Under the pieces are notes generated by a model. It was given only the letters and a program-made list of their open reading frames with translations, searched no databases and was not told where the DNA came from. The translations under genes and the position numbers were made by a program. 64,000 bases of DNA from Hyphomicrobium denitrificans 1NES1 (GTDB lineage: Bacteria > Pseudomonadota > Alphaproteobacteria > Rhizobiales > Hyphomicrobiaceae). Location: contig NC_021172.1 in the NCBI RefSeq assembly GCF_000230975.2, forward strand, positions 2,356,001-2,420,000. The letters run 5' to 3'. Position 1 is the first letter of the stretch. Every line of letters starts with the position of its first letter. This document shows positions 1 to 64,000 of the stretch, in pieces.

Positions 1-1587
1 ATGACTGCCGGCGCGGCCATCGACGTTACCGATATTGAAAGCGCGCAGGGAGAGCTTGAACGGCAAAGCTCGGCCTATGACCGCACGCTTGACCGCGTCG
101 AAACGGCCGTCGCGATTTTCAGCCCCGACCACAAACTCGCCTTCTACAATGCAGCTTTCGCGAAACTCTGGTCGCTCGATACCGACTGGCTCTCGTCCCA
201 CCCAAGCGACAGCGTCATTCTCGATCGGCTTCGCGAAATCGGCGTGCTTGAACCGGTCGTCAATCACCGCGATTGGAAAGTTCAGGTGCTGGCGTGCTAC
301 CAGACGGGAACTCCGCTCGACGACACATGGAATCTGACCGACGGCCGCATTCTTCACGTCATGGCCGAACAACGCCCCGACGGTGGCGTGACGTTCCTGT
401 TCGCCGACGAGACCGAACGTCTGGCACTCGAAAGCCGCTACAATGCTTTGATCGACGTGCAGCGCGAAACACTCGACAGCCTCAAGGAAGGCGTCGCTGT
501 GTTCGGCACCAATGGTCGCCTGAAGCTATTCAACAGAGCCTTCTGCAGTATCTGGCAGATGCAGCCAAAGAGGCTGGCCGAACTGCCGCACGTCGGCGAA
601 GTCATCGCCGCGGCCCAGACGCTGCACCCTGACAACGATGCGTGGCTCAGGATCGGACGCGCCGTCACAGCCTTCCTCGACGAACGCGAGACCTTTGCGG
701 GTCAGATGATGCGCGATGACGGCGTCGTCATAGACTATGCCCTGATGCCGCTTCCGGACGGTGCTACTCTTCTGACATTTGCCGATGTGACTGACGCCAA
801 GCGCGCTGAGCGCGCCCTCGTCGAGCGCAACGAGGCCCTCGTCGCCGCCGACCGTCTAAAAATGAACTTCATCGGCCATATCTCTTACGAGCTTCGTACG
901 CCGCTCCAGACCATCATCGGTTTTACACAGCTCATGGCCGATCCGGCATTCGGAGATTTGACCGCCAAGCAGCGCGAATATCTTGCTGACATCATGTCAT
1001 CGTCGACAACGCTGCAAACCATCATCAATGATATTCTTGATCTTGCGACCATTGACGCCGGTGTCCTGCAGTTAAAGCCGACACCTGTTGGCGTGCGCGC
1101 GCTCATCGACGCGGCCATCCTCGGCATTCGCGAGCGTGCCGTACGAAACCGCCTGACAATCGAAATTGCGATTGCGGACGAGGTTACGGAGTTTGTAGCC
1201 GACGAAGCCCGCATGCGCCAGGTTCTATATTACCTGCTTTCGAACGCCGTCGGATTCTCGAAGATCAATGGCACGGTGCGGCTTTCCTGCTGGAGCGAGG
1301 ATGGCACAATCATTTTCAGAGTCGAAGATGATGGTGTCGGCATTCCGAAAGACCGAATTGGACGCATTTTCGACCGCTTCGAAAGTCAAAGCCACGGCTC
1401 CGATCATCGGGGCGCGGGCCTCGGCCTTTCTATCGTCAAAAGCCTGGTGGAATTGCACGGCGGCACGATAGAAGTCTTTTCCGAGGAAAACCGGGGCACC
1501 CGCGTAATCATCCGGATACCGAAGCGCCCGGCCGCTCCAACGGGCGATGGCTCGGCGTGGCTGGCAAGTGGCGGACGGGCAGCATAA
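1..1587 (+). CDS. divL: DivL-type sensor kinase (C-terminal part, 5' end probably outside window)
   Basis: This is the PAS-PAS-HisKA-HATPase part of a membrane-signalling kinase. Two PAS-like segments lie at about residues 30-140 and 150-270, the dimerisation helix at 285-350, and an ATPase domain with N-box, DDGVGIP and GAGLGLSIVKS motifs at 400-515. The H-box reads GHISYELRTPL, so the phospho-acceptor His is replaced by Tyr296 (His293 lies three residues earlier). That is the signature of DivL, which in Caulobacter controls CckA and hence CtrA in the cell cycle. The window opens on an in-frame ATG, but family members are longer, so the true start probably lies upstream. The tsaE fusion follows 12 bp later, as in other Hyphomicrobiales. 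The domain assignment is firm. The DivL identity rests on the Tyr and the neighbours. Confidence 0.8.
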   Translation: MTAGAAIDVTDIESAQGELERQSSAYDRTLDRVETAVAIFSPDHKLAFYNAAFAKLWSLDTDWLSSHPSDSVILDRLREIGVLEPVVNHRDWKVQVLACYQTGTPLDDTWNLTDGRILHVMAEQRPDGGVTFLFADETERLALESRYNALIDVQRETLDSLKEGVAVFGTNGRLKLFNRAFCSIWQMQPKRLAELPHVGEVIAAAQTLHPDNDAWLRIGRAVTAFLDERETFAGQMMRDDGVVIDYALMPLPDGATLLTFADVTDAKRAERALVERNEALVAADRLKMNFIGHISYELRTPLQTIIGFTQLMADPAFGDLTAKQREYLADIMSSSTTLQTIINDILDLATIDAGVLQLKPTPVGVRALIDAAILGIRERAVRNRLTIEIAIADEVTEFVADEARMRQVLYYLLSNAVGFSKINGTVRLSCWSEDGTIIFRVEDDGVGIPKDRIGRIFDRFESQSHGSDHRGAGLGLSIVKSLVELHGGTIEVFSEENRGTRVIIRIPKRPAAPTGDGSAWLASGGRAA

Positions 1588-1599
1588 GTTCCAGGTGTT

Positions 1600-3141
1600 A
1601 TGAGTTCATTCCAGTTCCGCGATCTGTCCGAAAACGACGTTATCCGTCTTGCCGACGAGATGGCTTTTTTCCTGCAGCCCGGCGACACGCTTTGTCTCGA
1701 AGGCGATCTCGGAGCCGGCAAATCGACGTTCGCACGCGCCTTGATACGGACGCTTTCCGGCGACCCCGCTCTCGACGTTCCGAGCCCGACCTTCACGTTG
1801 ACGCAAAGCTATGAGACACCACGCTTCGACGTCGCGCATTTCGACCTTTATCGCCTCACCGACCCAGAAGAACTCGACGAACTTGGACTTGAGACGGCGC
1901 TGAACCGCGGTATTGCCGTGATCGAGTGGCCGTCGCGCGGCGCCGATCGCATACCTCCGGAGCATATCACGCTATTGCTCGAAGAAGGCGACAGCGAAAG
2001 CCGGAGAACGATCACGGTAAAAGCCGTATCTTCGCTCGCAGAGCGACTTCAGCGCTTCGCGGTAATCCGAAAGTTCGTTGAAGCGACAGGCTGGGGCGGC
2101 CCTGAGACGCGACTCGTCTATCTTCAAGGCGACGCGTCGCCTCGCCGTTATGCGCGCTTGACCAAGACGGACGGCGCTCGCGCACTTCTGGTCGATTCAC
2201 CACGCCGTCCCGACGGACCGCCGATTCACGATGGAAAATCCTACAGCGCCATCGCGCACCTCGCGGAAGACGTGACGGCGTTCGTCGCCATCGCCAATGC
2301 GCTGCGCGAGGCCGGCGTTTCGACACCGGAGATCCTCGCCGAAGATCTCGATCAGGGTTTGCTGATCGTCGAGGATTTTGGCGATAAGGTTTTCGGCCCG
2401 GAGGTTCAACGCGGCGCCGACCAAAAATCTCTGTGGCTGCGCGCCACCGACGCGTTGATCACGCTACAGGCCGTTCCGCCTCCGCAAAACATGAACCTTT
2501 CCGACGGTACGGCCTTCACACTGCCGGACGCCGACCAAGGCGTGCTTGAGATCGAGACGCAACTGCTGCTCGACTGGTACTGGCCCGCGCTTCACGGCCA
2601 CCCGGCACCCAAGACAGCGCGCGACGAATTCACTGACGAATGGCGCGGCACCTTCGCCCGCGTATTGAAACAACCGCAGACGTGGCTCCTGCGTGACTAC
2701 CACTCGCCGAACCTGATCGCGCTCGATGACCGCGTGCCGCCGCGCGATGTCGGCATCATCGATTTCCAGGATGCGATGCGCGGTCCTGCCGCCTACGATC
2801 TCGTGTCGCTGCTGCAGGACGCGCGAATCGACGTGCCGGAAGTTCTCGAAAAAAACCTGCTTGACCACTATATCGCCGCCATGACGAAACGTGACACGGC
2901 ATTCGATGCCCAGGAATTCCGTTTCGCCTATGCGGCTCTCGGGGCCCAGCGCAACACGAAAATCCTCGGAATTTTTGCGCGGCTCGCGATGCGCGACGGC
3001 AAGCGGCAATACCTCGCCCACCTGCCAAGGATCTGGGGGTATCTCCAGCGCAACCTGCGGCATGAGGGTCTGCAGGCGCTTTCGGCGTGGTATGACCGGA
3101 ACCTGCCTCCGAAGCTCCGCGCGCAACCATTGACGATCTAA
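1600..3141 (+). CDS. TsaE ATPase fused to an aminoglycoside-phosphotransferase-like sugar kinase
   Basis: Two proteins are fused in 513 residues. Residues 1-150 are TsaE, the ATPase that drives threonylcarbamoyl-adenosine (t6A37) synthesis on tRNA, with Walker A GDLGAGKST (Lys41). Residues 155-513 are an APH-fold phosphotransferase with the catalytic loop RDYHSPN (Asp366) and the metal motif IIDFQDA (Asp388). In other bacteria this kinase family includes AmgK, which phosphorylates N-acetylmuramate and N-acetylglucosamine at C1 in peptidoglycan recycling. The next gene is a MurU-like nucleotidyltransferase, which fits that role. Such fusions are known in Alphaproteobacteria. The reading frame is uninterrupted across the junction. 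The sugar specificity is inferred from context. Confidence 0.88.
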   Translation: MSSFQFRDLSENDVIRLADEMAFFLQPGDTLCLEGDLGAGKSTFARALIRTLSGDPALDVPSPTFTLTQSYETPRFDVAHFDLYRLTDPEELDELGLETALNRGIAVIEWPSRGADRIPPEHITLLLEEGDSESRRTITVKAVSSLAERLQRFAVIRKFVEATGWGGPETRLVYLQGDASPRRYARLTKTDGARALLVDSPRRPDGPPIHDGKSYSAIAHLAEDVTAFVAIANALREAGVSTPEILAEDLDQGLLIVEDFGDKVFGPEVQRGADQKSLWLRATDALITLQAVPPPQNMNLSDGTAFTLPDADQGVLEIETQLLLDWYWPALHGHPAPKTARDEFTDEWRGTFARVLKQPQTWLLRDYHSPNLIALDDRVPPRDVGIIDFQDAMRGPAAYDLVSLLQDARIDVPEVLEKNLLDHYIAAMTKRDTAFDAQEFRFAYAALGAQRNTKILGIFARLAMRDGKRQYLAHLPRIWGYLQRNLRHEGLQALSAWYDRNLPPKLRAQPLTI

Positions 3142-3161
3142 CGAATTCCGGAGATTTGCCG

Positions 3162-3917
3162 ATGACCTCCACGAAGCGCCCGACCAGCGCCTTTGTGTTA
3201 GCCGCCGGAAAAGGCGAGAGGATGCGGCCCCTGACGGAGAAACACCCGAAGCCGCTCGTCTCAGTCGGCGGAAAGCCACTGATCGATCAGGTTCTCGACC
3301 GTCTATGGGCTGCCGGAGTGGCTGAGGCAGTCGTCAATGTCCATTATCTCGCCGATCAGATCGAAGACCATCTCCGAAGTCGAAAAAATCCAAAGATCAC
3401 CATCTCCGATGAACGCGGCGCGTTGCTCGATACAGGGGGCGGAGTGGCGAAGGCGCTTCCGAAACTCGGGCGAGATCCGTTCCTGATCCACAATTCAGAT
3501 TCGATCTGGATCGAAGGCATGGGATCAAATCTCGACCGGCTGATCGACGCCTGGGACGAAACGACGATGGATAGCCTGATGCTGGTCGCGCCAATCGCGA
3601 CGAGCATCGGTTACGACGGTCCCGGTGATTTCCAGATGGACACGACGGGACGGTTGACACGCCAGTCCGGTGCGCGCCTGGCACCTTTCGTCTTTGCCGG
3701 CGTCTCGATTGCACATCCGCGGCTCTTCGACGGCGCGCCGAAGGGCCCATTCTCCCTCAACAAGCTCTGGAACGGCGCCATCGAGAAAGGACGCCTTTAT
3801 GGCATGCGGCTCGAAGGCATTTGGATGCACGTCGGAACGCCGAACGCCATAGCCGAGGCAGAAAATGCCATCGCGAATTCCATGACTGCTGGCGCGACGC
3901 TTCCGGGAGAAGACTGA
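3162..3917 (+). CDS. murU: Sugar-1-phosphate nucleotidyltransferase, MurU-like
   Basis: A 251-residue nucleotidyltransferase with the N-terminal NTP-binding signature LAAGKGERMRPLT followed by HPKPLVSVGGKPL. MurU enzymes convert N-acetylmuramate-1-phosphate to UDP-MurNAc in the recycling route that bypasses fosfomycin-sensitive de novo synthesis. The kinase domain of the preceding gene would supply the substrate. I chose ATG 3162 over an upstream TTG at 3156 because the GGAG at about 3149 is then 9 bases away. The stop overlaps the addB start by one base (TGATG), so the genes are probably cotranscribed. Other sugar nucleotidyltransferase activities cannot be excluded from sequence alone. Confidence 0.8.
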   Translation: MTSTKRPTSAFVLAAGKGERMRPLTEKHPKPLVSVGGKPLIDQVLDRLWAAGVAEAVVNVHYLADQIEDHLRSRKNPKITISDERGALLDTGGGVAKALPKLGRDPFLIHNSDSIWIEGMGSNLDRLIDAWDETTMDSLMLVAPIATSIGYDGPGDFQMDTTGRLTRQSGARLAPFVFAGVSIAHPRLFDGAPKGPFSLNKLWNGAIEKGRLYGMRLEGIWMHVGTPNAIAEAENAIANSMTAGATLPGED

Positions 3918-6900
3918 TGGCCGCCAATGTCTTCACGCTTCCGCCCGGCGTGCCATTCCTGAAGGCTCTTGCACGTGCCATCCTGAACGGCGACCTTCCG
4001 GCGCCCGGCGGCGCCGCGCCCGATTTTCTAAGGCTACCGAACATCACATTGCTGCTGCCGACACGGCGTGCAATGCGCGCGGCGCGCGAAGCCTTCCTGT
4101 CGGCGGCAAACGCACCCGCCATCATCATGCCTCGCATCCGACCGATCTCGGAAGGAGAAGACGATCTTTCGTTGATCTCGAGTCTCGCAGGCGATGGTCT
4201 GTCCAGCATCGCGGCGCTCGAACAACCACCGGCTATAGACCCTCTCGACCGGACGCTGGTCCTGATGCAGCTCGTCAGCCATTGGCGTGAGACAATGGCG
4301 CAGTCGGAGTCCGACCGCAGCTCGGGCTCGACGCCCGCCCAGGCTGCCCGACTCGCCGCCGAGCTCGGCAAGCTCATGGATGACATCGAGCGCGAGAACG
4401 TTTCGCTATCGGGCATTAAAAACCTGGTTCCGGAAACCTACGCCGAGCACTGGCAAAAGACCGTGGATTTCCTGAAGATCGTCACCGAGTTTTGGCCCGC
4501 GCATCTCGCCGCCAACGGCATCACCTCACCCGAAACTCGCCGCAATGCCCTGATCCTCGCCGAAGCGAAGCGTATCGCGAACCTCAAACGCGACGAGGTC
4601 GTCATCGTTGCCGGCGTAACGGGCTCGATTCCGGCCACCGTCGAATTGATGCGCGCCGTCGCGGCACGATCTTCCGGCGCCATCGTGCTTCCTGCTCTCG
4701 ATCAAGCGCTCGATGAGCCAAGCTGGAAGGCAATCGTTCCGAACCATCCCGAACATCCGCAGTTTGGCTTGAAGAAACTTCTGGACGGCCTGGGCGTCGA
4801 ACGTGGCGCGGTGCGTACGTTGCCTGGAACCGAGCTCGATATCACGGGCCGGGCGCGGACAGCCTTCATCAGCGAAGCCATGCGTCCATCATCCTCGACC
4901 GATAAATGGCATCGCTACACGGCGACGGCCGACAAAGAGCAACTCGAGAACGCGCTTGCCGATATCTCGCTGATCGAAGCTCCGTCGGCGCAGGACGAAG
5001 CCGAGACCGTTGCATTGATTTTGCGTGAAGCCGTCGAAACGCCAGGGCAGACCGCGGCTCTCGTCTCGCCGGACCGCCTCCTTGCGCGGCGCGTTGCGAT
5101 CCGGCTCGAAGCCTGGGGCATCCGCGTTGACGACAGCGCCGGGCGGCCCTTCACGAAAACAGTGCCCGGCGCCTTCCTTGCCCTCATCGTCGGTGCTGTC
5201 GTGAGTGATTTTGCACCCGCCGAGACGATGGCATTGCTGCGCCATCCGCTCTGCAGATTGAATTTCAATCCATTCGACATTCGGAAATTTGCACGTGCAC
5301 TTGAAATCAGCGCCTTTCGCACGCCGTACCTCGGCCATGGCGTCGAAGGCATTCGAGCGGCGCTGGAGACAGCCGAACGCGATCGCGCGGAAAGAAAACG
5401 CATGCACCCCGCCGCGCGGCGGCTCTGGCCTCAGGACTGCGACGGCGCGCGCGAGCTGGTGACCCGGTTGGCTACTGCCTTCCAGCCCTTGACTGATCTC
5501 TACGCCACGAGCGGCGACCGGCCCCTATCGGCATTCGTGCGCGCTCACGCCAAAACAGCCGAAGCCCTCGCAGCGCTACCTGACGACGACGCGGCAGCCG
5601 CAAATGCAAACCCACTCTGGCAAGGAGAAGCCGGAGAAGCCGCGTCGCGCTTTTTCGCGAAGCTTTTAGACCCTGAAACACCGCCGGTCGAAATCCGCGC
5701 CGACGATTATGCCGATCTTTACGCGACGCTGCTGGCGCGAGAGAACGTGCGCGAGCGCACGGCTGTTCATCCGCGCATCTCCATCTGGGGACCGTTCGAA
5801 GCGCGCCTGCAGCAACCGGATGTTCTGATCCTCGGTTCTCTCAACGAAGGTACGTGGCCGGAAGCTGCGGAGCCCGGAGCATGGCTCAATCGCCCGATGC
5901 GGCGCGATCTGGGGTTGCCGTCTCCCGAAGAGGAGATCGGCCGAGCCGCACACGACTTCACATCGCTGCTCGGGGCAAAAACGATCTACTTGACGCGCGC
6001 CGAAAAGGTCGATGGCGTGCCGACCGTCCCGTCCCGCTGGCTGATGCGAACGAAAGCCCTGCTCAAGGGCATGGATCTCGAAAGCGTACTCGATGCCGAT
6101 AAACCTTGGCTCGCCTGGGCCCGCGCGCGTGATCGTATTGATTTGAGCAAACGCATCGCCATAAAGCCGCCGGAACCGAGACCTGCGGTGGCGCTGCGAC
6201 CGCGCCGAATGAGCGTCACTGATATCGAACGCTGGATCGCAAATCCTTATGCGACCTACGCGCGTCATATCCTGAAACTCGAACCGCTGCCGCCGCTCGG
6301 AGCATCGCCGGATGCGAGTCTACGCGGAGGGCTCGTCCACGACGTGCTCTCGCGTTTTGCAAACGCATTCCCTGACCGTCTACCGGTCGATCCCCTTGCC
6401 GAACTTGAAAAGATCGCGTCCCATGTTCTGGAAAGTTACACCGGGAACGCACGCATCGCTGCCTTCTGGATGCCACGACTGAAGCGGTTTCTCTCATGGT
6501 TTGCGGAAGGCGAAGACAAACGGCGCGACGGCGTTCGCAAAGTCATCGCTGAGATATCTGGAAGCCTCGTGCTGGCGCCGACGCTAGAACCCTTCACGCT
6601 CACTGCACGCGCCGATCGTATCGACGACAAGGGTTCCGCCGTCGTCATCACCGATTACAAGACTGGTGCGATACCAAAGCAGGACTGGGTGCTGGACGGG
6701 CGCTCGCCTCAGCTTCCCCTCGAAGCCGCCATCGCGCTTGGAGAAGCCGGATTTCCAAATCTCGCGGGCCGCTCCGTCGAGTCCCTTCGCTATATTCGCG
6801 CCTCAGGCGGCGAACCGGCGGGCGAAGAACGCGCGATCAAATCAGACGACATCGGAGCACTCGCGGAAGAAGCTCGCAAGGGCCTCGAACGCCTGATTGC

Positions 6901-7033
6901 CGAATTCGACAACCCGGCGACGCCTTACCGTGCGCTTCGACGTCCGAGCTATAATTATGACTACGATGCCTACGCACAGCTGGCGCGCGTCGCCGAATGG
7001 TCCGCCCATATCGACGAGGAGGCGGCATCGTGA
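3917..7033 (+). CDS. addB: Double-strand break repair protein AddB, alphaproteobacterial type
   Basis: A 1038-residue subunit of the AddAB helicase-nuclease that resects double-strand DNA ends for RecA-dependent repair. The N terminus has the helicase-like LLLPTRRAMRAAREAF segment. The C terminus carries a PD-(D/E)XK nuclease core, with a VVITDYKTG motif near residue 911. As usual for the alphaproteobacterial form, I see no Walker A in this subunit and few cysteines, so the iron-sulphur cluster of Bacillus AddB appears absent. The start codon overlaps the preceding stop, and the gene ends in a GTGA overlap with addA. The start at 3917 is supported by this coupling and by the typical MAANVFTLPPGVPFL opening. 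Confidence 0.93.
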   Translation: MAANVFTLPPGVPFLKALARAILNGDLPAPGGAAPDFLRLPNITLLLPTRRAMRAAREAFLSAANAPAIIMPRIRPISEGEDDLSLISSLAGDGLSSIAALEQPPAIDPLDRTLVLMQLVSHWRETMAQSESDRSSGSTPAQAARLAAELGKLMDDIERENVSLSGIKNLVPETYAEHWQKTVDFLKIVTEFWPAHLAANGITSPETRRNALILAEAKRIANLKRDEVVIVAGVTGSIPATVELMRAVAARSSGAIVLPALDQALDEPSWKAIVPNHPEHPQFGLKKLLDGLGVERGAVRTLPGTELDITGRARTAFISEAMRPSSSTDKWHRYTATADKEQLENALADISLIEAPSAQDEAETVALILREAVETPGQTAALVSPDRLLARRVAIRLEAWGIRVDDSAGRPFTKTVPGAFLALIVGAVVSDFAPAETMALLRHPLCRLNFNPFDIRKFARALEISAFRTPYLGHGVEGIRAALETAERDRAERKRMHPAARRLWPQDCDGARELVTRLATAFQPLTDLYATSGDRPLSAFVRAHAKTAEALAALPDDDAAAANANPLWQGEAGEAASRFFAKLLDPETPPVEIRADDYADLYATLLARENVRERTAVHPRISIWGPFEARLQQPDVLILGSLNEGTWPEAAEPGAWLNRPMRRDLGLPSPEEEIGRAAHDFTSLLGAKTIYLTRAEKVDGVPTVPSRWLMRTKALLKGMDLESVLDADKPWLAWARARDRIDLSKRIAIKPPEPRPAVALRPRRMSVTDIERWIANPYATYARHILKLEPLPPLGASPDASLRGGLVHDVLSRFANAFPDRLPVDPLAELEKIASHVLESYTGNARIAAFWMPRLKRFLSWFAEGEDKRRDGVRKVIAEISGSLVLAPTLEPFTLTARADRIDDKGSAVVITDYKTGAIPKQDWVLDGRSPQLPLEAAIALGEAGFPNLAGRSVESLRYIRASGGEPAGEERAIKSDDIGALAEEARKGLERLIAEFDNPATPYRALRRPSYNYDYDAYAQLARVAEWSAHIDEEAAS

Positions 7034-10000
7034 ACCTCGAAACAAAACGACTTTCACTTGACGCATTGCGCCAGGATACCGACCGGCATCAGAGAAACGC
7101 GGCCGATCCCTTGGCATCCGCGTGGGTCAAAGCCAACGCCGGAACCGGCAAGACGCACGTTCTGACGTTGCGCGTATTGCGCTTGCTGCTCGCCGGAACG
7201 TCACCGGAAAAAATTCTCTGCCTCACCTATACCAAAGCTGCCGCCGCTGAGATGTCGCGCCGTGTTTTCGACCGCCTCGCCGGCTGGGTTACAGCCGATG
7301 ATGCGACGCTCGAAAAAGAAATTGGCAAAGTCACTGGCGGCGAAGTTTCGCGCGAAATGCTGGAGTTGGCCCGGCGTCTCTTCGCCAATGCCATCGAGAC
7401 GCCGGGCGGCCTCAAGGTTCAGACGATTCATGCTTTCGCTGAGCGCCTGCTTCAGCGATTTCCGCTCGAATCCGGTGTGCCGCCGGATTTCAAAATTCTC
7501 GACGATGCCTCTGCCAAGGAATTGAAAGCACGTGTCATCGAGCAGACGCTGCTGGACGCCACCTCGGCGTCAGAAGCGCCGCTCGGCCGCGCCCTTGACG
7601 TTATCGTCCGTTACGCGACGGACGCGCAGTTCGAGAAGCTGATCAGCAATGCCGTCGAGGAACGCCGCTGGCTCGACGTTGCACACCGGCGCAAGCCCGG
7701 CAGCAGTGTGACGCTGGAAGACGTGTCGGCGATCGAAACGTATCTTCGCCGCAGCTTAGGCGTTCGTGCCGCAATCGCTGTTGAAGATCTTCACAAGGAA
7801 TGTGCGTGTGTTCTGTCCGACAACGACCTGCGGGAACTTACAGTCCACCTCGCGACGGGCAAGGCAAGCGATACAGGTTATGTGCCGACGTTGCAGATGG
7901 CTGCCGAACTGGCGGATGCTCAGCGCCGCTCCGAAGCCCTGTCGGGCTACTTTCTGACCGCAGGCGGCGACCCACGCAAAACACTGATGACCAAGGCGCT
8001 GTCATCCGACAAGCCTGGGCTAAACGATCGCTGCCTGGCTGCGCAGCAAAGATTCGTTGCGTTGACGAGCGAGCTTAAGGCTTTGACACTCATTGAATGC
8101 TCTATGGCGCTCTGCGCCTTTGCGGGCATCATTCTGCAACGCTACACCGAAGCGCGACGCAGCGCGGGCGCCCTCGACTTCGATGATTTAATTCTGAAAA
8201 CCAAATCTCTGCTCGAAGGCGAAGGCGGCCAGGCACAGTGGGTGCTCTATAAACTCGATGGCGGCCTGGATCATATTCTCGTTGATGAAGCGCAGGATAC
8301 GAGCCCAGAGCAATGGGAAATCGTCAAAGCGCTGGCGCACGAATTTTTTGCCGGAGCAGGCACGCGTGACGGTTCACCTCGCACGGTCTTTGCCGTTGGA
8401 GATGAAAAGCAATCGATCTATTCGTTCCAGGGCGCCGATCCGAAGATGTTCGCGGACGCAGGCACTCGTTTCGCGGCCCTCGCGCGCGATGCCGGGCTTG
8501 TCTGGAAGCCGATCGAACTTACGATGTCGTTCCGCACCGTGACGCCCGTTCTTGCCGCCGTCGACGCGGTGTTTGCAGACGCCGAAAAGACGCCCGGTCT
8601 AACGGCCGGAGGGCCGCCGCCGAAGCACAACGCTATTCGCCTGGGCCATGCCGGTCTTGTCGAGATGTGGCCGACGGAGAAGCCGGACGAACTCGCAGCC
8701 GCCGATCCGTGGGCGCCGTTGTCTGACACGAGCGAGCGTTCGCCCGCCAATCGTCTCGCCGAACGTATCGCGGACACCATCAGAGGATGGCTCGATCGCG
8801 GCGAACGACTGGCTTCCCAAGGTCGTGAGATCCGCGCAGGCGATATCCTGATCCTGGTGCGTAAACGCAATCCGTTTGCGGTGCCGATGGTCGCCGCATT
8901 GAAACGACGTGGCATCGCCGTAGCAGGCTCGGACCGGATCGCGCTGACCGATCAGATCGCCGTTCAGGACCTGATGGCACTCGGGGACTTCTTGATCCTG
9001 CCGGAAGACGATCTCGCGCTGGCGACCGTTCTGAAAGGCCCGATCTTCAACTTCGACGACGACGACCTGCTCGCCATCGCGCCGGGACGGCAAAACAAAA
9101 CGCTGTGGTCGGCGCTGCTCGACAACACGGAAGCGAAACCTGCTTATAAGGCCGCCGCAGAAACCCTGAAGCGCTGGCGCGCCAAGGCCGACTTCACGCC
9201 ACCCTTCGAATTTTTTTCGAGTGTGCTCGATCGCGACGGCGCCCGCGAGAAGATGCTGCACCGCCTCGGCCCGGAAGCCGCCGACGTGATAGACGAATTT
9301 CTCGATCTCGCACTGAGCTACGATGACGGCACCCCACCTTCGCTCACTCAATTTCTTGCCGAGTTGCGCGCCATTGAACCCGAGGTGAAACGCGATATGG
9401 ACCACGGTCGCGATGAAGTCCGCGTCATGACCGTACACGGCGCAAAAGGACTCGAAGCTCCGATCGTGTTTCTTCCCGACACCTGCACAACGGCGTCCGG
9501 TGACATCTCGGCCGCGAGCCTTGTCAGGCTATCCCATCTTCCGCGACCTGATCACATCCCGGAACCTGTCGTCTGGACCGTCAAGGGGACGTCACGGATC
9601 GAGGCCGTATCCGAAGCGCGCCGCCGCCGCGAAGCCCGCGAGCACGAGGAGCGTAACCGCCTTCTCTACGTCGCGATGACGCGCGCCCGCGACCGGCTTT
9701 ACATCGCAGGCTTCGAGGGCAAAAAAGGCCGGGCCGATTTCTGCTGGTACGAAGCGATATCGGAAGCGCTTCTTCCGGTTGCGCGGGAAATCGATACTGG
9801 CGACGGCAGAAAAGTCTGGCGCATTGAAACAACGCAAACTGCCGAAGCTGAAAGGCCGCGAGGCGAAAAAGCACGGCAACTCGAAAATATGGAAAGACCT
9901 TCCTTCGCGTTACAGCGCGCGCAGCCGGAGCCGAAACTTTCCATTCCGCTCGCGCCATCGCGTCTGGAGCCCTACGCACCGGACGCCGAAGGCGAACCTA

Positions 10001-10623
10001 TCGTGTCTGCCAAACCGGATGCAGCGACGACATATGATGCGCCGTCGCCGCTCGCTGGAAATGCCGAGCATCGCTTCCTACGCGGAACGCTGACGCATGC
10101 GTTGCTGCAGCATCTGCCTGCCGTGGCGGTAAGTGACCGTGAACCGATTGCGGCAGCCTTTGTCGCCAAACGCGGCGCGATACTTCCGCGAAAAGCGCGC
10201 GCTGGCATCGTCCATGAGACACTGGCGATCCTATCGTCGTCGGACTTCGCTCCGCTGTTTGGACCTAATAGCATTGCCGAGGTTCCGATTGCCGCAGTTA
10301 TTCCGCGCCCGCAAGGCTCCGGCCCGGCGCTCGACCTGTCCGGCCAGATCGACCGACTCGCGGTAACGAAGGACGAGGTGCTGATCGTAGACTACAAGAC
10401 GAACCGGCCGCCTCCGTCGGACGTTCGATTTGTCGCGGATGCCTATCTTTACCAGCTTGCAGCCTACAGGCTGGCTCTCGGCGAGATTTATCCGGGTCGC
10501 CGGGTACGGGCCGCCCTGCTCTGGACCGATGGACCGCGCCTGATGGAAATCCCGCGGGACGTGCTCGACAGCTACCAGTCCCGGCTTTGGAGCTTAGACA
10601 TTCAAAGTCTTGACGGTCTGTAA
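7030..10623 (+). CDS. addA: ATP-dependent helicase/nuclease subunit AddA
   Basis: A 1197-residue UvrD/Rep-type superfamily 1A helicase with a C-terminal RecB-like nuclease, partner of AddB. Visible motifs are Walker A ANAGTGKT (Lys41), LVDEAQDTSPEQW (motif II), VGDEKQSIYSFQGADP (motif III), VRVMTVHGAKGLEAP (motif V), LLYVAMTRARDRLY (motif VI) and the nuclease motif LIVDYKTNRP near residue 1125. Translation starts at GTG 7030, which overlaps the addB stop as GTGA. This implies translational coupling and equal subunit supply. Length and order of motifs are normal for the family. Confidence 0.95.
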   Translation: MNLETKRLSLDALRQDTDRHQRNAADPLASAWVKANAGTGKTHVLTLRVLRLLLAGTSPEKILCLTYTKAAAAEMSRRVFDRLAGWVTADDATLEKEIGKVTGGEVSREMLELARRLFANAIETPGGLKVQTIHAFAERLLQRFPLESGVPPDFKILDDASAKELKARVIEQTLLDATSASEAPLGRALDVIVRYATDAQFEKLISNAVEERRWLDVAHRRKPGSSVTLEDVSAIETYLRRSLGVRAAIAVEDLHKECACVLSDNDLRELTVHLATGKASDTGYVPTLQMAAELADAQRRSEALSGYFLTAGGDPRKTLMTKALSSDKPGLNDRCLAAQQRFVALTSELKALTLIECSMALCAFAGIILQRYTEARRSAGALDFDDLILKTKSLLEGEGGQAQWVLYKLDGGLDHILVDEAQDTSPEQWEIVKALAHEFFAGAGTRDGSPRTVFAVGDEKQSIYSFQGADPKMFADAGTRFAALARDAGLVWKPIELTMSFRTVTPVLAAVDAVFADAEKTPGLTAGGPPPKHNAIRLGHAGLVEMWPTEKPDELAAADPWAPLSDTSERSPANRLAERIADTIRGWLDRGERLASQGREIRAGDILILVRKRNPFAVPMVAALKRRGIAVAGSDRIALTDQIAVQDLMALGDFLILPEDDLALATVLKGPIFNFDDDDLLAIAPGRQNKTLWSALLDNTEAKPAYKAAAETLKRWRAKADFTPPFEFFSSVLDRDGAREKMLHRLGPEAADVIDEFLDLALSYDDGTPPSLTQFLAELRAIEPEVKRDMDHGRDEVRVMTVHGAKGLEAPIVFLPDTCTTASGDISAASLVRLSHLPRPDHIPEPVVWTVKGTSRIEAVSEARRRREAREHEERNRLLYVAMTRARDRLYIAGFEGKKGRADFCWYEAISEALLPVAREIDTGDGRKVWRIETTQTAEAERPRGEKARQLENMERPSFALQRAQPEPKLSIPLAPSRLEPYAPDAEGEPIVSAKPDAATTYDAPSPLAGNAEHRFLRGTLTHALLQHLPAVAVSDREPIAAAFVAKRGAILPRKARAGIVHETLAILSSSDFAPLFGPNSIAEVPIAAVIPRPQGSGPALDLSGQIDRLAVTKDEVLIVDYKTNRPPPSDVRFVADAYLYQLAAYRLALGEIYPGRRVRAALLWTDGPRLMEIPRDVLDSYQSRLWSLDIQSLDGL

Positions 10624-10719
10624 CGGAGTACCTACCTCTGGGGTCGGTTTTTGAGCAACGCGCGAGCGATGCTGAGGGTCCCGGCTCCCATCCCCCGGTC
10701 CGGAAATGGAGAAATATCA

Positions 10720-11052
10720 ATGGCTAATGCAGTAACAGACGCAAGCTTCGATGATGAAGTCCTAAAGTCGAATGAGCCGGTTCTCGTCGACTTCCACGCT
10801 GTGTGGTGCGGGCCCTGCAAAGCCATGGCTCCCGCGCTGGATCAGGTCGCGAAAGAGATGACGGGCAAGGTCAAGGTCGTCAAAGTCGACGTCGATGAGA
10901 ACCCGCGCGTCACCGGCACCTACGGTATCCGCGCCATGCCGACGTTGCTGATCTTCAAGGGCGGCAAGGTCGCGGCACAACATACCGGCGCGATCGTGCA
11001 AAAGAAGAAACTCGAAGACTGGATCAATTCAAGCGTCGCAGCCGCCGTATAA
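10720..11052 (+). CDS. trxA: Thioredoxin
   Basis: A 110-residue single-domain thioredoxin, the cytosolic protein disulphide reductant used by ribonucleotide reductase and others. The active-site motif is VWCGPCK, followed by the conserved cis-Pro segment IRAMPTLLIFKGG. The start at 10720 has a GGAG about 9 bases upstream; the open frame upstream of it does not look like thioredoxin. It lies 96 bp after addA, a usual neighbour in this order, and is followed by a strong terminator. Confidence 0.96.
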   Translation: MANAVTDASFDDEVLKSNEPVLVDFHAVWCGPCKAMAPALDQVAKEMTGKVKVVKVDVDENPRVTGTYGIRAMPTLLIFKGGKVAAQHTGAIVQKKKLEDWINSSVAAAV

Positions 11053-11078
11053 TTGCTCGCGGCTCTTACGGAATAAGG

Positions 11079-11110
11079 AAGACCCCGTGCGGAACGGGGT
11101 CTTTTCTTTT
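11079..11110 (+). terminator. Rho-independent terminator after trxA
   Basis: A perfect 10-bp stem (AAGACCCCGT / ACGGGGTCTT) with a 5-base loop, running into a T-rich tract. It closes the addAB-trxA transcription unit just before the convergent isochorismatase gene. Confidence 0.9.
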
Positions 11111-11134
11111 GCGGAGCTCCAGACGTCTTTGAGA

Positions 11135-11734
11135 CTAATTCGCGATGTCGTCCACGCTTGGAACGACGACTGCGAAAATGTCGTGCAGAGCCGTCAGGCT
11201 CGCTTCGTGCAAGTCTTTGGCTAACGTAACGCCGCCCGTCGGGCTCGGCAGCGACCGCGTCGCCGTGGCATTGCCGACGACGGTCGCGCGATAGCCGTGA
11301 TTGAAAGCCGCCCGTGCCGTCGAGTTGACGCAGACATGCGTCATGAAGCCGACGAGCGCGACGTCTTCGACGCCATAACCTTTGAGCAGCTCGTCGAGGT
11401 TCGTCTTCTCAAATGAGCTTGGATAATTCTTTACGACGACAGGCTCGCCGTCGCGCGGCTTCACGACGTCCGCGATGGCCCCAATGCGATTGTTCACATC
11501 ATAAGGAGAGCCGGCGCCAGCATCGTGCTGGATATGGATGACCGGTCGCCCTGCATTGCGATAGCGGGCAAGAAGCGTCTCGCATTGGACGAGCGCCGGT
11601 TCGACGCCCTCAAGCTGCATGATGCCCTCGCGATAAGTGTTCTGGCAATCGATGAGGACCAGAGCAGATTTGCCAACAGTCGTCGGTGTGTTGCCCAGCC
11701 CCGTGATCTCGCGAAGGGTCTTCGAAGCAGACAT
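11135..11734 (-). CDS. Isochorismatase-family cysteine hydrolase
   Basis: A 199-residue cysteine hydrolase of the isochorismatase superfamily. The catalytic triad can be read as Asp29 (LVLIDCQN), Lys102 (VVVKNYPSSF) and Cys135 (FMTHVCVNSTARAA). Family members hydrolyse amides or vinyl ethers such as nicotinamide, N-carbamoylsarcosine or isochorismate; the substrate here cannot be read from sequence. It follows the DUF779 and aldehyde dehydrogenase genes on the same strand, so it may belong to that accessory block. The N-terminal stretch before LIDCQN is of normal length. Confidence 0.85.
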   Translation of the reverse strand: MSASKTLREITGLGNTPTTVGKSALVLIDCQNTYREGIMQLEGVEPALVQCETLLARYRNAGRPVIHIQHDAGAGSPYDVNNRIGAIADVVKPRDGEPVVVKNYPSSFEKTNLDELLKGYGVEDVALVGFMTHVCVNSTARAAFNHGYRATVVGNATATRSLPSPTGGVTLAKDLHEASLTALHDIFAVVVPSVDDIAN

Positions 11735-11789
11735 TCGGCACTTCCTTGATGATTTGCTTTTTCTTTATCAAACTCAGCTTTGCCCACCA

Positions 11790-12218
11790 CTAAACCGGCG
11801 GATGCTCGGCACCTGTCGGCGGCGGTCCAAGTGCATCGAGTTCATCACTCTCGGCGTCGGTAAAGACGCGCGACCTCGTCAGAAAGCGCACGCCTTCGGG
11901 CGACTCGACAGAAAACCCAGAGCCGCGCCCCGGTACGACATCAATGATCAGATGCGTATGTTGCCAATATTCGAATTGCGATCGGCCCATGTAGAACGGC
12001 TGGCCGGCGATCTCGCCCATATAGACGTCCTGCGCGCCGACTTTGAATTCCTTGCGCGGATAGCACATCGGCGAACTGCCGTCGCAGCAGCCTCCCGACT
12101 GATGGAAAAGCAACGGCCCGTGAAGTCCTTCAAGCTTCTTAATAAGGTCCAGTGCCGTCTGAGTGCATGAAACTCGTGACGCCGTAGTCTTCGGCTTTTC
12201 TGGTGTTACAACGGACAT
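11790..12218 (-). CDS. DUF779 protein, Cys-containing copy
   Basis: A 142-residue DUF779 protein. The family has no proven reaction but is repeatedly found beside NAD-dependent acetaldehyde dehydrogenases, as here. It has the core GPLLFHQSGGCCDGSSPMC, with three cysteines, and a C-terminal IDVVPGRGSGFSVESPEGVRF segment. The start at 12218 is preceded by GGAGGA; the open frame upstream of it is not conserved-looking. A second, shorter DUF779 protein is encoded just upstream on the same strand, giving a tandem pair. Confidence 0.82.
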   Translation of the reverse strand: MSVVTPEKPKTTASRVSCTQTALDLIKKLEGLHGPLLFHQSGGCCDGSSPMCYPRKEFKVGAQDVYMGEIAGQPFYMGRSQFEYWQHTHLIIDVVPGRGSGFSVESPEGVRFLTRSRVFTDAESDELDALGPPPTGAEHPPV

Positions 12219-12299
12219 GCGTATCCTCCGACAATGCATCGTGTATCGTGCCGAACCCTCCAGAACCGACTGGAGCGAGATCATCGGCGTCGACCCACA

Positions 12300-12674
12300 C
12301 TAATTCTTCTCTTCCTTGATATGATCCGAGCAGGCCTTCTCTGCAACCGGCATTAAGGAGAAGCGTTTCCCCGGCGCCGCGGCAATCGAAAAACCGATAG
12401 CGGGACCGGCAGCAACATCCAGGACGTATGCTTGGGCACGGCACGCGATGCTGCCCTCCCGATCTTCCATCTCATAGATCGGAATGCCCTCAACCTCGCC
12501 GAGCAGATGATCGCGCTCTCCGAGCCGCAATGCCTGTGCCGGAAGACAGATTGGATATTGCCGCCCTCCAACTCGGCCGCCGCTCGTGTGGAACATCAGC
12601 GGTCCGTGCTCCTTCGCCAGGCGTAGCAACGCAGCGCATGCTTCAGGAGTGGCTGAGATTCGCACTGAGGGCAT
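12300..12674 (-). CDS. DUF779 protein, Cys-poor paralogue
   Basis: A 124-residue paralogue of the next DUF779 protein, sharing HGPLMFHTSGG and the C-terminal VAAGPAIGFSIAAAPGKRFSL. The CC pair of its partner is replaced (GGRVGGRQYPIC), leaving only the last cysteine of the cluster. It might therefore be a structural partner or have lost a metal or thiol function; that is inference. The start at 12674 has GAGAGG upstream. It lies between the aldehyde dehydrogenase terminator and the other DUF779 gene. Confidence 0.75.
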   Translation of the reverse strand: MPSVRISATPEACAALLRLAKEHGPLMFHTSGGRVGGRQYPICLPAQALRLGERDHLLGEVEGIPIYEMEDREGSIACRAQAYVLDVAAGPAIGFSIAAAPGKRFSLMPVAEKACSDHIKEEKN

Positions 12675-12738
12675 TCGAACCTCTCTCGGTGCAGTTACGG
12701 ATGGATATGGCGATCCAAAACCAAAGAGACAAAACGAA

Positions 12739-12773
12739 AGCGGGGCGCATCCGCTTGCCGAATGCGCCCCGCT
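12739..12773 (-). terminator. Terminator after aldehyde dehydrogenase
   Basis: A perfect 12-bp stem (AGCGGGGCGCAT / ATGCGCCCCGCT) with an 11-base loop. On the minus strand it is followed by TTTCGTTTTG, so it should terminate the aldehyde dehydrogenase message before the DUF779 pair. Confidence 0.8.
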
Positions 12774-12796
12774 CAAAGCTCTCACCTGCGAAAGCC

Positions 12797-14317
12797 TCAG
12801 AAGAAGCCGAGCGCCTTCGGGCTGTAGCTGACGAGCAGGTTCTTCGTCTGCTGATAGTGATCGAGCATCATCTTGTGCGTTTCGCGGCCGATACCCGACA
12901 TCTTGTAGCCACCGAACGCAGCATGCGCAGGATAGGCGTGATAGCAGTTGGTCCAGACGCGGCCGGCCTGGATGCCTCGGCCTATGCGATAGGCGCGCGT
13001 GCCGTTGCGGGTCCAGACGCCTGATCCGAGACCATAGAGCGTGTCGTTGGCGATCGCGAGCGCTTCCGCATCGTCCTCGAAGGTCGTGACCGCAAGGACG
13101 GGTCCAAAAATTTCTTCCTGGAAGACGCGCATCTTGTTGTGGCCTTCAAGAACCGTCGGTTCGACGTAATAGCCCGACGATAGCTCGCCGCCGAGGTTGG
13201 CGCGCTTGCCGCCCGTCAACACGCGCGCACCCTCGCCCTTGCCGATCTCGATGTAACTCAAAATCTTCTCAAGCTGATCGTTCGAGGCCTGAGCGCCGAT
13301 CATCGTGGTGGCATCCATCGGATGGCCCTGTTTGATCTTCACGACACGCTGCAAAGCCCGTTCCATGAATTTCTCATAAATCGAACGCTGGATCAGCGCG
13401 CGGCTCGGGCAGGTGCAAACTTCACCCTGGTTCAGGGCGAACATCGTGAAGCCTTCGAGGCACTTGTCGAAGTATTCGTCGTCCGCGTCCATCACGTCCG
13501 CGAAGAAGATGTTCGGCGACTTGCCGCCGAGCTCCAGCGTGCACGGGATTATGTTTTCCGATGCATACTGCATGATCAAGCGGCCGGTCGTCGTCTCGCC
13601 GGTGAAGGCGATCTTCGCGATGCGCTTGTTCTGAGCGAGGGGCTTACCCGCTTCGACGCCAAAGCCATTGACGACATTGAGGACGCCTTCGGGAAGAAGA
13701 TCGCCGATGATGTCCATCAGAACCATGATCGACATCGGCGTCTGCTCGGCAGGTTTCAGGATCACGCAGTTGCCAGCGGCAAGCGCAGGCGCGAGCTTCC
13801 AAACCGCCATCAACAGCGGGAAGTTCCATGGAATGATCTGGCCGACGACACCGAGCGGTTCATGGAAATGATACGCGATCGTATCGTGATCGATCTCGGA
13901 AATCGAACCTTCCTGTGCTCGCAGGCAGCCAGCGAAATAACGGAAATGATCGACCGCGAGCGGCAAGTCGGCGTGCGTTGTCTCGCGGATCGGCTTGCCG
14001 TTGTCGATCGTCTCGACGAGCGCCAGAACGTCCAGGTTCTCTTCCATCCTCGTCGCGATCTTCGCCAGGACGCGAGCCCGCGCTGCCGGAGAAGTGTTGC
14101 CCCAGGACTCACGGACTTTGTGAGCGGCATCAAGAGCTAGTTCGATGTCCTCAGCTGTCGAGCGCGCAATTTCGCAAACGGGCTGACCGGTAATCGGAGT
14201 GACGTTCGTAAAATACTGTCCACGAACAGGGGCGACCCACTTGCCTCCGATGAAGTTGTCGTAGCGAGCCTTGATGACTTGCCGGCCTTTAAGTTTATCC
14301 ATCGCAACATGCTGCAT
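12797..14317 (-). CDS. NAD-dependent aldehyde (acetaldehyde) dehydrogenase
   Basis: A 506-residue aldehyde dehydrogenase of the ExaC/AldB type, which oxidises acetaldehyde and similar aldehydes to acids with NAD. Catalytic residues are visible as Glu262 ([11 protein letters not shown]) and Cys301 ([10 protein letters not shown]). The cofactor-binding segment is FTGETTTGR. The start ATG at 14317 has GGAGGAGAT just upstream. The DUF779 genes downstream are typical companions of this enzyme. In a methylotroph or alcohol oxidiser it would act after a PQQ- or NAD-dependent alcohol dehydrogenase. It is followed by a strong terminator. Confidence 0.92.
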
Positions 14318-14535
14318 CGCAGATCTCCTCCGATTGATTGTTTGCTTTGGGGCAGCTTCTTGGGCGAAGTGATAACCCAGGCGCGCCTTGTCAAGCCATA
14401 GCGGCGGTCTTGTTCATTAGTAGGGCCAGCCATACGCCAGCAGTCGCCACAGCGCCGCGGTCCGAAAAGATCAGCACCCGCTCACTCCACATTAGGACGC
14501 TTTACGCCAGCGCGTAAGCAGTTCGCTAAGCGACG

Positions 14536-15885
14536 CTATTGTGACGGCTGCTGGAGAGAAAGAACATGGCCTGCAAGATAGAGTGAACCGCAAATCAAGA
14601 CCCGCTTCGGCCCCTTGGGCAGTGCAGCAATCGTTTGCAGCGCATCAATCACGTTTTCGCGATCCGTTGCCTGCATTCCCGCTGCCCGCGCAATCTCAGC
14701 GAGATTTTCCTGGGTATGAGGTGCCTCATGCGCGCCCGGGATCGGCACGGTGTAGATGGCACGGACAAGGCCCCGGAAGGGCGCCAGGAAGCCAAGCGCA
14801 TCCTTCTGCCCCATCATGCCGACCACAAGGTAGACGGGCTTCGGGGATTTCTCATCAAGGGCTGCAAGCGTGTCGGCAATCACGTCGCCAGCCGCGGGAT
14901 TGTGGCCGCCATCGAGCCAAAGCTCGGCCTCGTCCCCGAGAATTTTTGGCAACGGACCGGAGGATAGCCGCTGCATCCGGGCCGACCACTCGACCGTCCT
15001 GAGCCCGATTTCGATGGCTCTCTCATCAAGCCTCAACGAGGGAGTCCGTTCGCCGAGAACAAGGGCCGCGGCAACCGCGGTTCCGGCATTGCCGATTTGA
15101 TGTCTGCCGACGAGCGCCGGCAGCGGTAGATCGAGCAGATGGCCGTCACGTTGAACGACCAGGCGGCCTGTCTGTTCATAGGCATCGAAATCGCGGCCCC
15201 AGATAGTCAAATCCGCGCCGACCACCCGCGCGCGCGCTTCGATGACGGACAGGACCTCATTCGATTGCTGCGAAATGACACCAGCAACGCCGCGTTTCAG
15301 AATGCCTGCCTTTTCTGCCGCGATCTTACTGAGGGTGGGCCCGAGCTTCTCGGCGTGATCCATCGAGATCGGCGTGATGACGGTCAGTGCCGGCTCGGCA
15401 ATGACGTTTGTTGCATCGAGGCGACCGCCGAGACCGACTTCAAGCAGCAGAATGTCGGCGGGGCGTTCGGCGAATGCAAGAAATGCCGCCGCCGTCGTAA
15501 TCTCGAACTGGGTGATATCTTCGCCGTCATTCACGGCCTGCACCCGCATCAAAACATCGACGAGGGAGTCTTCGTCGATCGCTCGTGCCATACCGTCAGG
15601 GCCAGCGAGCACGATGCGCTCGTGGAAGCGCACGAGATGCGGCGACGTATAGACATGAACGCGCTTCCCCGCCGCCTCCATGAACGCGCGGAGGTATGCG
15701 GTGATGGACCCTTTGCCATTCGTGCCGGCAATATGGACGACGGGAGGCAGCTTGCGCTCCGGATGTCCGAGCTTGGCGAGCAAGCGTTCGACGCGGCCGA
15801 GAGACAAGTCGATGAGCTTCGGATGGAGAAGCATCAGATCGCCAAGCAGCGCGTCGCTCGACGGACGTGTCTTCGACGGGATCAT
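14536..15885 (-). CDS. folC: Bifunctional dihydrofolate/folylpolyglutamate synthase
   Basis: A 449-residue Mur-ligase-fold enzyme that adds L-glutamate to dihydropteroate and then to folates. The ATP-binding loop is HIAGTNGKGS, followed by YTSPHLVRFHERI, and the SMDHAEKLGPT and LDGGHNPAA motifs are present. It lies 37 bp after accD on the same strand, in the conserved trpFBA-accD-folC order. Length is normal. The start ATG at 15885 is the only in-frame start that keeps the usual N terminus. Confidence 0.95.
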   Translation of the reverse strand: MIPSKTRPSSDALLGDLMLLHPKLIDLSLGRVERLLAKLGHPERKLPPVVHIAGTNGKGSITAYLRAFMEAAGKRVHVYTSPHLVRFHERIVLAGPDGMARAIDEDSLVDVLMRVQAVNDGEDITQFEITTAAAFLAFAERPADILLLEVGLGGRLDATNVIAEPALTVITPISMDHAEKLGPTLSKIAAEKAGILKRGVAGVISQQSNEVLSVIEARARVVGADLTIWGRDFDAYEQTGRLVVQRDGHLLDLPLPALVGRHQIGNAGTAVAAALVLGERTPSLRLDERAIEIGLRTVEWSARMQRLSSGPLPKILGDEAELWLDGGHNPAAGDVIADTLAALDEKSPKPVYLVVGMMGQKDALGFLAPFRGLVRAIYTVPIPGAHEAPHTQENLAEIARAAGMQATDRENVIDALQTIAALPKGPKRVLICGSLYLAGHVLSLQQPSQ

Positions 15886-15922
15886 GATGATGGCGCTGCC
15901 GTGCTGTTGGATGTTTGCCTGA

Positions 15923-17008
15923 TCAGGCGCCGTGAGGCGCGTCTTTGACGTTTGGAGCTGACGCAGAAGCGGCGTCGTCGCGCCTCTTATCGGCCTTCCC
16001 CGGTTCGAAACGCTGGCTGTTCGGAACGACTTCCGGCTCGACGACAGCGCCCGTCTCTCGTGCAGCCGTCTCCACCACCTTGCTGTCGACCGTGGCGCCG
16101 TTCATGTACGGCTTGCCGTTCATCTTGTGCGCGTCTTTGGCTTTCGCCACCTGCGCGCCGCTCATCAGAAGTCTGCAGACACGCGATAATGTTTCGCGCA
16201 GTTGATGCCTATGCACGACCATGTCGACCATGCCGTGCGAAAGCAGATATTCGGCACGCTGGAAGCCATCCGGCAACTGCTCGCGGATTGTCTGCTGAAT
16301 GACGCGCGGGCCTGCAAAACAAATAAGTGCTCCGGGCTCCGCGATATGGATGTCTCCGAGCATTGCGTAAGACGCCGTAACGCCACCCGTCGTCGGATCG
16401 GTGAGCACGACGATATAAGGCAGTCGGGCGTCTTTGAGGCGCTGGACTGCTATCGTGGTGCGCGGCATCTGCATCAACGACAGGATGCCTTCCTGCATGC
16501 GCGCGCCGCCGGATGCCGCGAAAAGAATAAAGGGCGACTTCAACTCAACTGCGCGCAGCATACCGGTGATAAGCGCTTCGCCCGCGGCCATGCCGAGCGA
16601 GCCGGCCATGAAGCGGAAGTCTTGTACGGCAGCGACGACGGACTGGCCGTCGAGCAGGCCCTCGCCGACGAGAACGGCATCTTCGAGCTTCGTCGTCGCC
16701 TTGGCATCCTTCAGCCGGTCCGTGTATTTTCGCCCGTCGCGGAACTTGAGCGGATCCTGCTGAACGCTCGGAACGGAGACGACGCGATAGTCGCCGCCGT
16801 CGAACAGATGGTGGAGCCGCTGCGGCGAATCCATCCGCATGTGATAATTGGAACCGGGAACGACGAATTGGTTGGCCTCGAGGTCTTTGTAAAAGACCAT
16901 CTCTCCCGTCTCTGGGCACTTCACCCAGAGATTGTCCGGCACCTCACGCTTTGCTGTCGACAACAGCCCGCTAATCTTCGGGCGGACAACGTTGTTGATC
17001 CAATTCAC
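15923..17008 (-). CDS. accD: Acetyl-CoA carboxylase carboxyltransferase subunit beta
   Basis: A 361-residue beta subunit of the carboxyltransferase that forms malonyl-CoA for fatty acid synthesis. I take GTG 17008 as start: it gives the family N terminus (M)[11 protein letters not shown] and has GGAG about 10 bases upstream. A longer frame begins at 17065. Only one cysteine of the E. coli zinc ribbon remains ([17 protein letters not shown]); the other three are replaced, as in other alphaproteobacterial AccD. The crotonase-fold core with GGARMQEG and [16 protein letters not shown] is intact. Confidence 0.94.
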
Positions 17009-17185
17009 TCGGGTAGGCTCCTCGTAGTCCGCTGCAGCATGCATACCGCCTTCGCGTGCGGGCACGATGGCAAGCTCTCGGCCGGCGGCTTCAATTTAGC
17101 GCCACACCTTCGGCCTGCGCTAGGGCACTGCACAAAAATGGGGGCGCAGCGGCGGCCTTCCAATAGAGCCAATCGCCCCGGGGTA

Positions 17186-18013
17186 CTAGTAGGCGCGCAA
17201 TGCTGAACTTAACTCTTTTACCAATTCCAGCACATCTTTGGTCGTCTTGGATGTCGCTTCGCCCTTTGCCCCCAGGGATTTTTCGATCCTCGAGACGAGT
17301 GCGGAGCCCACAACCACGCCATCTGCCGTCTGGCCAAGAGCGCGGGCCTGCTCGCCCGATTTAACACCAAATCCTACAACCACAGGCAGCGGCGTCGCGC
17401 TTTTAATCGCGCCAACGTGTTTCTGAACATCGTTTACTTCTGGAGCGGCAGCCCCTGTAATCCCAGTGATCGAGACATAGTAAACGAAACCGGAAGTATT
17501 GCTGAGCACCGCAGGCAGGCGCGCCTTGTCGGTTGTCGGAGTTGCCAGCCGGATGAAGTTGAGGCCAGCTCGAAGTGCAGGCAAGCAAAGCTCCTCGTCC
17601 GCCTCGGGCGGCACATCGACGACGATCAGGCCGTCAACACCGGCAGCCTTGGCATCCGCGATGAAGCGTCCGTTGCCGTAGACATAAATCGGGTTGTAGT
17701 AACCCATCAGCACGATCGGCGTTGCCGCGTCCTTGGCGCGGAAATCGCGCACCATTTGCAGCGTCTTGACCATCGTCTGGCCGCCCTTGAGCGCCCGCTG
17801 CGACGAGGCCTGGATCGCCGGGCCGTCTGCCATCGGGTCCGAGAACGGCATGCCAAGTTCGATGACGTCAGCTCCGGCATCCGCAAGTCCGCCCAGGATC
17901 GCCTTGCTCGTTTCAGGATCGGGATCGCCGGCCGTGATGAAGGTGATCAGCGCCGGACGCTTCTCTTTCTTCAGTGCCGCAAAGCGCGCATCGATGCGAG
18001 TGGTTTTGGTCAT
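17186..18013 (-). CDS. trpA: Tryptophan synthase alpha chain
   Basis: A 275-residue TIM-barrel subunit that cleaves indole-3-glycerol phosphate to indole, passed to TrpB. The catalytic Glu and Asp lie in [17 protein letters not shown] and [12 protein letters not shown]. The phosphate-binding GFGVKSGEQ and the VVGSALV segments are present. In most relatives trpA directly follows trpB. Here a DUF559 gene and its palindromic repeats sit between them, so trpA translation cannot be directly coupled to trpB. Confidence 0.96.
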
Positions 18014-18021
18014 GGCTGCAG

Positions 18022-18447
18022 TTACGCCCTCTCCCCGCCGGCGGGGAGAGGGTTGGGGTGAGGGGCGGCAGCTTGCTCGATCTTCAGTTCCGCCTTGCAG
18101 TTTAGCTCTGCCATGATCGTATCCAGCACACCGCTCAAGTTGGTTCGTACATTTTCATTCGACACGCGCATAACTTGGTATCCTGATCGTGCCAAGTATG
18201 TTTCGCGGGCACGATCCTCGATCTGCTCCTCCGCCGCTCCGTGCGTCGCACCGTCGACCTCTACCACCAGCTTCAATTCGCGATAGACAAAATCAGCGAA
18301 ATAGTCACCTATCGGCTCCTGACGGACGAACTTGAACCCGCCAAGCGATCGATTGCGCAAGGCCTGCCACAAGCTCTGCTCGGCGGCAACGTCCTTTGAC
18401 CTCAGCACGCGAGCGCGATTGGTTACCCAGGGCTTTGAACGTCTCAT
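18022..18447 (-). CDS. DUF559 (Vsr-like endonuclease fold) protein inserted in trp operon
   Basis: A 141-residue DUF559 protein. The family is related to very-short-patch repair endonucleases, and its biological role is unproven. The core shows [22 protein letters not shown], then [20 protein letters not shown] (Asp and Glu-x-Asp likely metal ligands) and [16 protein letters not shown]. The C-terminal residues [14 protein letters not shown] are encoded by the flanking palindromic repeat itself. It lies between trpB and trpA in the same orientation. I place the start at ATG 18447; the longer frame to 18468 runs into the other repeat. The gene and its repeats look like a mobile cassette. Confidence 0.85.
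18027..18069. repeat. Palindromic repeat, left flank of DUF559 cassette
   Basis: A perfect 26-bp palindrome at 18027-18052 (CCCTCTCCCCGCC and its complement) followed by TTGGGGTGAGGGGCGGC. The same consensus, inverted, is found at 18460-18502 on the other side of the DUF559 gene. This element type is widespread in proteobacterial genomes and gives PHPNPLP when translated. It overlaps the 3' end of the DUF559 gene. Confidence 0.85.
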
Positions 18448-18459
18448 TGTCCCACGGCC

Positions 18460-18502
18460 GCCCCTCACCCTAGCCCTCTCCCCGCGAAGAACGGGGAGAG
18501 GG
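18460..18502. repeat. Palindromic repeat, right flank of DUF559 cassette
   Basis: GCCCCTCACCCTAG followed by an imperfect palindrome, CCCTCTCCCCG, a 7-base loop and CGGGGAGAGGG. It is the inverted partner of the repeat at 18027-18069. It lies between the trpB stop at 18506 and the DUF559 start and could act as a partial terminator within the trp operon. Confidence 0.82.
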
Positions 18503-18505
18503 GAT

Positions 18506-19747
18506 TTAAATTTTCATGCCGAGGTGCTTGGCGACGGTGAAAAGGTCTTTATCGCCGCGGCCCGATACGTTCACCACGAGCAGATTGTCTTTCGGCAGCT
18601 TCGGCGCGAGCTTCATCACATGTGCCAAAGCGTGGCTCGGCTCCAGCGCTGGAATGATGCCTTCGAGCCGCGTGCAGACCTGCAGCGCTTCGAGCGCTTC
18701 CTTGTCCGTCACCGCGACATAGGTCACGCGGCCAATGTCTTTCAGCCATGAATGCTCCGGTCCGACGCCCGGATAATCGAGCCCGGCCGAAATCGAATGG
18801 CCTTCGAGGATTTGTCCGTCGCCATCCTGCAGGAGATAGGTCCGGTTTCCATGCAGCACGCCGGGAGAGCCGCCGTTCATCGACGCAGCATGACCATTCT
18901 CAACATTCAATCCATGTCCGCCTGCTTCTACGCCGTAAATCGCAACGTCCTTATCGTCGAGGAATGGATGGAAGATGCCGATCGCATTCGAGCCGCCGCC
19001 GATGCATGCAACGATCGTATCGGGCAATCGGCCTTCCGCTTCCATCATCTGCGTACGGACCTCGTTACCGATGATCGCCTGAAAATCGCGAACCATTGCC
19101 GGATAAGGATGCGGACCGGCCGCCGTACCGATCAGATAATAGGTGTCGCGAACATTCGTTACCCAGTCGCGCAGTGCTTCGTTCATCGCGTCTTTGAGCG
19201 TGCCGGCACCGGATGTCACCGGATTGAGTTTGGCGCCGAGAAGCGCCATGCGCGCGACGTTCGGCGACTGACGCTCGACATCCGTCGCGCCCATGTAGAT
19301 TTCGCACGGTATGCCGTACTTGGCACAGACGGTCGCGACGGCGACACCGTGCTGTCCAGCGCCCGTCTCGGCGATGATGCGCGTCTTGCCCATACGCCGC
19401 GCCAGCAGGATTTGCCCAAGACAATTGTTGATCTTGTGCGAGCCCGTGTGGTTGAGTTCTTCGCGCTTGAAATAGATCTTCGCACCGCTAAGCTCGGCGC
19501 TCATCCGCTCGGCGTAATAGAGCGGGCTCGGGCGGCCGCCGTAATGCTTGTTGAGCGACTGAAGCTCGCGCTGAAATTCAGGGTCGGTCTTCGCCGCATT
19601 ATAAGCGCGCTCGAGATCAAGGATCAGCGGCATCAAGGTTTCGGCGACGAAACGGCCTCCGAAGATACCGAAGAAACCTTTGTCGTCCGGGCCTGTCGCG
19701 TAGCTGTTGAGCTTCGCTTCTTCGACCTTCTTTTGCGTCGTCACCAT
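18506..19747 (-). CDS. trpB: Tryptophan synthase beta chain
   Basis: A 413-residue PLP enzyme that joins indole and serine to tryptophan. PLP binds Lys105 in the motif [11 protein letters not shown]; the phosphate-binding [10 protein letters not shown] loop is present near residue 236. The start ATG 19747 has TTAGGTAG upstream and gives the usual N terminus; an ATG at 19774 is less likely. It is separated from trpF by 36 bp. The DUF559 cassette begins right after its stop. Confidence 0.96.
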
Positions 19748-19783
19748 CGATCTACCTAAGCCGCGAAACAGCATTTAATCCTG

Positions 19784-20434
19784 TCAGCTCTGATTAGCCG
19801 TCTTTACGGCCTGAAGAAAGCGGCGGATCAAATCCGCGTCTTTGACCCCGGGCGCGGTTTCAACACCCGACGAAACATCGACCGACTGTGGACATGTCGC
19901 GCGAATGGCCTCCTGAACATTGTCGGGGGTGAGCCCGCCCGACAGCATGAATGGGATATCTCGCGAAACGGCATCAAGAACCGCCCAATCAAAGGCCTGT
20001 CCGTGCCCTCCGGGACGGGTCGCGCCAGAAGGCGCCTTGGCATCGAACAGGATCAAGTCCGCAACTTTCGTATAGGTCTTGGCGAGCGCCGCGTCTTCCG
20101 AAGTTCTGACCGGCATTGCCTTGATTATCTTACATCCGAACTTCTCTTTCACCTCAACAACGCGCTCCGGCGTTTCGCTCCCATGAAGCTGGAGGAAATC
20201 CGGCGCAATCTCTTTCGCGATCTCATCGAGCACTGCGTCCGTCGCATCGACCGTCAGCGCAACAATATCGCCCCTGCCGCGGGCCTGCTCAGCAAGGCGC
20301 CGTGCCGCCGCAATTTCAAGGTGCCGGGGGCTCGGCGCGAAAAAGACGAAACCGACATAATCTGCGCCCCCGTCAATGGCAGCCGCCAACGCTTCGCGCG
20401 TATTGAGCCCGCAAATCTTGGTTTTTGTCGTCAT
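19784..20434 (-). CDS. trpF: Phosphoribosylanthranilate isomerase
   Basis: A 216-residue TIM-barrel isomerase of tryptophan synthesis. It opens with KTKICGLNTREAL (catalytic Cys) and has the LQLHGSETPERV and FMLSGGLTPDNV motifs; the catalytic Asp lies in TVDATDAVLDE. It is the first gene of the trpF-trpB-(DUF559)-trpA run. Confidence 0.94.
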   Translation of the reverse strand: MTTKTKICGLNTREALAAAIDGGADYVGFVFFAPSPRHLEIAAARRLAEQARGRGDIVALTVDATDAVLDEIAKEIAPDFLQLHGSETPERVVEVKEKFGCKIIKAMPVRTSEDAALAKTYTKVADLILFDAKAPSGATRPGGHGQAFDWAVLDAVSRDIPFMLSGGLTPDNVQEAIRATCPQSVDVSSGVETAPGVKDADLIRRFLQAVKTANQS

Positions 20435-20444
20435 AGGCGAGCCG

Positions 20445-20681
20445 TTATGCCGGCTTGCCCGTCAAACGGCGCTTTTGCCAGCGTTTCAAAGCGATGAATG
20501 TCCAAACACCTTCCACCAGCCCAAACGGCCAAGCGCCCTGCAGGAAGCCGTAAATCGACCCCATCGCGCAGGCGACCGCAAAACCTAGAATGCACCAAGG
20601 GCTGTTATCCTCGAAGGCGTAGAACAGCAACATCAGAGATACGGCCACGAGACCGAAGAGCGTCAATGCATCGAATGTCAT
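20445..20681 (-). CDS. Small integral membrane protein of unknown function
   Basis: A 78-residue protein with three hydrophobic segments at about residues 6-22, 29-47 and 50-64, ending in a basic tail (LKRWQKRRLTGK). The region GAWPFGLVEGVWTFIALKRW looks conserved. It lies 10 bp upstream of trpF and is probably cotranscribed with it and with lapA. I do not recognise a function. Confidence 0.65.
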   Translation of the reverse strand: MTFDALTLFGLVAVSLMLLFYAFEDNSPWCILGFAVACAMGSIYGFLQGAWPFGLVEGVWTFIALKRWQKRRLTGKPA

Positions 20682-20696
20682 CGAACGCTCACGGCA

Positions 20697-21044
20697 TCAA
20701 CGACTTGCGATGGCAAGATCGGTTCCCGTCGCAGCTTTCGCCTCGCGTTCGCGCGTCAACCGATCAGCTTCCGCTTGCCAACGCTGGGCGCGCTGGCCTT
20801 GCGCGCGGGCGGTCTGCCGCCAACGGCTTTGCCCCATCCACGTTGCAACGCCACCGAGGATAACGCCGATGACAAGCGCGCCGAGAAGATAGGCATAAAA
20901 CGGCATTTCGATCGAAAGCGCCGGATTCTCCGGTTTGAAGGGATCGAGGATCAACGAAACCGGCTGCCGATTGGACACGGCGATGGCAACGAGAATAACC
21001 CCAATCGGGAACGCAATAAAAAGCGCCAAAATACGCCTAAACAC
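20697..21044 (-). CDS. lapA: LapA-domain (DUF1049) membrane protein
   Basis: A 115-residue protein with two membrane helices (residues 5-23 and 49-70) and the family segment AVSNRQPVSLILDPF. The C-terminal part is charged and helical, likely a coiled coil in the cytosol. In E. coli, LapA works with LapB in control of lipopolysaccharide synthesis; whether this homologue does so is not known. It lies just downstream of ihfB, a common arrangement. Confidence 0.82.
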   Translation of the reverse strand: MFRRILALFIAFPIGVILVAIAVSNRQPVSLILDPFKPENPALSIEMPFYAYLLGALVIGVILGGVATWMGQSRWRQTARAQGQRAQRWQAEADRLTREREAKAATGTDLAIASR

Positions 21045-21074
21045 GATCGTACCTCGCTATTTCGTCTCGCGACG

Positions 21075-21374
21075 CTACATCGGATGTTGGCCGTTGAGCG
21101 CATTCAGACGATCGCGAAGCTCCTTGCCGGTTTTAAAAAACGGCACGAACTTTTCGGCAACCGCCACCGTCGTCCCCGTGCGCGGATTGCGCCCTTGGCG
21201 CGACGCCCGATGCTTTACGGTGAAGGCGCCGAAACCGCGAAGCTCGACACGATCGCCACGCGACAGCGCATCAACGATTTCATCGAAGATGACGTTGATG
21301 ATGCGCTCCACATCGCGATGATAAAGGTGCGGATTTGCAGTCGCGATTTTTTGAACAAGCTCCGATTTGATCAC
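21075..21374 (-). CDS. ihfB: Integration host factor subunit beta
   Basis: A 99-residue HU/IHF-family DNA-bending protein. It has [25 protein letters not shown], with the conserved Pro-containing beta arm that inserts into the minor groove. I choose GTG 21374: GGGGAG precedes it and it yields the family N terminus (M)[11 protein letters not shown] longer frame starts at 21401. Confidence 0.94.
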
Positions 21375-21407
21375 GTCTCGCTCCCCAGCAACAGCGATCA
21401 TTTCTCC

Positions 21408-22373
21408 TTATTTTTCAGAAGGGTGCCAAACTGAAAGCAGACCGTCAAGACCGAGCGTTGAAATCGAGCGATCTTGAGCGAGGAAATTTACGAGTTCCCC
21501 GGCGCCCGAACCGAGAAGCACCCCGGCGACCCGGGCCGACATCCAGGCGAAGCCATAGGAGTTCGACGACTGCGGCTTCCAATCGACGAGTTTGGCGTTC
21601 TGAGGCACGTTTTTCTCATCTTTCAGCCATTTGACGGCCTCGTCCTCACCGCCGATCTGGTCGACGAGCTTGGCCTGCAGCGCCTCGCGCCCTGAGAAAA
21701 TCCGCCCATCCAAAAGCCCGGGAATGTCAGCCGCCTTGACGCCGCGGCGGGTCTCAACAAGGTTCACGAACCACTTGAATCCATCATTCACCATGCCCTG
21801 GGCAACCTGCTTGCCACCTTCGTCCAGAGGCTCAAACGGCGACGGAGAGGCCTTGAGCGGTCCGCTCTTTACCTCGTTCACCTTGACGCCGACCTTGTCC
21901 AGAAGCTGCACGAACTCGGGCCACTGGACGATGACGCCGACGGAACCGGTGATCGAGTTGCCGCGGGCCACAATGTGGTCGGTCGCAAGACCGGCAATAT
22001 AAGCCGCGGACGCCGCAACCGTGCCGAATTGAGCGACGATCGGTTTCTTGGCCGCGACAGCACGCAATCCTTCATAAAGCGCTTCGCCGCCCGTCGTCGT
22101 GCCGCCGGGACTGTTCACATAAAGCAGAACGCCGGCGACACTGTTGTCGTCGGCAATGTCCTTAAGCATTTTAAGCTGATCGCGGTCTTCCGTGATCGTG
22201 CCTTCGATCGTGATGCGCGCGATCTGCTTTTCGCCAGTAAGCGTCGCGAGCTTGTCGCCGCCGAGCGTCAGCACGCCGATTGCAATCAAGATTGCGGCAA
22301 GGCCGGCTGCGCGCCAGAACGTGACCGACCGGCGAAGCCGGCGACGATCCAAAACTGTTTCCGTTTCAAGCAT
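21408..22373 (-). CDS. sppA: Signal peptide peptidase SppA (short form)
   Basis: A 321-residue membrane-bound serine protease of family S49 that degrades cleaved signal peptides. One N-terminal membrane anchor lies at residues 18-37. The catalytic Ser/Lys dyad is readable as Ser122 (FGTVAASAAY) and Lys174 (VKSGPLKASPSPF). The NSPGG motif near residue 87 forms the oxyanion region. The start at 22373 avoids a charged extension and has AAGG upstream. It lies between ihfB and rpsA, as in many relatives. Confidence 0.9.
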   Translation of the reverse strand: MLETETVLDRRRLRRSVTFWRAAGLAAILIAIGVLTLGGDKLATLTGEKQIARITIEGTITEDRDQLKMLKDIADDNSVAGVLLYVNSPGGTTTGGEALYEGLRAVAAKKPIVAQFGTVAASAAYIAGLATDHIVARGNSITGSVGVIVQWPEFVQLLDKVGVKVNEVKSGPLKASPSPFEPLDEGGKQVAQGMVNDGFKWFVNLVETRRGVKAADIPGLLDGRIFSGREALQAKLVDQIGGEDEAVKWLKDEKNVPQNAKLVDWKPQSSNSYGFAWMSARVAGVLLGSGAGELVNFLAQDRSISTLGLDGLLSVWHPSEK

Positions 22374-22565
22374 GGGGGAGTGCCTTTCCGTCAACGGATC
22401 GCGCCCTCGCATCGTGGAAAAAGTTCGAGAGGCGCTCTAAGGGGCGAAAGGTAGGCAAGGTTCGGGCCGCGGGCAACCGAGACGTCTGCGGCCTCTCGGA
22501 TAAAAGTTAAGCGCGCGACAAAGATTGCCGCGCGCCTTGCGCGTATTGCGTTGAAGGAACAACGA

Positions 22566-24287
22566 TCACTCGCCGTCTTCGGCTCCCTCGCGCTTCTTGA
22601 TGGCGGCCTTGAAGATATCGCCGAGCGAGGCGCCCGAATCCGACGATCCGTACTGCGCCACCGCCTGCTTCTCTTCGGCAAGTTCAAGAGCCTTGATCGA
22701 AACGGCGATACGGCGTGCTGCCTTATCGACCGAGACAACGGCCGCATCGACCTTGTCGCCGACGTTGAACCGCTCGGGACGCTGCTCGGAACGATCACGC
22801 GAGAGATCGCCGCGCTTGACGAACGATGTCAGCTCACTGTCGGCAATCTTTACCTCGATGCCGGCATCGCTGACCGACGTCACCGTGCACGTCACGGCGT
22901 CGCCCTTCTTGTATTTCGCCATGGCGTCGGCGGGATCGCCCGCAAGCTGCTTGATGCCAAGCGAAATGCGCTCCTTTGCGCCGTCGACGTCGAGCACGAC
23001 AGCTTTGACGTTGTCGCCCTTCTTGTAGTCCTTGATGACCTCGTCGCCCGGCTTCTGCCAGTCGAGATCGGAGAGATGGACCATGCCGTCGATGCCGTTG
23101 TCGAGCCCGATGAACAGGCCGAACTCGGTGATGTTGCGGATCGGACCTTCGACGACCGAGCCCTTCGGATGCGCGGTCAGGAACCCATCCCACGGATTTT
23201 CCTGCGTCTGCTTCAGGCCGAGCGAGATACGGCGCTTCTGCGGATCGACCTCGAGAACCTGAACCTCGACCTGCTGGCTCGTCGAAACGATCTTGCCGGG
23301 GTGCGTGTTCTTCTTCGTCCAGCTCATTTCCGAGACATGGATCAGGCCTTCGACGCCCGGCTCCAGTTCGACGAACGCTCCGTAGTCCGCGATGTTCGTC
23401 ACGGCTCCCTTGACGCGCGCGCCGACCGGATACTTCGCCTCGATCGACGACCACGGATCGGATTGCAGTTGCTTCATGCCGAGCGAGATACGCTGCGTTT
23501 CGGGGTTGATGCGGATGATCTGCACCTTCACCGTATCGCCGACGTTCAGGATCTCGGACGGATGATTGACGCGGCGCCATGCCATGTCGGTGACATGCAG
23601 CAGGCCGTCGATGCCCCCGAGATCGATGAACGCACCGTAGTCGGTGATGTTCTTGACGAGGCCGTCGATGATCTGACCCTCGGCGAGGCGCGCCACAATC
23701 TCCGTGCGCTGCTCGGCACGGCTCTCTTCCAGCACCGAACGGCGCGAGACGACGATGTTGCCGCGACGGCGATCCATCTTGAGGATCTGGAACGGCTGCG
23801 GCTGATGCATCAGCGGTCCGATATCGCGCACGGGACGGATATCGACTTGCGAGCCCGGAAGGAACGCAACCGCACCGTCGAGATCGACGGTGAAACCGCC
23901 CTTCACCTTATTGAAGATGACGCCCGTCACCTTCTCGCCCTTCTCATAGAGACGTTCCAGGCGCGTCCAGCTCTCTTCGCGGCGAGCCTTGTCGCGCGAC
24001 AGCACCGCTTCACCGAGCGCATTTTCGACGCGCTCCAGGTACACTTCGACGGTATCACCGACCTTGAGATCGCCCGGCTTGCCGCCGATGCCGAATTCCT
24101 TCATCGCGACCCGGCCTTCCATCTTCAGGCCGACGTCAATGATCGCCATGTCTTTCTCGATGCCGACGATCTTGCCCTTTACGACGGAGCCCTCGAACAG
24201 GTCATCCTTGGCAAGGCTTTCGGCGAGCAGCGCGGCAAAATCCTCGCGCGACGGATTCAATTCTTTTGAAGCAACTTCAGCTGACAT
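22566..24287 (-). CDS. rpsA: 30S ribosomal protein S1
   Basis: A 573-residue protein with six S1 RNA-binding repeats. The repeats begin near residues 30, 117, 203, 288, 375 and 462 and show motifs such as DYGAFIDLGGIDGLLHVTDM and DYGAFVELEPGVEGLIHVSEM. S1 unfolds mRNA and delivers it to the ribosome. The AGGAGA just upstream of ATG 24287 is a strong Shine-Dalgarno site. The 5' leader has a GCGCATGCGC palindrome inside a CCCCG/CGGGG stem at 24312-24336, which may be an autoregulatory or attenuator hairpin; that is inference. Confidence 0.96.
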   Translation of the reverse strand: MSAEVASKELNPSREDFAALLAESLAKDDLFEGSVVKGKIVGIEKDMAIIDVGLKMEGRVAMKEFGIGGKPGDLKVGDTVEVYLERVENALGEAVLSRDKARREESWTRLERLYEKGEKVTGVIFNKVKGGFTVDLDGAVAFLPGSQVDIRPVRDIGPLMHQPQPFQILKMDRRRGNIVVSRRSVLEESRAEQRTEIVARLAEGQIIDGLVKNITDYGAFIDLGGIDGLLHVTDMAWRRVNHPSEILNVGDTVKVQIIRINPETQRISLGMKQLQSDPWSSIEAKYPVGARVKGAVTNIADYGAFVELEPGVEGLIHVSEMSWTKKNTHPGKIVSTSQQVEVQVLEVDPQKRRISLGLKQTQENPWDGFLTAHPKGSVVEGPIRNITEFGLFIGLDNGIDGMVHLSDLDWQKPGDEVIKDYKKGDNVKAVVLDVDGAKERISLGIKQLAGDPADAMAKYKKGDAVTCTVTSVSDAGIEVKIADSELTSFVKRGDLSRDRSEQRPERFNVGDKVDAAVVSVDKAARRIAVSIKALELAEEKQAVAQYGSSDSGASLGDIFKAAIKKREGAEDGE

Positions 24288-24475
24288 TCGGTCTCCTTCG
24301 TCTAAGACGGAAACCCCGAGCGCATGCGCACGGGGCGATGTTGGGATGAAATGTGGAGGACGCCAAAGCTGCCGGCCCGCGCACCGCGCGAAGCCAAACC
24401 TTGGGCGTCGGATGTTCTGGATGTGTGATGCTGCCGTGATGGGCGTCAGCCCTGCCGGTCAGAATTCGGGCCTGC

Positions 24476-25036
24476 TTACAGGCCCAACCGGCTGATCTTC
24501 CTCATGACCAATCCGACGGCGGCGTCGAATGCGCGAAGGTATAGCGGAGGTGGTAGCCCTACGCAAGAGGCATCCGGCAGGTGCAAGGCGGTCGATTCTT
24601 CGGCCTGCGAAGGTGCACAATCGCCGATTGGCCGTTTCCCGGCAAACCCAAAGACAGTCGCGGGCAGTGCCCCGGAAGCGCCGCGGCCATACCGCTCTCG
24701 AATTCGCCGAGTTGGTTCGGCGCGTTGATGAAGAGATAGTACCGCTCCGACCCGTCCGCGCATGGTATCGAGCGTCGCGAGTTGAACTAGGGAGATGCGT
24801 ATGACGACGCTGGTCGTGTCCGCCGCATCGGCGATACCTAGCGCCGCAAGCGGCAGCGGCACTAACTGCGATAGCGCGAAAACGACGGTTGCCACGCCGA
24901 ATACGATGACGGCCTGGAACATCCTCATGCCGGCGCCGCTGGAGATCGGGTGGTGCGCGAGATAGGCCGTCATCGTCGGCGCGCCTACAGCGGGCGCGGC
25001 GCGAAGCACGCCAAACACATACTGACGTAGAGGCAC
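24476..25036 (-). pseudogene. Relic of an EntS-type MFS exporter (truncated and frameshifted)
   Basis: On the minus strand, one frame gives VFGVLRAAPAVGAPTMTAYL, then AVIVFGVATVVFALSQ and SVVIRISLVQLATLDTMRGR, which match the second half of DUF894/EntS-like major facilitator exporters. At about 24735 the homology moves to another frame, which reads LFINAPNQLGEFESGMAAAL. The N-terminal half is missing and the C-terminal end is scrambled. The gene is therefore dead. It fills the space between rpsA and a small secreted protein. Confidence 0.7.
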
Positions 25037-25182
25037 TACGGACGGCTTGCATAAAACTCGTCGGGTTCATTTCGCGAAGTAATTTGGCAATGGGTCTGAA
25101 TCACTGCAAAGTGGTTCGCCTATCGAGGGAACCACGTCCGCCACGCCGGCGTTAAGGCAAGGGTAATTCCAAGGAGACGGAT

Positions 25183-25446
25183 ATGAAGAAGGTCGCGGTT
25201 TTCGCGGCGGTTGTGCTTGCGCTTTCGACAGGCTCGGCGTTTGCCGTCAGCCAAGCGGTGAAGGATGCATGCAGCGCGGACTATGTCGCTTATTGCGGCA
25301 AGTTCAAGGTTGGTACAGCGGCGCTCAAGTCGTGCATGCGCGAACATCGGCACATGTTGGGGGCAGGCTGCATCAAAGCTCTCGGCCAATCGAGCGAAGT
25401 CACCGCTGAGGACATTGCTCAGTACAAGCGAGAGAATGGGAAGTAG
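25183..25446 (+). CDS. Small secreted four-cysteine protein
   Basis: An 87-residue precursor with a clear Sec signal peptide (residues 1-21, cleavage likely after SAFA). The mature part has a regular cysteine pattern: ACSADYVAYC, SCMREH and GCIKAL. The spacing suggests two disulphides and a small helical periplasmic domain. AAGGAGA precedes the start. Proteins of this kind are common in Hyphomicrobiales; I know of no function. Confidence 0.75.
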   Translation: MKKVAVFAAVVLALSTGSAFAVSQAVKDACSADYVAYCGKFKVGTAALKSCMREHRHMLGAGCIKALGQSSEVTAEDIAQYKRENGK

Positions 25447-25482
25447 CCCATAGACGCCCTTCGGGGTGTCTATTCGTTTCGC

Positions 25483-26124
25483 CTACTTCGCTACTTTTGC
25501 CGCGATCAGCGCGAGGACGGCTGCAAACGTTTGCTCGGCATCTAAATTGGTCGTGTCGAGGTGAAGGGCATCGGCGGCCGCTTCAAGCGGCGCAATAGTC
25601 CGGCCGCTGTCGCGAGCATCGCGGCGACGCAGATCTTCAAGCACGGTTTCATAGGGAATGGCCTCGCCGCGACCCTGATGCTCGAGGTAGCGGCGATGTG
25701 CACGTGCCTCGTCCGAGGCTGTGACAAAGATCTTGATGTGCGCGTCCGGGCAAACGACAGTCCCTATGTCACGCCCATCCAGAACCGCGCCGCGCGCACC
25801 GCTTCGCGCAAAGTTGCGCTGGTAGTCAAGCAACGCTGCACGAACAGCCGGGATCTTGGCGACGATCGATGCCTTGTCGCCCGCAAGAGGTCCCCGCAAG
25901 CCGGGGTCGCCCAAGGTCTGCGCATCGATCGACTGAGCGGCAACGACCGCCGCAGCCGCATCTTCGAGTTGCCCGCTTTTTGCTTCCACGTCGCGGGCAA
26001 CCGCTCGATAAAGAAGCCCCGTGTCGAGGTAGGGCACCCCAAGATGCTCGGCAAGTTTCTTTGCAACTGTTCCTTTGCCAGACGCCGCAGGCCCGTCGAT
26101 TGCGATGATCAATCGAGAACTCAT
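25483..26124 (-). CDS. cmk: Cytidylate kinase
   Basis: A 213-residue CMP/dCMP kinase with P-loop [11 protein letters not shown] at residues 9-19 and the [13 protein letters not shown] segment that binds the CMP base. [13 protein letters not shown] is also conserved. Its start overlaps the aroA stop by four bases (ATGA), so the two are translationally coupled. Confidence 0.95.
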
Positions 26125-27461
26125 TGATCCGGCGCCTCTTGATATCTGGCACCGAGCGTTTCCATCAGTCCGCGGAACTCGGGAAAGCTCGTCGCGATCA
26201 TCGTGGTATCGTCGACAGAGATCGGCCTTTCACTCGCGAGCCCTGCCGTCAGAAATGCCATTGCAATACGATGATCGAGATGCGTCGCGACGCAGCCCCC
26301 CCCTTTCATCCGCTGTTTCCCTTCGACGATCAGGCTATCGCCGTCGATGCGCACCGCTACGCCGTTGGCTTCCAGCCCCGCCGCGGTCGCCTGCAACCGG
26401 TCGCTTTCCTTGACCTTGAGTTCCGCAAGCCCATCCATTTGCGTCGTGCCCTTCGCGAACGCCGAAATCGCCGCAAGCACCGGATATTCGTCGATCATCG
26501 ACGGCGCGCGTTCGGCAGGCACACGGACGCCCTTCATCTCCGACGCGCGAACCCGAATGTCGGCTATGGGCTCGCCTCCCTCCTCGCGTTCGTTGAGCAG
26601 CGTGACGTCTCCGCCCATTTCTTGCAGCGTGGTGTAGAGCCCGGTTCGAGTCGGATTGACCAGCACGCCTTCGATCGTCACGTCGGAACCAGGCACGATC
26701 AGCGCAGCCGCCACCAGGAACGCCGCCGACGATGGGTCGCCCGGAACTAGAATATCTCGTCCGGCAAGCTCGGCATCGCCTCTGACGGTAATGTGCCGCC
26801 CACCTTCCTTTTCGACCACTCGGACATCAGCCCCGAAATGGCGAAGCATGCGCTCGGTGTGGTCGCGCGTCGCCTCGTGCTCGATGACGGTCGTCTCACC
26901 CGCCGCATGGAGACCGGCAAGCAGAACAGCGCTTTTGACCTGTGCTGACGGCACCGGCAGCGGATAGACGATCGGAATGAGCTCGCTGGTTCCGCGCAGC
27001 GTCAACGGCAGAGTTTCCTTGCCGGGCTCGAGAACCTGCAATCCCATTTGCATCAGCGGCCCCAGGACGCGCCGCATCGGCCGCCGCGACAATGATGCGT
27101 CGCCGGTCATCTGAACCGTGATCGGATGTCCCGCGATGACGCCCATCATTAGGCGTGCGCCCGTTCCGGAATTGCCGAAATCGAGCGGCGCTGCAGGTTG
27201 ACGAAGGCCACCGGGCCCTCGACCCTTCACCTCCCACACGTCACCGCGCTTTTCAGTGGCGGCGCCCAAGGCTGAGACGGCACGGGCGGTATTGACGACA
27301 TCCTCCGCCTGCAAGAGGCCGCGAATGCGAGTCGTGCCGGTCGCCAATGCCCCAAAAATCAGGGCTCTGTGCGAGATCGATTTATCTCCGGGGAGCCGAA
27401 CGCGGCCGCGCAATGGAGATGCGCGCATCACGGCAAGGGGCTTCGCAGTCGAGGCTTTCAA
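26121..27461 (-). CDS. aroA: 3-phosphoshikimate 1-carboxyvinyltransferase (EPSP synthase), class II
   Basis: A 446-residue enzyme of the shikimate pathway. It has [13 protein letters not shown] near residue 23 and the class II hallmarks GDKSIS, RDHTE, SAQVKS and NPTRTG, as in the Agrobacterium CP4 type. The glyphosate-relevant loop reads FGNSGTGAR, with Gly where the CP4 enzyme has Ala, so tolerance should not be assumed. It is coupled to cmk by a four-base overlap. Confidence 0.95.
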
Positions 27462-27675
27462 GATCGAAAATCCAGGCTAAAGGACAACCGGCGTGCTAAT
27501 CTGGCGCAGGAATTGCGGGCGATATGGGCCTGCACCGCAACGCCCTGTCAACGCTAGTGTCACGGCGGGGTCAAGGTGTCTTGACGCACGCCAGACGATC
27601 TCCACTTTTCGTTTTGACAGCCCGCATCGGCTATGGCAGACGGGCTCCCTCAATTCCTGAGTTTCGAGGCCCATT

Positions 27676-28053
27676 ATGGCGACCAAGCAAGCGCGCGGGA
27701 CGAAGCGTACCTGCCAGAGCTGCGACGAGCGGTTCTACGATCTCGACCGCGACCCTATCGTTTGCCCGTTCTGCGGCAGCAAATATGTGATTGCCTCATC
27801 GCCCGCCGCACTGGCCGCGCTCCAGGCTGAGCAGCGCGACCTAGCGGCCAAGAAGGCAAAGAAGCCAGTTCAATCGGACGACGAAGGCGAATTGCCGGCA
27901 GTCGAGGGCGAGGAGGCGCTCGCCGACGTCGAATCCGACGACACCGGCGGCGCCGATGACGATGAAACCTTCCTCGAGGAAGAAGAGGAAGAGGGCGGCG
28001 ATGTTTCCAACATCATCGGCGGCCCAGCGGGTGAAGGCGACGAAGAGCCCTAA
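27676..28053 (+). CDS. TIGR02300 family protein (zinc-ribbon, acidic tail)
   Basis: A 125-residue protein with a CQSCDERFYDLDRDPIVCPFC zinc-ribbon-like core near residues 13-33, typical of the alphaproteobacterial TIGR02300 family. The rest is a highly acidic, probably disordered tail rich in Glu and Asp (DDDETFLEEEEEEGGDVSN). It is transcribed away from aroA and lies upstream of a tRNA-Ala gene, as in relatives. The function is unknown. Confidence 0.88.
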   Translation: MATKQARGTKRTCQSCDERFYDLDRDPIVCPFCGSKYVIASSPAALAALQAEQRDLAAKKAKKPVQSDDEGELPAVEGEEALADVESDDTGGADDDETFLEEEEEEGGDVSNIIGGPAGEGDEEP

Positions 28054-28146
28054 ACCCGAACAAACGTTCTTGATGTTTCCGCCTGAACGACTTATCAGGC
28101 GGGTTCTGCGCGGCGGATGATAGAGTTCCCGCGCTCCCAACGGATT

Positions 28147-28222
<76 letters not shown>

Positions 28223-28403
28223 GCCTTCGCCCTGCGGAGGCTCTGTGCACTCGCATAGCGAGATAAGCCGTAGAGACGGCTCTCATTTGCAAAAAATCCG
28301 AAACGGCTGACCTGCGCGGACTTTTTCTATAGTCTTCCCCGCGACCGATATGCGCAGCCGGTCTGCGCCAAAAAATCTTGGGAGCCAAGGGGGAGCAGAA
28401 CCG

Positions 28404-30455
28404 ATGACGGACATCCGCGCCAAGATCGCCTGGGCAGGTATCGCAATCCTGGGCGCCATATCCCTCGGCATCGTCGCCCTCTCGCGTGGCGAGACGATCA
28501 ACGCCGCCTGGCTCGTCCTCGCGGCGATCTGCTCATATCTGATCGCCTACCGCTTCTATGCTCTGTTCATCGCCGAGCGCGTCTTGCGTCTCGATCCAAC
28601 CCGCCCGACCCCGGCACAGCGGTTCAATGATGGGCTCGACTACTGCCCGACCGACCGCACCGTCCTTTTCGGCCATCACTTCGCGGCAATCGCGGGAGCC
28701 GGTCCCCTCGTCGGCCCCGTGCTCGCGGCACAGATGGGCTATCTGCCGGGAACGCTCTGGCTGATTGTCGGCGTCGTATTCGCAGGCGCCGTGCAGGATT
28801 TTATCGTGCTCTGGGCTTCGACGCGCCGCGACGGTCGCTCGATGGGCGACATGATCCGATCCGAGCTTGGCGAGCTTGCAGGCACGGTCGCGATGATCGG
28901 CGTACTTCTGATCATGGTCATTCTGCTGGCCGTGCTGGCCCTGGTCGTCGTCAAGGCGCTGAAACAAAGTCCGTGGGCGACGTTCACGGTGATGATGACG
29001 ATCCCGATCGGCCTTCTGATGGGCGTCTACGGCCGCTACATCCGGCCCGGTCGAATCGGCGAGATGTCGCTGATCGGCTTCGCGTTATTGATGCTCTCGC
29101 TCGTCTACGGCCGCCACGTCGCGGAAGACCCGGTGCTCGGGCCGATGTTCGATTACTCGGGCGAACAGCTTTCGATGATGCTGATCGCCTATGGTTTTGT
29201 CGCGTCCGTTCTGCCCGTCTGGACGCTGCTTGCGCCGCGCGACTATCTCTCGACGTTTCTGAAAATCGGCACAATTGCTGGCCTCGCACTCGGCATATTC
29301 TTCGTGCTGCCGGATTTGAAAATGCCCGCCCTGACGAAATTCGTCGACGGCACGGGCCCGGTCTTCGCCGGCAATCTCTTCCCATTCCTGTTCATCACCA
29401 TCGCGTGCGGAGCGGTGTCCGGCTTTCACGCGCTCGTCTCGTCGGGCACAACGCCGAAGATGCTCGATAACGAGGCCAACGCCCGGTTCATCGGCTACGG
29501 CGCCATGCTGATGGAGAGCTTTGTCGCGATCATGGCCCTTGTTGCCGCGACGACGCTGGAGCCCGGCCTCTACTTCGCGCTGAACAGCCCCACAGCCATC
29601 ATCGGCACGACGCCTGAAACCGCCGCCGCCGCGATTTCAAGCTGGGGCTTCACCATGACGCCAGACATGCTGAAAGAAGCCGCGACGAATGTCGGCGAGA
29701 GCACCATTCTCTCGCGCACCGGCGGCGCTCCGACGCTGGCTGTCGGCATGGCGGAAATCCTGTCGAATGCCATCGGGGGCAAAGCGATGATGGCCTTCTG
29801 GTACCACTTCGCAATTCTGTTCGAGGCACTGTTTATCCTGACGACGATCGACGCCGGAACGCGCGTGGCGCGCTTCATGATTCAGGATTTGATCGGATCG
29901 TTCGCGCCAGTGTTTCGCGACACCCGCTCATGGCTGGCGAACGTTGTCGCGACGACCGTCGCCGTCGCCGGCTGGGGCTACTTCCTGTACCAGGGCGTCG
30001 TTGATCCGCTCGGCGGCATCAACACGCTCTGGCCGCTGTTCGGCATCGCCAATCAAATGCTCGCCTGCATCGCCCTCATCCTATGTACCGTGGTGCTCTT
30101 CAAGATGAAGCGCGAACGCTACGCGTGGGTGACGATCCTGCCCGCGACGTGGGTCGCGATCTGCACATTGACAGCAGGCTGGCAGAAGATCTTCAGCGAC
30201 AATCCGGCGATTGGTTTCCTGGCACACGCGGAGAAGTTCGGCGCTGCCTCGAACTCCGAACAGCTCCTAGCGCCCGCCAAGTCGATGGCCGACATGAGCC
30301 GCATCGTCTTCAACGACTACATCAACGCAACGCTGACGGCTTTGCTGATCGCGCTCGTCGTCGCGATGATCGGATTCGCCTTGGCGGCAATCTCCAAGGC
30401 GCTCGCCGATCCGAACATTTCGGCCCATGAAACTGGAATCGTACCGGCGGAATAA
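28404..30455 (+). CDS. cstA: Carbon starvation protein CstA family transporter
   Basis: A 683-residue polytopic membrane protein of the CstA/BtsT family, which import pyruvate or peptides on carbon limitation. About 16-18 hydrophobic segments are visible. The conserved GHHFAAIAGAGPLVGPVLAAQMGY is split here as GHHFAAIAGAGPL and VGPVLAAQMGYLPG (residues 80-105). The start ATG 28404 has GGGGAG upstream. The YbdD homologue follows 3 bp later, the usual pair. Confidence 0.94.
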   Translation: MTDIRAKIAWAGIAILGAISLGIVALSRGETINAAWLVLAAICSYLIAYRFYALFIAERVLRLDPTRPTPAQRFNDGLDYCPTDRTVLFGHHFAAIAGAGPLVGPVLAAQMGYLPGTLWLIVGVVFAGAVQDFIVLWASTRRDGRSMGDMIRSELGELAGTVAMIGVLLIMVILLAVLALVVVKALKQSPWATFTVMMTIPIGLLMGVYGRYIRPGRIGEMSLIGFALLMLSLVYGRHVAEDPVLGPMFDYSGEQLSMMLIAYGFVASVLPVWTLLAPRDYLSTFLKIGTIAGLALGIFFVLPDLKMPALTKFVDGTGPVFAGNLFPFLFITIACGAVSGFHALVSSGTTPKMLDNEANARFIGYGAMLMESFVAIMALVAATTLEPGLYFALNSPTAIIGTTPETAAAAISSWGFTMTPDMLKEAATNVGESTILSRTGGAPTLAVGMAEILSNAIGGKAMMAFWYHFAILFEALFILTTIDAGTRVARFMIQDLIGSFAPVFRDTRSWLANVVATTVAVAGWGYFLYQGVVDPLGGINTLWPLFGIANQMLACIALILCTVVLFKMKRERYAWVTILPATWVAICTLTAGWQKIFSDNPAIGFLAHAEKFGAASNSEQLLAPAKSMADMSRIVFNDYINATLTALLIALVVAMIGFALAAISKALADPNISAHETGIVPAE

Positions 30456-30458
30456 TCC

Positions 30459-30674
30459 ATGCGGAAACCCGATACATCCTTGTTCTTCGTAGTCCGCAAC
30501 GCCGTGGCCAGGACGGCACGGCTGATGGTCGGCGTCCCCGATTACGAGGCTTATGTTGCGCACCGGCGTCAGGTCCATCCGGGAGAACCCGTGATGACCT
30601 ACGAAGACTTCTTCCGCGAGCGTCAGTCGAGCCGCTATGGCGAGAACGGCGGGAAAATCAGCCGCTGCTGCTGA
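30459..30674 (+). CDS. YbdD/YjiX (DUF466) family protein
   Basis: A 71-residue protein with the family core GVPDYEAYVAHRRQVHPGEP followed by MTYEDFFRERQSSRYG, ending in the characteristic SRCC. YbdD-like proteins are encoded next to CstA-type transporters and are thought to assist them. The start is three bases after the cstA stop, which implies coupling. Confidence 0.92.
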   Translation: MRKPDTSLFFVVRNAVARTARLMVGVPDYEAYVAHRRQVHPGEPVMTYEDFFRERQSSRYGENGGKISRCC

Positions 30675-30747
30675 TTGGCACCGCATTTTATCGCTTCCGT
30701 TCGGTCGCAGTTGATTGCATGTGCAGTGACCGCTACGAGGTGCCCGC

Positions 30748-32571
30748 ATGGCACCTCCTCTTCTGACGCTCAAAGACATCCACCTGACGTTCGGCGGCAC
30801 ACCGTTGCTCGAAGGCGCGGAGCTGACCGCCGCGCCCGGCGACCGCATCTGTCTTGTCGGGCGCAACGGCTCCGGCAAATCGACGCTGCTGAAAGTTGCA
30901 GCCGGCCTCGTGACACCAGATCGCGGCGAGCGCTTCTCACATCCCGGTGCCAGAATTCGCTATCTGCCGCAGGAAGCCGATTTCAACGGTTACGACACGG
31001 TCCGCGCCTACGTCGAAGCTGGGCTTGGGCCGGCCGACGATCCCTACGCCGCGGAATACCTGATCGGTGAGCTTGGACTCTCGGGCGACGATAATCCCGA
31101 GCAGCTGTCTGGCGGCGAGGCACGCCGCGCGGCGCTCGCTCGCGTTCTCGTGGCAAAGCCGGACATCCTGCTGCTCGACGAGCCGACGAACCATCTCGAC
31201 CTTACCGCTATCGAATGGCTCGAAACGACGCTGCAGGCGAGCAGATCGGCACTCCTTCTCATCAGCCATGATCGTCGCTTTTTGGAAACGCTGTCGCGCG
31301 CCACCGTCTGGCTGGATCGCGGAAAGACGCGCCGCTTGGAGCAGGGCTTCGCCGCCTTCGAGGATTGGCGAGACAAGGTCCTCGAAGAAGAAGAAATCGA
31401 ACGGCATAAGCTCGACCGCAAAATCGTACGCGAAGATCAGTGGATGCATGGCGGTGTCACGGGCCGTCGCAAGCGCAACGTCCGCCGCGTTCGCGAATTG
31501 AAGGCGATGCGCCAGGAGGTTCGCGATCGGCGCTACGCCGTCGGCAGTGTTCGCCTCGATGCCGCCGAGGGCAGTCTTTCCGGCAAGCTCGTGGTCGAAA
31601 CGTCTGGCGTCTCCAAAAGCTACGATGGCCGCGATATCGTTTCTGATCTCAATCTACGTGTAATGCGCGGCGACCGACTCGGAATCGTCGGCCCGAACGG
31701 AGCCGGCAAGACGACACTGATCAAGCTCCTGACCGGACAGATCATCCCCGACAGCGGAACGATACGCCACGGGGCCAATCTCGAGATCGTAGCGCTCGAC
31801 CAGAGGCGCGACGAACTCAATCCGAATTGGACGGTCTCCGATGCACTGACCGGCGGCCGCGGCGACCAGGTCGTCATCAACGGCAAAGCGCGCCACGTTG
31901 CGAGCTACATGAAGGATTTTCTCTTTTTGCCGGAGCAGCGGCTGTCGCCGATCCGGGTCTTATCAGGAGGTGAGCGCGCCAGGCTGATGCTCGCACGCGC
32001 GCTGGCGAAGCCTTCGAACGTGCTGGTTCTCGACGAGCCGACGAACGATCTCGATCTTGAAACGCTCGATCTGCTGCAGGAGCTATTGTCCGATTATCCA
32101 GGCACGCTGCTGCTCGTCAGCCACGACCGTGACTTTCTCGATCGCATCGTGACGAGCGTACTTGCCCCGACAGGCAATGGCCGCTGGACCGAATATGCCG
32201 GCGGCTATTCGGACATGCTTGCCCAGCGCAAGGGCGACGATCTGAAAAAGGCATCGAAAGCCGAGAGCGCACCGGCGGTCCGCAAATCGGCGGACGATGT
32301 CGCGGCGGTCGCTCCAAGCGCCCCGAAAACCAAACTCTCCTACAAAGAGAAGCACGCGCTTTCGGTGCTGCCGGATGAAATCGCCAAGCTCGAAACGGAA
32401 ATCACAACCCTGTCGGCAAAGCTCGCCGATGCCGGGCTCTATGCGCGCGACCGTACGGCATTCGAGAAAGCAAACGCGCGCCTTGCGGACGCCCAGCGCC
32501 AGCTCGAAGACGCCGAGACGCAATGGCTGGAGCTTGAAGAAAAGCGCGCTGCAATCGAAGGCGCTGGATAA
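30748..32571 (+). CDS. ABC-F family ATPase (Uup-like)
   Basis: A 607-residue cytosolic protein with two ABC ATPase domains and no membrane segments. Walker A motifs are GRNGSGKST (residue ~38) and GPNGAGKTT (~313); signatures are LSGGEARRAALARVL and LSGGERARLMLARAL. A basic linker joins the domains and a coiled coil (KLETEITTLSAKLADAG onward) forms the C terminus, as in Uup. ABC-F proteins act on the ribosome or on DNA junctions; the coiled coil favours a Uup-like role. Confidence 0.92.
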   Translation: MAPPLLTLKDIHLTFGGTPLLEGAELTAAPGDRICLVGRNGSGKSTLLKVAAGLVTPDRGERFSHPGARIRYLPQEADFNGYDTVRAYVEAGLGPADDPYAAEYLIGELGLSGDDNPEQLSGGEARRAALARVLVAKPDILLLDEPTNHLDLTAIEWLETTLQASRSALLLISHDRRFLETLSRATVWLDRGKTRRLEQGFAAFEDWRDKVLEEEEIERHKLDRKIVREDQWMHGGVTGRRKRNVRRVRELKAMRQEVRDRRYAVGSVRLDAAEGSLSGKLVVETSGVSKSYDGRDIVSDLNLRVMRGDRLGIVGPNGAGKTTLIKLLTGQIIPDSGTIRHGANLEIVALDQRRDELNPNWTVSDALTGGRGDQVVINGKARHVASYMKDFLFLPEQRLSPIRVLSGGERARLMLARALAKPSNVLVLDEPTNDLDLETLDLLQELLSDYPGTLLLVSHDRDFLDRIVTSVLAPTGNGRWTEYAGGYSDMLAQRKGDDLKKASKAESAPAVRKSADDVAAVAPSAPKTKLSYKEKHALSVLPDEIAKLETEITTLSAKLADAGLYARDRTAFEKANARLADAQRQLEDAETQWLELEEKRAAIEGAG

Positions 32572-32616
32572 TCGTCTGTATAATCGTATCGTGAAAATGG
32601 ATGCCTTAAAAACAAA

Positions 32617-32644
32617 AGCGGCGGCCGATATGTTGGCCACCGCT
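32617..32644 (-). terminator. Terminator of pqqA
   Basis: A 10-bp stem with one mismatch (AGCGGCGGCC / GGCCACCGCT) and an 8-base loop. On the minus strand it is followed by TTTGTTTTTAAGG. It lies 35 bases after the pqqA stop and so makes pqqA a one-gene transcript. Confidence 0.8.
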
Positions 32645-32678
32645 TGACGCTCGACCGTTAGGTCAACACCATCCGAAT

Positions 32679-32768
32679 TCAGATGACGTCGATTTCCGCC
32701 GGAAGATAGCTGGTCACTTCGAGACCAACTTCCTGCTCGCGAACTTCAGGCTTCGACCACGTCTTCAT
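32679..32768 (-). CDS. pqqA: PQQ precursor peptide PqqA
   Basis: A 29-residue ribosomal peptide, starting MKTWSKPEVREQEVGLEVTS and ending YLPAEIDVI. It is the substrate from which pyrroloquinoline quinone is made. Glu17 and Tyr21 form the conserved E-x3-Y pair that the radical-SAM enzyme PqqE crosslinks. TTGGAGGAAACC just upstream is a very strong ribosome site. No pqqB, C, D or E gene is adjacent: the next genes are an ABC-F ATPase and a secreted protein, and a terminator follows at once. The remaining genes must lie elsewhere. PQQ serves methanol and other dehydrogenases in the periplasm, which fits a methylotroph. Confidence 0.95.
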   Translation of the reverse strand: MKTWSKPEVREQEVGLEVTSYLPAEIDVI

Positions 32769-32928
32769 GGTTTCCTCCAAGAGTGTCAGTCAAAAGCTTC
32801 ACTACGGCGCCCTGTCTAAGTGCAATATTCAATAAATGCCAATCGAATTTGCGATATGACCCCATAAGCGAGGCTAATAACAATATAACACTTTATTTTC
32901 CGGCAAATGCGGAGGCCGGGCGCTTTTA

Positions 32929-33585
32929 CTAATGCTGCGCCGCCCACTGATCCTTGACCTCATCACAACGTCTGGACACGAAATCGTTAACTTCATCGAC
33001 GATCGTACCTGAAAGCAGATTGACAGTGTTGTCGGCAGCCGTCGCCGTCCACATTGCGCTTTTGATAAGTGTGGGCGCTTCAACCTTGCCCCAGTTCGCA
33101 TGTGCCTTCGTCGCCTTGCCGTTCTCGAACGTAACTTTCGGCGTGAGATCGAACTTGAACTCCGTCACGCCCTTCTTCTCGCTCACGATCGTACACGTTA
33201 CCGTGTGCTTCTGAAATTCGATCTCGACCTTCGGCTCCATCATGGCTCGCGCAAGATCGTCGCGTTTGATGCTGAGGTCTGTTGAGCAATGAGCGCCGTC
33301 ATACGGCCAAGTAACCTTCAGTTTACCGACGAGCTTGACGAGCTGCTCCTTACGCCAGCTCTTGATGACGTGACAGGCGATGTCGCCGGAGGCATCTTTC
33401 GTGCGCAATGCCTTGCAAATGTCGACCTTGCACGCCTTGCGAGCCTCCTTCTCGGCGATCTCTTGCGGTGTGAGGTTGACGTCGACCGAACTATCGGCGG
33501 TTGCTTCGGCGGCGAATGCAGCTCCGGCCGGCCCGGCCATCACTCCGAGCATAAAAAGGATGGCGTACGCCTTCGTCGTATTCAT
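32929..33585 (-). CDS. Secreted protein of unknown function
   Basis: A 218-residue precursor with a Sec signal peptide (residues 1-25, ...AGAAFAAEA). The mature part contains five cysteines (VDICKAL, IACHVIK, GAHCSTD, VTCTIVS, RRCDEVK) and alternating beta-type segments. The start ATG 33585 has GGGGGA upstream. It is probably periplasmic. I do not recognise a family, and its position next to pqqA may be chance. Confidence 0.7.
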   Translation of the reverse strand: MNTTKAYAILFMLGVMAGPAGAAFAAEATADSSVDVNLTPQEIAEKEARKACKVDICKALRTKDASGDIACHVIKSWRKEQLVKLVGKLKVTWPYDGAHCSTDLSIKRDDLARAMMEPKVEIEFQKHTVTCTIVSEKKGVTEFKFDLTPKVTFENGKATKAHANWGKVEAPTLIKSAMWTATAADNTVNLLSGTIVDEVNDFVSRRCDEVKDQWAAQH

Positions 33586-33709
33586 TGAAATCCCCCGGCT
33601 GACGGCCTGTTTAACGACGGCTTTCATGTCGCCGCAGACGGGCGGGACTAAGGCGGATCGCCCCGCCACGGCCCGTTGTAACCCTGCGACCTAAGAGTTG
33701 CCTCAGCAG

Positions 33710-33737
33710 CTTGAAGACAGACGGTGCTTTCCCATAT
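33710..33737 (+). promoter_or_regulatory. Probable RpoH (sigma-32) promoter of hsp20
   Basis: CTTGAAG, 14 bases, then CCCATAT. This matches the heat-shock sigma factor consensus (CTTGAAA, N11-15, CCCATNT). It lies about 100 bases upstream of the Hsp20 start, in the right orientation. Confidence 0.6.
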
Positions 33738-33835
33738 CTTTGTTCAAATGGTCCCTAGGCAGAAATGCTGGGGCTGGAAGGGGCGGCCGAAACGGCGCTC
33801 CGATAGATGACGGTCGCTTAGCAAAGGGCCCTCGT

Positions 33836-34282
33836 ATGACACGCATGACAACGCTCTCGAACCCGCTTTTGCTGGGCTTTGAGGAAATCGAAAGACTGAT
33901 CGATCGAGCCGCCAAGGGCGGTGGCGACGGTTATCCTCCCTATAACATCGAGAGGGTCGCACCGAATGGCGAAGATGCCGGACTTCTTCGAATCACGCTC
34001 GCGGTCGCCGGCTTTTCTCGCGAAGATCTTGAGATAACGCTCGAGGACAAGCAACTGACGATCCGAGGCAAACAGCAGGACGACAAAACCCGCGATTACC
34101 TTTACCGAGGCATCGCGGCGCGGCAGTTCTCGCGAACCTTCGTCCTCGCCGACGGTATCGAAGTTAAGAGCGCGGATCTGGCGAACGGCCTTTTGGCCAT
34201 CGATCTGCAACGGTTGGAGCCCGAGCGACTCGTTAGACGAATAGAGATCGGATCGCCTGGGCGGATCAAAAGCCGATCGTAG
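33836..34282 (+). CDS. Small heat shock protein Hsp20
   Basis: A 148-residue alpha-crystallin-type chaperone that holds unfolding proteins until ATP-dependent chaperones act. The crystallin domain spans about residues 38-130, with LRITLAVAGFSREDLEITLED and the FVLADGIEVKSADLANGLL segment. The start MTRMTTLSNPLLLGFEEIER matches Hyphomicrobiales homologues; the frame upstream to 33698 is not conserved. It carries a likely RpoH promoter and is followed by its usual partner, a DUF1150 gene. Confidence 0.93.
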   Translation: MTRMTTLSNPLLLGFEEIERLIDRAAKGGGDGYPPYNIERVAPNGEDAGLLRITLAVAGFSREDLEITLEDKQLTIRGKQQDDKTRDYLYRGIAARQFSRTFVLADGIEVKSADLANGLLAIDLQRLEPERLVRRIEIGSPGRIKSRS

Positions 34283-34422
34283 AGAGTCTTTCGCGTCACA
34301 GCCCCCGCGACCGAATCGTCGGAGGATTGGGGTACACGAGCAGTCCGGCCGGCCTGAGAAAACGGCCACAATTTCCGGATATGCGATTGGAGCCCGGCCT
34401 CGCCACTAGGAGGAAGAGCGTC

Positions 34423-34707
34423 ATGAATAACAAGACCACCGCAAAAAACACAGTTGACCACATTGTAGCGCCCGTCATGACCGAGCTGGAACTCGCGCGT
34501 CTTGGCGGCGGTGAGGTCGCCTATATCAAGACGCTGACCTCAGACGAGGCGCTGACCATGTTTCCACAGATCGAAGGCTTGCCGAAGGGCATCCCGCTGT
34601 TTTCGCTGCACGCTGCCGATGGCACACCGATCGCGCTGACGGATACGCTGCAGGCCGCTATCGGCCATGCACACGAGGATGAATTGGCCATCGCGCCTCT
34701 CAATTAG
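34423..34707 (+). CDS. DUF1150 family protein
   Basis: A 94-residue protein with the family region LARLGGGEVAYIKTLTSDEA and LFSLHAADGTPIALTD. DUF1150 genes follow hsp20 in many Alphaproteobacteria and are heat induced with it; the molecular role is unknown. TAGGAGGAAG precedes ATG 34423. The 140-bp gap from hsp20 has no evident terminator. Confidence 0.9.
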   Translation: MNNKTTAKNTVDHIVAPVMTELELARLGGGEVAYIKTLTSDEALTMFPQIEGLPKGIPLFSLHAADGTPIALTDTLQAAIGHAHEDELAIAPLN

Positions 34708-34792
34708 GCGTACGCGACTTTTTTTCCTCCTTCGATCAACAAGAAGCGAGCCGCTCGGACACGGAGCGGCTCGGCGTTTATTTGGCTCCCGA

Positions 34793-35767
34793 TTAGACAC
34801 GGTAGCTCGCGTACTGGCCCTTCGGATTGAAGCGTTCCAAGTATCCAGGAACGATCGCATCAATCGAAGCGAGCTGCGGCAACCCCAACGAAGCGATGGT
34901 ACGCTTCTCGCGCTTGGCGGCTTCCGACACGACGTTATCGAGTTTCAGCAGTCGCAACTGGTCGACCGTGATCGGGCGCACCGAGTTGGGCAACGGCCAA
35001 GTCAAAAGGGCCTGGAACCGCATTAACCAGAACGGCACTGGCAAAAGCAGCCGCCGCCGGCCAGTGTACCGCAGAGTCGCTTCGAGAATATCGCGGAACG
35101 TAACGACCTGAGGACCACCGAGTTCGTAGATCGTGCCCGGCTTACCAGCACCAGCTGCTACGTTTGCAGCCGCCTCCCCGACATCTCCTACAAAGATCGG
35201 TTGGAACTTGGTTCGCCCCCCACCGACCAAGGGCAGAACCGGACTGATACGCGCGAGCGCCGCAAACCGGTTGAAGAACTGGTCTTCGGGCCCAAACACA
35301 ATTGACGGCCTGAGAATGATCGCGGACGGGAATTCCGCGAGCACGGCGGCTTCGCCTTCGGCCTTCGTCACAGCGTAGCGCGAGTTCGAATGCTGGTCGG
35401 CGCCAATTGCCGAGACATGAATTAGTCGCTGTGCGCCTGCTTCCCGCGCCGCTTTCGCGACACGGCGCGCACCTTCGACATGAACAGCTTCGAACGTCTG
35501 GGCGCCGACGGGCGCAAGAATACCGACTGAATTTATGACGGTTTCGGCTCCGTCGACGGCACGCACAATCGAGTCGGCAAATCGTAAATTGGACTGCACG
35601 GCGTGGATCTGGCCGACGACGCCCATGGGTTGCAGATAGCCTGCAAGGTCGGGCCTGCGGACGGCGGCGCGAACCCGGTATTCCCGGCGCGCCAAGCTCC
35701 AGACGATCTGACGTCCGACGAACCCGCCCCCCCCGAAGACCGTCGCAAGTTTGTCGGTTCCCGCCAT
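34793..35767 (-). CDS. NDUFA9-like NAD(P)-binding protein
   Basis: A 324-residue atypical short-chain dehydrogenase fold related to the complex I accessory subunit NDUFA9. The Rossmann loop is VFGGGGFVGRQIV (residues 10-22). RYAVTKAEGEAAV carries the Tyr-x3-Lys pair, and ILRPSIVFGPEDQFFNRFA is a family landmark. In Alphaproteobacteria such proteins are linked to respiratory complex I or quinone metabolism. It is the last ordinary core gene before the split tRNA-Leu. Confidence 0.88.
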   Translation of the reverse strand: MAGTDKLATVFGGGGFVGRQIVWSLARREYRVRAAVRRPDLAGYLQPMGVVGQIHAVQSNLRFADSIVRAVDGAETVINSVGILAPVGAQTFEAVHVEGARRVAKAAREAGAQRLIHVSAIGADQHSNSRYAVTKAEGEAAVLAEFPSAIILRPSIVFGPEDQFFNRFAALARISPVLPLVGGGRTKFQPIFVGDVGEAAANVAAGAGKPGTIYELGGPQVVTFRDILEATLRYTGRRRLLLPVPFWLMRFQALLTWPLPNSVRPITVDQLRLLKLDNVVSEAAKREKRTIASLGLPQLASIDAIVPGYLERFNPKGQYASYRV

Positions 35768-35936
35768 GTCTCACCTCGTTTTTCGCCGCAGGCTGCTCGC
35801 CTTGGAGGTCTACCGGGGCGAAGCGGCGCTGTGAAGCCGAAGGATCAAGTTCCGGCTGAGCATTTGCGTCGCGCCATGGGGCGACCGCCCTGCGCAATTG
35901 ACTTCCGCCCGCGCACAATCTACGTGACACCGCGAA

Positions 35937-35975
<39 letters not shown>

Positions 35976-36050
35976 TCGTGCATCCGATACCCCATCTAGT
36001 GTCAACGATCTTCAAGGCTTGAAAATTATCGCATTTCCCTGAAAGGACTT

Positions 36051-36124
36051 GTGACAATTTTGATCGTTGCGTGTAGTCACTAGTTTTCGTGACAAGTAGC
36101 TCTTGTGACAAAAATCGGTGACAA
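36051..36124 (+). repeat. Four direct GTGACAA repeats inside the tRNA-Leu insertion
   Basis: GTGACAA occurs at 36051, 36089, 36105 and 36118, all in the same orientation, within a 260-bp AT-richer stretch between the tRNA 5' half and the inner tRNA. Short, same-sense repeats next to a tRNA crossover site resemble the arm-type integrase sites of phage attP regions. No open frame here looks real. Confidence 0.55.
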
Positions 36125-36237
36125 ATTTGGAGAAGAGGTAGGGTAACGGGGACGTTGAACCCCTGTAAAATGGCCTCCGAAAAGAGTGCCATTTGGTGCG
36201 CACTAGAAGTGAGAACTAGCGCGGCACTTTTTATCTA

Positions 36238-36322
36238 GCGAGCATGGTGGAATTGGTAGACACACCGTCTTCAGGTGGCGGCGGCGCAAGCCGTGGGGGT
36301 TCAAATCCCTCTGCTCGCACCA
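36238..36322 (+). tRNA. tRNA-Leu (anticodon CAG), complete, inside the insertion
   Basis: An 85-base tRNA-Leu with acceptor GCGAGCA/TGCTCGC, anticodon stem CCGTC/GGCGG around TTCAGGT (CAG at 36272-36274), a long variable arm (CGGCGCAAGCCG), T arm GGGGGTTCAAATCCC and an encoded CCA. It reads CUG. The body differs from the split tRNA-Leu around it, so it is not a copy of the broken gene. It could supply the CAG isoacceptor that the insertion destroyed. Confidence 0.93.
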
Positions 36323-36335
36323 CCCTAAAATCACA

Positions 36336-36389
36336 TTCAGGTACTAGCGCTCACAAGGCGTGGAGGTTCGAGTCCTCTTCTGGGCACCA
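36336..36389 (+). pseudogene. 3' half of the split tRNA-Leu(CAG)
   Basis: It starts with the anticodon-loop sequence TTCAGGT and continues through ACTAG (anticodon stem), the variable arm GCGCTCACAAGGCG, T arm GGAGGTTCGAGTCC, acceptor TCTGGGC and ACCA. It complements the 5' half at 35937-35975. The 7-bp TTCAGGT is thus a direct repeat bounding the 360-bp insertion. Confidence 0.9.
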
Positions 36390-36641
36390 AAATCATATGA
36401 TATATCAACAACTTAAAACGTTGAATTACGTTAAATTGAGAAGGGACTCCATTTTTGCGTAAAGAGAAAGATAAAATACTCGCAAGAAATGTCCTTGATC
36501 GATCATTCTTCGAGGTTCCACGGGTCGGAAATTTGCGATTTTAGACCTTCAGGCGAGTGGCAGACCTCGCAGGGCCGTTGAAAGATGTACGCGGCTTTCA
36601 ACGACCGCCCTCGCTATGACGCGCGAGAGTCTCAATCGCAT

Positions 36642-37391
36642 CTAGAATTTCACAACTTTCGCAAAAATGTTCTCAGCGCCCTGAACCAGCGGATCGAACG
36701 CGTCGGTCTTGGCGGCGGCCCATGTCATCCAGTCATCGAGGCTGTGGCCAGCGATTTCAACCGTTCCATCGGTGATCGTTTTGGACAGCGCGCGCAGAAA
36801 ATGACGGACCAGGACTGCCTTCCAATGCCGCTCAGCCATCTCCACAAGAGCTTCAAATGTCCTCGGATCGGAGCGCGCGGTGGAGCTGTCGTCTGCCAGA
36901 GCCTCAAGTCGTTTCAATCCGTCGAGCACGCGCAGAAGCTTTGCGTCGAGCGCGGACTTAAATTTCTCGCGAATGGCGCGCGCGACAGCGCGCGCAACGG
37001 CCACAATACCAGCGGCGATTTCAGGGATGCGATCCTCGAGGAGGATAGGATCGTCCAACCATTCTGAGTGCACGGCGGGTTCATCCACGTTTGGGTCGTA
37101 AATCACAAACCTCAGCTTGGTTTTGGCGTTACGTGAATATCGATCTATCGGGCCAAGCGAAGCAAAAAAGATCATCCCCTGATATACAAAATGGAATTCG
37201 GGGTAGCCGAAGGAGCCTGGCACGACGCCATCCTTCTCGACCGCGAAAAAGATGCGGCTGAGAAGCCGATGCTGGCGGAAGTCCAGATTGTTAAAACCCC
37301 AGACGTGTGGGCCCTTGCCGCGATCGAACAGGTCTCGCGCGCGTGCGTGTTCTATTGCCCACTTGAGCACCAGCGGGTGGCGATCTGTCAT
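36642..37391 (-). CDS. Hypothetical protein, island gene
   Basis: A 249-residue soluble protein with no signal peptide or membrane segment. The N-terminal half is mixed (FFAVEKDGVVPGSFGYPEFH, MIFFASLGPIDRYSRNAK). Residues ~110-160 form a long Ala/Arg-rich helix (AAGIVAVARAVARAIREKF). I see no catalytic motif and do not recognise the family. The start is uncertain: ATG 37391 or an upstream ATG at 37442, the latter overlapping an inverted repeat. It lies just behind the split tRNA-Leu and diverges from the resolvase. Confidence 0.55.
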   Translation of the reverse strand: MTDRHPLVLKWAIEHARARDLFDRGKGPHVWGFNNLDFRQHRLLSRIFFAVEKDGVVPGSFGYPEFHFVYQGMIFFASLGPIDRYSRNAKTKLRFVIYDPNVDEPAVHSEWLDDPILLEDRIPEIAAGIVAVARAVARAIREKFKSALDAKLLRVLDGLKRLEALADDSSTARSDPRTFEALVEMAERHWKAVLVRHFLRALSKTITDGTVEIAGHSLDDWMTWAAAKTDAFDPLVQGAENIFAKVVKF

Positions 37392-37422
37392 CTGGCTTCG
37401 CTCATTGCTTCGTTCGCGAGCG

Positions 37423-37544
37423 AAAGGGGTCCCTTTTGACATGACGCTGGAACGCCATCGGGCAATATAGTAAACTCAATGCACTGATGGTTTTGCGCGT
37501 CGCATTGGTTTGTGAGCCGCGCGCAGTCAAAAGGGACCCCATTT
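37423..37544. repeat. Inverted repeats GTCAAAAGGGACCCC before the resolvase
   Basis: GTCAAAAGGGACCCC is present on the plus strand at 37526-37540 and, inverted, at 37426-37440. The copies are 85 bp apart and each is nearly palindromic itself. A related AAGGGACTCCATTT lies at 36441-36454. Their place directly upstream of a serine recombinase gene suggests a res-type recombination site or operators; no spacing rule was verified. Confidence 0.6.
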
Positions 37545-37602
37545 GATACTGTGAGCTGCGCGCGGTTTTCCGCGCCCGAGAGCAGCTTGCGAATTGAAAG
37601 GC

Positions 37603-38193
37603 ATGTTGATCGGTTACGCGCGCGTCTCGACGGAGGACCAGAACCTCGCCATGCAACTCGACGCTCTGAGGGCCGCGGGTTGCGAGCAGATATTCCGCGA
37701 CGAGGGCGTCAGCGGCAGCGAAACCGATCGGGCCGAACTCAATAAGGCGCTAGCAGCGCTCGCCGCCGGCGATGTGCTCGTCGTTTGGAAACTCGACCGG
37801 CTGGGGCGCAGTCTCGCGCACCTCATGCAGATCGTCACACGCCTCGGAGCCGAAGCCGTGGGGTTCCGCTCCCTTTCCGAAGCCATCGATACGACGACTG
37901 CGAGCGGGCGTCTGCTGTTCCACGTCGTCGGCGCCATCGCCGAGTTCGAGCGGAATCTCATCAGCGAGCGAACGAGCGCCGGTATGGCTGCAGCCAAGGC
38001 GCGTGGCCAGCATCTCGGCCGCGAGAGAAAGCTGACGGAGGCAGACGTGCGATGGGCCTACCATGCGATCACATCCGGTATGATGACGCCCAGGGCGGCC
38101 GCCGCGTCGTTGGGCGTGTCGATTTCAACGCTGTATCGTTCGCTGCGGCGGCGGGATCCTGGCTCCGGAGTCACGATCGATGCATACGATTAG
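37603..38193 (+). CDS. Serine recombinase (resolvase/invertase family)
   Basis: A 196-residue small serine recombinase. The catalytic Ser9 lies in IGYARVSTEDQN, and LVVWKLDRLGRSLAHL and FHVVGAIAEFERNLISERT are typical of Tn3 resolvases and DNA invertases. A C-terminal helix-turn-helix (PRAAAASLGVSISTLYRSL, residues ~162-180) binds DNA. ATG 37603 gives the normal N terminus; a TTG nine bases earlier is the alternative. It marks the region as mobile or formerly mobile. No transposase is seen beside it. Confidence 0.93.
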   Translation: MLIGYARVSTEDQNLAMQLDALRAAGCEQIFRDEGVSGSETDRAELNKALAALAAGDVLVVWKLDRLGRSLAHLMQIVTRLGAEAVGFRSLSEAIDTTTASGRLLFHVVGAIAEFERNLISERTSAGMAAAKARGQHLGRERKLTEADVRWAYHAITSGMMTPRAAAASLGVSISTLYRSLRRRDPGSGVTIDAYD

Positions 38194-38262
38194 CACCACG
38201 TAGGTGAGTTCTGCTGCCTCCCCAAGATGACTTGGAGCCTGCTGAAGAATGGAGCTAAGATC

Positions 38263-38571
38263 ATGGTCTCCCAACGAACGACAAAGAGGAAGACAAGCAA
38301 GGTGGACGACACCAAGCCTGAGCGAATCGATGTGCAAGTCACGACGCACCAGAAGGCGCTGTTCGCTCGCGCTGCCAAATTGAGCGACCAGACATTGACG
38401 GACTTCATCATTGCCGCGCTCAACGCTGCAGCTGCACGCGTGGTGCGGGACCACGAGGTCATGTCGCTGTCAGCTGAGGATAGCGCCGCATTCGCTGCTG
38501 CGCTTCTCAGACCTGCCGCCCCTGGCCGGCATTTGCGTAAGGCCGCTATGCGCTACAAAAAGGGCGCGTAG
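38263..38571 (+). CDS. DUF1778 (TacA-like) antitoxin, no toxin beside it
   Basis: A 102-residue protein of the DUF1778/TacA type. It has a ribbon-helix-helix N-terminal region (RIDVQVTTHQKALFARAAKL), then LTDFIIAALNAAAARVVRDH and the toxin-neutralising tail LSAEDSAAFAAALLRPAAPG. Normally a GNAT acetyltransferase toxin that blocks aminoacyl-tRNA follows. Here the next 360 bp hold no such gene. GGAG lies 8 bases before the start. It is either an orphan or a remnant. Confidence 0.82.
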   Translation: MVSQRTTKRKTSKVDDTKPERIDVQVTTHQKALFARAAKLSDQTLTDFIIAALNAAAARVVRDHEVMSLSAEDSAAFAAALLRPAAPGRHLRKAAMRYKKGA

Positions 38572-38932
38572 CCCTGTGCAAGACCGAAGAAGTGGACCGG
38601 CGGAATGCATGGCGGGACGTTCAGAGTAGTTTGTATATGAATATTGCCCTGACAGGGCCAAAACTCCATACAGAATCACCTAGCGAGCGACCTTTACTAG
38701 GTTAGATACTGTGGGTTGCAGCTCTGGGTGCGTCCGGCCGCGGGTGAAGAGTGACCGACGTTGCTTTATCCCACAAGCGGACTCTCGGCCGATTGAACTG
38801 CCCTCGCCCGAGCCAATCACGGTCACAACCGCTTTTGAATGATCTGCGGACCTTCTTTCAGATGTACCGTTGCAAACCATTCTGAAGCGGTCCTGTCGGG
38901 CAGAGCCCCCGTACTCTGCCTGCGCTAGACGG
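38572..38932. other. Non-coding stretch between antitoxin and recombinase relic
   Basis: No reading frame here has a credible start and composition. The expected toxin gene of the DUF1778 pair is absent. Confidence 0.6.
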
Positions 38933-39433
38933 CTAGATGTCGATCTTCTCCGCGATCTCAATCGCGTCATCGACCTCGCCGAGGTAGCGCACAGTGCTCT
39001 CGATCTTCGAATGTCCGAGCAAGAGTTGGACCGCGCGAAGGTTTCCCGTTCGTCTGTAGATTAAAACGGCCTTCGTACGCCGTAGCGAATGCGTGCCGAA
39101 CTTCGCAGGGTCGAGGCCGATACAGGCGACCCAATCCTGAACGAGCCGAGCATGCTGACGAGTCGTCAGCCCGCGAGTGGCTCGGTCCATCGCGTAGCCG
39201 CTGGGTGCCACATCATCGACGCGCGCGGCAACGACGTCGCAGCCGCGAAGCTCACTATCGATCGCCAGGTTGAAGAGGGCTAGATCGCGGGTCTTGCCCT
39301 GCATCTGAAGCTTCGTTCGGATCGACCAGACGTGGCTCGGTCTTAGCGGCGGCTTGGCACCGATTATCTTACCTTTATTCCACGGGGTACGTGACGTCCG
39401 CTTTTCAACAGTGAATGCTTGTTCCTTTTCCAT
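38933..39433 (-). pseudogene. Internally deleted tyrosine recombinase
   Basis: The 166-residue frame begins MEKEQAFTVEKRTSRTPWNK with a good AAGGAGA site and continues through RGCDVVAARVDDVAPSGYA. It then jumps to TTRQHARLVQDW and the C-terminal catalytic part THSLRRTKAVLIYRR and LLLGHSKIESTVRYL. Compared with the related copy at 51.3-51.7 kb, about 45-50 residues containing the beta-hairpin with the catalytic Lys (QKKTGR...) are missing, and one residue before EVDDA is also gone. The frame stays open but the enzyme should be inactive. Confidence 0.8.
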
Positions 39434-39741
39434 GGCTTGTCTCCTTGTTCGAGAGACAAACAAACATGCATCCGTTCAACCCATCTCACTGATCCGATGT
39501 CTGGTTCTGGTGACTATCTTCGCCGGGTTGGTGTGCAACCGGCACTTTTGACCCAATGCGGACGTTCTCCCGGCCGATTCATCGACAGTGCTCAGACCGG
39601 ATTTCCAATCTCGTACTCCAACGCCGTGCTGCGTGTTCCGATGACCTCCGACGCTTTGCGTGACCTCCATTGACGCAACTCGTGTTATATGAAGAGCAAC
39701 CAGTTCGAACCGACGACCAAGACTCCTGAGGTAAAATGCCC
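39434..39741. other. Intergenic stretch upstream of divergent genes
   Basis: About 300 bp between the recombinase relic and the next small gene. It must hold both their promoters, but I see no clear elements. No coding frame is convincing. Confidence 0.5.
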
Positions 39742-39990
39742 ATGTTCGATTCTGCCACGAAATCGTCGCGATACAGCATTTCCCGCTCGACCAACGAGAG
39801 GAACCGGCATCTCATCTTCGAGCAAGGCGGCTTCGATGAACTGCCTGAGAGCATCCGCCGTCATACGTCGTGGCAGTACCTGAAGAGCGGCGAGTTTAAG
39901 AATCTTCGTCCGGATTATTTCAAGGCGCTTACGGACATAGGCTATATCATCGTCGAGCAAACGGCCGGGGTGTTTTCGGCGGAGACTTGA
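39742..39990 (+). CDS. Small hypothetical protein
   Basis: An 82-residue protein, MFDSATKSSRYSISRSTNER..., with a compact region SWQYLKSGEFKNLRPDYFKA and no signal peptide. TGAGGT lies 9 bases before ATG 39742, which I prefer over ATG 39736. It converges with rsgA. I do not recognise it. Confidence 0.5.
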   Translation: MFDSATKSSRYSISRSTNERNRHLIFEQGGFDELPESIRRHTSWQYLKSGEFKNLRPDYFKALTDIGYIIVEQTAGVFSAET

Positions 39991-40028
39991 GTCTCGGTGA
40001 TCAGCGCCTGCCGAACGGCCCGTATGGA

Positions 40029-40991
40029 TTATTGCGCACGCGCGTGCGCGACGTAGCTCGCGAGGCGCGCAGATTTGATATCGCCTCGCTCTAGGGCGGC
40101 GCGCACCGCGCAACCCGGCTCACAGTCATGCCTGCAATTGCGAAATCGACACCGGCTCGCCAAGGCTTCGATATCGTCGAAATTCAACTCGACGTTGTCT
40201 TCGCTCTTCCAAAGCTCCAACCCTCGCATTCCTGGCGTGTCGATGAGGGAGCCTCCTTGCGGACGGATAAACAACTGGCGATGTGTTGTCGTATGCCGGC
40301 CTCGGCTATCGTGAGCACGGACTTCCTGCGTCGCCTGCTCCGCATATCCCGTTAGCTTGTTCGTCAGTGTTGACTTACCAACGCCCGATGAACCGATGAG
40401 GCCTACGGTCTGATTACCTTCGAAATACCGTTCGATATCGGATATGCCGCCGCCGGAGCGGGCGCTGATCGCATGAACTGGGACGCCCGGAGCAAATGCG
40501 ACGATCTGATCGACTACACTGTGCACCTCGTCAGGGATGTCCGCCTTGTTGAGAAGAATGACCGGGGCGGCGGCGCTGCCGCGCACCAACGCCAATAGTC
40601 GCTCGATCCGTGGCAGATTAAAATCGCCATCCGGAGCGGTGACAATGAACACGACGTCGACGTTCGCCGCCAAAAGCTGAGGGCGCTGCTCGCCCGATGC
40701 TTTGCGGATCAAAGCGCTGGTGCGACGAAGGACTTCCTCGATCGTAGCGGCGCCATCGCCCGCCGCCGGGCGTAGAGCCACGAAGTCACCCACACCTGCG
40801 AGGTCGGAGCGCTGAATAGCAGCGTTGCGCAGACGTCCGGTCATTGCGGCGGACAGCTCAACAGAATTGGTAGCGACCCTGAAGTGGCTGCGATGTTCGC
40901 TGACGATACGGCCCGGAATCAGTCCGTTTGCGGCATGCACACCGAATTCCGTCTGCCGCTGGCCGCTCCAACCCACTGCGTCCAATGACAT
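40029..40991 (-). CDS. rsgA: Ribosome small-subunit maturation GTPase RsgA
   Basis: A 320-residue circularly permuted GTPase that checks late 30S assembly. The order G4-G1-G3 is visible: NKAD (148-151), GSSGVGKST (200-208), DTPG (251-254). An OB-type region precedes it, and the zinc site is Cys281, Cys286, His288 and Cys294. The C terminus is short compared with the usual 340-360 residues. It diverges from groES, with a CIRCE operator between them, and lies in the accessory region, so it may be a second copy. Confidence 0.9.
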   Translation of the reverse strand: MSLDAVGWSGQRQTEFGVHAANGLIPGRIVSEHRSHFRVATNSVELSAAMTGRLRNAAIQRSDLAGVGDFVALRPAAGDGAATIEEVLRRTSALIRKASGEQRPQLLAANVDVVFIVTAPDGDFNLPRIERLLALVRGSAAAPVILLNKADIPDEVHSVVDQIVAFAPGVPVHAISARSGGGISDIERYFEGNQTVGLIGSSGVGKSTLTNKLTGYAEQATQEVRAHDSRGRHTTTHRQLFIRPQGGSLIDTPGMRGLELWKSEDNVELNFDDIEALASRCRFRNCRHDCEPGCAVRAALERGDIKSARLASYVAHARAQ

Positions 40992-41036
40992 ATCTCGTTC
41001 CTCAGCCGACGAGCGTGCTCGCCTGGGCGATCATCA

Positions 41037-41063
41037 TTAGCACTTAAGCGAATAGAGTGCTAA
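41037..41063. promoter_or_regulatory. CIRCE operator (HrcA site) of groESL
   Basis: TTAGCACTT, nine bases, GAGTGCTAA. It differs from the CIRCE consensus (TTAGCACTC-N9-GAGTGCTAA) at one base. HrcA binds CIRCE and represses chaperonin genes until heat stress. It lies 88 bases upstream of groES and 46 bases from the divergent rsgA start. Confidence 0.93.
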
Positions 41064-41150
41064 AAGAATGATCCGTGCATTTGAGGCGCGTCGTCTGTCG
41101 ACGCTCCAAGGTCGCACACCAGCCAAAAATCAGAAGATTTGAGGATTTCA

Positions 41151-43141
<1,991 letters not shown>

Positions 43142-43292
43142 CGACGGCTCGCGATTCTCAGATGCCGGCCGCGTGAGTTTTGTTACGACCGGCACTCTCT
43201 GCCAGAGATCGTCTATTTCAGCTGGAGGATATAGCGATGGCTTCAATATCCGCTGGGCCAAGGCGCGGTGATATCAAGCGCGGATGGCAATC

Positions 43293-43565
43293 ATGACGGA
43301 ACGAACAACTCGATCATCGGTGAGTTTCGCTTACCCTTTTCACCTCAGCGGAATTGAGGGAATCTATCCGTCGGGCACGTACGCAATTGAAGTGTCCGAA
43401 GAGACTATAGAAGGCGTGTCGTTCGTCGCATACCGGCGTATACAGACCACCATCGATTTGCCTTCGAACACCGCGTACATGTCGCGGCAAGTCGTTGAAA
43501 TTGAACCCGCCGATCTGGAAGAAGCGTTGGCGCGAGATTTGGAGACAGGCAATGGCAAATCCTAG
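43293..43565 (+). CDS. Small hypothetical protein, copy 1 of a paralogous pair
   Basis: A 90-residue cytosolic protein, MTERTTRSSVSFAYPFHLSG..., with IEGVSFVAYRRIQTTIDL and a C-terminal IEPADLEEALARDLE. It is clearly homologous to the protein at 44936-45235, so both are probably real. It is predicted beta-rich with a final helix. The function is unknown. Start 43293 is chosen by alignment to its paralogue. The next gene overlaps its end by 14 bases. Confidence 0.68.
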   Translation: MTERTTRSSVSFAYPFHLSGIEGIYPSGTYAIEVSEETIEGVSFVAYRRIQTTIDLPSNTAYMSRQVVEIEPADLEEALARDLETGNGKS

Positions 43566-43794
43566 AGTGCCGATTTCAAAATTCAAAGTCGGACAAACGG
43601 TCGACTTTTCTCCCTCGTTGCGGGGGCTTCCTGCATCGCCGAGGCTCTACAAGGTCACGCGAGTACTACCCACTGAAGGTCGCGAGCGTCTTTACCGCAT
43701 AAAGACGATTGCCGAAGCATTCGAGCGCGTGGCACGTGAGAGCGAGTTGCTGGCGGCAGCCGGGACCCCAAGAACTCCGCTGTCTTCTAACTGA
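43552..43794 (+). CDS. Small hypothetical protein coupled to the preceding gene
   Basis: An 80-residue protein beginning MANPRVPISKFKVGQTVDFS, with YKVTRVLPTEGRERLYRIKT and a C-terminal FERVARESELLAA. It is basic and predicted to be a small beta barrel. GGAGACAGGCA precedes its ATG, which lies inside the 3' end of the previous gene. The overlap supports a two-gene operon. Function unknown. Confidence 0.62.
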   Translation: MANPRVPISKFKVGQTVDFSPSLRGLPASPRLYKVTRVLPTEGRERLYRIKTIAEAFERVARESELLAAAGTPRTPLSSN

Positions 43795-43845
43795 TAGCGT
43801 AGGGCGATGATGAACGGCTGCAACGAGGGAGGCGAAAGATAACGG

Positions 43846-44091
43846 ATGATCCATTGGAAGCCCATCGGAGAGCACGTCGAGCCCAACTGGTTGAAACTCG
43901 GGACCGCCTTGGCCCCAGTGCTTTTCTGGCGCCCCAAGAAAGGAGCGACACTTGGCTACATTCGTGACGGCGAGCTTTTTGATGCGAAGTGGGTCTATGT
44001 CTGTGACTCAACCAAGGTGTCGGATTTTTCCACGGTAAACGGCCCAGACGACAGCGTCATAGATCTGGACGCCCATCGGGCCGAAGCCTGA
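43846..44091 (+). CDS. Small hypothetical protein
   Basis: An 81-residue protein, MIHWKPIGEHVEPNWLKLGT..., rich in Trp and aromatic residues, no signal peptide. GGAGG is present but about 12 bases before the ATG. It lies 51 bp after the previous small gene. I do not recognise it; it could be spurious. Confidence 0.42.
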   Translation: MIHWKPIGEHVEPNWLKLGTALAPVLFWRPKKGATLGYIRDGELFDAKWVYVCDSTKVSDFSTVNGPDDSVIDLDAHRAEA

Positions 44092-44665
44092 TGTTGCGCT
44101 AGAGACCACAAATATTGAAGCGCCAGCAAATGGAGTGCGCGATCTTTCGCGTCTCAAACGATTTGTGCTTGCCGACTTGATACGCCATTGAGCGTGAATA
44201 GACTCACAGAGCATCTTATGCGGTCCGTGCTCTCATCCGGGAAACCCGTGGCCTTGTCGGCTGCTGGCCGTGTCTTTGCAAACCATCGAGAGCACCTTGG
44301 AGCATCGAAGCAACACCATTTCTTTCACGCTCCGCTCGGCCGCCTCGATAGCCTCAACTGCATCGTCGGAGAGCACGCTCTGGTGGAACCTGTCATCGGG
44401 CTCGAGTGCAGGTTCGTCTCCGAACAAAACTTAAGAAAACTTAGCGGCTCTCGGAAAGCAGTCGAAGCGAACGATCTGGGCAGACGTTATTATTGAATTT
44501 GCTGGCTAAAGCCCGTTTGCCGCGAGTTTAGAGAGATGTCTAGGTACCAGGTGTATCTTTGCTAGGTGACTGCGCGTATGGTTCCCACATCACCGGCCTG
44601 CATTTCCGGGCGTCGGTGGCTGAGAGTTGCGCTTTGCTCCCGCCTATTTAACCTGTGGGACAGCG
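44092..44665. other. Stretch with no convincing gene
   Basis: Frames exist on both strands (for example 44188-44496 plus and 44233-44427 minus), but neither has a clear ribosome site or family-like sequence and they oppose each other. I see no RNA gene or repeat. Confidence 0.5.
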
Positions 44666-44905
44666 ATGAAGTTTCCCCCCGATCGCTATGACGACCACCA
44701 GACAAGTGTTCTCCAGGCCGCGCATAGCGCTGCCTGCAAAGAGCTATGCATTGGCGAAATGGACAACGAAAGCCGTGAACACGTATCCGCGATGATGATC
44801 GCGTTTGCGAGAGACGGACATATTGAAATCGAAAAACTTAAGGCTTTTGCGGTCCAACAATTTAAAAGTTGGCGTTTTCCCGAAGCTCATCGCTTGGATG
44901 AATAA
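44666..44905 (+). CDS. Small helical protein, family of three in this window
   Basis: A 79-residue protein, MKFPPDRYDDHQTSVLQAAH..., all helical, with the C-terminal motif IEIEKLKAFAVQQFKSW. Proteins at 62276-62497 and 62883-63137 share the layout: two N-terminal helices with an LxxAxxxAC-like stretch, a central helix and a final (K/E)xxAxxxF(K/E) helix. All three are probably members of one small family of unknown function. Start ATG 44666 follows GGGACAGCG. It is 30 bp upstream of the next gene. Confidence 0.6.
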   Translation: MKFPPDRYDDHQTSVLQAAHSAACKELCIGEMDNESREHVSAMMIAFARDGHIEIEKLKAFAVQQFKSWRFPEAHRLDE

Positions 44906-44935
44906 TAGAAAAATAGTCATTGTAGGAGGCTGATC

Positions 44936-45235
44936 GTGAACGAACGAACGACGCGCAAGTCGGTTACATTTCTGCATCCGTTCTCGCTCGCAGCCATCGA
45001 TGAAATACTGGAGCCGGGCACCTACATCGTCGAAACGTTCGAAGAAGTTATCGAAGGACTGTCGTTTGTCGCCTACCGGCGCGTATCGACAACGATAGTC
45101 ACGGCTGCCGAGGGATACGGCCCGGGTGCTCGACAAGTCATAACTATAGACCCGAACGATCTCGAAGCTGCCCAGGAACATGACGCGCAGATCGAACTTT
45201 CCACGGGACCACTGGCCCACTTAGTCGCGCGATAA
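44936..45235 (+). CDS. Small hypothetical protein, copy 2 of a paralogous pair
   Basis: A 99-residue paralogue of the protein at 43293, sharing ERTTRKSVTFLHPFSL, IEGLSFVAYRR and the RQVITIDPNDLEAAQEHD end. Start GTG 44936 has an excellent AGGAGG six bases upstream. Cytosolic, function unknown. Confidence 0.7.
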   Translation: MNERTTRKSVTFLHPFSLAAIDEILEPGTYIVETFEEVIEGLSFVAYRRVSTTIVTAAEGYGPGARQVITIDPNDLEAAQEHDAQIELSTGPLAHLVAR

Positions 45236-45844
45236 AGACCGATAAACCGTCAGGCGGCGATGCGATCGCAGGCGATTGAACTACTGTGATGAATGCGCTT
45301 GGCGCCGAGGCGCTAAACCTGGTGGATGCTAAAAAGACCCCACGCAACCCACGCTCGATCATCTTTCAGTTTTTCTGCTTATGGCCCGTAGCGCCATGAG
45401 GCTGACGGCGGCTTTCAGACCATCGCGACAGAATGCGAACGGCTGAAGGTCGATCGACGGTCGATGCCAAGAGCGGGCTGTGACGAGGTTTCGTCATCGT
45501 GCCTAGCCGCTTTCGGCGACGTCCGCTTTCCGAGCAAATCCGGGCGAGTTCCTTATCCAGCTGAAAGTCGATTTTGACCCAAAATCGGAAATCGCGAGAG
45601 CGGCGAAGGTATTCGTGATGAGATACTCTGCTTGGTGACATGAACGGCGCTGCGGTTAGAGCTTTTTGAAACGGTCTACCCTTGTAATTGTCGGAACAGG
45701 GATTATGTAAGGTACATCGGTTTTGGCGTCTTACGCCGTTTGCCCAGTCATCATGGGCGCTCATAGACAAAATCCAAACATCGACGATCATGATCAACCG
45801 CGCGCAAGCGTTGCTGATTTCCATTTCTCAAACGAAAGAAAACT
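45236..45844. other. Gene-poor stretch containing repeat copy A and the cspA leader
   Basis: No convincing coding frame; the minus-strand frame 45366-45824 has no ribosome site and an odd composition. Bases 45382-45470 are a dispersed repeat whose second copy is at 46850-46938. The last ~150 bases are the likely 5' leader of cspA. Confidence 0.55.
45382..45470 (+). repeat. Dispersed 89-bp direct repeat, copy A
   Basis: It shares the core GGCTGACGGCGGCTTTCAGA and GAATGCGAACGGCTGA plus TCGATCGACGGTCGAT with 46850-46938, with roughly ten differences. The copies are direct repeats 1.47 kb apart, flanking cspA and a GNAT relic. Confidence 0.75.
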
Positions 45845-46054
45845 ATGCAAGTTGGTACCGTTAAATTCTACAACGATCAAAAAGGCTTCGGCTTTATCGC
45901 GCCAGACAACGGTGGTCCGGACGTGTTTGTCCACGCTACCGCTCTTGAACGCGCGGGGCTGCGAAACCTCGCCGAAGGTCAGAAGGTCTCATTCGACACT
46001 GAGAAGGACAGTCGTTCGGGGAAGATGGCCGTTGGGACCATCGCCGCGGTCTAA
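45845..46054 (+). CDS. Cold-shock protein, CspA family
   Basis: A 69-residue single cold-shock domain that binds single-stranded RNA and DNA. RNP1 is KGFGFIAP (residues 13-20) and RNP2 is DVFVHAT (26-32). It is a monocistronic gene followed by a strong hairpin. The ribosome site (GAAAG) is weak, which is common for csp genes. Confidence 0.95.
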
Positions 46055-46104
46055 GCGCTGTTTGGTGTTGACCACGGATGTACTGGCAACGCCTTAGGCT
46101 TGAC

Positions 46105-46133
46105 GCCCCGCTACTGGATGCCAGTGGCGGGGC
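46105..46133 (+). terminator. Strong hairpin after cspA
   Basis: GCCCCGC, T, ACTGG, loop ATG, CCAGT, G, GCGGGGC: a nearly perfect 13-pair stem followed by TTGCCTTT. It probably ends the cspA transcript. Confidence 0.75.
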
Positions 46134-46243
46134 TTGCCTTTCGCGGGGGGGGCGCACGCGAAAAGCGGCGTCTTTGATGGAGCTGCATTATCGGAAATCG
46201 AGAGGCTCTTGGCGTTATCGGCAGTACTGCCGTCGGCAGCGAC

Positions 46244-46699
46244 AGTGCGCGCATTCGCGTTGCAACTGTCGATGATCTTGCGGCGATTGCTACATGCTTA
46301 GATCTGGCGTTCGCGTCGTTTAACGAATTTGAAGACAGCGAAGATGCCCCACTACCCGACGACCTAAAATCGCGAATTATTGAGGGTTCGGTCCGTCTGA
46401 TCTGCAATGGGACGCAGGTCCTTGGCTACATCTCGTTCTGGCCCGCTGCCCATCAGATGTTCATAGACACACTGGCTGTATTGCCGACGCATCACCGGCA
46501 AGGACTTGGCAGCAAATTACTAGCGTTTGCGGATGTGGAAACTTTGCGGCTCGGTTTCAAAGCTGTAACCCTGTTTACCAAAGCCAGAATGACGGGCAAC
46601 TCGCAGTTCTATCAAAGCCGGGGCTATCGAGAGACCGGGCGTTGTGACGATGACGGGTTTTGCCGGGTATTCTACACAAAGACCTTTCAACCGCGGTAA
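46244..46699 (+). pseudogene. GNAT acetyltransferase without a start codon
   Basis: One frame reads SARIRVATVDDLAAIATCLD through DTLAVLPTHHRQGLGSKLL to FYQSRGYRETGR, a full GNAT N-acetyltransferase fold with the acetyl-CoA loop RQGLGS. No ATG, GTG or TTG occurs in frame before Met at 46457, which lies in the middle of the domain; a stop is found further upstream at about 46177. Only the C-terminal 80 residues could be translated normally. I call it a probable pseudogene; an ATT start cannot be excluded. Confidence 0.62.
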
Positions 46700-47147
46700 T
46701 GGCAGAGGCAGTGCTCTATGCGCCGTCGTTTCCGTACATTGTTTTTCGGACACGTGTATTACGCCCGACCCAACGCTTGAGAAGCGGATAAGACTTGCGT
46801 TTTGAATGTCGACCCAGCCGAATTGGGGTTCTGAATCGATGTCTCCTCCTGGCCCTAAGCGCCAACAGGCTGACGGCGGCTTTCAGACCATCGTGATAGA
46901 ATGCGAACGGCTGATGATCGATCGACGGTCGATCCCAGAAGCGGCCCTAAGCAACTGCAGCATGAGCCGGTGACCGATGGCTGTGCTGCCGAGAAAGCTG
47001 CCGAGGACGACCCAGGCTGTAATGCGCCGCACATGGTCGAATTGTCCCAATTGCTGACATTGCACTTTCATTATCGGTGATGCGTGGAATCCTCGCGACG
47101 ATGTCCGCTAGGTGAGTGATTGCGTAATCACCAGTTCGAACGTCAAC
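46700..47147. other. Gene-poor stretch containing repeat copy B
   Basis: No convincing gene. Bases 46850-46938 are the second copy of the dispersed repeat. A 62-residue minus-strand frame at 46883-47071 overlaps the repeat and is not supported. The 3' end of the convergently placed STAND gene lies at 47148. Confidence 0.5.
46850..46938 (+). repeat. Dispersed 89-bp direct repeat, copy B
   Basis: Second copy of the repeat at 45382-45470, sharing the GGCTGACGGCGGCTTTCAGA, GAATGCGAACGGCTGA and TCGATCGACGGTCGAT blocks in the same orientation. It sits about 210 bp from the 3' end of the STAND NTPase gene. Confidence 0.75.
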
Positions 47148-50100
47148 CTACAAGCGCGCGAGGAAATCCCGGAACTCCGGCGACAATTCCTGTCTCGTTG
47201 CGGCCTCAGCAGCGAGCAGAATTTTTGCGGCAAGGCCGAGGCCACCTTCGGTGCTTTCGCACGCCTGCTCGATGGCGAGGCACGTCCGCATGGGCATGCG
47301 GAGCTCGAACCGCCGCGCCGTCGTCATTTCGCGCCAGGTTTCAACCACCCACCGACCGACGGAAGCGGATACCGCCCCTTTCAGTTCGTTCTGTCTCGTC
47401 GAATCGACGATGCGACACTGCGCTTCGAGAAGCTGACTAGGCGACAGCTTCTCCCGCCGGGTCGCCAGCAGAGCCAACCTCGAAGTAATCAAGACCTGCG
47501 ATCCATCGTTGATCATGCTCCGGCCCGACAGCGCGTCAACCAGAGGGCCAAAGGCAGGCACATCCGAAAGCGTGCTCGACAGTTGCTGGCCAAGTTCTGC
47601 CAAAAGCTGTCCCTGCTTGTTGCAGACTGCCTGGACTGCAAAGGCAATCACGGCATTCTGAATGCTGGAGACCACTATGGCGTCGGAATAATCCGCGGCC
47701 ACCAATTCACGCAGTCTTCCGCGCGCAAGCAGTCGATTACCATTGCCCGGTTTGCCTGCAGCGTCCCTCAAGGCCAGCATCGACGCCGCGTAGGGCTTCA
47801 GTTCCTGGACGAAGCGCGACAGATCCAGACGACGCACACTCTGCTCGATGCGCTCCTTCGCCATCAAACTTTCGCAATTGAGAATCCGTCGCTCCGACGG
47901 CCAGCCGTCGATCTCCTTCGTGATCGAGCCCTTCTCAGTGTGTCTCAGCTCCAGCAGGGCCAGCTTGTACCAGTCGACCTCGATCGGATGCGGCTTGCGC
48001 CCTTGCAGAGCTTCGATCGGCTCCAGGCGGCTACAAATACCGAGCGAAACCTCGAACTTCTTCCGGCCGGCCTCATCCACTGCCGATAGCCACTGATCGA
48101 TATTGCCGACGACCCCGCCGACGAGAAGACGGGCACAGTGCTCCAGATCGCTTCGGTCAAGGTGATAGGGCTCGATCCGCGCGAGTGCCTCTTTCAGCGT
48201 CGAGACCGCGTTCTCCACATGGCCATGGTTCGCCTGAGCCCAGGCCAAATCCGCCAACAGTCCGGTCGCCATGATCGTCATTTCGTCGCCGCCTCGCGAC
48301 GCCGCGTCAATTGCCCGCCGATAGTAGTCGATCGACGAGCTCCAGTTACCCAGCCGCGCTGCGCTGATGGCGGCTTCGCGCATCGCAAACGCCTGCTCCA
48401 CGAGGTCATCGGGCGGTAATTGCTCGGCGATGGCCGCGTAGAGCTTGCTCGCCTCCTCGTTTCGGCCAGCGCGGTGCAGAACCTTGGCTCTCTGACGGGT
48501 CAGCTCGATATGCGGCCCGAAGCACCTCTCGCCTTCATCGAGAACAGTCATGGCGGCCCGCTCGTCGAGTCCGTACTCATCCAGGATGACCGAGTGGGCT
48601 ACGAGGCAATCGATCGCGAGGGACCGCTTTCCCCACCTCCCGGCGCGAGTCGCCATGTCGGCGTAGAGCAACGCGGCGACCTTCGGGTCGAACCCCTCGC
48701 GCTTCTGGTCGGCAAACCAGGCATTGCCGGTGAACAGCCGGAAATTCGCGAGCTTGCCCTCAAATCCAGCCAGCAGGTCATTGCGTTCGGCGGCCGGCAG
48801 GTCGTCCAGTTCCTTGAACACCGAATGCAACGACGCCACTGTCGGATTCTTGATCGCGTTCATCACGAAGAGGGCCTGATGCATCGCCAGACCCTCCGCG
48901 TCGTCCAATTGTTCGGCTCGTGCCTGCGCCTCTGCCAGTACCCGGCCCTTACCGCTTCTCAGCAATTCTTTCACGCGCAGAGTCAGCTGTAGCCAGTTTG
49001 GAACCCGTTCCGGCAGGCGTTGCTCGCTCAAGCCCGCCCACAGTGCGATCATTTCGAATCCAGACCCGAGTTCTGAAATCTCGAGTGCGGCGGCTTCCTT
49101 GATCCCTTGGGCAAAGCATTCATTGACTTGCTTCCACTCTTCGAACTCGACGAGAACGTGGAACTGTGCGAACCGCAACAGCACGCTCAGGTACGGATTA
49201 GTGTCGAAGAGGGGCCGATCAATCCGCAGGTACTTGAGGGCCATCAATTCATGTGCGACGTAGCGCTTTTTCGATTCCTCGACCGTTATCGGAAGGGCCG
49301 CCAGCATCATCAGCCCCGGCTCGTGAGCGCTGGCGAAGGCATGCAGAAATGCCGTCGAGAGCAGATTGCCCGTCATCGGCCGCCGTGAAATCAGGTTGTT
49401 GACAATCGCGTGCTGTACCGATCTGAACTCCAACGCCGGGACGACATCCCTTGCCGCTCCCGACAGCAACGGTGACAGTCGATAGTAGCCCCGGCCCAGG
49501 TCCTCGATCCACGGGCCGATCAGCCAGTCGAGTGCCTCTCCGGGCTGTGTGAGGCTCGGAGCCAGCTTGCCAAGCTCGAGTGCCAGCGGCCGATCGAAAT
49601 ACCCGCCGATCACGCTCAGCCGATACAGCAGACCGCGCGACCGCTCGTCGACCTCGTTCTGGAGCCGCCGCCGTGCAGCTGTACGCTCGTCCTCAGCGCC
49701 CCTAGCCGGCAGTCTTGGATCGATTCCCGCCAAACGATCGGTCGTCGGCCAACCTTGTCGCGCGAGGCGTTTCAGTCGTGCGTGCACGAGCTGGGGGTTT
49801 CCACTGCCGCAGACAGTGTGAGTGACCGGTCCCCAGATTTCCGCGTCGCCGCCGAGTGCGGCAACCAGTTGACCCACGTCCGCCTCGTTGAGGTTGGAGG
49901 CCCGCACCACCGCATCGCCGCTGGCAAAAGACAAGAGTCGGTCCGACGGCAAGCGGCTGCAGGTCACCACGACAAGGCAATCACTCACTCGCGCGGCGTC
50001 AAACACCAGGCTCAGCGCATCCTCGATTTCCGCGTCCAGCTGGACCGGCAGGTCGTCAAGAATCACGCCCGCCGTCCCGCTTCGGATCTGGCCCAGGCAC

Positions 50101-51161
50101 TGCCCCATCCTGAGCCGCGCTTCGTCCGCTTCAGCGCCGCGTAGATCGATCAGCGGCCACTTCCCGCCAAGCCGACGCGCCAGAAGACGGGCCAAGGTGG
50201 ATTTGCCGAGCCCGGTTCCGCTTTGCAGGACCAGCCAGCCATGCTCTGTCAGCTTTGCTCTAAGATCATCGACGAGCGCTGTTCGCTCAGCGACAGGCAA
50301 GGGCAACGGTCGATCGCCAGCGTCGAATATGCGGTCTGGCGATTGCACCCTTGCGTCACCGACTTGGCCGGCCAGCAGTTGCCGCAGAACCGGGTTGGGC
50401 ACGGGCGTACACGTCCCGGATTCGATGATCCCATCGAGCTCGACGGAATCCAGGACGCGATCGGCGCCTTTCGATGCGATCTCAAGTATCCGCGCCAGCA
50501 GCGGATCGAGAATGGCGGTCAATTCGGCAACGTTCGTCCCCGCGACAAGCGATCGACCGCGTTGGACCAGTTTGGCCTCCACCTGCCGCCGCAAATCATG
50601 GAGTGATGGCTGATCCACATCCCAGTGTATCCGCCGGAGCAGATGCTCTCGCACGTCGGCGTCGCTCGCCCCTTCCAGGAATTGCCTGAGTTCGGTCGAT
50701 AACGGGAGGGTCAGCAAGAGTGCCCTGAGCGGGCCAACATTGCCACCTTGTCGGGCGGCAGTGCGCCAGTAGGCCAGGCCCGGCACATTGCCCGGCAACT
50801 CAGACTGCTGCTCGCGTCCGATAATCGACGTGGTCAGGTAGCGAAGCGACACATGGCGATTGGGGTTCTTCTGCTTGAGAGCCCAGAAATTTCTTAGAGC
50901 CTCAACGACTGGCCTCGAGCGTAGTGTAATGCTATCGGCAGTCCTCCGAACCTGAACCGCTTCAAGGCATTCCCTTACCGCGGTTGCGTAATCCTCGGCT
51001 ACTTCCACATGCAGGCTCGCACCCGGCTCCAGATCAATCCAGGCGAGTGCCGTGCACATCAGCTGATAGGCATACCCGCCGATAGCATGAATGGCTGCTC
51101 GCGCCTCGTTGTCCGAGACGGGCGCGCCCATTTTCGGTAGCGGCGACCTAGATTCGTTCAT
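47148..51161 (-). CDS. Large STAND NTPase with N-terminal nuclease-like region and C-terminal TPRs
   Basis: A 1337-residue protein. Residues ~17-200 resemble the DUF4297/Cap4-type nuclease region: AIHAIGGYAYQLMCTALAWI, LHVEVAEDYA (Glu53, Glu56, Asp57) and EAVQVRRT, then RYLTTSIIG. The expected Q-x-K is Q70-V-R72, so catalysis is uncertain. A STAND-type ATPase follows: Walker A SGTGLGKST (Lys320), Walker B GVILDDLP (Asp369, Asp370), then LVVVTCSRLPSDRL. From about residue 600 it is helical with TPR-like repeats (SKLYAAIAEQLPPDD, SIDYYRRAIDAASRG, NAVSTLKEALARIEP). This nuclease-NTPase-repeat layout is that of Avs-like antiphage sensors. It is a lone gene between a repeat and a recombinase relic. 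The start has only a weak ribosome site; ATG at residue 11 is the alternative. Confidence 0.8.
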   Translation of the reverse strand: MNESRSPLPKMGAPVSDNEARAAIHAIGGYAYQLMCTALAWIDLEPGASLHVEVAEDYATAVRECLEAVQVRRTADSITLRSRPVVEALRNFWALKQKNPNRHVSLRYLTTSIIGREQQSELPGNVPGLAYWRTAARQGGNVGPLRALLLTLPLSTELRQFLEGASDADVREHLLRRIHWDVDQPSLHDLRRQVEAKLVQRGRSLVAGTNVAELTAILDPLLARILEIASKGADRVLDSVELDGIIESGTCTPVPNPVLRQLLAGQVGDARVQSPDRIFDAGDRPLPLPVAERTALVDDLRAKLTEHGWLVLQSGTGLGKSTLARLLARRLGGKWPLIDLRGAEADEARLRMGQCLGQIRSGTAGVILDDLPVQLDAEIEDALSLVFDAARVSDCLVVVTCSRLPSDRLLSFASGDAVVRASNLNEADVGQLVAALGGDAEIWGPVTHTVCGSGNPQLVHARLKRLARQGWPTTDRLAGIDPRLPARGAEDERTAARRRLQNEVDERSRGLLYRLSVIGGYFDRPLALELGKLAPSLTQPGEALDWLIGPWIEDLGRGYYRLSPLLSGAARDVVPALEFRSVQHAIVNNLISRRPMTGNLLSTAFLHAFASAHEPGLMMLAALPITVEESKKRYVAHELMALKYLRIDRPLFDTNPYLSVLLRFAQFHVLVEFEEWKQVNECFAQGIKEAAALEISELGSGFEMIALWAGLSEQRLPERVPNWLQLTLRVKELLRSGKGRVLAEAQARAEQLDDAEGLAMHQALFVMNAIKNPTVASLHSVFKELDDLPAAERNDLLAGFEGKLANFRLFTGNAWFADQKREGFDPKVAALLYADMATRAGRWGKRSLAIDCLVAHSVILDEYGLDERAAMTVLDEGERCFGPHIELTRQRAKVLHRAGRNEEASKLYAAIAEQLPPDDLVEQAFAMREAAISAARLGNWSSSIDYYRRAIDAASRGGDEMTIMATGLLADLAWAQANHGHVENAVSTLKEALARIEPYHLDRSDLEHCARLLVGGVVGNIDQWLSAVDEAGRKKFEVSLGICSRLEPIEALQGRKPHPIEVDWYKLALLELRHTEKGSITKEIDGWPSERRILNCESLMAKERIEQSVRRLDLSRFVQELKPYAASMLALRDAAGKPGNGNRLLARGRLRELVAADYSDAIVVSSIQNAVIAFAVQAVCNKQGQLLAELGQQLSSTLSDVPAFGPLVDALSGRSMINDGSQVLITSRLALLATRREKLSPSQLLEAQCRIVDSTRQNELKGAVSASVGRWVVETWREMTTARRFELRMPMRTCLAIEQACESTEGGLGLAAKILLAAEAATRQELSPEFRDFLARL

Positions 51162-51328
51162 GGGAGATCATACCAGCTTCGCCGGGTGTCCGCTGTTGGG
51201 GGTGAGCGACCGGGTCACAACGATGATCTTGTTGCGGATGAGAACCGCAGAGCGACGGCAGCTTTCTCGGCTTCTCGAAGTTGCCGCAAGGTCCCAATAG
51301 CTGCCGTCGCACGTACTGAGGTATCGCG

Positions 51329-51711
51329 TTATATGTCGATCTTTTCCGCAATCTCGATCGCATCATCAACCTCGATGCCGAGATAGCGAACCGTGCTTTC
51401 GATCTTTGAGTGCCCGAGCAGGAGTTGGACTGCCCGCAGATTGCCAGTTCTTCGGTAAATCAGCACGGCCTCGGTTCGCCGCAGTGAATGCGTGCCGAAC
51501 TTAGCCGGATCGAGGCCAATGCTGGCCACCCATTCCTGCACGAGCCGGGCGTACTGGCGAGTAGTCAGCCCCTTCTGTCGCCACGACCAGCGGAGAGGAA
51601 CTGGCCCGGTTTGCGTCCAGTCAGGCGCAGGTACTCGTTGATCGCCTGACGCGTCTGGTCGGTCAGCTCGAACCGAACCAGCCTTCCGGTCTTCTTCTGC
51701 AGCAGATGAAG
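51329..51711 (-). pseudogene. Truncated, frameshifted tyrosine recombinase
   Basis: The minus strand reads QKKTGRLVRFELTDQTRQAI, then NEYLRLTGRKPGQFLSAGRG. It shifts frame near 51570 into LTTRQYARLVQEWVASIGLD, then THSLRRTEAVLIYRR and LLGHSKIESTVRYLGIEVDD to the stop. The first part of the gene is missing. It is a diverged paralogue of the relic at 38933-39433, in the same orientation, and lies just upstream of the STAND gene. Confidence 0.82.
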
Positions 51712-51720
51712 GACGCGACC

Positions 51721-52014
51721 ATGATCAAGTTTGTTCTCGCGAGTTCGGCGGCATTAGCACTCGCGACTGCCGCGCCTGCTTTGGCTCAGGTTTTGGCGGA
51801 TCAGTATCGGCACAATCAAAACGGTAGCAGCACTTTCGACAGCATCGACCCGACACGGACGGATCCCGGAAGTGCGCGCGATCGCTATGAGCCCGCTCCA
51901 CACAGAAGGCATTCGGCCTCGAATGGGGCGAGTACTGGAGAAAGCGGCCACTTTGACTCCGGCCCCAATGATCCACCTCCGCCTTACACGCCGCAAAGAG
52001 AAGGTGGTCGATAG
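51721..52014 (+). CDS. Small exported protein
   Basis: A 97-residue precursor with a clear signal peptide (MIKFVLASSAALALATAAPA, cleavage after LAQ). The mature part is polar and probably disordered: DQYRHNQNGSSTFDSIDPTR and a Pro-rich end (DPPPPYTPQREGGR). AAGGA lies 8 bases upstream. It abuts the broken end of the recombinase relic. Function unknown. Confidence 0.65.
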   Translation: MIKFVLASSAALALATAAPALAQVLADQYRHNQNGSSTFDSIDPTRTDPGSARDRYEPAPHRRHSASNGASTGESGHFDSGPNDPPPPYTPQREGGR

Positions 52015-52641
52015 TCTGACGCTGCAACGCGGTTGGAGATCAACACTGCTTGACGTCAGCCGAACAGGTATTGCGGTGACGTGTCAGCGGTAGGCCCAAA
52101 GTTCCGGGCATGCGGCGGCCGCGGCCTTTCTCGGCAACAAGGTGCCGCAAAGCGAGATCTAGGCGGGCATCCTTCCGCGGCGTGGGTCGTTCTTCGGGAA
52201 CGAACCTGGATCGGCTGCCGTTAGAAATAGGAGCGCTATGCTGTTGATGTGTGGCGTTTGCGAAGGGCCCGCTATGCACGTGGAATTGTGCGGCGGGTCT
52301 TTGCCGCCTACCAATCTCCACATCCCTCTGCCGCGCAGCCGAGGCTAGATACACGCCGAGTTTGTGCGACCAATTCGACAAGCCGCGGGGCCGTTGACAC
52401 CGGCGTCCAGTACGTTTGAGGAAAGCCGAAAGAAATGCTGCAAAATGGATTAGAAAAAATGGATAAGCGGGCTGGTGCCGTGAGTTTGTCTTGGCGTGTT
52501 TTTGCATTGGTTACGTCCGGCGCCATCACCGCAAAATTGCTTATGAGTAGGATTGGGGGATTGTTCGGAAAGGGCTCCCATCCCGAAGATGCAGCGAAGT
52601 GATCCTGTTTCCGGCGCTTGGTGCCGCCGCGCTGCATGGGG

Positions 52642-52675
52642 TAGGTAGTTTCCGACCCTCGTTCCGCACCACACA
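52642..52675 (+). repeat. 34-bp repeat, copy 1 (inverted partner at 63228-63261)
   Basis: TAGGTAGTTTCCGAC, one variable base, then CTCGTTCCGCACCACACA. The same 34 bases with one difference occur on the opposite strand at 63228-63261. The flanks are unrelated. Confidence 0.8.
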
Positions 52676-52943
52676 TTCTGAAATGTTCGCAATACCCAGA
52701 AAGCGAGCGCGACGTCGAACCGGGCTATCAGATGAATTTGATGAGTCAAAACCAGCGTCCGCGTCCGTAGAGCTGCCCTCCAAAGGACGCCGAGAACCGT
52801 TGCCGGCCTCTGGCAGAGCAGCCGAGTAAAAGCTCATACGGACATGTCCGTATTGATCAGATAACCGCTCGCGCAGACGAAATGTCCACCGCCGTCCTGC
52901 TGTGACGGTCGCTGGGAGCTGGACTTTGCAGTCGTCTGCGCGC

Positions 52944-52970
52944 GGAACTAATCCATTTCGCGAAATCGTT
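52944..52970 (+). promoter_or_regulatory. Candidate EcfG-type stress promoter of the PRC-barrel gene
   Basis: GGAAC at 52944-52948, 18 bases, CGTT at 52967-52970. The EcfG (general stress) consensus is GGAAC-N16/17-CGTT, so the spacing is one base long. It lies about 30 bases upstream of the gene start at 53001. Confidence 0.45.
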
Positions 52971-53000
52971 ATGATCCACCAATCTCAAATGGAGAATAAA

Positions 53001-53375
53001 ATGACACGACTAGCCATAAACGTCCTAACTGCCGGAGTTCTCGCTGCCGCGAGCATCGCGACAATCCCAGCCTTCGCAGCAGACAATATGCAGACGGCGG
53101 AAGAATTGCGTACGAGTAAGCTCGTCGGCTCGAAGGTCTACAATAACGCCAACCAGAACATCGGCAGCATCGACGACATTATTCTGAAACCAGATGGTTC
53201 AATGGATGAGGTTGTCTTAAGTGTAGGCGGCTTCTTGGGAATGGGCGATAAATACGTAGCCGTGCCGTTCAGCAATCTGAAGATCACCCGTGATGGCAGC
53301 AGCTTTAAGATCGTCACCGACGGGACCAAGGACTCGCTGAAGGCTTTGCCAGCTTATCAATTCTTCAAGTCGTAG
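53001..53375 (+). CDS. Exported PRC-barrel protein
   Basis: A 124-residue precursor with a signal peptide (LTAGVLAAASIATIPAFAAD, cleavage near residue 24). A PRC-barrel fold follows (SKLVGSKVYNNANQNIGSID, DEVVLSVGGFLGMGDKYVAV). Exported PRC-barrel proteins are common in Hyphomicrobiales and often stress induced; the ligand is unknown. GGAG lies 9 bases before ATG 53001. Longer starts at 52971 or 52902 would bury the signal peptide. Confidence 0.85.
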   Translation: MTRLAINVLTAGVLAAASIATIPAFAADNMQTAEELRTSKLVGSKVYNNANQNIGSIDDIILKPDGSMDEVVLSVGGFLGMGDKYVAVPFSNLKITRDGSSFKIVTDGTKDSLKALPAYQFFKS

Positions 53376-53714
53376 GTTATTGTGGTTCGCTATCGATCTC
53401 GGAATAGGATGCCGATGCGTCGGCGACAAATTCCAGATCAGAAGCGTCATTTTTCTCGTTTGCTCTGGTCTTTTTTTGCTGGATGCCCGAAGGCAACGCG
53501 GATAATTCCCTGCAATGTCCCCGCTGCGGCGCGAGGACCGACATGCGCACCGACATAGCATGCGAGCGAGGTACCGCACCGACTTTTCCTTTGCACGGCG
53601 AGTTGAACCCATGCAGTTCGCGGGTAGGCAATTGTCCTTATGCGGAACGAACGCACATCGAGAGTGGTTGAAACACGGGAGGCCCGATTTCCCGGTCTCT
53701 GATTCGAGGACATC
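53376..53714. other. Intergenic stretch with a possible tiny zinc-ribbon ORF
   Basis: A 62-codon plus-strand frame at 53483-53671 contains QCPRCGARTD and later cysteines, but has no good ribosome site, so I do not call it. A candidate EcfG-type element lies at 53644-53669. Confidence 0.4.
53644..53669 (+). promoter_or_regulatory. Candidate EcfG-type promoter before the 53715 gene
   Basis: GGAAC, 17 bases, GGTT. One base differs from the CGTT consensus. It lies about 45 bases upstream of the next gene. Confidence 0.4.
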
Positions 53715-54035
53715 ATGCACAAGTTTTACAAAGCCCTAACGGTAAGCGCTGCGACATTGGCTCTGATCACAGGCGGGGTGACGTTGGCATTCGCCGCGCC
53801 GTCAACTTCAGCTACGGCCGGTCCAACTGCTGGGACAAGTACAGGATCAAGTACGGGTGACAGCGGTGCTAGCAGCCAAGGAGCAAAAACTTCCGATCGT
53901 ACTCCGGGGGATGCGACGCCGCAGCGTACGCCAAACGCAACTGCCACCGGAGCGGTTGGCACGGATGTCGGCAATACTTCGGGCGGCACGTCTGATCGGA
54001 CTCCGGCCAATCATTATATCCCTCCGAGCAACTGA
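53715..54035 (+). CDS. Exported Thr/Ser/Gly-rich low-complexity protein
   Basis: A 106-residue precursor with a signal peptide (residues 1-28, ...GGVTLAFAAP). The mature chain is almost only Thr, Ser, Gly, Ala and Asp, with SDRTP repeated (TSDRTPGDATPQRTP, TSDRTPANHY). It is likely disordered in the periplasm or outside. GAGG precedes the ATG. Function unknown. Confidence 0.65.
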   Translation: MHKFYKALTVSAATLALITGGVTLAFAAPSTSATAGPTAGTSTGSSTGDSGASSQGAKTSDRTPGDATPQRTPNATATGAVGTDVGNTSGGTSDRTPANHYIPPSN

Positions 54036-54195
54036 ACTAGCGACGTTGAATCCACGCCAGATCTATTTGGTCTGGCGTTCGACCCGCGCTTTGACTGCGC
54101 TCTCTCTTAGAGTCTTATTTCGGTGCCCTATATTGGATCTCAATGCAAATGAACCCGACGTCCAGTTACCCGAGGCCCTATCTCGAAACCCTTTC

Positions 54196-54654
54196 CTACC
54201 GTCCCCGTTTACCAGCCTGAATTGCGTGTTCCAGGGCTTGAAGAAACTGAGATCTGTCGCATGGTGTGAATGCCGGATTGAATCCTCGGCTCCCACCAGT
54301 TTCACGCAAGTGCTTTTGCATTTCCCGCATCGCAAGCGCCATGCCGATGTTCGCCTCGCTGAAAGGCTTGCCCGTCGGCCCTATGCACTGAGCTCCAACC
54401 CTCAGACACCGTGCGGCAAGTAAAATATCTGCCGTTATCGCGATATCGGACGCAGTAACACGCTCCGCGATCCAATCATCGGCGGCATCAGGCTTGTCAT
54501 TGACCACAATGCGTTTGATCAGCGGACTTTCGTCAAGCCGCATCCAGCTGTTCGAGACCATATGGATGGTAAGGCCATGACGCTCCGCTACTCGGACGAT
54601 CTCAGCCTTCACGGGACACGCGTCAGCATCGACGTAAATTTGCATGCCTTGCAT
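54196..54654 (-). CDS. YaiI/YqxD (DUF188) family protein
   Basis: A 152-residue PIN-like fold protein. It has the family opening MQIYVDADACPVKAEIVRVA, then VNDKPDAADDWIAERVTASD and ITADILLAARCL, with the conserved acidic residues of the fold. Members are widespread but no activity is established. The start may be ATG 54654 or ATG 54645, three codons later. Confidence 0.93.
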   Translation of the reverse strand: MQGMQIYVDADACPVKAEIVRVAERHGLTIHMVSNSWMRLDESPLIKRIVVNDKPDAADDWIAERVTASDIAITADILLAARCLRVGAQCIGPTGKPFSEANIGMALAMREMQKHLRETGGSRGFNPAFTPCDRSQFLQALEHAIQAGKRGR

Positions 54655-54783
54655 CTTTCTATGGCCGCACAGCCTGTTGTCTCGTGCAGAAGCGCAGTAA
54701 TCGAAGTTATTCCGTGCGGATTTGCAACGATTCTCGCTGTTTGCTCATTATAACTTTATGGCGCAGGCGTGGAGAGTTTGCTT

Positions 54784-55050
54784 ATGGACTTCGAAGATGG
54801 CGGCAAATTAGGCATCGATTTGGCCGCGCTTTACATGCGACTCCGAGACGAACTCGGCCACGACCATAGTGGCATGGACCCCAACGACAGAACGCGCGCG
54901 CCCATAGCAATGGCGATTTTGGCCTATGCCGATACGGGTATCGCCAACGTTCATGACATCGAAGTTTCTGTAAGAAGAGTATTCAGGCTCCCCGGCCAAA
55001 CGATCAATCGACCCCCTTTTAGGAGTTTCATATCGGGCAACCGTGCTTAA
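54784..55050 (+). CDS. Small hypothetical protein
   Basis: An 88-residue soluble protein, MDFEDGGKLGIDLAALYMRL..., with two amphipathic helices and a basic, Pro-containing end. GGAG lies 8 bases before ATG 54784, which I choose over the ATG at 54769. No family recognised. Confidence 0.55.
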   Translation: MDFEDGGKLGIDLAALYMRLRDELGHDHSGMDPNDRTRAPIAMAILAYADTGIANVHDIEVSVRRVFRLPGQTINRPPFRSFISGNRA

Positions 55051-55347
55051 CACGCCGTGGGCATGAGGATTTGTAATGACTGTTCCCTTGTGTGAGTACG
55101 CAACACGGAAAGACCAGACAGCTTTGCATTTTAGGTATTTTCCGAGTCTCGCTTGTGAGCCGCGTCTTCGCTTCAATCACCTTGATCCCCGGTTCAATCC
55201 CTCGCCGGTCGGTCACTATGGATGATGCTAGCTCTTCCCGGGAGCAGGCGTCGGCGCTCTCTTGGCACCCCCAAACAGCGCTTCCATATGCGGCGGCACC
55301 AGGTCTCCCTGGCTTGGTGCTGCTTTCGAACGAGTGGTGCTTTTGTC

Positions 55348-55986
55348 ATGAGTGTCTACGTTAAAAAAATCATCGAAAGGCGTCGGCTATTTGCCGGAGA
55401 CGACGCTTTGTTTGGAGTTAACCCTGTCGGGCGGAAGCTCGCGCATGCTGTCACGCGTGCCTTTCTTTTGGTCGCTCTCGTGTTGATCGCAAACTCGACG
55501 AATGCTCATGCTGACGCTTCAGCAGATTGCAACAATGGGACCAATGCGGCGCGGCGGATCCGCGCGTGCACTCAAGTCATTGAGAGCACGATGATTAGCG
55601 ACTCCATATCCATGGCCTATATGAACCGAGGCATCGCCAGGGCGGAACGGCATGAGCCTTCGAAAGCGCTGGCAGACTTCAGCTCTTCTATAGCTGCTAA
55701 TTCCAGCAATGGTGTTGCATATTATAATCGAGGCAACGTGTACTTTGACTTGCAAAAGCTTCGGCAAGCGCGTGCGGACTATTCCAAAGCCATCGAATTC
55801 GAACCGGACATGGTGTTTGCATTTCTGAACCGTGGACTGGTCAACGAAAAGCTTGGCGATCACGCCTCCAGCTTCTCAGATTACCAGGCGGCTTTGGGTC
55901 TCGATCCAACGCTGGCCGCAGCATCGGCTGGTTTAAAGAGGCTCGAAGCGTTGCCGGTTAGCGTAAGCAGTCCAAAGCCGCAGTGA
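55348..55986 (+). CDS. Exported TPR protein
   Basis: A 212-residue protein. A hydrophobic segment at about residues 33-50 (AFLLVALVLIANSTNAHA) is a signal peptide or anchor preceded by a basic N terminus. Three TPR units follow: AYMNRGIARAERHEPSKALA, AYYNRGNVYFDLQKLRQARA and AFLNRGLVNEKLGDHASSFS. Such proteins scaffold complexes in the periplasm. The start is uncertain: ATG 55348 has a poor ribosome site, and longer frames begin at 55222 and 55288. Confidence 0.72.
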   Translation: MSVYVKKIIERRRLFAGDDALFGVNPVGRKLAHAVTRAFLLVALVLIANSTNAHADASADCNNGTNAARRIRACTQVIESTMISDSISMAYMNRGIARAERHEPSKALADFSSSIAANSSNGVAYYNRGNVYFDLQKLRQARADYSKAIEFEPDMVFAFLNRGLVNEKLGDHASSFSDYQAALGLDPTLAAASAGLKRLEALPVSVSSPKPQ

Positions 55987-56032
55987 ACGCTTCTTGAGCC
56001 GGCATTTTCTCAAATCAAGGGATGTTAAACCA

Positions 56033-56305
56033 GTGTGGGAATATCATAAGAGCGCCCGACATCAGGCGGTAATAGATGAAATGAAGGTGGCTGCTGATCG
56101 TTCAGCCGCGCAAGCTAAGGCTGCGGCAATAAAGCTGGGGCGCGAGCGCGATGCCAAGCTGGCTCTCACCGAACACGAAATGAAGAGGGTCGCCACTCTC
56201 GCCAAAACCAAACGTCTGCGCGCCGAACGATTGGCATTGGCTGCCGAGGTTCAGTCCAAGACTTTACCCTCAAAAACAACTTCCTCCCGGCGCCGATCAA
56301 AATAA
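56033..56305 (+). CDS. Small basic, helical hypothetical protein
   Basis: A 90-residue, very Lys/Arg/Ala-rich protein, mostly one long helix (AAQAKAAAIKLGRERDAKLA and onward), possibly a coiled coil that binds nucleic acid. GTG 56033 follows AAGGGA by 9 bases; a TTG at 55994 is the alternative. It follows the TPR gene by 46 bp. Not recognised. Confidence 0.45.
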   Translation: MWEYHKSARHQAVIDEMKVAADRSAAQAKAAAIKLGRERDAKLALTEHEMKRVATLAKTKRLRAERLALAAEVQSKTLPSKTTSSRRRSK

Positions 56306-56429
56306 TCAGATATTCGAATGGCTTTGGTTCGCCGCTGCTAAGGCGCGTACCCGGTTCGCGTGGCTTTCGATTCAGATATTGTAAGGAGATCTACAATCCA
56401 AGTTCATTTTCAAACGAAGGATTTATTCC

Positions 56430-56693
56430 ATGGCACTCAACTTTCCAAATCCGACCCGAAGCTATGACACCAAGCATCACTGCGTGCGTTTTTGGGGTTA
56501 CGATGGAGCTTTCGAAGTCAGCTTCACGGTGGAACAGGGCGTGTTCGATAGAATCAGCTCGTCCCCAACGGGAGACGAATCCGGAACTCTGAAGGTTTTT
56601 GACAAGTATCGCGACAAGATTCTTACAGCTGCCCGCCGCGTTTATCGCGGTCGCCAAGTGGGAGCTTACACCTTGATCTCGGCTGACTTCTGA
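56430..56693 (+). CDS. DUF1488 family protein
   Basis: An 87-residue protein. It has the family pattern FPNPTRSYDTKHHCVRFWGYDGAFEVSF, split as FPNPTRSYDT and HHCVRFWGYDGAFEVSF, and a C-terminal KILTAARRVYRG. DUF1488 proteins are small and cytosolic, of unknown role. AAGGA lies 7-8 bases upstream of the ATG. Confidence 0.85.
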   Translation: MALNFPNPTRSYDTKHHCVRFWGYDGAFEVSFTVEQGVFDRISSSPTGDESGTLKVFDKYRDKILTAARRVYRGRQVGAYTLISADF

Positions 56694-56755
56694 AGCGGGC
56701 TGCAACGCGGCCCCTTTCAGCTTCATGTGCATGTTCCGAAGCCATGAGCAAACGA

Positions 56756-57121
56756 TCAGGCTGTTGCTTCGACGCCCGAAGCAAGTTGCATCGCTCGAGC
56801 GAGGTCTGAAGCAAAGAAAGGCTTCTGAATCACCACGGCATCGGGCCTTAGCGCTTTAACGCCGGAAACATCGCCGCTGACAAACACGTGTGGCACCTGC
56901 CGTGTGAGCAAGATTTTTGTCATGGCTGAGATTCCGCTGCCGTCTCGCAATCTTGCGTCAACGATCATCATGTCCGGCTCGTATCGGGCGGCGGCCGCGA
57001 CTGCGCCGGCTTCTGTGCTCTCGGTTGCACAGATCGTGTGACCCATGTCCTCGAGAACCTGTGTGTACAGCATTGCGATCAGCACCTCGTCTTCCACTAG
57101 GAGGACACTTAGCGGTTTCAT
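56756..57121 (-). CDS. Stand-alone receiver (response regulator) protein
   Basis: A 121-residue single receiver domain. Asp10/Glu11 (LLVEDE) and the phospho-acceptor Asp55 (MMIVDARLRDGSG) are present, with Ser81 (FVSGD) and Lys98 (VIQKPF). It has no output domain. Its ATG overlaps the stop of a 63-codon ORF (ATGA), so the two are coupled. It may relay phosphate from a hybrid kinase such as the one encoded nearby; that is inference. Confidence 0.9.
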   Translation of the reverse strand: MKPLSVLLVEDEVLIAMLYTQVLEDMGHTICATESTEAGAVAAAARYEPDMMIVDARLRDGSGISAMTKILLTRQVPHVFVSGDVSGVKALRPDAVVIQKPFFASDLARAMQLASGVEATA

Positions 57122-57309
57122 CTCGCATCATCTCCCGCGCCGCCTTCGTTCATCCAGATCTGAATGCGATCGAGCAGATCCCAATTCCCGGGCCGCACGC
57201 TTGCTGTTGAGGTGCGCTGACTGAGGCAGCGCTTTTCATGTTGAACTGGCTCGGCCGGCGCCACACTGTCTTCGTCAGATGGCGCCTGAGCCCAAAGAAA
57301 TTTGTTCAT
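57118..57309 (-). CDS. Small ORF coupled to the receiver gene
   Basis: A 63-residue soluble protein, MNKFLWAQAPSDEDSVAPAE..., ending GNWDLLDRIQIWMNEGGAGD. AGGAAAAC just before ATG and the ATGA overlap with the receiver gene support translation. I do not recognise it. It could be a short regulator or a leader that sets receiver expression. Confidence 0.55.
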   Translation of the reverse strand: MNKFLWAQAPSDEDSVAPAEPVQHEKRCLSQRTSTASVRPGNWDLLDRIQIWMNEGGAGDDAR

Positions 57310-57575
57310 GTTTTCCTGCAGACGACCAGGACCAATGGCCTCGGTAGTCGGACTCGATTGACGAGCCGAACATCATCGTTCGACCTAACGCCTCGGCTCT
57401 TGGGCTGGAAGGTTCGGAAACTACTCAAATGCCAGGCTAAAGCGGGGCACGGTCCAGAACGGGTGGCCCTGGTGTGCGGATTCCGCACGGACAATTAAAA
57501 GCTTCGGTGCGTAGAGCGTGATATACCAAATCTCGGCGTCTGTCGGGGGGCAAGCCTCTCAAGGATATTTACCCC

Positions 57576-60500
57576 ATGCCCATGGATCGCCCCAAGAAAC
57601 CTGATGCGACGCGATCGCCAATAGGTTCGAAACCGCCAGCAGCACGCGGTCCACCCCTAGAGCCGCATGTTTTTCCTGTCGTTGGCATAGGTGCGTCTGC
57701 CGGCGGTCTGGATGCCTGCCGAAAACTTGTGGATGCGATTGCGTCAGACAGCGGTATGGCATTCATTCTTGTCCAGCATCTCGATCCCACTCATGAGAGC
57801 ATGATGGTGGATCTGTTGGCCGATCATACCGCGATGCCGGTACGACAAGCGACCGACGGTATGCCGATCGAGCGCAACCACCTCTACATCATTCCTCCGG
57901 GAAGCTATCTGACCGTCGGCGGCGGCGCACTTCACCTCTCGCGGCCCAATGTACGCCATGGCGCTCGTTTGCCATTCGACTTCTTGCTTCACTCGATGGC
58001 CGCTGAATTCGGAACGCGGGCCATCGGCGTCGTTCTTTCTGGAACGGGGGCCGACGGTAGCCTCGGGCTCAAAGCCATCAAAGAACAAGGCGGTTTCGTA
58101 ATAGCGCAGGATCCGGATGAGGCGAGCTATGACGGCATGCCTCGTAGCGCCATCCAGACCGGCTCGGTCGACGCGGTTTTAACGATAGTGGAGATTGCCA
58201 ACGCTCTTGCAGATCGCGGACGACGAATTTCCAACGGGCCGACGACGCCGCTTGCGAAGGATTCCACCCCGGATTGCCTATCGGAGATTATCGATCTCTT
58301 ACGCGCCAAGACTGTCCATGATTTTACGCTCTATAAGAAGGGAACGCTGCAGCGCAGGATCGATCGACGCATGGCCATGTCTGCGATCGACGCGAACAAC
58401 ACGAGTAAGTATCTTGAGATTTTGCGTAGCGATGCAAACGAGATTGATCTTCTCGCTAAAGATCTCCTGATCAATGTAACGAGTTTTTTCCGCGATCCGG
58501 AGGTATTCGATTTTCTCGCGCAAGATACCATCCCCGAACTGATCCGTGATCACCATGAGGAACAGCCCCTGCGCATCTGGATTACCGGTTGCAGTACGGG
58601 TGAAGAGACCTACTCGCTAGCCATGCTGTTCCGCGAGGCAATCGCCGTCGCAGATAGAAATATCAAACTTCAGGTCTTCGCGTCCGATGTCGATCGGGAT
58701 GCGGTCGCCGTGGCGCGGGAGGGTCTTTATCCTGAGACCATAGCGACCGACGTATCTCCGAAGCGGCTTGCCCGTTTTTTCTCGAAGGAAGATCATAACT
58801 ACCGGGTGCAGCCGACATTGCGCGGCTCGGTGGTCTTCACCGTGCAGGATGTATTGGCCGATCCGCCATTCTCGCGTCTCGATTTGGTATCGTGCCGAAA
58901 TCTTCTGATCTATTTGCGGCCAGAAGCGCAAGCGAAGGTCATTTCGGCTTTTCATTTCGCCTTGCGCGAAGGCGGCCTCCTGCTTCTCGGGAGTTCTGAA
59001 ACAGTGGGCAATGCCGCAGACCGTTTCGCTACCGTATCGAAGGCGGCACGACTTTATCGGCATATCGGGCGCAGCCGGAGGGGAGACTTCGGATTTTCAC
59101 GAAGCGCCAGTAACGTACAGCTTCCATTGCGGTTGACGGAAGTTCCACCTCCGTCGCGCCAAGCGGCATTAGCCGAACTGTGTCGGCAGATGGTGATGGA
59201 GGCTTATGCCCCGGCCGCGGTGTTGATCAATCGCAAGTATGAATGCCTCTATTATCTTGGCCCGACGGATCGCTATCTAAAGGTGGCGACGGGACGCCCG
59301 ATACACGATCTGCTGGCTATGGCACGCGACGGCTTGCGAACAAAACTTCGCTCCGTCATTCAACGTGCGATTCAACAAAATACACGCGTCACCGTGTCTG
59401 GCGGCCAAGTCGGCATCAACGCGGACTCGCAGCCCTTCAGCATTGCCGTGCAACCAATACAGAGCGAAGGCGAGGACTTACTGCTCGTCTGCTTCATAGA
59501 CGAGCCGAAGCAGAAAGGCAGGCTCGATGCACAGCATGTCTCTGAGAAACCGGCTCGGGTCAGTGAGCTGGAGCTGGAACTCGAAGCCACCCGGACGGAG
59601 CTTGAGGGCGCCATCCACAATCTCGAGATTTCTTCCGAAGAGCAGAAGGCCGTCAATGAAGAGGCCTTGTCCGCCAATGAAGAATTTCAATCGACCAACG
59701 AAGAGCTTTTGACCTCGAAAGAGGAATTGCAGTCCTTGAACGAGGAGTTGACCGCTCTCAATACTCAACTGCAGGAGACTTTGGAGCGGCAACGCACGAC
59801 ATCAAACGATTTGCAGAATATCCTCTACAGTACGGATGTCGCGACGCTCTTTCTCGATACTCATCTCAACATCCGCTTTTTTACGCCGGCGACCAAATCT
59901 TTGTTCAATGTCATTCCGGGAGATATCGGCAGGCCACTCGCCGACCTCAGTTCGCTTGCCTCCGACAACTTGCTTCTCGCTGACGCGCGAACCGTGCTTG
60001 ATACTCTCGAACCGCTGGAAGGGGAAATCAAAGCGCACAACGGCGCTTGGTATAGCCGACGCATCCTGCCCTACCGCACCCAGGACAATGGCATCGAAGG
60101 GGTCGTCATTACGTTCGTCGACATTTCCGAGCGCAAGCAGGCATCGGCAGCGCTAGAGGCGGCAAAGCATCAGGCTGAACTTGCCAATATCGCGAAGTCG
60201 CGATTTCTTGCTGTGGCGAGCCACGATCTCCGCCAGCCGCTTCAATCGCTCGCTTTGATCCAGGGATTGTTGAGCAAAATTGTAGAGGGAGAAAAGGCGC
60301 AGAAACTTGTTGGTCGAATCGAAGAAACACTTTCTGCAATGTCAGGCATGCTGAACTCTCTACTCGATATCAATCAGATCGAGGCCGGCATTGTCCGCCC
60401 ACAAATTGTGAGGTTTCCGATCAACGATCTTCTCCGCCGTTTGAATGATGAGTTTACCTACCACGCGCAATCTCAAAACATAGAGCTTCGCATCGTTTCG

Positions 60501-61988
60501 TCGGGCGCATCGATCGATAGCGATCCCCGCCTTCTCGAACAAATGATACGAAATTTAATTGGAAACGCGCTGAAATACACGCACCAGGGCAAAGTTTTGC
60601 TGGGGTGCCGCCGGCAGAAGGACGTGCTGTGGATCGAGGTCTGGGATACCGGTATCGGCATTCCGGAAAAGGATTACAAAGCGATCTTCGGTGAATTTCA
60701 GCAACTCGACAACGCTGCGCGCGAACGGAGCCGCGGGCTCGGTCTTGGCCTGTCGATCGTTCAGCGTCTCGGAGATCTCCTTGGCCATAAGATCAGCGTT
60801 CGCTCCAAGCCGGGCAGGGGGTCTGTCTTCCGCATCGAGGTTGCCGGCCGTCTCGGCAAGACGGCATCCGAGCCAAATCTCACCCAATCGCCGGATAACG
60901 TTCCGACAGCGCAACAGCCACATCGTCTGGGTGGGATCCTGGTGGTGGAAGACGATCCTGAACTCCGTGAGCTCCTGGAAGTTCTTCTTGAGAACGAACA
61001 CCATCATCTAGCAACCGCGCCGGACGGCGTTGCGGCGCTGGCGCTATTGGAGCGCGGCGCGATCCGGCCGGATATCATTCTAACCGACTTCAACCTTCCA
61101 GCCGGGTTGAACGGACTCCAGTTTGCGGAAAAGGTACGCGAGAGATTTCAGCTCGAGATTCCTGTGATTATTTTAACCGGCGATATCTCGACAGAGACTC
61201 TCCGCGATATCGCGCTTCAGAACTGTATTCAGCTTAGCAAGCCCGTGAACGTAAATGAGCTGACGACGCTCATACAAGGGTTGCTGCCGGTTGCGAGTTC
61301 GCCGGCGCGTCCGCCCCCGGCCGATCGTTCTGATGCAGCCGTCACCGCAGAGGCACCCGTCATCTTCGTTGTCGATGATGATGACGACGTCCGACACGCC
61401 ATTCGAGCTGTGCTTGAGGATGATGGCAAGGTCGTGGAAGACTATGCGTCTTGTAATGCGTTTCTTGAAGCCTATCGCGCGGGCCGAGAAGCGTGCCTCT
61501 TGGTGGATGCCTATCTTCCTGGGATGAGCGGATTGGAATTGCTCGGACAGCTCCGTAACGCTGGTCATCGATTGCCTGCGATCATGATGACCGGCGATAG
61601 CGATGTCCAGATCGCGGTACAAGCCATGAGGGCGGGAGCTTCAGATTTCATTGAGAAGCCGGTCGGGCGCACCGAGCTGCTCGATAGTGTTGCGCGTGCG
61701 CTCGAACAATCGCGAGATACAAACAAGCTGACCGCGTGGCAGGAAGCAGCAGCGCACAACATTGCGGGTCTCACGCAACGACAGCGCCAAATCATGGATC
61801 TCGTGCTCGCGGGTCATCCGAGCAAGAACATTGCAGCCGATCTCGGCATCAGCCAGCGCACCGTGGAAAACCATCGGGCATCGATTATGGCTCGAACAGG
61901 CGCGAAATCGTTGCCCGCACTGGCGCGCTTGGCAGTCGCTGCTGCCAAGACAAGTCCGGACTTGGGCAAGACCACATTTGATTCCTGA
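57576..61988 (+). CDS. CheB-CheR-PAS-histidine kinase-REC-REC-LuxR fusion protein
   Basis: A 1470-residue cytosolic signalling protein. The domains, in order, are: CheB methylesterase (residues 33-215; Ser41, His68, Asp160), CheR methyltransferase (~235-490; GCSTGEETYS at 338), coiled coil (~645-745), PAS (~748-855), HisKA (His883 in ASHDLRQPL) and HATPase (DTGIGIPEKDY, GLGLGLSIVQR), receiver 1 (Asp1171), receiver 2 of FixJ type (Asp1311) and a LuxR helix-turn-helix (~1390-1450, LTQRQRQIMDLVLAGHPSKN). CheB/CheR-kinase fusions are known; here a DNA-binding output is on the same chain. All catalytic residues that I can check are intact. The start ATG 57576 has AAGGA about 10 bases upstream; an ATG two codons later is possible. 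Confidence 0.92.
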   Translation: MPMDRPKKPDATRSPIGSKPPAARGPPLEPHVFPVVGIGASAGGLDACRKLVDAIASDSGMAFILVQHLDPTHESMMVDLLADHTAMPVRQATDGMPIERNHLYIIPPGSYLTVGGGALHLSRPNVRHGARLPFDFLLHSMAAEFGTRAIGVVLSGTGADGSLGLKAIKEQGGFVIAQDPDEASYDGMPRSAIQTGSVDAVLTIVEIANALADRGRRISNGPTTPLAKDSTPDCLSEIIDLLRAKTVHDFTLYKKGTLQRRIDRRMAMSAIDANNTSKYLEILRSDANEIDLLAKDLLINVTSFFRDPEVFDFLAQDTIPELIRDHHEEQPLRIWITGCSTGEETYSLAMLFREAIAVADRNIKLQVFASDVDRDAVAVAREGLYPETIATDVSPKRLARFFSKEDHNYRVQPTLRGSVVFTVQDVLADPPFSRLDLVSCRNLLIYLRPEAQAKVISAFHFALREGGLLLLGSSETVGNAADRFATVSKAARLYRHIGRSRRGDFGFSRSASNVQLPLRLTEVPPPSRQAALAELCRQMVMEAYAPAAVLINRKYECLYYLGPTDRYLKVATGRPIHDLLAMARDGLRTKLRSVIQRAIQQNTRVTVSGGQVGINADSQPFSIAVQPIQSEGEDLLLVCFIDEPKQKGRLDAQHVSEKPARVSELELELEATRTELEGAIHNLEISSEEQKAVNEEALSANEEFQSTNEELLTSKEELQSLNEELTALNTQLQETLERQRTTSNDLQNILYSTDVATLFLDTHLNIRFFTPATKSLFNVIPGDIGRPLADLSSLASDNLLLADARTVLDTLEPLEGEIKAHNGAWYSRRILPYRTQDNGIEGVVITFVDISERKQASAALEAAKHQAELANIAKSRFLAVASHDLRQPLQSLALIQGLLSKIVEGEKAQKLVGRIEETLSAMSGMLNSLLDINQIEAGIVRPQIVRFPINDLLRRLNDEFTYHAQSQNIELRIVSSGASIDSDPRLLEQMIRNLIGNALKYTHQGKVLLGCRRQKDVLWIEVWDTGIGIPEKDYKAIFGEFQQLDNAARERSRGLGLGLSIVQRLGDLLGHKISVRSKPGRGSVFRIEVAGRLGKTASEPNLTQSPDNVPTAQQPHRLGGILVVEDDPELRELLEVLLENEHHHLATAPDGVAALALLERGAIRPDIILTDFNLPAGLNGLQFAEKVRERFQLEIPVIILTGDISTETLRDIALQNCIQLSKPVNVNELTTLIQGLLPVASSPARPPPADRSDAAVTAEAPVIFVVDDDDDVRHAIRAVLEDDGKVVEDYASCNAFLEAYRAGREACLLVDAYLPGMSGLELLGQLRNAGHRLPAIMMTGDSDVQIAVQAMRAGASDFIEKPVGRTELLDSVARALEQSRDTNKLTAWQEAAAHNIAGLTQRQRQIMDLVLAGHPSKNIAADLGISQRTVENHRASIMARTGAKSLPALARLAVAAAKTSPDLGKTTFDS

Positions 61989-62275
61989 CAACCAGAGCGT
62001 CGTGCCAATAGCAGCACAATTTCTAACGCAGCGGTGTCGGCGAATGGTCTACGTATATTCCGAGTCTCGCACGCGGTCCGAGGCACGTCCCTTATAAAGA
62101 CGATCTACCGTGGTTTCGCGTAGGTAGGTCCAAATGGGAGATGTCACCTCATCCCCCGCGAGGGACATCGCCTTCACGTCAAGGCAACAAACCCATGATC
62201 GGCGGCATCAAGTCTCCTAGGCTTGGTGCCGCGTAGCACACCGTTCCCGTTGTTTCCAACTTTAGAACGAAGCAC

Positions 62276-62497
62276 ATGACCATCCCGGATTGCAAACTCC
62301 TCCGCCGCGATCAGCTTCTTACTATGAAAGCCGCGCTGGCTCTTGCCTGCGTTGAACTCGGTATTAGTGATGCCGATCGATCCAAGCGGGAGACGGTCGC
62401 AATTCTTATGGCGCCGTTGGCCAAAAAGGGCCACGCGAGTATCGAGGAAATGAAGACCTTTGCAGTGGATCAGTTTTCTAAGCTCAAATCGCATTGA
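62276..62497 (+). CDS. Small helical protein, second member of the window family
   Basis: A 73-residue all-helical protein, MTIPDCKLLRRDQLLTMKAA..., with ALACVELGISDADRS and the end IEEMKTFAVDQFSKL. It matches the layout of the proteins at 44666 and 62883. The ribosome site is weak. Function unknown. Confidence 0.58.
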   Translation: MTIPDCKLLRRDQLLTMKAALALACVELGISDADRSKRETVAILMAPLAKKGHASIEEMKTFAVDQFSKLKSH

Positions 62498-62799
62498 GCA
62501 TAGCTTAACAGTCGATCGAGATGACGCCGACGGAGGGTCATGAACAGCCTATTCGCTTGTCCGAGGTCGAGTCTCAGTCGTGGACGTCGTCGACCTGGGT
62601 ACCAAAATCAAACGTAAGACAGGAGGAAATAGAGACCATCCACGCGACGACGCGTTAAGTGGTGGCGTCTCATACTTGCACTCACTTCACTGCTGTACGG
62701 CCAGCAGAGGAACATTTCCTCTCAGCGAGCGGTTACCTCTTCACAATGCAGAACGCATTCAGTTGGGCTTTCGCTTGGCTGCTCTGCACGGAGACCACC
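62498..62799. other. Intergenic stretch with candidate promoter
   Basis: No credible gene. It contains a candidate EcfG-type element at 62709-62734, upstream of the 28-residue membrane peptide gene. Confidence 0.5.
62709..62734 (+). promoter_or_regulatory. Candidate EcfG-type promoter of the small membrane peptide
   Basis: GGAAC, 17 bases, GGTT, about 65 bases before ATG 62800. It has the same spacing and the same GGTT variant as the element at 53644. Confidence 0.42.
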
Positions 62800-62886
62800 A
62801 TGGACACGAACACCCTCCTGATTATCCTTCTCATTATCGTCATCTTGGGCGGTGGCGGGCTGTACGGACGAGGCCGCTGGTTTTAA
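62800..62886 (+). CDS. 28-residue single-pass membrane peptide
   Basis: The peptide MDTNTLLIILLIIVILGGGG ends LYGRGRWF. It has one membrane helix, a glycine run and a short basic tail. Similar peptides are widespread in Hyphomicrobiales. GGAG lies just before the ATG and a candidate stress promoter is upstream. Function unknown. Confidence 0.65.
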   Translation: MDTNTLLIILLIIVILGGGGLYGRGRWF

Positions 62887-63137
62887 GCTATCAAACTTGT
62901 CTGATAACCCGCTTCTATATCGCGCGAGCCACCAGGGCATTGCGAACGCTCAAAATGATTGATCGCGTATGCCTTCAATTCCAGCGTATCGTTGCGTACA
63001 CCACAAGCGTTTCTCATAATGAGAAAGGCGAGGCGCTCCCGCTGTTCTAAATCCTCTGGCTGAATGCCAAGATCTGCGCACGCTAAGTTCAGTGCGTCTT
63101 GCAGGATGTTGATCTGATCGTTGGTATAAAAGCCCAT
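62883..63137 (-). CDS. Small helical protein, third member of the window family
   Basis: An 84-residue protein, MGFYTNDQINILQDALNLAC..., with ADLGIQPEDLEQRERLAFLI and TLELKAYAINHFERSQ. The layout matches the proteins at 44666 and 62276. GGAGAGAGAC precedes ATG 63137. It converges with the 28-residue peptide gene, overlapping its stop by four bases. Confidence 0.62.
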   Translation of the reverse strand: MGFYTNDQINILQDALNLACADLGIQPEDLEQRERLAFLIMRNACGVRNDTLELKAYAINHFERSQCPGGSRDIEAGYQTSLIA

Positions 63138-63227
63138 GTCTCTCTCCACACATTATACAGGCGAGATCTAATCGAGACTTTCAGTCACCGAAGCTGGGTG
63201 TCTGCCGGTGATGCCAACATTAACTTC

Positions 63228-63261
63228 TGTGTGGTGCGGAACGAGAGTCGGAAACTACCTA
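63228..63261 (-). repeat. 34-bp repeat, copy 2
   Basis: The inverted copy of 52642-52675, 33 of 34 bases identical. It contains GGAAC on the plus strand, but no CGTT at the proper distance. Confidence 0.8.
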
Positions 63262-63460
63262 GTAGTCCCTATCGTTTCAGGAACAGAACTAACTCTCGGA
63301 AACGGCTACGAATAAATCCGGCTTATTGAACGCTCAAAAAAATTATATAACGGTGGCAGCGGACCATTGTGACGCCCAATTTGTCAATTTCACGAATAAA
63401 TGACAGGCGAATTCACGACACCGGTCGCTGAACAACTCAGCGCTGGCCGAATAAATGAAA

Positions 63461-63483
63461 CCCGACCTCCATAAGAGGTCGGG
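63461..63483 (-). terminator. Terminator after the Gly-rich protein gene
   Basis: A perfect 9-bp stem (CCCGACCTC / GAGGTCGGG) with a 5-base loop. On the minus strand TTTCATTTATT follows. It lies about 30 bases after the stop of the 63512-63841 gene. Confidence 0.85.
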
Positions 63484-63511
63484 CAAACCAATAGACAACG
63501 GAGAGTCCGGT

Positions 63512-63841
63512 TCAATACCGGCAAATCCTTCGGCCGCGACGATAGTAGCAGCTGTCATAGTCATCGTATGCGTCCCCCAAAAAGATGCCGGCACCGTAGC
63601 CGATCCCTCTACCTCGCCAGTGACCACCGTGCCCATGACCACCAGCTCTGCCACGACCGCGAAAATTTCCGGCTACGTGGCCACTCGAGCGACCGCTGGA
63701 TGCATGGCCATGACCACCGCCTCCACGCGCGGAGGCGCCATGTCCTCCACCACCTCCCGATCGGGCATCGGCAATGGGTACGAGCGTTGCGAAAGACAAT
63801 GCCGCACCAAGCGCAGCGAGTGCGCCGACATATTTTCTCAT
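63512..63841 (-). CDS. Exported Gly/His-rich protein
   Basis: A 109-residue precursor with a signal peptide (residues 1-27, ...LVPIADARS). A long Gly/His/Arg/Ser-rich region follows (GGHGHGGHWRGRGIGYGAG) and a Tyr/Cys-containing end (DSCYYRRGRRICRY). Such proteins are common exported proteins in Hyphomicrobiales, perhaps surface or metal-binding. AGAGGAAC precedes ATG 63841; the longer frame to 63931 lacks a site. A terminator follows. Confidence 0.72.
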   Translation of the reverse strand: MRKYVGALAALGAALSFATLVPIADARSGGGGGHGASARGGGGHGHASSGRSSGHVAGNFRGRGRAGGHGHGGHWRGRGIGYGAGIFLGDAYDDYDSCYYRRGRRICRY

Positions 63842-64000
63842 TTGTTCCTCTTTTTGTTGGGGGTCGCGGTCATTACCGCCAAGACCCGCAGTGACCCTCA
63901 TCGGCCACACATGTAGAGGTAACGCCGCCACGCACGAGGAGTTGCCTGCGCCGTCATCGCCGTCGTCAGCAAATCCGCCGTAAATGCTAGGTCGAGACGA

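Follow-up and report, generated by a model that had tools for sequence, protein, structure and literature searches.

The locus examined here raises the question of what one long gene, lying between repeated DNA and the remains of a recombinase in Hyphomicrobium denitrificans 1NES1, does for its host. The original prediction, made on a stretch of 64,000 nucleotides (hereafter the window), described a lone 1337-residue open reading frame with a DUF4297/Cap4-like N terminus, a STAND NTPase and a long TPR-type C terminus, and took it for an antiphage candidate. Our analysis suggests, with a probability of about 0.78, that the product is a single-protein, Avs-like intracellular phage sensor that would act through abortive infection, and we present it as a candidate from computation. 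Avs-like receptors are the bacterial counterparts of NLR proteins, and any family added to them probes the range of phage molecules that such receptors can read. The gene and its predicted parts are as follows.

47148..51161, minus strand: nuclease-STAND-TPR gene, 1337 aa from an ATG; the relative P0002 begins at M11, a second possible start
50397..51116, minus strand: predicted Cap4/DUF4297-type PD-(D/E)xK nuclease domain, residues 16-255, from profile hits and structure matches
50991..51005, minus strand: acid motif E53-V-A-E56-D57, D57 aligned with D40 of HerA-DUF4297
50946..50954, minus strand: Q70-V-R72 (CAG GTT CGG); residue 72, K in 93 of 108 rows and R here, corresponds to K55 of HerA-DUF4297
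49902..50312, minus strand: STAND nucleotide-binding domain, residues 284-420, boundaries approximate
50199..50219, minus strand: Walker A GTGLGKS, residues 315-321, K320 in 108/108 rows
50052..50066, minus strand: Walker B VILDD, residues 366-370, D370 in 105/108 rows, N in 3
49362..49901, minus strand: helical and winged-helix STAND part, residues 421-600, from the model, boundaries approximate
47151..49361, minus strand: all-helical TPR-type arm, presumed sensor, residues 601-1337, from the model and TPR matches

The frame is not a chance one, because its nearest relative (P0002, 1327 aa) shows 86% identity across 99% and its alignment with 50 full-length relatives of comparable length extends from one end to the other; together with the ATG start, these relatives bear out the single frame first described. 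The gene call listed for the locus (P0003, 1015 aa) begins at residue 323, past Walker A, and lacks the nuclease, and no second match to the gene was found in its own genome, a single contig of 3.81 Mb rated 100% complete. In the protein search only the 7991 candidates with the most common words were scored, giving 60 hits; alignment A1 comprises the query and 50 relatives, P0003, P0004, P0007, P0030, P0046, P0053, P0055, P0057, P0058 and P0060 having been dropped. A first scan of genome contigs using one protein was empty; the scan with the acid motif as its pattern found 102 loci, of which 80 were kept and 59 had a usable open reading frame of 1250-1450 aa. L084, in which the frame picked was misaligned at the motif, was dropped from alignments A2, A3 and A6, and L083 from A3 and A6. 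Removal of one redundant row from 109 left a combined set of 108, window copy included. The family tree is a quick tree in which 28 of the 105 inner branches have less than 80% support.

Searched as a single sequence, the window copy gave nothing in the NCBIfam scan, no match by phmmer in the PDB and, in Pfam, an nSTAND3 match under the cut-off (E 0.0027). The PADLOC search that had been proposed for it returned DUF4297 as its sole match at E<=1, a weak one (E 0.034), and no AVAST-type profile. Profile matches were obtained to three solved DUF4297 proteins (8xav, 1.2e-7; 8ziq, 1.5e-6; 9c1m, 1.6e-5), and the structure matches of the N-terminal domain are DUF4297 (9c1m), LmuA and Cap4; the N terminus claimed earlier was thus recovered by both routes as a nuclease fold, not as something unrelated. 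By sequence and model it is a Cap4/DUF4297-type PD-(D/E)xK nuclease, and the window copy is predicted to cleave DNA. Its D57, Q70 and R72 align with D40, Q53 and K55 of HerA-DUF4297, for which a D40A/Q53A/K55A mutant is described (PMC11291478, in the part available). E53 and D57 are invariant in all 108 rows and Q70 is present in 106; as the acid motif was the scan pattern, its conservation among the genome-contig loci is partly built in, and in the independent protein set E53 and D57 occur in 51 of 51 rows. Pfam Cap4_nuclease matches 12 of the 59 aligned members, the window copy not among them.

The reading of residues 70-72 as Q-V-R in the original prediction is correct, and the proposed survey of the Lys/Arg position, run over 108 rows, reveals arginine as a recurrent minority state (K 93, R 13 with the window copy counted, T 2); the independent 51-row set gives 42/7/2, and residue 72 lies outside the genome-contig scan pattern. 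The relatives at L073 (Paraburkholderia terricola), L008 (Lysobacter tabacisoli) and L010 (Bradyrhizobium) are among those with K72. From these counts we predict that arginine is probably tolerated here, and R72 probably leaves the window copy some predicted activity. The window copy could also be a weak or dead nuclease, because the only HerA-DUF4297 mutants in the available part of the source combine K-to-A with other changes. Recurring at the nuclease centre, the K-to-R change amounts to a natural experiment in how active a suicide effector has to be.

A possible, if somewhat doubtful, account is that the protein is the same receptor with a decayed nuclease, R72 abolishing catalysis and the gene being a relic of recent date whose frame is still open. 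P0002 carries K72, non-K states lie near the tips of the tree (the 15 non-K rows require 13 changes or more) and broken copies occur (G116, G118 and G125 are split, a stop interrupts G028 and G106, and G044 is reduced to a C-terminal remnant), all as decay would have it; however, 13 of the 15 non-K rows hold R and keep the charge, where single-base changes from AAA or AAG would be expected to yield E, Q, N and M too, and the window codon CGG is two bases away from AAG. Relative to P0002 the nuclease is 84.2% identical, less than the nucleotide-binding domain (92.0%), the helical and winged-helix domains (87.8%) and the first part of the arm (87.4%), but the end of the arm is lower still (81.1%) and the nuclease is the most conserved part of the protein across the family. 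Nuclease changes in the window lineage versus P0002 number 10 versus 6 with P0005 as outgroup and 5 versus 8 with P0006, with no consistent excess, and E53, E56, D57, Q70 and E117 are all retained.

The Walker A and B motifs, described as intact from the start, hold up across the family at the frequencies listed above. The middle region combines a P-loop bearing both motifs with a helical and winged-helix domain, and the model of residues 277-600 matches CED-4 and NLR proteins; by its modelled fold it is an NLR/CED-4-like STAND NTPase. The nSTAND3 family of Pfam matches 18 of the 59 members weakly. Most of the PDB rows listed are AAA ATPases that match the P-loop part, and they do not count towards kinship. 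The model of residues 585-1337 has a pLDDT of 91.0, and the TPR arm is the least conserved region of the protein. Profiles and structure matches together uphold the three-part layout. Repeat-arm STAND proteins also serve regulation and MalT (8bob) is among the Foldseek matches; a MalT-like switch regulating host physiology instead of defence is nonetheless highly improbable in our judgement, in view of the nuclease fold with a conserved centre at the N terminus, the absence of an HTH output domain in the Pfam scan of the protein, and the patchy distribution of the relatives, the low identity of two other copies in the family and the defence-rich neighbourhoods, all given below.

Within one chain the protein runs from an effector through a STAND module to a repeat-type arm, as Avs proteins do, and Avs3 (8dgc), which shares the order of nuclease, STAND and long arm, ranks best in the Foldseek search with residues 1-600. 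The 8dgc chain, however, has 2028 residues versus 1337 here, and superposition of the domains taken together is loose (rmsd 13.7). PADLOC includes AVAST type models, and none matched the window copy (E<=1) or seven relatives (E<=0.01), among which LmuA, DUF4297 and mad8 were the only profiles found and one relative had nothing. CBASS Cap4 (6vm6) carries a SAVED/CARF receptor domain, according to the entry title, where the window protein has STAND and TPR regions, and CED-4 and plant NLR proteins differ from it at both the effector and sensor ends. Avs5 is likewise a single-chain STAND immune protein, in which nSTAND3 is predicted and the effector is a Sir2 NADase rather than the nuclease found here (PMC12931631, in the part available). 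The HerA-DUF4297 entries (8xav, 8ziq, 9c1m) match the nuclease domain in sequence, including the D/Q-x-K centre; according to the part of PMC12198126 available, the nuclease there forms a subunit of its own, carried by a hexamer of HerA, whereas the protein described here joins nuclease, STAND and TPR in a single chain, with R for K in the window copy. No HerA partner cluster recurs across 85 loci; at one locus, L006, a HerA gene is close by.

LmuA is the most frequent PADLOC profile match (46 of 59 members), and related nucleases work in systems thought to sense DNA (Lamassu, Hachiman), as would suit a defence that senses foreign DNA or DNA ends directly, against plasmids or uptake, without a phage protein ligand. 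We regard such direct DNA sensing as improbable. LmuA (9nxx, 9hr5) acts with the SMC-type LmuB, whereas no LmuB-type partner recurs around the relatives in 85 loci; neither helicase nor SMC partner recurs, and at one locus, L039, an ATPase neighbour has a weak LmuB match (2.2e-8) and better ATPase matches alongside. The arm, moreover, is of the TPR type, and TPR arms commonly bind protein.

No family in the Pfam, NCBIfam or PADLOC scans spans the whole protein, parts being named at most, and the family is most likely Avs-like and not named as a whole protein in the scans made; as far as we could trace, the literature holds no laboratory test of it. In the phage-sensor reading that we prefer, the TPR arm would bind a phage protein, which would lead the STAND NTPase to exchange nucleotide and oligomerise; oligomerisation would pair the N-terminal nuclease domains for cutting of dsDNA, and the infected cell would die or stop ahead of phage spread. 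What was computed comprises the domain folds, the intact NTPase motifs, the residue-by-residue correspondence of its nuclease centre with that of an enzyme proven to cut dsDNA, the defence-rich neighbourhoods of relatives and the mobile surroundings. A more speculative and rather unlikely extension is a further Avs-like family beyond types 1-5, with another phage-protein ligand and with K-to-R swaps that damp or tune a suicidal nuclease.

The relatives are rare and patchily spread, turning up both on plasmids and in genome contigs from several phyla. Matches were found in 2 of 397 genomes of the phylum at E<=1e-50 and in 4 of 103 genomes of the family at E<=1e-20, own genome counted in both, and two other copies in the family are only ~30% identical. 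Plasmid records with matches number 17, some partial only; phage records held no relative, and in viral contigs a single search pattern of limited sensitivity gave 24 pattern stretches, none a relative. With a single gene of about 1350 aa, the family is compact; it is present in records of several phyla and easily tested in a laboratory strain.

No recurrent operon partner was found across 85 loci, in keeping with the description of the gene as alone. Besides the gene and its shorter pieces, the clusters present in at least 5 of the 85 loci are ABC-type ATPases (8 loci) and two from Poribacteria, a short PIN-type open reading frame in 7 loci and a methyltransferase in 6, all these names being assigned by reading the sequences. 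Among 20 of the 80 loci, picked for long contigs, the longest neighbouring open reading frame matches a PADLOC model in 9 and has no match at E<=1e-5 in 11, a figure that covers relatives' loci only, and some of the nine are generic (ATPase, methyltransferase, candidate-only family). The neighbours of relatives have more PADLOC matches than control stretches in a coarse comparison, as results for 125 and 112 open reading frames are per-family rather than per-frame counts (the first 25 of 191 listed), a single GajA accounts for matches to 66 models at E<=1e-5, and nine of 29 genomes, three split copies among them, were omitted from the sample. With patchy spread, plasmid carriage and PADLOC-richer neighbours, the homologues do not sit mostly in core, non-defence contexts; their setting is defence genes or mobile DNA, and the window copy has repeats and a recombinase relic as its mobile context. 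The position originally given, between a dispersed repeat and a recombinase relic, is confirmed for both elements.

45374..45476, plus strand: dispersed 103-nt repeat, copy 1
46842..46944, plus strand: dispersed 103-nt repeat, copy 2 (86%)
46988..47065, plus strand: left flank repeat with terminal 22-bp core (47044-47065)
51256..51312, plus strand: right flank, with an inverted copy of 46988-47003 at 51256-51271 and a direct core copy at 51291-51312, 18/22 identical
51333..51700, minus strand: recombinase relic, C-terminal part, frame disrupted

The dispersed repeat is matched three times in the genome at E<=0.001, with two of these matches to the left of the gene, and the relic is, from its motifs, a putative tyrosine recombinase. 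At 791 kb in the own genome and in G059, left-flank-like sequence is separated from a recombinase end by 77-78 bp without a gene of this kind in the gap; G044 and G053 have such sequence with no recombinase match in the stretch examined, and an allelic empty site was not found in a close strain. Three copies, at 47044, 51291 and 791216, supplied the core pattern, which hits them exactly by construction and has no fourth exact copy; at <=2 mismatches it occurs in 17 places versus 12 for a backwards control. Insertion of the gene at a recombinase site is thus partly supported and is not claimed. In base-shuffled flanks the score of the direct repeat was reached in 4 of 300 cases and that of the inverted repeat in 1 of 300, and the small recombinase behind the relic has fuller copies elsewhere in the own genome and in the genus.

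The gene at 47148-51161 on the reverse strand is a single open frame of 1337 aa with an ATG start, and is the sole match in its own genome, which consists of one 3.81 Mb contig with a completeness rating of 100%. A protein search returned 60 matches, of which 50 full-length ones align end to end with the window protein, the nearest being P0002 (86% identity over 99%). One match, P0003, is a truncated gene call of this very locus (1015 aa) that begins at residue 323, directly past Walker A, and has no nuclease domain; any record carrying that call therefore hides the nuclease end. On sequence grounds the gene is real and belongs to a well-supported new family, predicted to be an immune receptor of an already known kind. 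The protein is Avs-like in kind, but was not filed under any of Avs types 1-5. The 2023 version of PADLOC was scanned with eight whole proteins, and NCBIfam with one. In open-licence papers, which covered HerA-DUF4297, Lamassu, Avs1, and Avs5, nothing was recognised as this family, which leaves novelty unproven (PMC11291478, PMC12198126, PMC12799240, PMC12931631).

SeAvs3 is reported to bind a viral protein and then tetramerise, which pairs its nuclease domains (PMC11291478), and the nucleases of Avs1-4 are reported to cut phage and host genomes alike (PMC12931631). By analogy with these systems, from which every functional step is taken, the window protein most likely works in a comparable manner: its arm would bind a phage product, the STAND module would then assemble, and nuclease dimers would form and cut DNA. 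Its parts, motifs, relatives, and context were established by computation.

The original prediction read the presumed nuclease Q-x-K as Q-V-R and suggested that the effector may be degenerate or act differently. Q-V-R is indeed present, and the survey of homologues that had been proposed, made on a family alignment of 108 rows, gives K in 93, R in 13 (the window copy among them), and T in 2 at residue 72. Along the whole protein, lysine reaches 70% in just two alignment columns; the second, Walker A K320, is never R in these rows. On a quick tree built from the STAND region, with the nuclease excluded, the K, R, and other states require at least 13 changes for the 15 non-K rows; R72 has thus arisen many times, as judged from this tree, without founding large groups. 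Since decay should also yield other residues one base away, and nearly all non-K residues are R, a tolerated, charge-preserving swap is favoured over decay. Nor is R72 a single-base sequencing error, as the window codon is CGG, at least two bases from both lysine codons. Relaxation could be read from the nuclease part, which is 84.2% identical to P0002, below three of the four other parts (92.0, 87.8, 87.4, and 81.1%). Changes unique to the window lineage versus the P0002 lineage in this part number 10 versus 6 with P0005 as outgroup, and 5 versus 8 with P0006, so that the window lineage shows no consistent excess. The R72 form of the predicted nuclease is probably functional or reduced. E117 is invariant in all 108 rows, yet lies outside the D/Q-x-K centre.

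A cargo position between a dispersed repeat and a recombinase relic had also been proposed, and the flanking sequence supports it. Two copies of a 103-nt repeat lie left of the gene, with a third at 795 kb of the genome; nearer the gene is left-flank sequence that elsewhere adjoins the same recombinase family at two places.

Features immediately flanking the gene
47044: 22-bp core, left side
51291: 22-bp core, right side (18/22 identical to the left copy)
51333-51700: C-terminal part of a small recombinase, frame disrupted

Core-like sequence also adjoins another recombinase remnant at 791216. As the core pattern was derived from these three copies, their exact matches are by construction, and a fourth exact copy is absent from the genome. 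Scores of the flank repeats were reached by base shuffles in 4/300 (direct) and 1/300 (inverted) cases, which is modest support. At 791 kb and in genome G059, a stretch of 77-78 bp separates the left repeat from the recombinase end, and no nuclease-STAND gene lies there. This layout suggests that the gene may have been inserted at a recombinase-associated repeat. Fuller recombinase copies (210-230 aa) occur at ~806.7-807.4 kb of the own genome and in genomes G053 and G045.

The recombinase family is of the tyrosine type by motifs. At least 11 of the 22 genomes of the genus, counting the own one, contain a match, and several of them have it close to the 103-nt repeat. Besides the window remnant, its partial copies in the own genome include those at ~38934-39172 of the window, 100 kb, and 791 kb, with at least one fuller copy at 806-807 kb. 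Downstream of a groEL-like gene, two alike short ORFs (43284-43565, 93 aa; 44936-45235, 99 aa) are apparently a duplicated pair.

Relatives are rare. In the host's bacterial family, 4 of 103 genomes have a match at E<=1e-20: the own genome, one intact copy, one with a stop, and one C-terminal remnant detected by profile and missed by tblastn with the window protein. At E<=1e-50, 2 of 397 genomes of the phylum sample match, own included. The intact and stop-bearing copies are only ~30% identical to the window copy, while the protein search found closer proteins (86%, 46%, and 43%), which suggests that the copies may have been acquired separately. Seventeen plasmid records match at E<=0.001 (5 typed as conjugative, 3 mobilizable, 9 non-mobilizable). 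Six of the matches span 80% or more of the query; the others are partial, the weakest reaching just 17% of it. A genome-contig scan gave 102 relatives, 80 of which were kept, with titles ranging over Pseudomonadota genera, Poribacteria, Nitrospira, Gemmatimonadaceae, and Verrucomicrobiaceae, although many are metagenome bins in which contigs may be misplaced.

A frame break interrupts three of these relatives (L032, L035, and L061, in genomes G116, G118, and G125) at approximately profile positions 100, 310, and 360-370, and the match in G106 (L009) contains a stop, possibly through decay or sequencing error. P0060 (1559 aa) carries an extra N-terminal ~200 aa (precomputed Pfam PF05908) before the nuclease-STAND-arm chain, matching from residue 227; this may be a second effector or a gene fusion.

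The gene was predicted to stand alone, and across the loci of the genome-contig scan no recurring partner gene was found, in agreement with that view. Context was sampled at 20 of these loci, picked because their contigs are long. Up to 3.5 kb from the relatives there are 125 ORFs, which together hit 191 PADLOC families (E<=1e-10), versus 9 for 112 control ORFs ~55-70 kb off on the same contigs. Families rather than ORFs are counted here, and the enrichment is smaller than this ratio implies, since one GajA by itself hits 66 families at E<=1e-5. In 9 of the 20 loci the longest ORF nearby has a PADLOC match at E<=1e-5; in the other 11 it has none at this threshold.

Longest neighbouring ORF with a PADLOC match (E<=1e-5), by locus
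L006: HerA
L072: PD-Lambda-4_A
L011: PDC-S37, a candidate-only family
L039: Ppl-like ATPase
L014: DUF4238-Pers
L038: methyltransferase of the DrmMI/type IIG kind
L027: SoFic
L043: IetS
L020: GajA

Among the plasmid matches, transposase or integrase is absent from the listed neighbours in H1; in H2, an Agrobacterium plasmid, an AAA ATPase and a helicase come after the gene, with an integrase further along; and in H3 the gene stands after an AAA ATPase and a DUF4276 gene and before IS66 genes. In Poribacteria loci L036, L044, L045, L046, L055, and L057, a short conserved ORF of ~140-150 aa (at ~14240-14690), PIN-type by eye, comes after the gene, as do restriction-modification-like genes at several Poribacteria loci.
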